A stretch of DNA of 38,015 bases from an uncultured bacterium (GCA_903911205.1 CAIWCL010000356.1:1-38015), one strand, 5' to 3'. Positions 1 to 38,015 are shown, counted from the stretch's first letter. The notes: generated by a model from the sequence alone, not told the origin. Numbers and translations are program-made.

Positions 1-1040
1 CTGCTCAAAAGCGCGGAGAGATCCGCCGCGCCGACGATGCCATCGCCGTCGAGATCCACACCGGGGAAGCCCGAGCCGTCGGTGCCCCAGAAGTTCAGCA
101 GAACGCCGAGGTCAGCCGCGTTGATCGTGCCGTCGTCGACGAGGTCGGCGGGGCATGAACACCGAATCCCAACCTCGATGGTGTAGCCCGCCGCGATCGC
201 GGTGAAGCGTCCAGCGGGTACCACCCACTCAGTTGGGCTCGGCGATCCCCACGCGACCACATGTCCGTCAGTACCAAGTGCTACGCCGCGAGATGCACTG
301 CAGTCCACATCGACGAATCCTCCACTCGCAGGCCGATTCGCAAGGACACCCCCGACATCCGTACCCCATCCGTGGATCACACCGCCACTACCGATCGCGA
401 ACGAGTGCTTCCAACCACCAACGAGCCGTGAGACGCCAGCGATTCTCGGTGCGTATAGCTGCCCTGCGCCGTTCCAACCGAAGCCGGTGATGACGCCATC
501 GGAACGAAGCGCAAGAGAGTGCCAACTTCCCGCCCCAATGACCGTGTAAGAACCCTTCGGCGCACTGGCTTCACCGAATGAGTTCGTACCCCATGCTGCA
601 AGACTGCCATCGATTTTGAGCGCGACCACATGACCATCACCCGCCTCCACGGCGGTATAGAGTCCCACGGGGACGTTCAGCTGGCCATGTATGTTCCCCC
701 CCCATGCCTTGAGTTCACCGTCCGACTCAAGTGCCATCGCCCAGTCATACCCTGCGCAGACCTTCACCACGTTCTTCAGTGGTGGAATCTGATCTGAGAG
801 GGCAGGACTACCCCAGCAGTGAACGACTCCAACAGTATCTATGCCTACCGAGAGGTGGTAGTTTGAACTTACCGCTTGCATCGGTACCAAAGGTACGTTC
901 TCAAGGGCACCATACTGGTTCGTTCCCCAAGCGACCAACTCGTCGCACTGCGCAGAAGCATGATGCGTAATCATGGTCGAAACCCCGCTCGTTCCCACAA
1001 TCACGGCGAATCCAACCGTAGTAATCACAGCATCACGCAC
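1..1040 (-). CDS. Secreted RCC1-like seven-repeat propeller protein with dockerin-like C terminus (partial, runs off left edge)
   Basis: Translated by hand on the minus strand; no stop is reached before position 1, so the C terminus is cut off. Seven RCC1-type repeats of the form HxxALxxDGxxxAWG are visible (for example DGELKAWGGNIHGQLNVP and DGSLAAWGTNSFGEASAP), consistent with a seven-bladed beta-propeller. A pair of EF-hand-like dockerin motifs follows (DLVDDGTINAADLGVLL, then DLDGDGIVGAADLSALLS at the edge). I chose the GTG at 1040 because GAGG lies five bases upstream and the product begins with a hydrophobic segment ending HHASA before QCDELVAWG, a good signal peptidase site. The frame stays open upstream past 1301, so longer starts (ATG 1169, 1289, 1301) are possible. 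Likely secreted or cell-surface; substrate or partner unknown. The 271 bases between it and the sigma gene hold nothing else I recognise. Confidence 0.75.
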   Translation of the reverse strand, partial: MRDAVITTVGFAVIVGTSGVSTMITHHASAQCDELVAWGTNQYGALENVPLVPMQAVSSNYHLSVGIDTVGVVHCWGSPALSDQIPPLKNVVKVCAGYDWAMALESDGELKAWGGNIHGQLNVPVGLYTAVEAGDGHVVALKIDGSLAAWGTNSFGEASAPKGSYTVIGAGSWHSLALRSDGVITGFGWNGAGQLYAPRIAGVSRLVGGWKHSFAIGSGGVIHGWGTDVGGVLANRPASGGFVDVDCSASRGVALGTDGHVVAWGSPSPTEWVVPAGRFTAIAAGYTIEVGIRCSCPADLVDDGTINAADLGVLLNFWGTDGSGFPGVDLDGDGIVGAADLSALLS

Positions 1041-1311
1041 ATCAACCTCGCTTCTTTGGGACGCGCGCCCCACCGCCGAAGCTCCGCGAGCGACGGCACC
1101 TCGGTCAGACGCGTGCGTGAAAGAGCCACTTGTCGCGGCTACGTGCGCGACAGTCAAGAAAAAGATCATCAATGAACAGTGCGCCACGCGCCGCCCGTCT
1201 CGTGGCGCCCGAGAAGCCCCCGCAAGCGATCCTCGGAATCGGACTGCAGCCTGTTCGTCGAAGCGCACCCTCTTCATCGAACTGGTCATCGAACTCTTCA
1301 TCGACCGCGCC

Positions 1312-2028
1312 TTATCTCCCACCAAGTCCATCTGCAGGCCTCTCAAGCAACCTCTCGAGCGCCGCAAGTTCCGAACCAATCTCGGCTTCGGGCGTCCCTT
1401 CCTGCAGCAGCAACTCACGCAGCGTGCGCCGAACCCGCATCGACACCATGCGCGTCACCGTGCGGCCATCGTCAACCGTGTACCCAAGCGGCGGGCAGCA
1501 AACGGCGTACGCCTCTCCGTTCACGATGTGGCGCCGAAAGACCTCCCACGCCGCCGAACGCCCTTCCGCCACGAGCTCCGCCTGCACTGCCGTTGCTGCG
1601 TCAGATAAGAGCGACCGCGCCCATGCAGCCTCAAACGCAGCCTCGGCGTCGGGCGTCCCCGCCGCCCGCGCGGCGAGCGGATCCAAGACGCCAGTCTCGC
1701 GGTTGCGGGCCGCATCGCGACGAAGCCCCCGTGCGTGCAGCACGAGTCCGTTGATCATCCACCGCCGCAATCGCGTGCCGCTTTCGGCCCATCGCTCAAG
1801 GTTGCGCAGGTCGCCAAAGAAGTGCGCGAAGAACCCGTGCACGAGTTCATCGGGTTCGGCGATCGTGCGCAAGGTTGACCCGCGCGCGTAAATCAACAAC
1901 GGCTCGCGGTAACGCTCCATCAGCGTTTCGCGCAGTCCGGGCGCACCAACAGCGCCCTCCGCCAAGCGATCGAGGATCCAAGTCTGCTGTGTGGTTGGGA
2001 AGTGATCGTGGCCTGACACGGTGAGCAA
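1312..2028 (-). CDS. RNA polymerase sigma factor, ECF-like planctomycete type
   Basis: A 238-aa protein resembling the planctomycete ECF-type sigma factors. The N-terminal part has a region-2-like stretch (LRETLMERYREPLLIYAR, then EPDELVHGFFAHFFGD, matching the family's 'AEDLTQGFFARLL' block). A C-terminal helix-turn-helix-like part (region 4) ends in RTVTRMVSMRVRRTLRELL. It would direct RNA polymerase to a specific promoter set. The proposed start is TTG (GTG at 2019 is an alternative); neither has a strong Shine-Dalgarno sequence. In this phylum such sigma genes often sit beside serine/threonine kinase genes, but the downstream neighbour here is the RCC1-like secreted protein. It is separated from the upstream pilus operon by a terminator hairpin, so it is probably transcribed on its own. 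Confidence 0.8.
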   Translation of the reverse strand: MLTVSGHDHFPTTQQTWILDRLAEGAVGAPGLRETLMERYREPLLIYARGSTLRTIAEPDELVHGFFAHFFGDLRNLERWAESGTRLRRWMINGLVLHARGLRRDAARNRETGVLDPLAARAAGTPDAEAAFEAAWARSLLSDAATAVQAELVAEGRSAAWEVFRRHIVNGEAYAVCCPPLGYTVDDGRTVTRMVSMRVRRTLRELLLQEGTPEAEIGSELAALERLLERPADGLGGR

Positions 2029-2094
2029 TCAGCCGTGAATCATGGGTGCGTGCAGCGATGACGGCGAAGATTCGTGGACATTCGCGTCAAGAAC

Positions 2095-2121
2095 AACGCC
2101 CCCGCGCAAGGCGGGGGCGTT
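2095..2121 (-). terminator. Intrinsic terminator-like hairpin closing the prepilin operon
   Basis: A perfect 11-bp inverted repeat (AACGCCCCCGC / GCGGGGGCGTT) with a five-base loop lies about 40 bases downstream of the stop codon of the giant GspK-like gene. Read on the minus strand it is followed by GTTCTTG, a weak T-rich tail. It most likely ends transcription of the pilus/secretion operon before the sigma factor gene. The short tail leaves Rho dependence open. Confidence 0.75.
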
Positions 2122-2161
2122 GGAATCACTTTCAAATCGACGCTCCATCAGGCGACCTCGA

Positions 2162-5100
2162 TCACGGCACCTTCTGGAAGTAGAGAATACGCGGTTGATC
2201 GCTTGGCGCATTGACCTCGCTGCGGTCAACGCACATCACGTAGCGCGCGTCGTCGATGACATGCTCGCTGCTCGTGCCATCCCACACGCCTGTCGTTGGG
2301 TTCTGCTTGATCTGCCGAATGCGCAGATACACGGTGAACACGTCGCTTCGTGTGGTCACGAGATTCGAGATGCCCTTGAAGAGCAAATTCAAATCTTCCG
2401 CATCGCCAAGCGGCTCATCGCCCGGCTTGAACGGCACATTTTCATCGGCATCCGGCGTAATGGCGGCAAAGACATCCTCCGGCAACTGACGCGGCCGCGG
2501 ATTCGTCCGATCAGTCGACCACGAGTACCCCGTGTTGTAATCGTCGAAACCAGCTCCCGCCGCGCCGAGGTACGGATCGAGACCGAGCCATCGCATGCTG
2601 TACGACGCGCGAAGCAGATCAGGAACTGTGTCGGTCGGATAGCGCGCAAGCAACGCCAGTTCGCCAATCGACGCGAAACCACGCTCCGCGCGCATTCCCG
2701 GGAAGAACCGCGCACCACCAGCCGGGAAGATGACGGGCATCGCGGCCGTTGTCTGAGCGTCGGTGAGGCCACGATCGGCGTAACTCATCAAGTTGTTCGC
2801 CGGGAATGGCGTTGGCGCCGCGAAGTACCCGTGATCGCGATACGAACGAATTGCATCCGCTGCGTGCGAGTACGGCGTGATCGGCGGGTTACTTCCCTGA
2901 ATCGTCGGCAGCCGCAACATCATGGGCAACGTCGCGAGCGTTTCGGGGAGCGCCGTGTTGAGATTGATGAGCCCCGGCGTCTTTCGACCGACGAACCCGT
3001 GCGAGAGACGGAACTGGCGTTCTTCCGCCAACGCTCCATCCGAAAGCGGCTGATTCGCCGCGGCTGGTGCCTGCGTATAGACACCGTCTGCGTTGCGATC
3101 AGGATTGCCGCGACCAGCGCCGTCGATGGTGAGGCCGTCGAGGAACGCGATACCCGCCGGAAGCGCAGGCGTCCAAGGTTGATAGTTCGGCAGTCGAACC
3201 GGAGGCAACGTGGTCGAGGTCGGGTCAATCGCCGAGCCAATCACAATCGAACCCGTGTCGTTCTGCCCGAGTTCGCCCGGCAGACGCGCGTAGAGACGAT
3301 TGATGTAGAGACCCGTGCCCGGATAGAACTCGCTGTCGACATCGTCATCGAGCATGATCTCGCTGAAGGTGCGCTTGGTGTCCGGCGTACCGCCCCAGTT
3401 CTCGAAGACGTGCCCCCAGAGGAAGACATCGAGCACTTCGCCGATCTGCTCAAAGTCGCTGTCTTTGTGCGACATCTGGAATGGAAGGTTCATGACCGGG
3501 AGGTCGGCGAAGTCTTGCCACGTCGACGTCAGCCCCGCTGGATCCATCGACATGCCCTTCGAGCCGGTGTGCCACTCGAGATTCTCACCGCCGATCGTGA
3601 CCGTACCGCGCTGATTTTCACCATCGCCGATGAACGGCATCGGGTTCGCGCCCGAAAGATAGATCGCGTCCACGTTCGCAGTCGCGCCGGCGGGCAGGAC
3701 CAAGATGTTGGTGAAGAATGCTGGTTTCGCTCGGATTGGGCGGTTGAAGCAATCGGCGAAGACCGCTCTCGGCCAACGTGCCGTTGTACCACCGCCCGTG
3801 ACGACCGTATTGACGTCGGGATCGGTGTTCGCGTCGAACACGTCGCCTGTGAAGCTTGCGTCGCCACCGCCATCGTTGATGCCATCGATTTGACGGCTCA
3901 CGAAGGTCGGCTTTGACGCCGCGCTGAAGACATACCTCGGAGAAAGCTCGGTCGCCGAAATCTTGCGGTCGGCAATCGCCACCGCCGTGTCGTTCCATGA
4001 ATTCACGTCAAAGGCCCACGCGCGGCTCGCGCGGACCCACGTCATGAACACCTCATTGCCACCCATGCGAATGCCCGAGACATAGCTGCGTTCTGGCTGC
4101 GTCGGATCGCGGTAGTAGGCCTTCGCGGGCGGCTGATGCGCTGGATCATCGAACAGTCGGTTGACCGCTTCAGCAAAGTCGACATCGTCGCCCGTCTCGT
4201 TGTTGTCGAAGCGATCCACGACAAGTTGGTACTGCTGACCAGGCAAGCCCACAACGCGAACGAGTTCGACGCTCTTGTTCGCGTTGCGGAATCGCCCACC
4301 GAAGGTCGGCGTGCCGGGCGTTCCCAGCGACTCGTTCCACGACGACGCACGGAAGACGAGCGTGCGATCAAGCGGGTCGTAGCCCGCAGCCAACGCGCCG
4401 CGCGAGTCGTACGGTCCGACGCGCTCGATGAGCCCATCGCCGTCGGCGTCCACCTGTTGAACAGCGCTGCCAGCGGCTGCGACTTCACCCTTCTCAAGAT
4501 CAAGGAAGTCGAGGAATCGCGCTTCCATCGGAATCGACAAGAAGCCTGTATCGCTCGACTGGTTCGGCTCAACGTTGGACGGAACCGTGTCATCGAGCGC
4601 CGTCGGCGCGAAATACACAATCGCCGTGCTCGGTCGCCCGAGTGTCGCGGGCGGGATGCTGGGGCCGTCCGGGTACTGCGCGTTCGGTCCGTATTCCGGC
4701 GAGAAGAACGTGAAGTCCTTGCCGAAGAAACGAAGACGGAAATCGCGCAGATTGATCGGCGTGTCGTACGGGTTTGCAATTTGCACCGCAATCAGCGGCG
4801 CTTTGTTGCACGTGGAGTCGACGAACTTTTCACCGTCTTGCTGCCCACCTTGTGGGACGATTTCGCCGGATGGATCGGGGCCCGTCCATGAAGGATCGCT
4901 CTCGTTGAATTTGCTGCGCATGTACGCAACACCGAAGAACACCTCCATGATGAACGGCTGCTTCTCGACACCGGTGTAGAAGCGATTCTGATTGAACGGA
5001 TCGCTGACCGCGTCGGAACCACCTGGGAAGAACTCATTGCCTGCAACGGGCTGATTCGGAACGAGCGGATCATCATCGGCGCGAACCGCTGTGCCGATCG

Positions 5101-7447
5101 ACGGGAGATTCTCGACGAACGGCACAGCCTCATCGCTCGCACAGTCGATGTTGGCGACGTAACTCGCGATCATCGAAAGGGTGCGCTGGTAGTCGGCCTG
5201 ACGCGTGCCGTAAATCGACTGGTAGAGCGTGTTGCCGGTGGCTTGGTCTTGCGACACCTTGGTGAGTGAGCGCTCGAGAAGACGCGCAAGATCGCGACGC
5301 CAGAAGAACGCGGAGAACTGGTCGCGTACGGGCGGTTGACCATCGACGGCGCTCCAGTTGGTGCGACGCAAGTCGACCTTCAACTTCTGACGCTCATACT
5401 CCGCACGGTTCGCGATTTGGAATGCGCCGTACTGCGGGTCGGTTGGCGGGAGTGCCGCCACGCGCGGATTCATGTAGTTGGTCGTCTCTTCGTAGTACGG
5501 CGTTGGCCAGAGCCACGGTGGCGCGGTTTCGTTGCGAGCGCCGTTGAAGAGCGTGAGTTTGCGACGATTGTCGACGAGGAGCTCGCGCGACTCGAGTTGG
5601 TCGAGATACTCGCTTGACTCCTCGCGCATCGGCGACGCGCGAAGGAACTGGTAGTTGTTCGCGTCCGCGCCCTGGTAGATCGGGCTATAGAGGCTCACCG
5701 CTTGCTCGAACCGCGAGAGCGTGTTCGGCGAGTTGTTCCCGTGGAACGCACGGAGTTCGAACTCGTCCGACGTATCGAACGGCGTCAAGCCAAAGAGTGG
5801 CGACTCGGGATTGAGGCCACTGATCTTGAAGTACGCGAGGCGCTCGCGCGGACTTTCGAAACTGCCGCGCGGCTGCGGGAATTGGGGCGTCGCTGTCACT
5901 GGGTAATTCGTATCCGCAAGCGGATAGCCCGCGAGCGGCGAGCCGCTGTCGGTGAAGCCGTTTGCGGTCCGCATGCCGATGGCATTGAGGAACGAAAGCG
6001 GCTGGGTGCCGTAATCGCCAAAGCTCAGACGGAAGTGATCGACCTGCGCGGGCGCGAAGGTGAGATCGTTGCGCCAGTAACTTGGAGCGGGCGACGGACC
6101 ATAGATGGTGTCGACGAGGACGTTGGGCCCCTGCGCGCGCGTATTGCGACGATTGAGGACGCCGTCGAAAAAGCCGACGCCGAGTGCGCCAGGGCCCGTC
6201 AGATCGGCGATGCTCGAAACAAGTGCGAGATCGGAGGGCGTGTGCCCGGCCGTGTTGTTGAAACTGAACTTGCTTGCGACGTTGGCGTTGACGAGACCGC
6301 CGTTGTCGACGACCGAGACGCCGACAATCGTACGGATACCACGATCCACTGGCGTCGGCGCGAGGAACCAGAAGCTGTCGGTGAAGCCGTCTCCGTCGGT
6401 ATCGGTGAACGTGCGGGAGACGACATTGCGATCCGTTCCCAACTTGAATTCATCCGTCGGCTTACCGAGGCTGCTCAGGTTGATGAAATTCGGGAGCGCT
6501 TGGGTCGGGTTCCGATAGACGGTCGGATAGCTCAAGAACCACTGATCGCGGCGCGTGATGAATTGCGCAGCGTTCGCGACTGGTGCGGGAATGACGCCCG
6601 GGAGCCACTGTTCGTAGGGCCAGGCGACTGCATAGGGCGCAGCGCCGGATTCGTTCATGTTGTCGATCACTGCGCCGCCGGTGTCGCGGATGTTCGAAAT
6701 GTCCGCCACCACGCGCCACCCGTTGTTCGCACTCGGGAGCCACGACAAGTGCGACCAGTGCGAGAAGTCGAAATAGTCGGGCACTCCATCGCTGGTTTGG
6801 TCAATGCCGACGCGCTCTGGCTCCGTGGAGCGCAACCAACGCGAGTCGCCCATGCCCGGGCTGCCATACGGATTCGAATCGCCAATCGGCACATTCGCGG
6901 CAAGCGTCAACGTGCCTTGCGGCGACCCAGGGCCTGCCGGCCACGGGCTGTTCGCGCCGAAAAAGTCGGGCCAGTTCGTCCACGCCTTGGTTTCATAGGG
7001 CGCGATGTTGTAGCCAAAGTCAGGAATACCGTCGCCCGGAATTGGATTCGCGGTAGAACCAATCGGAAAGACGTCGCGGTCGATGGAGTAGCGCTCCGCA
7101 TCGAGCGGCGGCGCGAGTCGAGGCCACGAGGCGCTCCCGACCACGACGTTTGGCACGACCGATGCGTCGGTCTTCGCGAACGGGTCCGACGTGTTGATCG
7201 GCTTCGCGAAGAGCGCGCCCGCGATTTCGCTGGCGACGTTGACGCCAATCGACTCCGCGCGCGCGTCACGCCCCGCTGAGCTCTGTTGCGCGGCCGAGAT
7301 ATCGCGCACCGCACGAGTGCGGCTTACGAACGCGGTTGCGATGATGACGAGTAGCACGAGGATCGCTGTCACGAGCACGATCGTGTTGCCACGTCGCGCG
7401 TGAGGAGCGGAAGAAACTGCGTGCATGCGTGGTGTCTCGTTGGTCAT
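2162..7447 (-). CDS. Giant GspK-like prepilin-family protein (1761 aa)
   Basis: The N terminus has a short basic leader and a long hydrophobic helix (RRGNTIVLVTAILVLLVII, residues about 18-40) like a prepilin, but without glutamate at mature position 5, as is usual in GspK. Around residue 1490 the segment LINLNTALPETLATLPMM matches the 'ININTA..E.L..LP' signature of GspK. Most of the remaining mass has no family I recognise; it includes scattered Asp-rich, possibly calcium-binding stretches such as TDTDGDGFTDSFWF and ADGDGLIERVGPYD. Typical GspK is about 300-350 aa, so this is roughly five times larger. It is the last gene of a chain of prepilins, 65 bases after the GspJ-like gene, followed by a terminator. 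It would sit at the inner membrane or pilus tip with a large periplasmic or extracellular part. A PilX-like label is the main alternative. Confidence 0.8.
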   Translation of the reverse strand: MTNETPRMHAVSSAPHARRGNTIVLVTAILVLLVIIATAFVSRTRAVRDISAAQQSSAGRDARAESIGVNVASEIAGALFAKPINTSDPFAKTDASVVPNVVVGSASWPRLAPPLDAERYSIDRDVFPIGSTANPIPGDGIPDFGYNIAPYETKAWTNWPDFFGANSPWPAGPGSPQGTLTLAANVPIGDSNPYGSPGMGDSRWLRSTEPERVGIDQTSDGVPDYFDFSHWSHLSWLPSANNGWRVVADISNIRDTGGAVIDNMNESGAAPYAVAWPYEQWLPGVIPAPVANAAQFITRRDQWFLSYPTVYRNPTQALPNFINLSSLGKPTDEFKLGTDRNVVSRTFTDTDGDGFTDSFWFLAPTPVDRGIRTIVGVSVVDNGGLVNANVASKFSFNNTAGHTPSDLALVSSIADLTGPGALGVGFFDGVLNRRNTRAQGPNVLVDTIYGPSPAPSYWRNDLTFAPAQVDHFRLSFGDYGTQPLSFLNAIGMRTANGFTDSGSPLAGYPLADTNYPVTATPQFPQPRGSFESPRERLAYFKISGLNPESPLFGLTPFDTSDEFELRAFHGNNSPNTLSRFEQAVSLYSPIYQGADANNYQFLRASPMREESSEYLDQLESRELLVDNRRKLTLFNGARNETAPPWLWPTPYYEETTNYMNPRVAALPPTDPQYGAFQIANRAEYERQKLKVDLRRTNWSAVDGQPPVRDQFSAFFWRRDLARLLERSLTKVSQDQATGNTLYQSIYGTRQADYQRTLSMIASYVANIDCASDEAVPFVENLPSIGTAVRADDDPLVPNQPVAGNEFFPGGSDAVSDPFNQNRFYTGVEKQPFIMEVFFGVAYMRSKFNESDPSWTGPDPSGEIVPQGGQQDGEKFVDSTCNKAPLIAVQIANPYDTPINLRDFRLRFFGKDFTFFSPEYGPNAQYPDGPSIPPATLGRPSTAIVYFAPTALDDTVPSNVEPNQSSDTGFLSIPMEARFLDFLDLEKGEVAAAGSAVQQVDADGDGLIERVGPYDSRGALAAGYDPLDRTLVFRASSWNESLGTPGTPTFGGRFRNANKSVELVRVVGLPGQQYQLVVDRFDNNETGDDVDFAEAVNRLFDDPAHQPPAKAYYRDPTQPERSYVSGIRMGGNEVFMTWVRASRAWAFDVNSWNDTAVAIADRKISATELSPRYVFSAASKPTFVSRQIDGINDGGGDASFTGDVFDANTDPDVNTVVTGGGTTARWPRAVFADCFNRPIRAKPAFFTNILVLPAGATANVDAIYLSGANPMPFIGDGENQRGTVTIGGENLEWHTGSKGMSMDPAGLTSTWQDFADLPVMNLPFQMSHKDSDFEQIGEVLDVFLWGHVFENWGGTPDTKRTFSEIMLDDDVDSEFYPGTGLYINRLYARLPGELGQNDTGSIVIGSAIDPTSTTLPPVRLPNYQPWTPALPAGIAFLDGLTIDGAGRGNPDRNADGVYTQAPAAANQPLSDGALAEERQFRLSHGFVGRKTPGLINLNTALPETLATLPMMLRLPTIQGSNPPITPYSHAADAIRSYRDHGYFAAPTPFPANNLMSYADRGLTDAQTTAAMPVIFPAGGARFFPGMRAERGFASIGELALLARYPTDTVPDLLRASYSMRWLGLDPYLGAAGAGFDDYNTGYSWSTDRTNPRPRQLPEDVFAAITPDADENVPFKPGDEPLGDAEDLNLLFKGISNLVTTRSDVFTVYLRIRQIKQNPTTGVWDGTSSEHVIDDARYVMCVDRSEVNAPSDQPRILYFQKVP

Positions 7448-7512
7448 GGCATGTCACCGGACATGGGATGTCATCCCTTCGCGAAGTACTCGTTCGCGGG
7501 AAACGAACGTGC

Positions 7513-9222
7513 TCAGCGCTTGGGAAGTTCGACAATGAACTGGTAATCGCGTCCACCCTCGATGCGGCCGAGTGGATCGTGCAGACGAAGCGTGATGCGG
7601 ATCGCGCTCGGAAGCGGCGTGTACGGACCGCGACCGAAGGCGTACGGATTGGTTTCGCCCGGGTTGTCTTGATTGAAGCCGAAGACCGCGTGGTAGACGC
7701 GCTTCGAACCCTGCAACGAACTCGTGCGCCAGATCGGGCCGCCCTCGGCGTTGTTGATCGGCCCTTCGACGGGGCAGAGCACGGGGCTTCCGGAGTTTGG
7801 ATCAACCACAAGCGGCGAACCAATCGTGCCACGTTGCAGGTCGTAGGCACCGTTCAACCAGAAGTTCGTCATGTTCGACACCGGTCGCACTTGGCTTGCA
7901 CCCATGCCAAGAATCGGGTCGTTCAGGCCAAACCACGGCTGGGTCGCGCCGCGCGGGACGAACATGCCAAGACCTTCACCGCCGTTTGCGGTTCCGGTTG
8001 AACCGGGTCCGAACCACGACCTTCCAACGCCATCATCCCACGTCCACTCGACCTTGAAACTCGAGCAGTTGGGCGCGAGCACTGGAGCGGTCAGCATCTG
8101 CTCAGCCTTCGCGGGGCCGAGCGCCGCCTTCTCCACGCGCGGATAGCCGACGAAGAGGAAGTTGTTGCCGTTGATTGGGTTCGACGCAGTCGCGGGCGTG
8201 GCCCACGGCGACAGCGTTTGAATCATGCGGAGACGCGACGATGGTCCGCCCCACGGTGCACTAGGCGCAACGTCGTAGTTGAACGCGAGTGCTCGGTTCA
8301 GCGTGCCGTTGTTGCGATACTGATAGGCCATCTGCGAGAACAGATCGTCCATCTGCCACTTCACGACGTCGACGCGGCAAGAAGTCCACAGCGGGTCGAC
8401 GAGATTTGCGGAAGGCGCGGCGGTCGAAAGCGGTGAAATCTGCGGCTGCAGACTCGTGAAGAGTCGTTGGGTTGAGTTCACCGTCGTTGCGCCAAATCCA
8501 GCGGTCGTCGCACCCGAGGCTGCGTAACCGTCGGACCCAAGCAACGTCGCAATGCGCGCAAGCGGCCAGTTGCTTGGGCGAGTGAGCGGCATACGCGCTG
8601 GTGGTCCGAAGCCATTCGAGACGTCCCACCGCACCGTTTCGACACGACCACCCTGCCACGGCACAAGCGGCGCACCTTCGTGATTCGGCTCACCTGGAAA
8701 TGGCGCACCGAAGACTGTCGGGTCATACCCAACCGGCACCGTTGGCGCAGTCACGCCGTGTCCGTAGTAGATGCGTGCAACCGCCGACTCGGGAACCCAC
8801 GAGCTCACCACAAGCGGATCGACGCTGATGACCGACGATTCCTGCGAGCCGGTGTAGCGCATGGTCGCGCGAACGCCGCGCGCGAAAAACGCGATCTGAT
8901 CGGCGCGAATCTCGACAGGACCAAGGCCAGGCTCAATCGTCTGCGGGTTGTTGGCCGGATTGACCTCAACCTGCTGAATGACCATGAAGCCGTTCTTCGG
9001 AAGATTCGCAAAGTCGGCGCGCACTTGCGCCTCAATCGCTGCGGCCGTCTGCAGGAGATCGGCCGATGCTTGCGAAATGCCCGACACACGGCTCGATGCC
9101 GAGAAGATGCGCGCGGCGGCGACGATCACGACGACAAGCACGCCGACGGCGACGAGCAATTCGGTCAGCGTGAACGCGCGAGTGCCACGCGAAGCAACCA
9201 CGTTGGAATGGGCGCGAGGCAT
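7513..9222 (-). CDS. GspJ-like prepilin-type protein
   Basis: A 569-aa protein with a class III prepilin N terminus: a leader ending TRA, then FTLTELLVAVGVLVVVIVAA with glutamate at mature position 5. The residue before the cleavage site is alanine, not the usual glycine. The rest is globular and probably periplasmic. Its place after the I-like and before the K-like gene fits GspJ (PulJ), a minor pseudopilin of the tip complex, but it is about 2.5 times the usual length. Its ATG overlaps the stop of the upstream gene by one base (TGATG), and GGAGG lies seven bases before the ATG, so translational coupling is likely. Confidence 0.8.
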   Translation of the reverse strand: MPRAHSNVVASRGTRAFTLTELLVAVGVLVVVIVAAARIFSASSRVSGISQASADLLQTAAAIEAQVRADFANLPKNGFMVIQQVEVNPANNPQTIEPGLGPVEIRADQIAFFARGVRATMRYTGSQESSVISVDPLVVSSWVPESAVARIYYGHGVTAPTVPVGYDPTVFGAPFPGEPNHEGAPLVPWQGGRVETVRWDVSNGFGPPARMPLTRPSNWPLARIATLLGSDGYAASGATTAGFGATTVNSTQRLFTSLQPQISPLSTAAPSANLVDPLWTSCRVDVVKWQMDDLFSQMAYQYRNNGTLNRALAFNYDVAPSAPWGGPSSRLRMIQTLSPWATPATASNPINGNNFLFVGYPRVEKAALGPAKAEQMLTAPVLAPNCSSFKVEWTWDDGVGRSWFGPGSTGTANGGEGLGMFVPRGATQPWFGLNDPILGMGASQVRPVSNMTNFWLNGAYDLQRGTIGSPLVVDPNSGSPVLCPVEGPINNAEGGPIWRTSSLQGSKRVYHAVFGFNQDNPGETNPYAFGRGPYTPLPSAIRITLRLHDPLGRIEGGRDYQFIVELPKR

Positions 9223-10562
9223 CAGAGTTCCTCCACCGCTGCAAAGACAGGGGTAATGACATTGCCGCGCGCGTCACGACGCGGAATGAACCAGATGGCG
9301 CTGATGGAAGAATTGGGTCCGTTGCCCGAAGCCGTCGGTGGATATCCGTTGATAGGCGAGCGCGGAAGAATGGGGATCGATCGCGCGAGTTTCACCGGCC
9401 CCTGCTGCACATTGGTGCGGCCATTGAGGACGCGGTGCACGGTGCCATGGTTGTCGATCCACCACGATCCTGGAGCTTGCCAGTCATCCCAAACCTGCTC
9501 CGCCGCGCCGAATGAATTGGCTTGGTTGATGCCGGTTCCGGGGATCTCGTTTTGGATCGGCGGATTCGTGTACCCCATCACCGCAGTGTTGCCCGCACCC
9601 AGCGCCGTCGTTCGATTGGGCCAAGATCCCGCAGAGCCAAAATTCGGCGCGAGGTACATCGCTGGACTCGGCGGCGTCGTGCCCAGACCATCAAACGCAC
9701 CGGCCGGAAGCCCGCCGGAACCGGTCGCGTTCGAGAACGCACCCACCGTGTACGGTCGGGAATCGCCACCGGGGATATTCACGCGGTACACAAACACCGC
9801 GACTTGAATCTTGCCACCGTTCCGTCGGAACATGCAGTCCCAGTAGTAGGTCGAGAGCGGAATCGAGCTCGCGGTGCCGTACTTGGGATTCCCCTGCGGC
9901 CACGAGCGTTCTGCTTGCGTGAACGTCACCGCCGGCTCGAGCAATTGCTGCGCGAGCGGGTCGGTTGGGCGATCCGCTGGATCAATGAAGTACAGCGGGT
10001 ACTTCGCGCGGTTGTACGGGATTCCGAAGAGCGGACCGACGGCAACATCTTCACTGATCTCGGTTGCCTGAGCGCCAACGGTTCCGGACGGAAGCCCAAC
10101 ACGTGCGCGGGTGTACGCGGCGCTAAACACATCGACCGTACCCGCGTCTGTTTGGTTTGCAGGATTTCCAAAGAGGAATCCTGGGCGCATCCAACCCCAG
10201 TCGCCCGAGACTTGCGGAATATCCGATCCGCCGATCGGCCGCACCGTGCCCGCAACGCCACCCGGTCCGAGGTATTGCGGAGCGAAGCCGAAGTCTTCCA
10301 TCCCGCCGAAGTCGGAAGGATCAAGTTTCGAGCGGATCACCGCAAAGGCATTCTTCGCAACGACCGGGCCGAGGATGTCGTCATTTGCTTGGCGTTGCAG
10401 CACGATGCCCGCTGGGAAGAGCGCTGCGATCGAAATCACGCCGATCCCAAGGATGAAGACCGCAAGCAGCATCTCCACAAGTGAGAAGCCCCGCGCAACT
10501 GGGAACGCTCGCGCAGCGCGCGGCGCGGTCGGACGAACATCATGCATAGGAGAAGCTTCCAT
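9222..10562 (-). CDS. GspI/PilV-like prepilin-type protein
   Basis: A 446-aa protein with the prepilin signature ARGFSLVEMLLAVFILGIG (residues about 23-41, cleavage after glycine, glutamate at position 5), close to the PilV/GspI 'GFSLIEVLVALxILxIG' pattern. The start at 10562 overlaps the TGA of the upstream gene by one base and is preceded by AGGAAGG; an ATG five codons further in is possible. The large C-terminal part is of unknown fold. Position between the H-like and J-like genes supports assignment as the I-type minor pseudopilin. Confidence 0.8.
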   Translation of the reverse strand: MEASPMHDVRPTAPRAARAFPVARGFSLVEMLLAVFILGIGVISIAALFPAGIVLQRQANDDILGPVVAKNAFAVIRSKLDPSDFGGMEDFGFAPQYLGPGGVAGTVRPIGGSDIPQVSGDWGWMRPGFLFGNPANQTDAGTVDVFSAAYTRARVGLPSGTVGAQATEISEDVAVGPLFGIPYNRAKYPLYFIDPADRPTDPLAQQLLEPAVTFTQAERSWPQGNPKYGTASSIPLSTYYWDCMFRRNGGKIQVAVFVYRVNIPGGDSRPYTVGAFSNATGSGGLPAGAFDGLGTTPPSPAMYLAPNFGSAGSWPNRTTALGAGNTAVMGYTNPPIQNEIPGTGINQANSFGAAEQVWDDWQAPGSWWIDNHGTVHRVLNGRTNVQQGPVKLARSIPILPRSPINGYPPTASGNGPNSSISAIWFIPRRDARGNVITPVFAAVEEL

Positions 10563-11494
10563 CAGCGCACCTTCCTCTCGGGCAGTCCGCTGAAGCGGTT
10601 GAAACTGATTCGGTCGCCGTAGAGCGCGATGTAGCCGTTCGAACCCGTGAGTTCGTTCACCATGTTCGCCGTGACACCCCAGTTGGTGCCCTTCAACTCG
10701 CGTGCGGCTTTGTCGTCGTACACGTTGAGATACGGCACGAACATCAGGTTGCACTCGTCTTCGAACGCGTCTTGAAGCCAGTAACGTTGGAAGTTTCCTG
10801 ACGCGCAATTCCCAAAGGCGACGTCTTGCGGATCAAACGTTGGATCCGCGGGCGTTGCATTCGCACCGTTCTTATTCCAGTCGACATAGCACTTCATGTC
10901 GCCAGTGGTTGAACCTGGCGCGCGCGTGAGAAACTGCCCGTCGGGGCCAAAGAGAATCGCGACCATACGGTTGCAATCGATCGTCTCGGCGCATGTTTCG
11001 AGTGCCTTGAGATCTGCTTGCGTCGCGTAGGTCGACTCGGTGATGACGTTGTTCGGTAGCGGCGGCGGGTCGTACATCGGTCCCGCGACTTTGATTCCCT
11101 CGGGAAGCGTGATCGAAGGAACATCCTCGACCACGAGCCAGCGCTCCGCCATCGAGAGCATCGGACTGTCGTCATCACCGAAGACAACGCGTTCGCCGGT
11201 CGAACGAATGATCGTCATCTCGGTGCGTTGTGGGAGGAATTTCTTGGTTGGATCCCAAACGGGACGAAACACGATGCCCGTCGGAACGCCATCGCGAATG
11301 GCCGCCGCACGTGCGATACCAAGCGCATTGGTGACGGAGTTGGTGCCGGCCGCAAGGCGCGACCCCGCGGTGAGTCGACGCGCGCCGAGGGTAGTCAACA
11401 CCGCGAGCAGCGCGATGATGCCGATCACCGTCAGCAGTTCGATGATGGTGAATGCGCGAGCGCGATGGAGGTTGTAAGAACGATCCGAACGCAT
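10562..11494 (-). CDS. GspH/FimT-like prepilin-type protein
   Basis: About 310 aa. The N terminus reads ARAFTIIELLTVIGIIALLA, a prepilin helix with glutamate at position 5 and alanine before the cleavage site. It is followed by a segment typical of GspH/FimT (GTNSVTNALGIARAAAIRDG), the region that usually has the '.A..l...L..AR..Ai' pattern. I chose the ATG at 11494 because GAGG lies six bases upstream; a GTG at 11506 overlapping the previous stop is the alternative. A minor pseudopilin role is inferred from family and operon position. Confidence 0.82.
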   Translation of the reverse strand: MRSDRSYNLHRARAFTIIELLTVIGIIALLAVLTTLGARRLTAGSRLAAGTNSVTNALGIARAAAIRDGVPTGIVFRPVWDPTKKFLPQRTEMTIIRSTGERVVFGDDDSPMLSMAERWLVVEDVPSITLPEGIKVAGPMYDPPPLPNNVITESTYATQADLKALETCAETIDCNRMVAILFGPDGQFLTRAPGSTTGDMKCYVDWNKNGANATPADPTFDPQDVAFGNCASGNFQRYWLQDAFEDECNLMFVPYLNVYDDKAARELKGTNWGVTANMVNELTGSNGYIALYGDRISFNRFSGLPERKVR

Positions 11495-11502
11495 GGGGGA
11501 CC

Positions 11503-12318
11503 TCACGGTTCGTAGCTGTAAAGGTTGTCAGTGCTGGCGGTGTAGTTCGAGCCCGACTGCGTGATGAAGCGCGAATCGTTGCCGGCCGAAACCCAGAGGA
11601 TCTTGCGGTTCTTGCAGGAGAGTTGCATGCCGCCGTTCTGCGCCGTCGCCCACTCGCTATCTGATTTGATGGTGCCGTCGGCGTCGATATTGGTCGCTGG
11701 GTCGACGATGCCGTTCGAGTTCGCCTCGCGCCCCGGGAAGATCGCGATGATGGGCGTGTCCCACGCGTCGACCACGTGGCGGACTGTTGTCGGAACCGCA
11801 CCTGTCCCTGCGGGACGAACACCTCGGAAGACCGAGTCGGGAATCTTCTGCATGATCGCGGCGCTTGTGGGCGACTGGGTCAACGCCCAAATCAAGTGCG
11901 CAGTTCGCTGAAAAGGTCGCACGGAATAACTCGGCAAGCCGGGTCCCGTCACCGCTGAATAGGGCGCGGCAAGCGTGTTCCATTGCGAATTGATGGGCGA
12001 CGTTGCCGGAGCACTCAAGATGTCATAACGCAACCCGTTGGCGGTTGTCGGCAGCGGGTCGATGGGGAAGCCAAGCGTTGCCGTCGACTGATACGTCAAT
12101 CTTCGATCCAGCGTCCGCTCATACTCCTCTGTCGCTGCGTTGAGGAGTTCAAGCGAGTTCTTGGTTGAACGCTCTTCGCTCGCGCGAATCACGCTGCCGC
12201 TGACGGCAAGTACGAGACTCGCAAGCAGCGCGATGATGCCGATCACGACCAACATCTCAAGCAGCGTGAAGCCGCTCGCACGAGAAGTGGATGGTTGTAC
12301 GTTCGTGTGCATTGCCAT
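11503..12318 (-). CDS. GspG-like prepilin-type protein (second of two)
   Basis: About 271 aa. The N terminus GFTLLEMLVVIGIIALLASL is a canonical type IV/type II prepilin helix (cleavage after glycine, glutamate at position 5). The C terminus contains SAGNDSRF and then TDNLYSYEP, which resembles the calcium-site loop of GspG major pseudopilins ('SAGPDG.F.T.DDIYSY'). The ATG at 12318 is preceded by GGAG at a spacing of six; a TTG at 12330 is the other option. Lies 17 bases downstream of a second G-like gene and immediately before the H-like gene. Candidate major or near-major pilin of the machine. Confidence 0.82.
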   Translation of the reverse strand: MAMHTNVQPSTSRASGFTLLEMLVVIGIIALLASLVLAVSGSVIRASEERSTKNSLELLNAATEEYERTLDRRLTYQSTATLGFPIDPLPTTANGLRYDILSAPATSPINSQWNTLAAPYSAVTGPGLPSYSVRPFQRTAHLIWALTQSPTSAAIMQKIPDSVFRGVRPAGTGAVPTTVRHVVDAWDTPIIAIFPGREANSNGIVDPATNIDADGTIKSDSEWATAQNGGMQLSCKNRKILWVSAGNDSRFITQSGSNYTASTDNLYSYEP

Positions 12319-12335
12319 GGTTCGCTCCAAGCCGC

Positions 12336-13385
12336 TCAGCGGCCGCTCTCCACGATGTTGTCCTTGTTGAACTCCTGCGTGTCGCGACGAACGTTGCGAT
12401 CGAAGAGACGATCCGCGCCGCGTGAGAAGAGTGCGAAAGCTGCACCCTTCAAATTCGCGACGGTGTAGTCGTCACCGCTCGCGTCGGCAACGCTACGAAC
12501 CTCTTGACCCGTCGCGAAATCCCACGGACGCAACGCAAAGACGTCGCCAAGGTTCACGAAACCGTCCGAACCATTCGAGAGTTCGCTCCGAAGATCTGTT
12601 CCCGCATACGGCGCGCGGTAGTACGAGATCGGCGTTCCCCAGTAATCGAGCAGCACCTTCGGGTAGTTGCCGAAATTGGGGTCCGCCTGGTCGTTTGTCA
12701 CCACGATCGGATTGCCCTGCGCGTCGAAACCCTTCAAACCACCAAGCAACTTCTCATCGGTGAGTTCGAGGTACGGGCCGTAGACACGACCTTCGATGCC
12801 GATCGAATTCCAGTTGGAATCGTTCACAGGAAGCGGAGTCGCATCGCGATTGGGATTGCGCGCGCGATAGAGACCGGGGAACGCCGCGTAGGCATTCTGC
12901 GGCGCATCAATCGCGCCCCACGCGCCGTCGGAACCGGGCGCTCGAATACCGAACGGCGGATTCTCCTTTGTTCCTGGCCCGGCGGAGCCCGCAAGCCGAA
13001 CGCCGTAACCATCTTCGCTTCGATTGCCGTAACCGATGAGGTACTCCGCAAGCGTGGTGTAACTGAACCACTGTTGGAGCGACGAAACTTGCCCCACTGT
13101 GGTGACGTCACGCGCGAACCCGCGAGCACCCGCCGCTTCACCACCCTGCCGCGCCATCAACACCGGCGGCAGATATCCAAAGTCGGTTTGAAACTGTCCG
13201 AGCCCTGATGCAATCGAACCCATCAAGAACTGCGTCTTGGTGCGCTGCGCCTTGCGAGTCGCCGCGCCGATCGCCACCGTCACCGACCCGATGAGGAGGA
13301 CGATGATCGCGACGACGGTGAGCAACTCCGTCAGCGTGAAACCCTGACGGTGCGATGTGGTGTTGTGGCGGTTCGGAGTGCGCAT
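12336..13385 (-). CDS. GspG-like prepilin-type protein (first of two)
   Basis: A 349-aa protein starting at ATG 13385. The signature RQGFTLTELLTVVAIIVLLIG is a standard prepilin N terminus. The end of the protein (FALFSRGADRLFDRNV, then KDNIVESG) resembles the GspG C-terminal metal-binding loop, as in the neighbouring gene. It is longer than typical GspG (about 140-150 aa), with inserted sequence in the middle. First gene of the prepilin cluster, 85 bases after the GspF/PilC gene across a short tandem-repeat region. Confidence 0.8.
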   Translation of the reverse strand: MRTPNRHNTTSHRQGFTLTELLTVVAIIVLLIGSVTVAIGAATRKAQRTKTQFLMGSIASGLGQFQTDFGYLPPVLMARQGGEAAGARGFARDVTTVGQVSSLQQWFSYTTLAEYLIGYGNRSEDGYGVRLAGSAGPGTKENPPFGIRAPGSDGAWGAIDAPQNAYAAFPGLYRARNPNRDATPLPVNDSNWNSIGIEGRVYGPYLELTDEKLLGGLKGFDAQGNPIVVTNDQADPNFGNYPKVLLDYWGTPISYYRAPYAGTDLRSELSNGSDGFVNLGDVFALRPWDFATGQEVRSVADASGDDYTVANLKGAAFALFSRGADRLFDRNVRRDTQEFNKDNIVESGR

Positions 13386-13438
13386 CGTTGGAGAGCCCCC
13401 TGCGGGCGTTGCGGACGAGATTCGGAGACTTACTCTCG

Positions 13439-13480
13439 CGAACTACTTCTTTCGAACTCCTTCTTTCGAATTACTTCTTC
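13439..13480. repeat. Three-copy 14-bp tandem repeat at the pilC stop
   Basis: Three consecutive 14-bp units (CGAACTACTTCTTT, CGAACTCCTTCTTT, CGAATTACTTCTTC) lie across the last codons and stop of the GspF/PilC gene and the following gap. On the minus strand the units read AAAGAAGTAGTTCG and variants. A fourth degenerate unit (about 13425-13438) may precede them. Purpose unknown. Confidence 0.7.
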
Positions 13481-14769
13481 GACGTGTTCGACACCGACTC
13501 GATCATCGAGACGAGCGGCAGGAAGAGCGCGAGAACGATGAGGAGCACGATGCCGCCGAGGATGACGACCATGAACGGTTCGAGGAGCGACAAGAGGCTC
13601 GCGACCGCAACGTCGACTTCTTCGTCGTAGTTGTCGGCGATCTTCATGAGCATCACGTCGAGGTCACCGGTCTCCTCGCCGACGTCGATCATGTTGACGA
13701 CGATCAAGTCGCAAGTCTTCGACTCGCGCAACGGCGTCGCAAACGTCTCACCTTCACGAATCGAGTCGTGCACCTTCGAAAGCGCCTTCTCAAAGACGTA
13801 ATTACCCGAGGTGTCACGGGTGATGAGAATCGCTTCGAGAATCGGCACACCTGCGCTGATGAGCGTTCCGAGCGTGCGGGTGAAGCGCGCAATTGCCGTC
13901 TTTCGCACAAGCGTGCCAACGACGGGCACCTTGAGCACTGCCCAGTCGGTTGCCGCGCGCCCCGGGCCTGTTTTTCGTATCAACTTGAAGAAGAGGAAGA
14001 TCAGAATGGGCGAGATGAGAATCCAAATCACGCCCGGTACGACCTGGTCTTTACTCGACGTACCTGCGACCCACTTCGAGCAGTCGATCATGAAGATCGT
14101 GAGCTTCGGGAGTTCGACGTCGAAGTCCTCGAAGATCTCTTGGAACTTCGGGATGACGAAGTACATGATGCCGGTGACGATGAGGACGGCGATGAAGATG
14201 ACGACCGCGGGATAAATGAGCGCACCGAGAATGCGGCGCTTGAGGCGCTGGCCCTTCTCCATGAACTCCGCGAGTCGCTGCAAGATGATGTCGAGCACGC
14301 CGCCGACCTCACCTGCCGCGACCATCTTCACGTAGAGACGATCAAACGCCTTCGGGAACTTTGCCATCGCTTCCGAGAGGCTGGTACCCGACTGCACTTC
14401 TTCCGCGACGCCCGTAAGCACGTTTTTCAGCGCGCTCGGCTTCTGCTGGCTTTCAAGGATTTGAATCGAGCGAAGGAGCGGAAGGCCTGCGTCTTGCAGC
14501 GTGGAAAGCTGACGCGTAAAGAGCGTCAGCTTCTTGGCGCTCACGCCGCCGAAGGTGAAGTTGAATCCCTTCTTCTTGGCTTTGGCTTCGCGAACCTTTT
14601 TCGGTCCGCCACCGCCGCCGCTGCCTGAAATCTTCTGCTCCTTCACGCCGGAAGGAAAGAGCCCCTGCCCGCGCACGAGCTTGATGGCTTCATCCGGGGT
14701 GCCGGCTTCGATGGTCCCGGAGACTTTCTTTCCGGCGGCGTTGACGGCGTCGTAGGCAAAGGTTGGCAT
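13471..14769 (-). CDS. GspF/PilC inner-membrane platform protein
   Basis: A 432-aa type II secretion/type IV pilus platform protein. The N-terminal segment MPTFAYDAVNAAGKKVSG is typical of the family. Two GspF domains follow (roughly residues 75-200 and 280-405), the first containing FTRQLSTLQDAGLPLLRSI and the second ARFTRTLGTLISAGVPILEA. Membrane helices are visible at about 190-215, 245-262 and 398-424. The protein recruits the assembly ATPase and passes its movement to the growing pilin fibre. GGAG lies six bases before the ATG. Length agrees with the family (about 400-430 aa). It stands between the ATPase gene and the prepilins, as in gspEFG loci. Confidence 0.95.
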   Translation of the reverse strand: MPTFAYDAVNAAGKKVSGTIEAGTPDEAIKLVRGQGLFPSGVKEQKISGSGGGGGPKKVREAKAKKKGFNFTFGGVSAKKLTLFTRQLSTLQDAGLPLLRSIQILESQQKPSALKNVLTGVAEEVQSGTSLSEAMAKFPKAFDRLYVKMVAAGEVGGVLDIILQRLAEFMEKGQRLKRRILGALIYPAVVIFIAVLIVTGIMYFVIPKFQEIFEDFDVELPKLTIFMIDCSKWVAGTSSKDQVVPGVIWILISPILIFLFFKLIRKTGPGRAATDWAVLKVPVVGTLVRKTAIARFTRTLGTLISAGVPILEAILITRDTSGNYVFEKALSKVHDSIREGETFATPLRESKTCDLIVVNMIDVGEETGDLDVMLMKIADNYDEEVDVAVASLLSLLEPFMVVILGGIVLLIVLALFLPLVSMIESVSNTSKK

Positions 14770-14899
14770 GGTTTGCTCCGTCGTATCTCACACTTCGGTC
14801 ACGCACCCGGAAAGGGTGGGGTTCGTTGGGTTCGCACGGTCGTGTGCTGTCTGCGCGCCGCGCTCGCGGCCGCGTTGAGCGTACTTCGCTGTTGTCTCT

Positions 14900-16723
14900 T
14901 TACTCTTCCGTAATCGTCTCGCGTACGACCTCGTCGATCGTCGTTTGACCGTTGAAAATCGCTTCAAGCCCCGACTCACGCAGCGTCTTCATGCCGCGCT
15001 TGCGCGCCTCGGCACGAAGAACGTTGGTCGACACCTGCTTCATGATCAGTTCGCGAATGTCGTCGTCCATCCCCATGATTTCGAAGATGCCCTGTCGGCC
15101 CTTGTAGCCGGACGCGCGGCATCGCTCGCACGGACGCCCGTTCTTCTTGCGCGAACCGCGGAAGAACTGCTTGCCTTCGACATCCTGCGGTCGAAGCGCA
15201 AGTTCCATCAGCATCTCTTCCGTCGGCGTAAACGCTTCCTTACAGTCGACGCACACCTTGCGGACAAGGCGTTGTGCGACGATGGCTTCGATCGTCGCGG
15301 TCAGAAGGAATGTTTCGACGCCAAGGTCGACGAGACGAAGCACCGTGCTCGGCGCGTCGTTTGTGTGGAGCGTCGTCAACACCAAGTGACCCGTGAGAGA
15401 CGCCTGAATCGCGATCTGCGCGGTTTCGAGGTCGCGGATTTCACCGACGAGAATGATGTCGGGGTCTTGACGAAGGAAGCTTCGAAGGAGCCGCGCGAAG
15501 GTCAACTCCTGATCGAGGTTGACCTGACATTGAATGAGGCCCTCGATGTCGTATTCGACCGGGTCTTCGGCGGTCAAAATCTTGACGCCCGGGTCGTTCA
15601 ACTCGTTGAGCGCGGCGTACAGCGTGGTCGTCTTACCCGAGCCAGTGGGGCCAGTGACGACCACGATGCCGTTCGGCTTGTTGATCAGCGTGCGAACCTT
15701 CTCGAGTTCCGAAGGCGCCAGGCCCACCTTGTCGAGCGAAAGCTGCACGTTCGAACGGTCGAGGATACGCATGACGACCGACTCGCCGAACATCGTCGGC
15801 AGGACGGCGACACGGAGATCGATTGGTCCGGTCGGCATCGGAAGTTCGATACGACCGTCCTGCGGAAGGCGGCGTTCGGCGATGTCGAGCTTCGACATAA
15901 CCTTGACGCGCGAGACGAGCGCGGTCGCGATCGACTTCGACACCGGCTGCATGTCGTACAGCACGCCGTCGATGCGGTAGCGAACTTTGAATTCGTCCTC
16001 AAAGGGCTCCATGTGAATGTCGGAGGCCTTGTCCTCAATCGCGACGAGCAGCAACTTCTGAACGAGTTGCACGACGGCGTTGTCGTTGGCTGCGTCGGCG
16101 AGTGCTGCGGTGTCATCGTCGAGCGACGAGCCGCGCCCCTTGAAGCGATCATCCGCGAATGACTTGTCGGCGTCGACGCTCGCATCCGCAGTGCGCGAGC
16201 CGCCAGCGCCACCACCGAAATGCTGGGTGATGAGTGCTTCGACTTGCGCGGCTGGCGCCACCACGACGGAGACGCGGCGCATGTTGCCCATCGACTTCAG
16301 ATTGTCGACGACGGTGTAGTTGTCCGCATCCTGCACAGCGATGGTGATCGCCTTCGCCCCCGCATCAAACTCCAACGGCATGAACAGGAACTGCCGGGGC
16401 ATCCGGCGTTGCACACACGCGATGGTCTCTGGGGTTGGCTCGAAGCCTTCAAGATCAACGTAGGCGAAGCCCTTTTGCGCAGCGAGCGCCTTCTGGATCC
16501 CCAACTCGTCGACGTAGCCCTTCTGGAGAAGGATCTGACCAAGCAGCTGCCCCTTGAACTCAGGGGTCTGCTGGAGTTTGACCATCTCTTCGATGAGTTC
16601 GGCGGTGATCTTGTCGAACTTGCCCAACTGACCAGCGCCCGAAAACTTGCGCAAGATGCGCCCGATTCGGGAGCCCTTCAAATTGGAGAGGGCCTTCTCG
16701 AGTTCTGGGGAGAGAATCGACAT
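14900..16723 (-). CDS. GspE/PilB-family assembly ATPase (copy 1)
   Basis: About 607 aa. An N-terminal MshEN-type domain (near residues 60-160, with LGQILLQKGYVDE and QKALAAQKGFAYVDLEG) precedes the hexameric ATPase. Visible elements are Walker A (TGPTGSGKTTTLY, about 355), the Asp box (TAEDPVEYDIEG), Walker B (DPDIILVGEIRD, about 419), the His box (GHLVLTTLHTNDAPST) and a C4 zinc site (CVDC about 489, CERC about 531) that marks extension-type ATPases. It powers pilin assembly from the cytoplasmic face. Start at ATG 16723, with GGAAG six bases upstream; a GTG at 16792 would add 23 residues. Confidence 0.93.
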   Translation of the reverse strand: MSILSPELEKALSNLKGSRIGRILRKFSGAGQLGKFDKITAELIEEMVKLQQTPEFKGQLLGQILLQKGYVDELGIQKALAAQKGFAYVDLEGFEPTPETIACVQRRMPRQFLFMPLEFDAGAKAITIAVQDADNYTVVDNLKSMGNMRRVSVVVAPAAQVEALITQHFGGGAGGSRTADASVDADKSFADDRFKGRGSSLDDDTAALADAANDNAVVQLVQKLLLVAIEDKASDIHMEPFEDEFKVRYRIDGVLYDMQPVSKSIATALVSRVKVMSKLDIAERRLPQDGRIELPMPTGPIDLRVAVLPTMFGESVVMRILDRSNVQLSLDKVGLAPSELEKVRTLINKPNGIVVVTGPTGSGKTTTLYAALNELNDPGVKILTAEDPVEYDIEGLIQCQVNLDQELTFARLLRSFLRQDPDIILVGEIRDLETAQIAIQASLTGHLVLTTLHTNDAPSTVLRLVDLGVETFLLTATIEAIVAQRLVRKVCVDCKEAFTPTEEMLMELALRPQDVEGKQFFRGSRKKNGRPCERCRASGYKGRQGIFEIMGMDDDIRELIMKQVSTNVLRAEARKRGMKTLRESGLEAIFNGQTTIDEVVRETITEE

Positions 16724-16992
16724 TGCAAACTTCCAGTCTGCCGCGTCCTTCACCGGACACCCACCGAAACGCTCGGCGGGAATCCCCGTCACGTGTCCTA
16801 TGACGTGCTATACGGCACGATGACCCCACACCAACGCGGCAACGTGGTGGGTCTGGCACAGGACACTTGGATTCATGTGCACGGCAGGCGCGCCGCAAAC
16901 GCGGTTTCGCGCCCCCAAACTGCCTCGGTCGGTCCGCGCGATTTCGGCGGCTGTGGCCCACCCGAATCGCGCCAATCCCGGCCGAGCAACCA
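16724..16992 (-). other. Structured 269-base spacer between pilT and the first gspE copy
   Basis: No gene is seen here. On the minus strand the spacer holds an outer inverted repeat (GTGTCCT at 16793-16799 with AGGACAC at 16859-16865). Inside it lies an imperfect CCACACCA/TGGTGGG pair. A possible weak promoter is TTGGTG, 16 bases, TATAGC. This could be the leader and promoter of the gspE copy; evidence is limited to base pairing read by eye. Confidence 0.3.
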
Positions 16993-18105
16993 TCAAACCT
17001 GATGCTCCTGATCGAGTTCGGCGCGACCGATCGTGCCGCCCGCCCGGTGGATCTTGTCCTTGAGATCACCTGGGTTCTTGCACTTATCGATGACCTCTTC
17101 CGCGCCAACCTTGCCCTCGGAGTAGAGCTTCCAAAGGTGATCGTCGAGGAGCTGCATGCCGAACTTCTTGCCGGTCTGGATCGCCGAGTCGATGCGGAAC
17201 GTCTTGTTCTCGCGGATCAGGTTCGAAATGGCGGGCGTGACCACAAGGAACTCGTACGCCGCCACACGGCCCGGCTTATCGGCGCGCGCGCAGAGTTGCT
17301 GCGAGAGCACCGCGATGAGCGAGGTGGACAACTGGACGCGAACCTGCTCCTGCTGAGTCACCGGGAACGCGTCAATGATGCGGTTGATCGTGCTGGCGGC
17401 GCCCGAGGTGTGCAGGGTGCCGAACACCAAGTGGCCAGTTTCTGCGGCGCGAATCGCCGACTCGATCGTCTCGAGGTCGCGCATTTCGCCGACGAGGATC
17501 ACGTCCGGGTCAGAGCGGAGCACGCGACGAAGGGCCTCGGAGAAGGACGGGACGTCCTTGCCGACTTCACGCTGGTTGACGACCGACTTCTTGTGGTAGT
17601 GGTAGTACTCGATCGGGTCTTCGATCGTCACGATGTGACGGTCGTAGAACTCGTTGATCCAGTTGACCATCGAGGCGAGCGTCGTCGACTTACCCGAACC
17701 AGTCGGCCCGGTGACGAGGAAGAGACCGCGCGGACGGCGCGAGAGTTCTTCGACGATCTTCGGGAGACCAATCTGCTCGAAGGTGAGCAGTGTGTTCGGG
17801 ATGAGACGAAGCACCATCGAGATGTCGCCGCGCTGACGGAACACCGACGCGCGGAAACGGGCTGCTTCACCGAACGCAAAGCCGTAGTCAGTGCCGCCGT
17901 GTTCAGCGAGTTCCTGCTGATTTTTTTCAGGCGTGATCGACTTCATCAGCGCCATGGCGTCGTCAGAGTCGACGACCTTCGTCGCGAGGCTCCGGAGCTT
18001 GCCGTGCAAACGAATCGTCGGCGGGCGGCCAACAGAAATGTGAAGGTCGGAGGCACCCTGCTTGACGATGGTGTCGAGAAGGCGGTCAATCTGCATCGCG
18101 GACAT
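16993..18105 (-). CDS. pilT: PilT twitching-motility retraction ATPase
   Basis: A 370-aa PilT-family ATPase. It opens with the PilT N-terminal domain (IDRLLDTIVKQGASDLHISVG, then PTIRLHGKL). Walker A is TGPTGSGKSTTLA (about 130), the Asp box VTIEDPIEY, Walker B DPDVILVGEMRDLETI, and the His box GHLVFGTLHTSGAAST. The zinc site of PilB/GspE is absent, as expected for retraction ATPases. PilT depolymerises type IV pili; classical type II secretion systems lack it, so its presence points to a retractile pilus. GAGAGG lies about nine bases before the ATG, directly behind a GC hairpin. It lies between two PilB-type genes. Confidence 0.93.
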   Translation of the reverse strand: MSAMQIDRLLDTIVKQGASDLHISVGRPPTIRLHGKLRSLATKVVDSDDAMALMKSITPEKNQQELAEHGGTDYGFAFGEAARFRASVFRQRGDISMVLRLIPNTLLTFEQIGLPKIVEELSRRPRGLFLVTGPTGSGKSTTLASMVNWINEFYDRHIVTIEDPIEYYHYHKKSVVNQREVGKDVPSFSEALRRVLRSDPDVILVGEMRDLETIESAIRAAETGHLVFGTLHTSGAASTINRIIDAFPVTQQEQVRVQLSTSLIAVLSQQLCARADKPGRVAAYEFLVVTPAISNLIRENKTFRIDSAIQTGKKFGMQLLDDHLWKLYSEGKVGAEEVIDKCKNPGDLKDKIHRAGGTIGRAELDQEHQV

Positions 18106-18122
18106 GTGTCGTTACCTCTCTT

Positions 18123-18139
18123 CCGGCGCGCGGCGCCGG
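18123..18139 (-). promoter_or_regulatory. GC hairpin directly before the pilT ribosome-binding site
   Basis: A 7-bp perfect stem (CCGGCGC/GCGCCGG) with a three-base loop ends two bases before GAGAGG, the Shine-Dalgarno sequence of pilT. A comparable hairpin stands before the Gfo/Idh gene at 25775-25789. It may stabilise or process the mRNA between gspE copy 2 and pilT, or modulate initiation. Confidence 0.5.
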
Positions 18140-18167
18140 CAATGCGTGTACGTAATTTTTTTCCGAC

Positions 18168-19937
18168 TCAGCCTTGCGAAATCTCCGACGGATCGAAGCC
18201 TTCGATCTGCGCGAAGTTCGCAATTTCGCTCGCGGTTGTGTCGCCGCGAAGAATCTTGATCTTGCCGTCCTCAACGAGACTGCGCATGCCGCCACGGATC
18301 GCGGCGTTGCGGAGCTTCGAGATGCTTGAACGGTTGAATGCAAGATCGCGGATCTCGGAGTTCATCGTCATCAGTTCGAAGATGGCGCGACGACCGCGAT
18401 ATCCGGTGCCACTGCAGCCAGCACATCCCACCGGCTTCATCAACGTGCCGTTCGCGAGTTCTTCCTCATTGATGCCGACGAGTCGCAACACCTTGCGATC
18501 TGGTGCGTCGTCCGGCTGCTTGCACTTCTCGCAAAGAATGCGGACGAGACGCTGTCCCATCACGGCCTGAATGGAGCTCGCCACAAGGAACGGTTTGACG
18601 CCCATGTCGATGAGACGCGTGATCGCGCTCGGCGCGTCGTTCGTGTGGAGCGTCGAGAACACCATGTGGCCGGTGAGTGCCGCCTGAATTGCGATGTCCG
18701 CGACTTCGCGATCGCGGATTTCGCCGACGAGAATGATGTTCGGTGCCTGACGGAGCATCGACTTCAGAATCGCCGAGAAGGTCAGGCCGATCGACTCACG
18801 AACCTGGACTTGGTTGATGCCCTTGAACGCGTATTCGACAGGGTCTTCCGCGGTGATGATCTTGCGGTCGGGCGTGTTGAGATCGTTGAGTGCCGAGTAG
18901 AGCGTCGTCGTCTTACCCGAACCGGTCGGGCCAGTGACGAGGAAGATGCCGTTTGGACGGCGGATGATTCGGTTGAATGCGTCGAGGTTGTCTCGCTGGA
19001 AGCCGAGCTTCTCAAGACCAAGTCGCGCGCTGTCGGGGCGAAGAATACGAAGGACGACGCTCTCGCCGTGTACGGCCGGACACGCAGAGACACGGAAGTC
19101 AACCACCGTCCCATCGATCGTCATCTTGATACGACCGTCTTGCGGGATGCGGCGCTCCGAGATGTTGACGCCCGCCATCAGCTTGAGACGCGCAAGCAGC
19201 GGATTCTGCATCTTCTTGGGAATGCGATCGCGCACCGTACACACACCGTCGATGCGGTAACGGAGGATGACTTCACCCTTGCGCGGCTCGACGTGGATAT
19301 CGCTTGCGCGCCCCTGCACCGCTTCAACGATAAACCGATCGACGAGGCGCACGATGCCAGACTCATTCGCGCCCGCACCAGCGTCGGAATCGAGTGAACT
19401 GTCACGCGATGCATCCCGCGAGCTGTCCTTCGACGAGTCACGCGAACTATCACGCGATTTATCGATCGAACTCGTCACGAGTTGCGAGTTCAGATCAGGT
19501 CCCGCGGATCCGCCAGAGATGTATTCGGCGAGTTGGGTCCGCGAGGCGATGCCGCCGATATCCGTCTTCCCTGCGGTGATGCCGATGGTGTCGAGCGCAT
19601 CGACGTCGATCGGATCATGCACAAGCAACAGCAGCGTGTTTTTCTCCCGACGCATCGGAAGCATCGTGTACTTCTTCTGCAGATCGGTCTTGAGAAGGCT
19701 TCGATCGATCTTCGTTGACGCTTCAGGCTTGGCGAGGTCAACAAACTCGACACCGAATTGCTCCGCAAGCGCTCGCGCGACCTGCTCTTCGGTGCAGGCA
19801 CCCTGCTCGACGAGCACTTCACCGACACGCTTGCCGAAGTCCTTCGACTCAAGGACCGCCGCCACGATTTTGTCCTGCGTGGCGGAGCCCTGTTCGATCA
19901 GGATCTCACCGATCTTCTTCTTGCTTTTGCGTGCCAA
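18168..19937 (-). CDS. GspE/PilB-family assembly ATPase (copy 2) with Ser-Arg-Asp repeat linker
   Basis: About 589 aa. The N-terminal MshEN-like domain (KIGEILIEQG, RVGEVLVEQGACTEEQVARA) is followed at about residues 152-182 by a low-complexity linker of repeated SRDSS/SKDSS units. Then comes the ATPase: Walker A TGPTGSGKTTTLY (about 331), TAEDPVEYAFKGINQ, Walker B NIILVGEIRDRE, FSTLHTNDAPSAI, and a C4 zinc site (CEKC about 466, CAGC about 504). I prefer the TTG at 19937 (MARKSKKKIGEILIEQG) because GGAG lies eight bases upstream; an ATG at 20045 would add 36 residues unlike the family. It is the first gene of the pilus locus, 62 bases before pilT. Two PilB-type ATPases in one locus suggest separate duties or a gene duplication. 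Confidence 0.9.
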   Translation of the reverse strand: MARKSKKKIGEILIEQGSATQDKIVAAVLESKDFGKRVGEVLVEQGACTEEQVARALAEQFGVEFVDLAKPEASTKIDRSLLKTDLQKKYTMLPMRREKNTLLLLVHDPIDVDALDTIGITAGKTDIGGIASRTQLAEYISGGSAGPDLNSQLVTSSIDKSRDSSRDSSKDSSRDASRDSSLDSDAGAGANESGIVRLVDRFIVEAVQGRASDIHVEPRKGEVILRYRIDGVCTVRDRIPKKMQNPLLARLKLMAGVNISERRIPQDGRIKMTIDGTVVDFRVSACPAVHGESVVLRILRPDSARLGLEKLGFQRDNLDAFNRIIRRPNGIFLVTGPTGSGKTTTLYSALNDLNTPDRKIITAEDPVEYAFKGINQVQVRESIGLTFSAILKSMLRQAPNIILVGEIRDREVADIAIQAALTGHMVFSTLHTNDAPSAITRLIDMGVKPFLVASSIQAVMGQRLVRILCEKCKQPDDAPDRKVLRLVGINEEELANGTLMKPVGCAGCSGTGYRGRRAIFELMTMNSEIRDLAFNRSSISKLRNAAIRGGMRSLVEDGKIKILRGDTTASEIANFAQIEGFDPSEISQG

Positions 19938-20139
19938 TTTCGCGTCTCCAGGGGAAGGCTCCCCGACTACAACGGGGGGAGTTTCGTAGTATCGCCCATC
20001 ACGCCCCTCGCCGCAACCGTTGTGTGACGCGGGGCTTCCGAACATTTTCGCGGCGATGCACGCCGTCCTGCGACATCGACCCTCGCCTCAGCACACTTCC
20101 TGTTGCCAATCCACTCCTGTTGCGAATTGACGTCGCTGC

Positions 20140-20829
20140 ATGCAACCGATCCCTCAACCCGCGCTCCAATCCTCATCCGCTGCGACCACGCGCATGGCGC
20201 TGGTCACCGCCGGACCGACGGAGGAACCGATCGATGAGGTCCGCTTTCTAGGAAATCGCTCGTCTGGCCGCATGGGAGTGGCGCTCGCCACCGCGCTCGC
20301 CGAACACGGGTGGCGGGTTCGACTCGCGCTCGGACCGATTCGGATCGCGCCACCGTGCCACCCTTTGGTTGAAATCGTCCCATTTCGGTCCTCACAAGAC
20401 CTCGAAGCACTCCTGCGCGCAGAACTCCCCGCCGCGGATCTCGTGGTGATGGCGGCGGCCGTCGCGGACTACCGCCCAAGGGTTGTCGAGACGGGAAAGA
20501 TGCGGCGCTCGGCGGAAGGTATGACCCTCGCCCTCGAAGGCGTTCCTGATCTCCTTGCAACGACCAAGACCGCACGCAAACCGGCGAGCCGAGTGTTTGG
20601 ATTCGCGCTCGAACCCGCCGAGCGACTCCGCGCGTCAGCGCTTGAGAAACTCGTGCGGAAGGATCTCGCCGGCATCGTTGCGAATCCGCTCGAAACGATG
20701 GATGCCGCGGACATCGACGGCACGCTCTTTCTTCGGGATGGTCGCGAGCGCACGCCCGGCGAACGTTGTTCAAAGGAGGCGTTCGCCCGATGGCTCGCGG
20801 CGGAACTCTCGACGATGGAGGTTTCGTAA
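20140..20829 (+). CDS. coaB: Phosphopantothenate-cysteine ligase (CoaB domain only)
   Basis: A 229-aa protein with the CoaB fold of the DNA/pantothenate-metabolism flavoprotein family. The N-terminal MALVTAGPTEEPIDEVRFLG and NRSSGRMGVALATALAEHG match the 'TaGgT.EpID.VR.isN.SSGkMG' signature. ADLVVMAAAVADYRP and GKMRRS...LALEGVPDLLAT match the 'AAVaDf.p' and 'KikK....l.L..tpDiL' blocks. The enzyme joins 4'-phosphopantothenate and cysteine with a nucleotide triphosphate in coenzyme A synthesis. Most bacteria have a fused CoaBC; here the CoaC decarboxylase half is missing from both the protein and the window. ATG 20140 is taken as the start; ATG 20194, just before the conserved fold, is an alternative. 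Divergent from the pilus operon. Confidence 0.85.
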   Translation: MQPIPQPALQSSSAATTRMALVTAGPTEEPIDEVRFLGNRSSGRMGVALATALAEHGWRVRLALGPIRIAPPCHPLVEIVPFRSSQDLEALLRAELPAADLVVMAAAVADYRPRVVETGKMRRSAEGMTLALEGVPDLLATTKTARKPASRVFGFALEPAERLRASALEKLVRKDLAGIVANPLETMDAADIDGTLFLRDGRERTPGERCSKEAFARWLAAELSTMEVS

Positions 20830-20906
20830 GGTTTCCGCGCGTTGGTTCGTCGACCGCCTGTACGAGCCGACTCCCGCGCGACGCGAGATCCACTACATTC
20901 CATCCC

Positions 20907-21932
20907 ATGCACATCGGAATGATCGGGCTCGGGCGCATGGGCGCAAACATGGTTCGCCGTCTTCTCAAGGGAGGGCATCACGTCGTCGTGTTCGATGTGA
21001 ACACGAAGGCTGTGACCGACCTCGCGGCCGAGGGCGCAACGGCGTCCTCGAGCATCGCGGATCTCTGCTCGAAGCTCGCGCATTCAACTTCGGGCCCGCG
21101 TCACGTGTGGATGATGCTTCCGGTTGCATTCGTCGACGGAATCATCGCAGAGCTCACCCAACATCTCACGAAAGATGATTGCATCATCGATGGCGGGAAC
21201 AGTTACTACATCGACGACCTTCGTCGTTCGAAGGAGCTCGCCGCGAAAGGCCTGCACTACGTCGATGTCGGCGTCTCTGGCGGCGTCTGGGGCCTCGAGC
21301 GTGGATATTGCCAAATGATCGGCGGCGACCCTGCGGCAGTCGCGCGACTTGACAGTGCATTCCGCACGCTTGCACCGGGCCTCGGAAACATCTCGCGCAA
21401 CCCGGATGGTGCGAAGCTCGGTACCGCGGAGTCGGGTTACCTTCACTGCGGTCCGTCGGGCGCAGGTCACTTCGTCAAAATGGTCCACAATGGCATCGAG
21501 TACGGGCTCATGGCCGCGTACGCCGAAGGATTGAACGTGCTCAAGCATGCTGATATTGGCAAGCACGCGTACGAGAAGGACGCCGAGACGACACCGCTTC
21601 GCAATCCAGAGCATTACCAATACGATTTCGACCTCGCCGCGATCACCGAGCTTTGGCGTCGCGGCAGCGTCGTTGGTTCGTGGCTCCTCGATCTCACTGC
21701 GCAAGCGATGGCGAGTGATCCGAACCTCGAGAAGTTTGGCGGTCGCGTGAGCGACTCGGGCGAAGGGCGTTGGACGCTCGCCGCCGCGAACGACGAGGGT
21801 GTCCCGGTTCCAGTGCTCGCCGCGGCACTTTTCGGACGCTTCACCTCACGCGGCAACGCTGACTTCATGAACAAGGTGATGAGCGCGCAGCGATTTGCCT
21901 TCGGCGGACACCTCGAAAAGCCTCACGCGTGA
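20907..21932 (+). CDS. gnd: 6-phosphogluconate dehydrogenase, decarboxylating (short NAD-type, GndA-like)
   Basis: A 341-aa enzyme of the short 6-phosphogluconate dehydrogenase class. The Rossmann motif is MIGLGRMGANMVRRLLKGG. Family blocks IIDGGNSYYIDDLRRS, VDVGVSGGVWGLERGYCQMI and HFVKMVHNGIEYGLM (catalytic lysine and asparagine region) are all present, as is a C-terminal SRGNADFMNKVMSAQRFAFGG. It converts 6-phosphogluconate to ribulose 5-phosphate with NAD(P)+ reduction in the oxidative pentose phosphate pathway. Length and motifs fit the roughly 300-340-aa form and not the 470-aa NADP form. Starts at ATG 20907, 77 bases after coaB; co-transcription is possible. Confidence 0.93.
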   Translation: MHIGMIGLGRMGANMVRRLLKGGHHVVVFDVNTKAVTDLAAEGATASSSIADLCSKLAHSTSGPRHVWMMLPVAFVDGIIAELTQHLTKDDCIIDGGNSYYIDDLRRSKELAAKGLHYVDVGVSGGVWGLERGYCQMIGGDPAAVARLDSAFRTLAPGLGNISRNPDGAKLGTAESGYLHCGPSGAGHFVKMVHNGIEYGLMAAYAEGLNVLKHADIGKHAYEKDAETTPLRNPEHYQYDFDLAAITELWRRGSVVGSWLLDLTAQAMASDPNLEKFGGRVSDSGEGRWTLAAANDEGVPVPVLAAALFGRFTSRGNADFMNKVMSAQRFAFGGHLEKPHA

Positions 21933-21989
21933 ACTCGCAATCCTTCGCCGGATAGCATGCACCAATCAACCGTCGCGCTCGGCGCGATC

Positions 21990-22071
21990 GGGCCCGTGGC
22001 GAAACAGGCAGACGCAGCGGACTTAAAATCTGCAGCCGTAAGGCGTGTGGGTTCGATTCCCACCGGGCCCA
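21990..22071 (+). tRNA. tRNA-Leu (UAA anticodon)
   Basis: An 82-base cloverleaf is readable. The acceptor stem is GGGCCCG with CGGGCCC and discriminator A. The D arm is GGCGAAACAGGCAGACGC-like, the anticodon stem-loop GCGGA-CTTAAAA-TCTGC gives anticodon UAA. The T arm is GTGGGTTCGATTCCCAC. The extended variable arm (AGCCGTAAGGC) is typical of a class II leucine tRNA. The 3' CCA is not encoded. Lies between gnd and the Msr fusion. Confidence 0.95.
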
Positions 22072-22157
22072 CTTGTCTGCGCAAACACGCAACGCTGCAT
22101 CCCGCCGCGCGGGTGAGCGAATGAACCGGCCTACGTTTCCGGCGTACGAGATTTCCT

Positions 22158-23411
22158 ATGCGCATTGCCATCGCTTTCATCCTCGCTGCTCTTGTCGTTC
22201 TTCCGCCGCTTGCACTGGCTGTGGCCGGAACAGGGTCAGCGCACCTCTCCCTCGGTCACGACGCGATTCCTGCCGTCGCTGCTCCGCAGGCGGAACCCGC
22301 GAAGGACGCCGACAAGACCGGCGAGCACGCCCAAGAGAAAGACAACGCTGTGTCGAACCCAACCACGCAATACTCACGATCTGGCTACGACGTCACGCCC
22401 CTCTCGCGCGAGCGCGTTGCCGAACTCGCGAAGAAACTCTCGCCGGAGGCGTACCGCATCACGCAGAACTCTGGTACCGAGCCTGCCTTCTGCGGCACAC
22501 TGCTCGACAACAAGAAGGACGGCACATATTGCTGTGTCGTGTGCGGACTCCCGCTCTTTTCGAGTTCGCACAAGTTCAACTCAGGTACGGGTTGGCCGAG
22601 TTTCTTTCAACCGTTTGATATCGCGCACGTCGCCGCGCGCGAGGACAACTCGCACGGGATGTCGCGCGTCGAGATCAACTGCGCGCGTTGCAATGCGCAC
22701 CTCGGCCACGTCTTTGACGACGGCCCAAAGCCCACAGGCCTGCGTTTCTGCTTGAATGGCGCGGCGCTCGTCTTCCATGAGAAGGGAACACCGCTCCCGC
22801 CAGAGTCGCAACCGTTGAAGACGGAAACGGCGTACTTCGCAGGCGGCTGCTTCTGGGGTATCGAGCACTACTTCCAACTCGCACCCGGGGTGATCAGCGC
22901 TGAGAGCGGTTACATGCAAGGTTCGACTGCTGATCCGACGTACAAGGAAGTTTGTACGCAAGACGAAACTCCATCGTCCCAGCGCCCTGCGGGCTACAAG
23001 GGCCACGCCGAGGCCGTCAAGGTCGTGTACGACCCAACGAAGATCACATATCGCCAACTGCTCGAAGGCTTCTTCGAGATGCACGACCCAACGCAGATGA
23101 ATCGACAGGGTCCCGACTACGGCACGCAGTATCGCTCCGGGATCTACACGGCAAACGCCGCGCAAGAGACTGACGCGAAGAAGTACGTCGCAGAACTCGG
23201 TGCACTCGCGCTCTTCAACGGCCGAAAAATCGTGACCGAGATCGAGCCCGCGAAGACCTTTTACCCGGCCGAGACGTACCACCAGGATTACCTCGAGAAG
23301 AATCCAACGCGCGGTTGTCACATCGGAAAGCCCTGGTGGATGACGAAGAAGACGCCTGCTCTTGAGGGCGCCCCCGCTTCAAACAAAGCTCCATCCACGG
23401 AAGCGCGTTAA
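22158..23411 (+). CDS. msrBA: Exported MsrB-MsrA fusion methionine sulfoxide reductase
   Basis: A 417-aa protein with a signal peptide (MRIAIAFILAALVVLPPLAL, likely cleaved near residue 28), then a low-complexity linker, MsrB, and MsrA. MsrB (about 75-205) has zinc-site CxxC pairs (CVVC about 125, CARC about 176), the block SGTGWPSF, and the catalytic-cysteine block RFCLNGAAL (about 196). MsrA (about 220-395) has the catalytic GCFWGIEHYF (about 232), GYKGHAEAVKVVYDP and YHQDYLEKNP. Together the domains reduce both R and S epimers of methionine sulfoxide. The signal peptide places repair outside the cytoplasm. The B-then-A order is the less common arrangement. ApbE begins three bases after its stop, so the pair is likely co-transcribed. 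Confidence 0.93.
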   Translation: MRIAIAFILAALVVLPPLALAVAGTGSAHLSLGHDAIPAVAAPQAEPAKDADKTGEHAQEKDNAVSNPTTQYSRSGYDVTPLSRERVAELAKKLSPEAYRITQNSGTEPAFCGTLLDNKKDGTYCCVVCGLPLFSSSHKFNSGTGWPSFFQPFDIAHVAAREDNSHGMSRVEINCARCNAHLGHVFDDGPKPTGLRFCLNGAALVFHEKGTPLPPESQPLKTETAYFAGGCFWGIEHYFQLAPGVISAESGYMQGSTADPTYKEVCTQDETPSSQRPAGYKGHAEAVKVVYDPTKITYRQLLEGFFEMHDPTQMNRQGPDYGTQYRSGIYTANAAQETDAKKYVAELGALALFNGRKIVTEIEPAKTFYPAETYHQDYLEKNPTRGCHIGKPWWMTKKTPALEGAPASNKAPSTEAR

Positions 23412-23414
23412 GCC

Positions 23415-24461
23415 GTGCGACGAGTTCGGAAGGGTCGAGTCACGCCGCTTCGTATCGCGCTGCTCCTGGCGTTCGCGCTCGTGGCGTGGCGTGGATACAC
23501 GCGGTTCGCCGACAACCCTGCCGGACTCCCCGCTCCAGATGACGGTTCGCGAGCCAATCGCGAATTCTTTGTCGGCATGGCGATGGGTGCATCCGTCACG
23601 ATCACCATCGACGCGGACGATCCGGCCAAAGCGAAAGTCGCCGCACGCGCCGCACTTGAGGAACTCGAACGCCTTGATCGCATGCTCTCTGATTGGAAGG
23701 AGTCAAGCGATCTCACTGCGTTCAATCGAGCCAACGCGTTGGAGGGTGAAGTTCCACCTGAGTTCGCGCGTTGCCTTTCGCGCGCGCTTGAGGTGGCTTC
23801 GGCGACCGACGGGCGCTTCGACCCGACGGTTGCGCCGCTTGTGCAACTGTGGCGATCGTCGCGCGAGTCGAAGGCGCTGCCCGCGACGGAGACGCTCGCT
23901 GCTGCACGCGCTCGCGTTGGTTTCGCGCGAGTCCGTGTGGCCGAGACTCGCGTCGAACGCGATGCCGCCGACATCACCATCGACTTTGGAGGTATCGGCA
24001 AGGGCTTCGGGGCGATTGCCGCGCTTGAAGTGCTGCGCGCACATGGTTGCCCACGCGCGATGGTGGCACTCGCCGGCGACATCGCCGTAGGCGAGCCGCC
24101 GCGTGGGGAATCGGGTTGGAAGATCGACGTCGAAAGCGCGACCAATCCTGAACGGATGATCGTGGCTCGATGCGCGGTCTCCACATCCGGTGCCACCGAG
24201 CAGTTCGTTGATATCGAAGGCATTCGATACGCCCACATCGTCGACCCGCGCACGGGCCTTGGTGCCACCGACGCCGCTCGCGCAACCGTCATCGGCCCGC
24301 TCGACGCGGCAGTCGACGCGCTCGGAACGGCGCTCTCGCTCACGCGTGATGACGCGGAAGTCGACGCGATGCTCGCGCGCTTCCCGACCTTCGGTGCTCG
24401 CCTTGAGCGTGGAACAAGCGTTGCCACGCGCGTGACCTATCACGGCGCGTGGCAACGCTAA
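23415..24461 (+). CDS. apbE: FAD:protein FMN transferase (ApbE), membrane-anchored
   Basis: A 348-aa ApbE-family enzyme starting at GTG, three bases after the Msr stop. One N-terminal membrane helix (PLRIALLLAFALVAWRGY) anchors it on the periplasmic side. Family blocks are MGASVTITI, LDRMLSDWKESSDLTAFN, ATDGRFDPTVAPLV, DFGGIGKGFGAIAA (about 189) and HIVDPRTG (about 273). It transfers FMN from FAD to a threonine of target proteins such as NqrC/RnfG or FMN-binding-domain proteins; none is encoded in this window. The 3' end of the gene is part of a long inverted repeat. Confidence 0.92.
   Translation: MRRVRKGRVTPLRIALLLAFALVAWRGYTRFADNPAGLPAPDDGSRANREFFVGMAMGASVTITIDADDPAKAKVAARAALEELERLDRMLSDWKESSDLTAFNRANALEGEVPPEFARCLSRALEVASATDGRFDPTVAPLVQLWRSSRESKALPATETLAAARARVGFARVRVAETRVERDAADITIDFGGIGKGFGAIAALEVLRAHGCPRAMVALAGDIAVGEPPRGESGWKIDVESATNPERMIVARCAVSTSGATEQFVDIEGIRYAHIVDPRTGLGATDAARATVIGPLDAAVDALGTALSLTRDDAEVDAMLARFPTFGARLERGTSVATRVTYHGAWQR
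24417..24459. terminator. Long inverted repeat over the apbE stop codon, possible bidirectional terminator
   Basis: A perfect 15-bp stem (AGCGTTGCCACGCGC / GCGCGTGGCAACGCT) encloses a further GTGA/TCAC pair with a CCTA loop and one bulged G. The right arm ends on the T of the apbE TAA. It lies between convergent genes (apbE and the Gfo/Idh gene), where a shared terminator is expected, though neither side has a real T tract. It is embedded in coding sequence for the last dozen residues of ApbE. Confidence 0.6.
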
Positions 24462-24498
24462 CCACGCTTCAAACGCGACACGCGCGCGAGTACCCCGC

Positions 24499-25761
24499 TC
24501 ACTGCAGCTTCGTACGTCCAGGCACTGCAACCGGCGCCTGTTCACGCGGGCCGAATTCGACGGCCTCCGGCATGAGCAACTCGTTCGAGTTCATCGCCTG
24601 CTCCCACGTCACATCTTTGCCCGTATACGCGGCCATGCGACCCATGATGGCGCAGAGCGTGCTCTTCGCAACCTGCTCCGCCTCGTTGAGCGGCTGATCC
24701 TTCAGAATCGCGTTCTGGAGATCGATGTGCTCCTGCGTGTACGGATCGCGCTGCTTGCCGCCGAACTTCCACGGATTCTTACCCGTCAATTCGGCGTAGC
24801 CTGAACGGAGCGTGGCGGAGCCTTCGGTCGCATGGAAGATTTCTTCCACCTTGCCATCGGTTCCGTCTTGTTGGCGACACATCGAGAAGACGAAGCGATC
24901 GCCTGGATACAAGAACTCCAAGCCGAAGTGATCGAAGATGTGACCAAATCGTCCGTCGGTGCGCACTTGGCGACCGCCGACGCCGCGCACAAGCAGCGGA
25001 TCAGCACCCATCACCCACTGCATCACGTCGAGTTGGTGCACGTGCTGCTCGACGATGTGATCACCCGAGAGCCACGAGTGATAGAGCCAGTTGCGAACCT
25101 GATTCTCAACTTCGCTGCGATCGGCTTGCGCGTCAACGTGCCAAAGGCTGCCCATGTTCCAGTACACGCGGCCGGCCATCACGCGGCCGATCTCGCCCTT
25201 TTGGATGCGCTCGATCGCTTCGATGTAGCACCCTTCGTGACGGCGCTGCGTTCCCGCCACGACCTTCAGTTTCTTCGAGCGCGACTCGGCCGCGGACTCA
25301 ATGAAACTACGAACTCCAGGCCCATCCACCGCAACAGGCTTCTCGCAGAAAACGTGCTTGCCAGCCTTGGTTGCTTCCTTGAAGTGGATTGGTCGGAAAC
25401 CAGGCGGCGTTGCGAGGATCACGATGTCCGCGTTGGTCGCGCAAACCTTCTTGTATGCGTCAAAACCGCTGAAGAGACGGTCGGCAGAGACTGCGGTCAT
25501 GCCGTTCTCTGTCAGCGCGTTGTTCGCGTTCGCAACGCGCTCCGGGAAGAGATCGCCGAGTGCGACGACCTCGATCTTTGCGCCCGAAGTCTTTCCGGCG
25601 TTGATCGCGTTGAACATCGCACCAGTACCACGCCCACCGCAGCCAATGACTGCGATCTTGAGTACTGGTTCACGCCCCAGGTGCGCAAAGGCGCGCGTGG
25701 CGCCGAGGAGAATTGGGGATGCAGCAGCGGCTGCAACGAACGCGCGACGGTCGACGGTCAT
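24499..25761 (-). CDS. Tat-exported Gfo/Idh/MocA-family oxidoreductase
   Basis: A 420-aa protein. The N terminus DRRAFVAAAAASPILLGA is a twin-arginine-type signal, so the folded enzyme is probably exported with its cofactor. The Rossmann motif AVIGCGGRGTGAMFNAI follows, then ATPPGFRPIHFKEATKAGKHVFCEKPVAVD, the family's conserved EKP block (about residues 118-148). Also visible is DHIVEQHVHQLDVMQWVMG in the C-terminal domain. Members oxidise or rearrange sugars and inositols with NAD(P); the substrate here cannot be told from sequence. Exported members are abundant in planctomycetes. AGAGGAG lies before the ATG, right behind a GC hairpin. It lies 36 bases downstream of the SUMF1-domain gene. 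Confidence 0.9.
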   Translation of the reverse strand: MTVDRRAFVAAAAASPILLGATRAFAHLGREPVLKIAVIGCGGRGTGAMFNAINAGKTSGAKIEVVALGDLFPERVANANNALTENGMTAVSADRLFSGFDAYKKVCATNADIVILATPPGFRPIHFKEATKAGKHVFCEKPVAVDGPGVRSFIESAAESRSKKLKVVAGTQRRHEGCYIEAIERIQKGEIGRVMAGRVYWNMGSLWHVDAQADRSEVENQVRNWLYHSWLSGDHIVEQHVHQLDVMQWVMGADPLLVRGVGGRQVRTDGRFGHIFDHFGLEFLYPGDRFVFSMCRQQDGTDGKVEEIFHATEGSATLRSGYAELTGKNPWKFGGKQRDPYTQEHIDLQNAILKDQPLNEAEQVAKSTLCAIMGRMAAYTGKDVTWEQAMNSNELLMPEAVEFGPREQAPVAVPGRTKLQ

Positions 25762-25774
25762 GATGCACTCCTCT

Positions 25775-25789
25775 CGGCGCGAGGCGCCG
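25775..25789. promoter_or_regulatory. GC hairpin between the SUMF1-domain and Gfo/Idh genes
   Basis: CGGCGC/GCGCCG with a three-base loop abuts the AGAGGAG ribosome-binding site of the Gfo/Idh gene on the minus strand. On the plus strand the same hairpin is followed by GTTTTT and would read as an intrinsic terminator, but no plus-strand gene ends here. It resembles the hairpin before pilT. Confidence 0.5.
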
Positions 25790-25797
25790 GTTTTTGA

Positions 25798-26703
25798 TCA
25801 CTTCGATTCGCAAATGACTCGGAAGCCCACGAAGCCACCGCTCGAGTACCACCACTTACTCTTTGGGAACTGTGGATCGATTTCATTCCACTCGACGGGT
25901 TTACATGGCAGGAACGCGCCGCAGGCAAGATCGTTCATCGCGTCGAGGTAGCAACCACCGGCCACGGATCCAAGTTTTTCGCCCGTGTTGACCCACTCGC
26001 ACGCGTTCCCGAAGAGATCAAAGCAGCCGAGCTTGTCGGCCTTCTTCGATGCGATCTTGTGCGTCTTTTCTCCCGCGTTCTCTTTCACCCACGCGTAGTC
26101 GCCGCAGTTCTTGGGATCGATGCCCGACTGCTCGCAGAGCGCCTTCCACTCTTCACCGGTCGGCAGTCGATAGGTACGACCTGTCTTTGCAGAGAGCCAC
26201 TCACAGAACTGCACGCAACTCAGATAGCTCGGCGAAATCACCGGGAAGCCAACGTGACCGAACTCGCGATCCATGCCGATGTATGGCTTGGTCGGCTTGG
26301 TGACAGCGTCGGCTTTTTCGTTCGACTTGCCTTCGGCTTTGTCGGAGCCGTAGACGAAAACATCAAAGAGTTCCCACGGGATCTCCGTGGTGGAAACGTG
26401 CAGCGTGCCACCAGACGGCGACTTGAACGGAACGAGTTCGATCTCAAAAGTCGAACCCTCGACAGACTGCTTCCACGCGGCTTGTGTTGCAGGTGTGCCC
26501 GCGACGGGCGCCACGTCCTGCACGGATGCTGCGTCGGCCGCGCCCATCATGAGCGCTCCGACTGCCACGAGCCCGAAGCCGACAACTCCAGAGATTCGAC
26601 GCAACGGGATGGAAAGAGAAAGGGCGGCCTGCTGACGCAAGCCGCCCTGAAGTGGCACATGGTGTGGACGAACGATCTGGTTGCCGGAGTGATTCGCCTT
26701 CAT
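25798..26703 (-). CDS. Secreted SUMF1/formylglycine-generating-enzyme-like domain protein
   Basis: About 301 aa from ATG 26703. A hydrophobic segment (RRISGVVGFGLVAVGALMMG, ending AADA) is a signal peptide. It leads into a SUMF1-type domain with ISPSYLSCVQFCEWLSAKTG, YRLPTGEEWKALCE, LGCFDLFGNACEWV and GGFVGFRVICESK, the family's 'LPTEAEWE', 'D..GNVWEW' and 'GFR' blocks. Members range from sulfatase-activating enzymes to lectin-like or non-enzymatic versions; the catalytic cysteine pair is not obvious here, so I do not claim that activity. Start is uncertain. A TTG at 26604 would give a normal-length signal peptide and lies just after a hairpin with a T-rich tail, while ATG 26703 gives a 35-residue extension before it. 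The frame upstream of 26703 overlaps the previous gene and is not likely coding. Confidence 0.8.
   Translation of the reverse strand: MKANHSGNQIVRPHHVPLQGGLRQQAALSLSIPLRRISGVVGFGLVAVGALMMGAADAASVQDVAPVAGTPATQAAWKQSVEGSTFEIELVPFKSPSGGTLHVSTTEIPWELFDVFVYGSDKAEGKSNEKADAVTKPTKPYIGMDREFGHVGFPVISPSYLSCVQFCEWLSAKTGRTYRLPTGEEWKALCEQSGIDPKNCGDYAWVKENAGEKTHKIASKKADKLGCFDLFGNACEWVNTGEKLGSVAGGCYLDAMNDLACGAFLPCKPVEWNEIDPQFPKSKWWYSSGGFVGFRVICESK
26621..26648 (-). terminator. Terminator-like hairpin in the leader of the SUMF1-domain gene
   Basis: An 8-bp stem (AGGGCGGC / GCCGCCCT) with a 12-base loop is followed on the minus strand by TTCTCTTTCC. It lies 130 bases downstream of the choice-of-anchor-B gene and could end its transcript. 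It is also downstream of a candidate promoter for the SUMF1-domain gene, so it could act as an attenuator. Confidence 0.5.
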
Positions 26704-26712
26704 CGCGCAGCG

Positions 26713-26741
26713 ATTATGCCGCAGACACGAGGGCAACGCAA
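26713..26741 (-). promoter_or_regulatory. Candidate sigma-70-type promoter before the SUMF1-domain gene
   Basis: On the minus strand, TTGCGT (26741-26736) and CATAAT (26718-26713) are spaced by 17 bases. The -10 box matches five of six consensus bases, the -35 only three. Predicted transcription start would fall near 26706, almost on the ATG at 26703. That favours either a leaderless message or the downstream TTG start. Confidence 0.35.
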
Positions 26742-26777
26742 ACCAACATTGAGAATCGCTCGGCGCTGTCCGCCCAA

Positions 26778-29054
26778 TCAACCGTTCCAATTCGAAACGA
26801 GAATCGCAAGATCTGTCGCATCGACGATGCCGTCGCCATTGATGTCGGCAGGACCCGATGTGGAGCCCCACGCTCCGAGCAAGCCCGCGAGGTCGCCGGC
26901 ATTCACCAACCCGTCGCCATTGATGTCGCCCGGGATCGACGCCGTGCAATCCACGTTGACGATCTTGAAGTCATCGACGCCCGCTTCGACAAGCGAGCCT
27001 GTTGCGAGGTCACGCGCAACGAAACGCACGCGAACATTCGCAGACGGTGTGATGAAACTTCGCACGCGATACGAACGCTTCGTCCAAACGGCGTTGTTCG
27101 TCGCGATGTCTTCGAGCATGGTCCACGTCGATCCGCCGTCGGCAGAGATTTCGACCGGCATGGAGTCGGCGTTGGGCGCGCCACCAAGGCTATTCGAGTA
27201 CCAGTACCAGAACTCAATCGTCGGCTCATCCATCTGTGACATATCGAAGCTAGGCGAGAGCAGCGTTGTCGTGCCGCCGTCGACGTCTGCGGCGCCGTCC
27301 GCGCCACCCACGTTGCCTTGACCGGTGATCCAGCACAGCGTGCCAGTTGCCGAATTGTCGTTTTCAGGCTGCGCACTTGTCCCAACAGGATCCACGCGCA
27401 CCCACTGGCCTGCGGTCGCGGTGTCACCTGCTACCCCTCCAACCCACCCCGACGCCGCTTCAAAATTGTGATCGACGGGCGTTTCGAGAGCGATGGCTGA
27501 GAACGCCGATCGCGAAACGTCGACGGTGCGATCGCCACCCGTGTTCGCAACTTCAAAGTTGTAACTCACGGTCGCGGTACAGGTCGTGGCCGGGAAGATG
27601 GCGCGATAGTTGTTTCCACCAAGCGCGGTCATCGCAACGGACGTTGTGTTGGAACCGACCGTGACGTTCATCTTCGCCGACGCCGGGTTGATGGTCTGAC
27701 CCTGTGCCGGCGCGATGACGACGTCCACAGTTGTCCCACCCGCTGGATTCACCATCGAAGGCGCATTCGCAACACTAAAGGTCGCGACGGGACCACCCAT
27801 ACGCCAAACGAACAACCCACGCTCAAGATCGCTACCGATCACGGTGCCGCTTGGGAAGTACGGGTAGCAACTCCACAGGCCGTTGAACTGCGCAGCGTCA
27901 TCACCTGGGTAGGTGTCGAAGTACGCAACCTCTGTCACGGAGGCGATGTTTCCGGGGGACGAAACATTGAACACACGCATTCCAGAGCGGTAATTCGCTT
28001 GGAACATCTTGCCCTGATGCGTGTAGCAGTTGTGCGTAATCGCAGGGGTCGAGTTGGTGAACTGACCGACCCACGTCGGCGTCGCGAGATTCTGAACGTT
28101 GATGACGTGCGTCGTCGAGAAGGACTGCGTTGCACCTTCGTCGAGTTCATCACCAAGGAGGAAGTATCGCTTGTCTTCCGTCAGCCAGCCTTGATGGCTG
28201 TAGCGTGCGCTCGGGTAGAGAATCCGCGAGATCAGTGTCGGCGCGGTTTTATTCGTGACGTCGACGATATACAGCCCAGTCTCGACATTCCCGCCGTTCA
28301 AGCCCGCGCAGCAGAACGCAATTTCCTTCCCCGCAAACGGGCCGCTGATGTAGTTCACAATCTGCGCGTCGTGGACGTAATGCGTACTCCACGCGCCAAC
28401 ATACGCGGGCGAGGTCGGACTCGAAAGGTTGTAGAAACGCAGCCCGTTCGAGCCGCCACCGCATCGGTAGAGGTATCCGCTTTGCTCGTTGATTGCGACA
28501 TTGTGGGTGGCGAGGCCGCCGCCTGATGTGATCGTGTTGACAAGCGAAACAGTGCCTTGGTCAACATCCAGGAGGCTCACCACCTGGATTCCAGCGCCGC
28601 CCTCCGTGACCACGTACGCGAAACCGTTGTACACCTTGACGTCGCGCCACAGACTCTGTGGACCCGGGATGAAACCGATCTTGGTCGCGTTCACGGGATC
28701 GGTGACTTCGTACACCGCCATGCCGTTTGAAACGCACATGAGCGCGTATTCACGACCCGAGGCAGAGACGTAGCCCCAACAATCGTTGCCGCTTGTCGCG
28801 CCTGCATCGATGGTGTTCAACGGGTGCCAAGACTTCAGCACGATGCCCTGAGCATCGAAGGTGCCCGCCACGGAGCCCTGCCCCTTGGACAGCTGTCCCT
28901 CTCGGTACACCGGACCTCGGAACGCTTTTTGTCGATCGCGAACTTTGCCGTCATCCTCGTGCGCTGAAGCAACATTGGAATTCAGAAGAGTTCCCAACGC
29001 GGCAAGCACGTAGAGGGCTGATCGGGCGAGCGTCGAAAATCGATTCGTCAACAT
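26778..29054 (-). CDS. Secreted choice-of-anchor-B (LVIVD-repeat) protein with dockerin-like C terminus
   Basis: A 758-aa protein with a signal peptide (LARSALYVLAALGTLLNSNV, ending ASA). Residues about 60-420 match the choice-of-anchor-B family: repeated blade segments such as ALMCVSNGMAVYEVTDP, VKVYNGFAYVVTEGGAGIQV, YLYRCGGGSNGLRFYNLS and GLYIVDVTNKTAP. A beta-sandwich-like region follows, then a carbohydrate-binding-like segment. The end holds two dockerin-type EF hands (DINGDGLVNAGDLAGLLGAW and DINGDGIVDATDLAILVSNW). Several His, Asp and Cys residues in the propeller (for example THNCYTHQG) may bind metal. Function is unknown; the C-terminal anchor part suggests a cell-surface or exported protein. 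No close operon partner upstream. Confidence 0.85.
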   Translation of the reverse strand: MLTNRFSTLARSALYVLAALGTLLNSNVASAHEDDGKVRDRQKAFRGPVYREGQLSKGQGSVAGTFDAQGIVLKSWHPLNTIDAGATSGNDCWGYVSASGREYALMCVSNGMAVYEVTDPVNATKIGFIPGPQSLWRDVKVYNGFAYVVTEGGAGIQVVSLLDVDQGTVSLVNTITSGGGLATHNVAINEQSGYLYRCGGGSNGLRFYNLSSPTSPAYVGAWSTHYVHDAQIVNYISGPFAGKEIAFCCAGLNGGNVETGLYIVDVTNKTAPTLISRILYPSARYSHQGWLTEDKRYFLLGDELDEGATQSFSTTHVINVQNLATPTWVGQFTNSTPAITHNCYTHQGKMFQANYRSGMRVFNVSSPGNIASVTEVAYFDTYPGDDAAQFNGLWSCYPYFPSGTVIGSDLERGLFVWRMGGPVATFSVANAPSMVNPAGGTTVDVVIAPAQGQTINPASAKMNVTVGSNTTSVAMTALGGNNYRAIFPATTCTATVSYNFEVANTGGDRTVDVSRSAFSAIALETPVDHNFEAASGWVGGVAGDTATAGQWVRVDPVGTSAQPENDNSATGTLCWITGQGNVGGADGAADVDGGTTTLLSPSFDMSQMDEPTIEFWYWYSNSLGGAPNADSMPVEISADGGSTWTMLEDIATNNAVWTKRSYRVRSFITPSANVRVRFVARDLATGSLVEAGVDDFKIVNVDCTASIPGDINGDGLVNAGDLAGLLGAWGSTSGPADINGDGIVDATDLAILVSNWNG

Positions 29055-29223
29055 GCTGGTCTTTTTCGTGTCAGGGACGTGGAAATATGTCGGTCGCGGA
29101 AATGTGCTGGTCGAACGAACTTCGGAGGCGGAACGGGTCAGGCTAGCGCAAACTGCTCTGGCATTCTGAGCAAATCAACTTCACTCCACCCCGGCCCCGA
29201 CGCAAGCATGCCCCAGAAACCGC

Positions 29224-30642
29224 TCACCTCTGACTTTGATCCGGAACTTCCGGTGAAGTGACACGGGGATTCTGTGGCCGCGAACCTTGGGTCGGTTCGG
29301 TACGGTCCGAAGAACCCCGGGGATCCCTCCACCACGGAGATTCGCGCAAGATCGTCAGATCGGGCGAGAGGCTTTCGAGGAAGGCGACGAGATCCGCCCT
29401 TTCCGGGTCGGTCAATCCAAGCGGTTCGAGGACCATCTCGCCGTGGTGACCGCTTGGGGAGGCCCCTTCCAGGGTGTCGTAGAAACGCACAACGTCCGAG
29501 AGTGACGCGAAACGGCCATCGTGCATGTACGGCGCGGTGAAAGCGACGCCGCGCAGCGGTGGAGTCCGAAACTGCCCGAATTGCTCACCACCCTCTTTCA
29601 AACCGCGCACCATGGCGGCCTTTGGCGAGTCGCGCGCGTCGCTGAACTCACCGGACACATTGAATGGATTTCGCTTGAGAAACGCGACCGCCGCTTCTCG
29701 GGCTGGATCGTCCGGTACCCGGCCGTTCGCGCCGACAAGTCCAAGTGCGTGAAACTCCTCGTCCGTGAAACTTGCCCCGCGATGGCACTGCCAGCATCCA
29801 GCACGAGAAACAAACAGCGCGAGGCCGCGGCGCGCCGACGCGCTCAGCGCTTCCAAATCGCCTTCGGGCTGCGCCTTCAGAGCGCTGACAAATCGATCGA
29901 GAGGAGTTCGCGTTGATTGAATTCGACGCTGATACGCACCAAACGCCTTGAGAACGAGCGCCGTCGTTTGATCGATCTCGCGCGACTCATCGGCCGTTGC
30001 TGTGTGCGCAAGTTCGAGCGGATCGCCACTCTCCGTTGAACGAGCAAGCGCCTCGGGAAATGGCCCGAAGGCTTGTTCGAATTGTTTCCGATGATGAGGC
30101 GTATCACGGATCACTTGCAGGAGTGTCCGTCGATGACCTCCCATCTCATCAGGATGTTCGATCGGAGCGAGCGCCTGTGACCACAGCGAGTCGAATTTCC
30201 CATCCCAACCAATCCATCGCCGCCGGGCCGAATCAACCACGGTGGGCGCGTTCCGACGCGAAACTCCAACTCCTCTTGCGAGCACCTCACTGTCCGTGAA
30301 GTACCGCTGCGGGTCGTGGCACGTGGCACACGAAATGCCACTCGGCGAAAGGCGCGTTTCGAAAAAGAGTGCGTGACCAAGTTCAGCAACCGCGTCGTCC
30401 TCCGCGAAACGATTCGAAGGATCGAGGGGCAACGATGGAAGCGGCGACATACGAAGTATGCGCGCGACTTCCTCTTGGGTGAGCGCGGCGAACTCTGGGG
30501 GACGCGGGGCAGTCTGTTGCGCGCGCGATTGCGCGGCCGTGCACAACACAACTACGAACGACACGAATGCTGATCGCAGCACCCTGGTTCTTCTGTTCGA
30601 TGTGATGCTCGTTGTTGTGCTTGTTGTTGTGCTAGTCGACAT
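29224..30642 (-). CDS. MauG-type di-haem cytochrome c peroxidase
   Basis: A 472-aa secreted protein with signal sequence RRTRVLRSAFVSFVVVLCTA (ending SRA). It has two c-type haem sites, CATCH (about residue 106) and CWQCH (about 282), and family blocks LGHALFFETRLSPSGIS, RRNAPTVVDSA and APYMHDGRFASLSDVVRFYD. This family includes bacterial cytochrome c peroxidase (reducing hydrogen peroxide) and MauG/MbnH, which oxidise protein tryptophans; sequence alone does not separate these. The ATG at 30642 overlaps the stop of the YtkA-like gene by 11 bases. Its first codons are a Ser/Thr-rich stretch from a short AAC-type repeat. Last gene of a three-gene operon. Confidence 0.9.
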   Translation of the reverse strand: MSTSTTTSTTTSITSNRRTRVLRSAFVSFVVVLCTAAQSRAQQTAPRPPEFAALTQEEVARILRMSPLPSLPLDPSNRFAEDDAVAELGHALFFETRLSPSGISCATCHDPQRYFTDSEVLARGVGVSRRNAPTVVDSARRRWIGWDGKFDSLWSQALAPIEHPDEMGGHRRTLLQVIRDTPHHRKQFEQAFGPFPEALARSTESGDPLELAHTATADESREIDQTTALVLKAFGAYQRRIQSTRTPLDRFVSALKAQPEGDLEALSASARRGLALFVSRAGCWQCHRGASFTDEEFHALGLVGANGRVPDDPAREAAVAFLKRNPFNVSGEFSDARDSPKAAMVRGLKEGGEQFGQFRTPPLRGVAFTAPYMHDGRFASLSDVVRFYDTLEGASPSGHHGEMVLEPLGLTDPERADLVAFLESLSPDLTILRESPWWRDPRGSSDRTEPTQGSRPQNPRVTSPEVPDQSQR

Positions 30643-31162
30643 CAAGCACCCACTGTGTGCGCTCCAAAATGCCATCCTCCTCGACATCAATCGCAAACGT
30701 CCACCGTCCCGACATGTGGAGCAAGAGTCCGTCCGCGATGAAGGCGCCTGCACGTGGACCATTTCGAATGGTGGGGATCAAGTTCATGCCATGTCCATGA
30801 TGAGGCATTTCTGCGTCGGCGAGGACACGCACATCATCCGCGAGCGCGCGCCCATCCTTTCGCTTCACTTCGATCGCAATCGAAAAAGGCTCGGCGTCCG
30901 GCAGAAAGCCACCAATCGGCTCCCAACGAACGATGTAGGTTCCGTCCGCCGACTCGGCTTGGCGAGCGGTGGAAGTCATCCATGCTTCATTCTCGAAAAC
31001 GTTTCTGTCCGACGTTGCGCTCGCTGCGGCAACTTCGACAGAAGTTGGAGGACTCGTCGCGGCGCCCCCGCCGCTCTCTCCGCAACCACTCGATCCGATG
31101 ATCGCCGCGCACGCGAGAGCGTTGAGCGTCTGAACGGGTAACCGAGGGGCGTTCGAATACAT
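30632..31162 (-). CDS. YtkA-like domain lipoprotein
   Basis: About 176 aa. An N-terminal hydrophobic segment ends with a cysteine (ALACAAIIGSSGCGES), a loose lipoprotein signal. A low-complexity linker is followed by a YtkA/FixH-like beta-sandwich (about residues 72-176). Its segments are YIVRWEPIGGFLPDAEPFSI, ADAEMPHHGHGMNLIPTI and LHMSGRWTFAIDVEEDG, matching the family's 'MP.HgHgm' and 'f.M.G.W.l.v.v' pattern. The His-rich MPHHGHGM loop may bind metal. ATG 31162 overlaps the stop of the upstream NHL gene by one base (TGATG) with GGAGG upstream, and its own end overlaps the peroxidase start by 11 bases. Its close coupling to the peroxidase suggests they act on each other or on one substrate. 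Confidence 0.82.
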   Translation of the reverse strand: MYSNAPRLPVQTLNALACAAIIGSSGCGESGGGAATSPPTSVEVAAASATSDRNVFENEAWMTSTARQAESADGTYIVRWEPIGGFLPDAEPFSIAIEVKRKDGRALADDVRVLADAEMPHHGHGMNLIPTIRNGPRAGAFIADGLLLHMSGRWTFAIDVEEDGILERTQWVLDVD

Positions 31163-33348
31163 CACTGCGATCCTCCGTTCGCACTCTCGCTCGTCACAGG
31201 TTCGCCATTTTTCGTGGTTCCAGCGGAAGGCGCCACCGTCGGCGCCGATAGCGGAATGGTCGAGGGCGATACAAAGCCAGGCGAGCCGCGACGTTTGCGA
31301 TCAAAGAACCTTCCAAGTCCACCGGTCATGTTCCAGGCAAATGGATCGCCGTCCTTCGCGCGGAAGCGTTGAAATCGATGATTCCCACGATCGATGACGA
31401 TCCATCCGAGGTCTGTACCGACGATGCTCGAAGGATCAAAGAACTGCTCGTCGAGTCCGCCACGTTCCCCAACGATGCGCGCAAGACGCCCATCCCAAAC
31501 GACACATCCGTCGCGTGCGGCATCGGTCACCACCAGCGCCTCCTCGAGGCATGCCACGCCAACGGGCCGGAGGAGCTCAACTTCGCCCAGCATTCGATGC
31601 ACGATCCACGCGCTCCGATCGCTCGGCTTCCCCGGCGGCAACTCGAAGACCGCCCGCGCCACGGGGTCCGCAATGAAGAGTGTTCCATCGATGCGCCGCG
31701 CCAATTCTTCCGGCGTTCGTGCCTCTGTGGGCAGCGGCGTGAAGGAACACGATGACAGTCGAACATCCGTCTCGATGACCCCGAGATTCGCTCGATCGAG
31801 GAGGAGTAATCGCTCCGCGCCGCCTGCGGGAAGTCCGACGATCATGTCACTGACATCGGGAACGCGAAATCCCGATTGCTGAGGCAGATCCATCCTCATC
31901 TTTGCGAGCCGAGACAGCGCCAAGGAGCGCGCGAGTCGCGGAATGAAGAGGTCAAGTTTCTGGGGTCCTGCTTTCTCCCAGTCCACGGCAAAGACATCAA
32001 TCCGCTGCCATACTCGATCAGAGACATAAAGACGCGCGTCAGAAGGATCGACGGCGAGCGCAGAGATCTCGCCGAACCGACCGGGGAGTGCACCGCTTCC
32101 TCCGATGATCGAGATGTGAAGTGGCGGCGTCGAGCGAGCGTCGAGCAGGGCGATGGATTGCGTCTCGACATCCACGACCGCCAAGAGATCGGCACCCGCG
32201 CCGGACTCTGCGCCAAAGTGGCTTGAGATGTACTCCAAACTGCCCGCAGTCGGATCAACAGGATCTTCTTCCGCCTTCAATCGAAGCAACTGCACGCGGT
32301 CTTCAAACGCCTCAGCGACAGCGATGGTGATTCCATCCGGCGCCACGGCAACCGCGCGGGGATAATGGATACGTCCATCACCTTGCCGCGGCACCAATGC
32401 ATGCATCCCGAAGAACCCTTGCGGCTTACCATCGGCATCGAGCACCTGAAGCCGATGATTGAGTTCGTCCGCAATCAAAAGACAGCCAGCGCCGCCTCCC
32501 GCCGGAATCACCGCAACATCACGCGGCGCACTGAACTGCCCCGGTCCGCTCCCACGCGTTCCGATCCGTTCGGGTGACTTGTTGAATTCGTCACCCGTCC
32601 TGCGAAATCGCCAAAGACAATTCGCGAGTCGATCGGCAACAAAGAGATCACCTGTGCCGCCGACGGCGAGGCCCGCAGGTTCAATCAAAGTTCCAACACC
32701 GAGTCGATCCACTTCACGACCGTCGCCATCAAACACCACCACCGCACGCAGCCGAGTGTCTGCAACGAGCGTTCTTGTGCTGTCGCATGTCACGGCGATC
32801 GGTGCCTCCAAAACTCCTTCGCCCACGCGAACACCGCCACGGATGACCGCCCCGGCAAGATCAACGACCACCACATCGCCGTCGTTTGAGATCGCCACGT
32901 CCACAGCGCACGATGCCTCGATCGTCTGCGGCTGGACGGCGAGGCTTCGGTTCTCCGTCACGTCGCCTTCGACGATTCCCTCGGGGCCGGGCAAGCGCCC
33001 TGCCAACATCTTCACAGGGGTCCAAGCCACGGCGACGAGTTGTGATCTCCGATTCTCCGTTGCGTCGCCTCCTGTTGGAAGAATCTCCGGCGTCGCAACG
33101 AGCAGTTCGTTTCCGCGGAAGGCAACACCACTTGCGCCTCGCAGGTCTGCGATGGTCGCAAGGTACAGCGCACCGCGCGGACAGGGCTGTGACACCGTCA
33201 GGGTTGAGGCTGATCGCAGTTCGGCTGCAGGCATGCGAATTGGCTCAACGCCTGACCCGTTGGCCGTCGTCCATGCGATTGCCACATTCAGAGCACCAAC
33301 AATCACAAAACTCGGCCGCATGAAGATCATGTTTGTGAGTGTAACCAT
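31162..33348 (-). CDS. Secreted NHL-repeat beta-propeller protein
   Basis: About 728 aa from ATG 33348, with a signal-like N terminus (MRPSFVIVGALNVAIAWTTA). NHL-type blades recur: GTLIEPAGLAVGGTGDLFVA, GQFSAPRDVAVIPAGGGAGC, DELNHRLQVLDADGKPQGFF, RIHYPRAVAVAPDG and GRFGEISALAVDPSDARLYV. The C-terminal part repeats the form (LRPVGVACLEEALVVTDAAR, DRGNHRFQRFRAKDG). More than six blades appear, so two propellers are possible. ATG 33330 and 33321 are alternative starts; the open frame continues upstream over the divergent antiporter gene but is not coding there. First gene of the propeller/YtkA/peroxidase operon; a likely scaffold or binding protein outside the cytoplasm. Confidence 0.85.
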   Translation of the reverse strand: MVTLTNMIFMRPSFVIVGALNVAIAWTTANGSGVEPIRMPAAELRSASTLTVSQPCPRGALYLATIADLRGASGVAFRGNELLVATPEILPTGGDATENRRSQLVAVAWTPVKMLAGRLPGPEGIVEGDVTENRSLAVQPQTIEASCAVDVAISNDGDVVVVDLAGAVIRGGVRVGEGVLEAPIAVTCDSTRTLVADTRLRAVVVFDGDGREVDRLGVGTLIEPAGLAVGGTGDLFVADRLANCLWRFRRTGDEFNKSPERIGTRGSGPGQFSAPRDVAVIPAGGGAGCLLIADELNHRLQVLDADGKPQGFFGMHALVPRQGDGRIHYPRAVAVAPDGITIAVAEAFEDRVQLLRLKAEEDPVDPTAGSLEYISSHFGAESGAGADLLAVVDVETQSIALLDARSTPPLHISIIGGSGALPGRFGEISALAVDPSDARLYVSDRVWQRIDVFAVDWEKAGPQKLDLFIPRLARSLALSRLAKMRMDLPQQSGFRVPDVSDMIVGLPAGGAERLLLLDRANLGVIETDVRLSSCSFTPLPTEARTPEELARRIDGTLFIADPVARAVFELPPGKPSDRSAWIVHRMLGEVELLRPVGVACLEEALVVTDAARDGCVVWDGRLARIVGERGGLDEQFFDPSSIVGTDLGWIVIDRGNHRFQRFRAKDGDPFAWNMTGGLGRFFDRKRRGSPGFVSPSTIPLSAPTVAPSAGTTKNGEPVTSESANGGSQ

Positions 33349-33399
33349 GGATCGCGCTCGGACTGCAAGCGAAAGGAAACACGCTACCCTCCGCGCCCC

Positions 33400-34866
33400 A
33401 TGGAAGCTGACACTCCGCTCGGGCATCCGAATCTCCCCCACCCGCATCGCATCGATTGGGGTCACCGCGTCGCGAAGGCATTCGCGGTGTTGGGAACGCT
33501 CGCGCTTCTCTTCCTGCTCTTCTTTGCCCCGCACGGCGAGAAGGCCGCGCACGCGATCGCTGCAACATGGTGGGTCGGTGTGTTGCCCTTCGGTTTCTTG
33601 CTTACCGCGATCGCAGTGTTCCCGCTGTTGCCAGGGATCTCGCACTGGTGGCATTCGAACCTCAACCGCTATGTCGTCTCGCTGCTGGCCGCGGGAAGTG
33701 CGCTCTGGTTCATCGGCGCGACGGAAGGCGCGATCGGCGTAGGAAACGCGCTGCACCACGCCGTGCCCGCGGAATACGTGCCGTTCATGTCGCTCCTCTT
33801 TGCGCTCTACGTGATCGCGGGTGGTTTGCGCATTGAGACGCCGTTTGATGGACGCACGCGCGAGAATCTCTCGATCCTGGCGGTTGGCGCGATCGTCGCG
33901 AGTTTCGTCGGTACGACGGGTGCCGCGATGGTGCTCATTCGCCCACTGCTTGAGTCGATTCGCCGCCGCAAGTATCGCGCGCACTCTGTCATCTTCTTTA
34001 TCTTCATCGTCTGCAACTGTGGCGGCTGCCTCCTACCGATCGGCGATCCGCCGCTCTTCATGGGCTATCTCCGCGGTGTTCCGTTCTTCTGGACCATGGG
34101 CCTTTGGAAGGAATGGCTTATTGTCAACGGCTTGCTCCTCGTGGCCTACGCCGCGATTGACGCGCACCTCTTCAAGAAGGAACGGCGCGACGTGCAGAAG
34201 GCTGACGACCACAAGCGCTTCCGACTCGAGGGTGGCATCAACATTCCGTTGCTCGCGGCAGCGATTGCGGCGGTTGCGTTGGTCGTTCCGGGCGCGAAAC
34301 TTCTTGGCTCGAACTTCGTGGCACCCGCCTTCGCCCGCGAAGGGATTCTGCTTGGGCTCGCAGGCCTCAGCATGTGGCTGACACCGAAGGCCGTGCGGCA
34401 GGCAAACCGCTTCGAGTTCGGCGCGATCATCGAAGTCGCCGCGATCTTCATCGGCATCTTCATCGCGATGCAAACGCCGCTCGCGGTGCTTTCCGCGAAA
34501 GGACCAGATCTGGGTATCGAGTCGCCGATCGCGTTCTACTGGATCACTGGCGCCCTCTCGAGTTTCCTCGATAACGCGCCGACGTATGTCGTCTTCATGC
34601 AGGTCGCATCGACGTTGCCGCACGTCGCGAGTGAGACGTACATCCAGATCACCGGCGGCGAGATTCGCGAAGATCTCCTCACCGCGGTCTCGCTCGGCGC
34701 AGTCTTCATGGGCGCCAACACCTACATCGGCAACGGGCCGAACTTCATGGTGAAAGCGATCGCCGAGAGCGAAGGCGTCGCCATGCCGAGTTTCTTCGGC
34801 TACATGGCGTGGTCGGTCGGCATTCTCGTGCCGCTCCTCGCGCTTGCCGAAATCTTCTTCCCGTGA
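33400..34866 (+). CDS. Sodium:proton antiporter-like permease (NhaD/CitMHS superfamily)
   Basis: A 488-aa membrane protein with about 12 hydrophobic helices, such as VAKAFAVLGTLALLFLLFFA, ILAVGAIVASFVGTTGAAMV and EVAAIFIGIFIAMQTPLAVL. The stretches SFVGTTGAAMVLIRPLL and SSFLDNAPTYVVFMQVAS correspond to the two helix-break/ion-site regions of NhaD/ArsB/CitMHS transporters. The NCGGCLLPIGDPPLFMGYLRG segment is typical of the 'sodium:proton antiporter' subfamily. It probably exchanges sodium for protons, though some members carry organic acids. Divergent from the NHL operon, with 51 bases between starts; convergent with the deacetylase gene. Confidence 0.88.
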   Translation: MEADTPLGHPNLPHPHRIDWGHRVAKAFAVLGTLALLFLLFFAPHGEKAAHAIAATWWVGVLPFGFLLTAIAVFPLLPGISHWWHSNLNRYVVSLLAAGSALWFIGATEGAIGVGNALHHAVPAEYVPFMSLLFALYVIAGGLRIETPFDGRTRENLSILAVGAIVASFVGTTGAAMVLIRPLLESIRRRKYRAHSVIFFIFIVCNCGGCLLPIGDPPLFMGYLRGVPFFWTMGLWKEWLIVNGLLLVAYAAIDAHLFKKERRDVQKADDHKRFRLEGGINIPLLAAAIAAVALVVPGAKLLGSNFVAPAFAREGILLGLAGLSMWLTPKAVRQANRFEFGAIIEVAAIFIGIFIAMQTPLAVLSAKGPDLGIESPIAFYWITGALSSFLDNAPTYVVFMQVASTLPHVASETYIQITGGEIREDLLTAVSLGAVFMGANTYIGNGPNFMVKAIAESEGVAMPSFFGYMAWSVGILVPLLALAEIFFP

Positions 34867-34905
34867 TTGCAACCGCTTTGTTTTCGGCCGAATACACCGG
34901 GTCAA

Positions 34906-34965
34906 AAATCACGGGCGCCGAAATCACGGGCGCCGAAATCACGGGCGCCGAAATCACGGGCGCCG
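34906..34965. repeat. Four perfect copies of a 15-bp tandem repeat
   Basis: The unit AAATCACGGGCGCCG is repeated four times without a mismatch. It lies between the convergent antiporter and deacetylase genes, and the deacetylase TGA (minus strand) is inside the last unit. Each unit contains the palindrome GGCGCC. The period of 15 bases is a multiple of three, so changes in copy number would not alter frame in any overlapping reading. Confidence 0.95.
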
Positions 34966-35715
34966 CGTCCCTCGCGAGGCTGCCGCTTCCGCCAAGTCGC
35001 ACATGCGACGAACGGCGAAACCTCGTTGCGCGGCGAGGTCGAGGAGTGCAGCGGTCACGGCCAGCGTGTGTGCTTCCGCGTCAGCACGATTGGTCTCTCG
35101 ATCGTGGCTATGCAGGAGGACAACACCCCCACCTGCGGAATCCACTGCGCGAACGACCTCTTCGACAGACGGACACGTAGAAAACGTATCGCCCGAATCG
35201 TGTGTCCAAAGATCGAAGGAAAGTCCGAGGTTTCGGGCGGCGAGATAGGTCGCAACGGTGACGCGCCCGCAAGGTGGTCGGAATCGCTGCGCACGACGCC
35301 CGGCAGCGGCACACACGGCGAGACCGTTGCACAGATCCGCGCACGCAGTCTTCGCGGCGACGCGATAGGCATCCAAATGCCCAAAGGAGTGCGTCGCAAT
35401 CTCATGCCCATCGCGTACGAGTTCGTCCACGCGTTCACGCTGGCCTTCCGCGCGGGATTCGAGCAGGTAGAACGTCGCCGTTGCGCCGCGCGTTCGCAAA
35501 AGTTCCACGATGGCCGTCTGCATGCGCGTCGACGGCCCATCGTCATAGGTCAACACCAGTGAACCTCGACTCGCTTCCGCCAGTCGCCGCCGCAGCCGTG
35601 GGCGTACGACCGCATGGCCAATCGCGATACCTCCGATCCGAAGCATCGGAAGCAGTACGAGACCTGCCGCGAAGCACGCGAGCGCGAGACCTGCGGTGGA
35701 GATAGACACGATCAA
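34954..35715 (-). CDS. Polysaccharide deacetylase (NodB-type), membrane-anchored
   Basis: A 253-aa protein with an N-terminal membrane helix (AGLALACFAAGLVLLPML). NodB motifs are present in order: TYDDGPS (metal-binding aspartates), ATHSFGH (two metal histidines), RPPCGR in place of the usual RPPYG, DLWTHDSGDT and LLHSHD. It would remove acetyl groups from an N- or O-acetylated polysaccharide at the cell envelope. Start is TTG 35715, with AAGG five to six bases upstream; GTG 35709 is an alternative. Its stop codon is created within a 15-bp tandem repeat, so the extreme C terminus (SRGTRRP) may be strain-variable. Confidence 0.9.
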   Translation of the reverse strand: MIVSISTAGLALACFAAGLVLLPMLRIGGIAIGHAVVRPRLRRRLAEASRGSLVLTYDDGPSTRMQTAIVELLRTRGATATFYLLESRAEGQRERVDELVRDGHEIATHSFGHLDAYRVAAKTACADLCNGLAVCAAAGRRAQRFRPPCGRVTVATYLAARNLGLSFDLWTHDSGDTFSTCPSVEEVVRAVDSAGGGVVLLHSHDRETNRADAEAHTLAVTAALLDLAAQRGFAVRRMCDLAEAAASRGTRRP

Positions 35716-35761
35716 GAAATCCTTCGGTCACCTAAGACCCATATGGACGCGGCGTCTCAAA

Positions 35762-36565
35762 CTATCGCGTCGCGGCAGAGGTACCCGCACGTACCTTTCC
35801 GGTACCGGGGTCTTTCTTCGCCATCGACGCATAAATGACACTTTGCACGATGACGCTTTCGCCAAGGAGGCGACCAACACGCTCCGTCGCCTGATCGAGC
35901 GTCTTGAACTTGTCCGCATCGAGTTCTGCCTCGAACATATCAAGCGAGTTTTCGACCGCAAGCATCATGCTCGCAACCACCGCCCACTGATGTCGCGTTT
36001 GCGGCCAGTATTCGTTGGATTGAACGAGTTCGATCGGAACGGTCACACGCCAACCGTCATCCGTTTCAAACAGCGCCACGAAACCACCCGCAACGGGTGC
36101 TCCGTCGTACTCCAGTGTTGCCGTACCGTCGCCAAGATCCTCGGCGGCGAGTTTCGCCCGCGACTCATCCAAGAACTTGAATGGATCCGTCACCGCGCGC
36201 TCCACGATCGGACCAAATCCGAAGCGATCGCTCATGCGTTCAAGCTGCGATTGGGATTTCGCGAGGTCCTTCGCGTAACGCTCCTTCAACTTGCGGCTCA
36301 CGCGCCCAAGTTGGCCGAGCATGTCAGAAAGCTTCGCCTTGACATCTCCAATCGCGCTCGCCTCCGTCACTCCATCTTCAAACTCCACGTCGCGCGCCGC
36401 GATATCGATGAACTGCGGAAGATCCTCGGGACGACCATCCTGAACCGCCTTCTGCACGGAGTCGAGAAGTTGCTCCGGCGTCGAGGTGTCGTACGTGGGG
36501 TCCGAACAACCAAACGCCACAAGCACCACCGAAAAGGCCATGCATCTCTTCATGAGCAGCTTCAT
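35762..36565 (-). CDS. Lipoprotein of unknown function
   Basis: About 267 aa from ATG 36565, chosen for AAGG five bases upstream. The start MKLLMKRCMAFSVVLVAFGC is a lipoprotein-type signal with a loose lipobox before Cys20. The mature part begins with TPEQLLDSVQKAVQDGRPED, followed by helical, charged sequence (GRVSRKLKERYAKDLAKSQS) and a mixed C-terminal part. I recognise no family. It is located in the envelope if lipidated. Divergent from thiS, 163 bases apart; an upstream extension of the frame to 36775 overlaps the thiS start and is probably not used. Confidence 0.75.
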   Translation of the reverse strand: MKLLMKRCMAFSVVLVAFGCSDPTYDTSTPEQLLDSVQKAVQDGRPEDLPQFIDIAARDVEFEDGVTEASAIGDVKAKLSDMLGQLGRVSRKLKERYAKDLAKSQSQLERMSDRFGFGPIVERAVTDPFKFLDESRAKLAAEDLGDGTATLEYDGAPVAGGFVALFETDDGWRVTVPIELVQSNEYWPQTRHQWAVVASMMLAVENSLDMFEAELDADKFKTLDQATERVGRLLGESVIVQSVIYASMAKKDPGTGKVRAGTSAATR

Positions 36566-36728
36566 GTGCACCTTCGCGAGCCCCCGCGCGTTGACCGCCG
36601 CGGGGCGATACACCGCCGCACTGGGGATCCGTGCAGACTGCAGAACTTGGCGGAGAGTTGCTCCCAAGGCGCTCAACATGGCCGCGAGTGTAGTCCGAAG
36701 ATGTCGGTTCCCGCATAGCATCCCAACC

Positions 36729-36944
36729 ATGAACTGCGCGGAGATTGAGATCACTCTGAACGGTGTCGCCACCAACGTTCCCGTCGGAACGAGTGTCGCC
36801 GACCTCGTCCGTCGCGTCCTCCCGGACGCCCGGGCCTACGCCGTCGAACTCAATCGAGCGGTACTCTCCCGCCGCGACCACGCGACACGGACGGTCCACC
36901 AGGGCGATGCCGTCGAGGTCGTCACACTCGTCGGTGGCGGTTGA
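36729..36944 (+). CDS. thiS: Thiamine biosynthesis sulfur carrier protein ThiS
   Basis: A 71-aa ubiquitin-like protein. It begins [20 protein letters not shown], contains [11 protein letters not shown] and [19 protein letters not shown], and ends [10 protein letters not shown]. The terminal Gly-Gly is the site that is adenylated and thiocarboxylated, so the tail agrees with ThiS (usual length 65-70). It delivers sulfur to ThiG for the thiazole ring. thiG follows about 100 bases downstream; no ThiF, ThiH/ThiO or ThiE gene is in the window. No clear Shine-Dalgarno sequence is seen. Confidence 0.92.
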
Positions 36945-37044
36945 TCCCGTTCACCACCGCTCCTTGGAAATCCCGAAATTTCGTCACCGCGACTGCGCTG
37001 CCCCAATCAGCCTCATGCCAGTCTCACTGAAGCCCGTCCCACTC

Positions 37045-37905
37045 ATGAATGCCTCCACCTCCATCACTGTTCCGCCGCTGACCATTGCAGGCTTCACGCT
37101 GAAGAGCCGACTCGTTACAGGAACGGGCAAGTACCGCGATTACGAAACGATGCAACGGGCGCTCGATGTGAGCGGCTGCGATGCGGTCACCGTCGCCGTG
37201 CGACGAGAGCGACTCGTCGACGCGCAAGGCCGTTCGCTTCTCGACTTCCTTGATCTGGCGCGCTACACGATTCTGCCGAACACCGCCGGTTGCTTCAGTG
37301 CAGAGGATGCGATTCGCGTGGCGCGACTCGGGCGCGAGATTCTCGACTCCGTCGACAATCCTGGGAAACACTGGGTCAAACTCGAAGTACTCGGCGATCG
37401 CAAGACGCTCCTCCCTGATCCAGTCGGAACACTCGAAGCGTGCCGAGAACTCGTGAAAGATGGCTTCACTGTGCTCTGCTACTCGAGCGACGATCCGATC
37501 ATGGCGGTTCGGTTGCGCGATGCAGGTGCCGCGAGTGTCATGCCTGCGGGGAGCCCGATCGGCTCCGGACGCGGTATCGCGAATCCCGCAAACATCGCGC
37601 TCATTCTCGAACTTCTCAAGGATCCAACAGCAGGTGGTGATGCTTCTTATCCCGTGATTGTCGACGCTGGCGTTGGAACGCCGAGTGATGTGACACTCGC
37701 AATGGAACTCGGCGCGGATGGCGTGTTGCTCAACACGGGTATCGCGCACGCGAAGGACCCTGTGCGCATGGCCCACGCGATGCGACTTGCGCTCGACGCG
37801 GGCTATCACGGCGCTCGCAGCGGCCGTATCGAACGAAAGTTGCACGCGAGCGCGTCGAGCCCGTGGCAAGGTTCGATCGCGTCGGTGGTGATTCCGGGCG
37901 AGTAA
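37045..37905 (+). CDS. thiG: Thiazole synthase ThiG
   Basis: About 286 aa. It begins [20 protein letters not shown] and carries the family blocks [46 protein letters not shown] (with the Schiff-base lysine in VKLEV) and [13 protein letters not shown]. It ends in [20 protein letters not shown] and [18 protein letters not shown]. ThiG is a TIM-barrel enzyme that condenses deoxyxylulose phosphate, dehydroglycine and the ThiS thiocarboxylate into thiazole phosphate. Two in-frame ATGs lie near the start (37015 and 37045), neither with a clear ribosome-binding site; 37045 puts the normal number of residues before the barrel. Confidence 0.94.
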
Positions 37906-37917
37906 GGGCCTCATTAT

Positions 37918-38015
37918 TTTCGCGGTCGCCGCTGCGGCGGCTCCCTCTGGCGAGGTCGACGCCAAAGCGAGCGCTCGTTTCTTTCGCGGTCGCCGCTGCG
38001 GCGGCTCCCTCTGGC
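37918..38015. repeat. Two 34-bp direct repeats flanking a 30-bp spacer at the window edge
   Basis: The 34-bp sequence beginning TTTCGCGGTCGCCGCTGCGG is found at 37918-37951 and again, identically, at 37982-38015, where the window ends. The 30 bases between them are unrelated. The unit contains a short palindromic core (CCGCTGCGG). It begins 13 bases after the thiG stop. It may be the start of a longer array or a dispersed intergenic repeat; the sequence beyond the edge is not visible. Confidence 0.85.

Follow-up and report, generated by a model that had tools for sequence, protein, structure and literature searches.

A YtkA/CrdA-like lipoprotein paired with a MauG-like di-haem enzyme in at least five bacterial phyla

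The window analysed here, a stretch of 38,015 nucleotides from an uncultured bacterium (GCA_903911205.1, CAIWCL010000356.1:1-38015), encodes a MauG-like di-haem enzyme next to a YtkA/CrdA-like lipoprotein, and this gene pair recurs in at least five phyla. Both the enzyme superfamily and the fold of the partner are already known; no published description of the pairing was found in the open-access literature. Such a pairing points to a hitherto undescribed system whose enzyme would oxidise or mature a copper-binding partner.

Gene arrangement and conservation of the locus

The trio of NHL protein, YtkA-like lipoprotein and MauG-like enzyme reported in the first-pass annotation was recovered with the same coordinates on the minus strand. 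A fourth gene, predicted to encode a choice-of-anchor-B protein and absent from that annotation, is co-conserved with it. The genes and their relevant segments are as follows.

31162..33348, minus strand: NHL protein, first gene of the operon (NHL Pfam match, E 1.5e-8)
32218..32403, minus strand: stretch coding propeller residues H316, H328, E346 and H377, a putative metal or active site
30632..31165, minus strand: YtkA/CrdA-like lipoprotein (start GTG at 31165 or ATG at 31162)
30785..30808, minus strand: lipoprotein motif MPHHGHGM, residues 120-127 (M120, H123, H125 and M127 invariant)
30701..30718, minus strand: lipoprotein motif HMSGRW, residues 150-155 (H150, M151 and the only invariant Trp, W155)
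29224..30642, minus strand: MauG-like di-haem enzyme of the YtkA-linked clade (CCP_MauG, PF03150, E 1.1e-36)
30316..30330, minus strand: first haem motif of the enzyme, CATCH, C105-H109 (invariant, 109/109)
30145..30216, minus strand: active-site stretch of the enzyme, W143-E166 (W143 and W154 clade-specific; W146, Q156, P160 and E166 as in MauG)
29782..29796, minus strand: second haem motif of the enzyme, CWQCH, C283-H287 (invariant)
29479..29481, minus strand: Y388 of the enzyme, predicted axial ligand of the six-coordinate haem (by alignment to MauG Tyr294; 109/109)
29437..29448, minus strand: HHGE loop of the enzyme, H399-E402 (diagnostic of the YtkA-linked clade)
26778..29054, minus strand: choice-of-anchor-B LVIVD propeller with C-terminal dockerin, co-conserved fourth gene (TIGR04312, E 3.5e-99)

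The tight coupling described earlier was also borne out. The TGA of the propeller gene occupies 31164-31162 and the next start is either GTG at 31165 or ATG at 31162, so that the reported TGATG is right and the two genes are joined by GTGATG; the lipoprotein and enzyme genes overlap by 11 bases (30642-30632).

Elsewhere in the window, a Type II secretion/type IV pilus cluster (12336-20045, minus strand) includes genes for T2SSF and for three T2SSE ATPases, besides one for a prepilin-like protein that bears an N-methylation motif. A fused MsrB-MsrA peptide methionine sulfoxide reductase, syntenic in the genus, is encoded at 22158-23411 (plus strand), less than 10 kb from the di-haem enzyme gene, and four perfect copies of the 15-base tandem repeat AAATCACGGGCGCCG (34906-34965) lie just past a CitMHS-like gene.

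Among 61 relatives searched with the lipoprotein without any motif seed, the lipoprotein was found in 26 genomes, hereafter the close set. It is adjoined by the propeller in 26/26 of these genomes and has the enzyme beside it as well, which is inverted in locus L026 and lies off the short locus L022; the order of the trio is thus kept in essentially every close relative carrying the lipoprotein. The choice-of-anchor-B gene adjoins the trio in 19 of 20 larger regions, even where the remaining gene order is lost, and the conserved unit among close relatives therefore consists of four genes. The choice-of-anchor-B protein belongs with the trio and could itself be a metal-binding propeller; H72, H224, H268, H327 and H381 (open-frame numbering) and several tryptophans are invariant in 20 relatives.

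A wide scan of 84,980 species genomes, seeded with the pattern D[AG]xMPxH[GR]HG, returned at least 515 confirmed relatives, the best 80 of which were examined. Among these best 80 of at least 515, the lipoprotein occurs together with a MauG-like gene in 74 of the 76 loci with at least 1 kb downstream, the propeller gene precedes that of the lipoprotein in 58 of 69 testable loci, and the choice-of-anchor-B gene is nearby in 42 of 61 wider loci. The genomes carrying the pair are assigned to Planctomycetota, Verrucomicrobiota, Deltaproteobacteria/Myxococcota, Acidobacteriota (Holophagae) and Pseudomonadota, which makes at least five phyla, although single placements may be wrong since most of the genomes are MAGs. 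No hint of function came from the genes that flank the pair at distant loci (RuvA/RuvC, guanylate kinase, beta-lactamase). At one distant locus without a detected NHL propeller (L113:2650-5049), a multi-haem cytochrome (Cytochrome_C7/CIII) is encoded near the pair.

In a sample of 59 genomes of the phylum, a search with the enzyme profile gave strong matches (at least 305 bits) in nine genomes only, and these are exactly the nine in which a separate profile search detected the lipoprotein (Fisher 8e-11, uncorrected for kinship). The neighbourhood survey that the first-pass annotation had called for thus speaks decisively for conservation and establishes the YtkA-like protein as the consistent partner of the enzyme across phyla. 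Pairing in relatives, together with the tree described below, rules out a chance neighbourhood or a single-gene finding.

The lipoprotein and its di-haem enzyme

The lipobox of the window lipoprotein is weak (SSGC), while canonical lipoboxes, for example LLGC and LAGC, occur in many relatives. Similarly, the window protein reaches only 17.5 bits against the YtkA family PF13115 (cut-off 25.9), which other MauG-linked members pass. YtkA was the only family detected in Pfam and none was detected in NCBIfam; the missing match to the MbnP family rules out MbnP as the identity of the partner. The lipoprotein profile retrieves H. pylori CrdA (E 1e-4). The AF2 model resembles the apo and silver-bound CrdA structures most closely (Foldseek 1.8e-6), with Z 12.8 and rmsd 2.1 over 100 residues, the next match having Z 9.4. 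As this structural match covers most of the domain, a CrdA/YtkA fold is predicted. CrdA is a copper-resistance protein (structure titles 9ll2/9ll4) and YtkA domains handle copper in B. subtilis (PMC13344008).

The mature protein does contain the four tryptophans (W62, W81, W155, W172) and the MPHHGHGM loop pointed out in the first-pass annotation. However, the argument drawn there from the four tryptophans has to be rejected because only W155 is conserved: W62 is present in 3/26, W81 in 17/26 and W172 in 14/26 sequences of the close set, whereas W155 is invariant in both the close (26/26) and the wide set (110/110). M120, H123, H125, M127, H150 and M151 are likewise invariant in the unseeded close set (26/26). 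In the wide set the MPxHxHG motif is constant because the scan was seeded with it; the HM motif and W155 lie outside the seed, and H150 and M151 were found in 109/110 and 110/110 sequences, respectively.

Aligned with CrdA, the lipoprotein has M120, M127, M151 and W155 in common with it, whereas CrdA carries Met, Pro and Ser at the positions of H123, H125 and H150. Neither the MPxHxHG nor the HM motif occurs in those PF13115 proteins of the same phylum that have no MauG gene beside them, but the GxW tryptophan is present in 9 of 12 of them and also in CrdA. The added histidines, and not the tryptophan, therefore mark the MauG-linked group. One lipoprotein-like match (L181) has both motifs, yet no MauG gene was detected within its locus. 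Given the frequency of the GxW tryptophan in relatives without MauG, W155 may be structural, and its invariance alone is ruled out as proof of a modification. Judged by its residue pattern, we infer that the lipoprotein contains a copper-site-like set of three methionines (M120, M127, M151) and three histidines (H123, H125, H150) beside W155, copper binding being putative.

According to its Pfam match (127 bits, cut-off 25.6) and the motifs CATCH and CWQCH, the enzyme belongs to the MauG/CCP di-haem superfamily PF03150. The closest solved structure is the di-heme enzyme 6e1c (E 1.1e-23), which is MbnH. The description of the window enzyme as MauG-type in the first-pass annotation agrees with a segment alignment, in which Y388 corresponds to MauG Tyr294, the axial tyrosine, and Q156, P160, E166 and W146, placed by their spacing to the MauG residues, correspond to Q103, P107, E113 and W93, functional residues of MauG. 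A MauG-type ligation with Tyr instead of Met at the six-coordinate haem is accordingly predicted for all linked enzymes (Y388 in 109/109), and the Tyr ligand is also common in other MauG-like proteins of the phylum (31/35). The position of the interface Trp199 of MauG is Ala or Gly in both the YtkA-linked and the other enzymes (A281 in the window enzyme), and any hole path must therefore differ from that of MauG. An identity as TTQ MauG (equivalog TIGR03791, 155.2 bits against a cut-off of 443.85) or MbnH (TIGR04039, 144.2 against 362.85) was rejected; the latter cut-off was reached in none of 119 genomes of the phylum.

When the YtkA-linked enzymes were placed in a quick tree alongside 35 further MauG-like proteins from the phylum, they grouped in a single clade (SH-aLRT 99, branch 0.83), and the Verrucomicrobia sequences form a group of their own (starred). 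Two rows labelled as other enzymes fall inside the clade: for L187 the lipoprotein is present and was missed only by the length filter, and for L185 no lipoprotein was detected within its locus. The clade is set apart by W143 (108/109 YtkA-linked enzymes vs 1/35 others), W154 (109/109 vs 0/35), H400 (104/109 vs 1/35) and E402 (106/109 vs 0/35).

Possible function of the pair

Paired inheritance in five phyla and clade-specific residues on both proteins suggest a direct enzyme-partner relation. Tentatively, and with somewhat less than even confidence, we propose that the two form an envelope pair of copper protein and di-haem enzyme and that the lipoprotein undergoes oxidation by the enzyme, W155 being the likeliest site, which would make or tune a copper site. 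The lipoprotein would be a copper carrier of the CrdA/CtaK type to which the MauG-like enzyme is dedicated. With H2O2, the enzyme would form a high-valent di-haem state involving the Tyr-ligated six-coordinate haem, with W146 between the haems. It would then oxidise the lipoprotein over a distance, most probably converting W155 into a kynurenine-type or hydroxylated residue; the clade-specific W143 and W154 may act as hole relays. The modified residue would complete or tune the copper site, as has been proposed for CorB/CorA and MbnH/MbnP, and the modified, copper-loaded protein may work with, or load, the propeller partner. Oxidation of W155 is proposed because of the analogy with CorA/MopE and the MbnP class. 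In CorA/MopE the copper site consists of two histidines and kynurenine, an oxidised tryptophan, and a MauG-like di-haem gene is co-transcribed (PMC3912023). Points that weigh against the proposal are the occurrence of the GxW tryptophan in CrdA and in relatives without MauG, the Ala or Gly at the Trp199 position and the presence of the Tyr ligand in most other MauG-like proteins as well.

It seems rather unlikely that the di-haem protein is instead a true H2O2-removing peroxidase which receives electrons from the copper form of the YtkA-like protein without modifying any residue. A dedicated small protein with a redox-capable candidate metal site beside an enzyme of the CCP family would suit such a role, and BthA is an efficient peroxidase despite its Tyr-His ligation (PMC6405878). 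However, bacterial CCPs have a Met-ligated haem (PMC6405878) where all 109 linked enzymes have Y388, and the partner resembles a copper carrier and not a cupredoxin.

The propeller has been suggested to serve as a scaffold, which is too weak a description for a double propeller with invariant His and Glu residues that is replaced by an unrelated protein in Verrucomicrobia. The AF2 model of the NHL protein (pTM 0.83) consists of two six-bladed beta-propellers in tandem, the first of which (residues 51-355) has its best PDB match in the NHL domain of Thin (Z 34.5); a Foldseek search with the whole double propeller retrieved mainly eukaryotic multi-propeller proteins and was uninformative on function. 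The mtoX product likewise has a propeller fold.

That the propeller is the true substrate, which the lipoprotein as copper chaperone and the MauG-like enzyme would mature into a copper-dependent enzyme, is unlikely. It would follow the same logic of propeller, copper chaperone and MauG-like enzyme as described for the mtoX-SCO1-mauG methanethiol oxidase operon, for which propeller maturation has been proposed and fusions occur (PMC5739008). All 61 propeller proteins (61/61) share H316, H328, E346 and H377, and natural in-frame propeller::YtkA fusions exist in several lineages (L022, L025, L083, L088, L092, L102, L104, L110, L136, L152, L154). However, no tryptophan of the NHL propeller is conserved across the wide set (n=61), and the locus gave NHL and YtkA matches but no SBP56 or SCO1 homologues, by which the mtoX-SCO1-mauG system itself is ruled out. 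Moreover, the propeller is absent in 11 of 69 loci among the best 80 of at least 515, and in Verrucomicrobia its place is taken by a different protein that cannot be aligned to it; in L117 this protein forms a fusion with YtkA. Since the pair persists in these cases, the propeller is neither a universal part nor a universal substrate. The Verrucomicrobia protein of about 750 amino acids is encoded directly upstream of the YtkA-MauG pair (L085:2966-5215, L094:3599-5845, L105:3635-5872, L099:384-2591); it gave no Pfam match above the cut-off and one sub-threshold match to a RIFT-barrel family.

A detoxification of envelope copper, in which the enzyme and peroxide oxidise lipoprotein-bound Cu(I) to Cu(II) without protein modification, is very unlikely: it would fit the copper-resistance role of CrdA, the Met3 set common to CrdA and the added His3 set, which would favour Cu(II), but the flanking genes that were examined included none for copper export or resistance, and we know of no cuprous oxidation in the MauG/CCP di-haem superfamily.

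Relation to known systems and significance

Oxidation of the lipoprotein by its paired enzyme would have its nearest parallels in systems that differ in the partner. MbnH/MbnP (TIGR04039/TIGR04052), a conserved pair of a MauG-like enzyme and a small secreted partner in many genomes (PMC3621798), resembles the pair in gene arrangement and in the closest enzyme structure, but its partner is MbnP instead of a CrdA/YtkA-like protein, the upstream propellers differ and the window enzyme stays below the MbnH cut-off. CorA/CorB and MopE/SACCP of methanotrophs also combine a partner protein, there a copper protein with His ligands and kynurenine, with a MauG-like di-haem protein, the partner family being another one, whereas a Met3-His3 set forms the putative copper site here. 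Equivalents of MauG Tyr294, Q103, P107, E113 and W93 are all present in the window enzyme, but in contrast to MauG/methylamine dehydrogenase no mau genes lie beside it, the Trp199 position is Ala/Gly and the MauG cut-off is not reached.

The mtoX-SCO1-mauG operon has the same combination of propeller, copper chaperone and MauG-like enzyme, including fusions, but with SBP56 instead of an NHL double propeller and SCO1 instead of the YtkA/CrdA fold. Helicobacter CrdA agrees with the lipoprotein in fold and in Met/Trp positions but lacks the three added histidines of the MauG-linked group. CtaK/YtkA and the YtkA domain of YcnJ in Bacillus handle copper (PMC13344008), as the lipoprotein may do. A MauG partner for CtaK/YtkA, YcnJ or CrdA has not been described in the literature examined.

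Taken more broadly, the clade may represent a new MauG-like family in at least five phyla, each member dedicated to a copper lipoprotein of the CrdA/YtkA type whose single invariant tryptophan would be modified for a copper site of Met and His residues. W143/W154 would then act as a new relay for hole transfer, and the copper protein would serve a large secreted partner, either the double propeller or others; we regard this extended proposal as possible but doubtful.

MauG-like proteins are numerous and, to our knowledge, nearly all of them lack a known substrate. For the enzymes described here, the neighbouring gene points to a substrate candidate in at least five phyla, and specific residues are available on both sides. 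If the proposed oxidation is true, the lipoproteins would add one more independent family to the partner proteins that di-haem enzymes oxidise, and di-haem oxidation chemistry would be tied to a common copper-carrier fold outside the methanotrophs.
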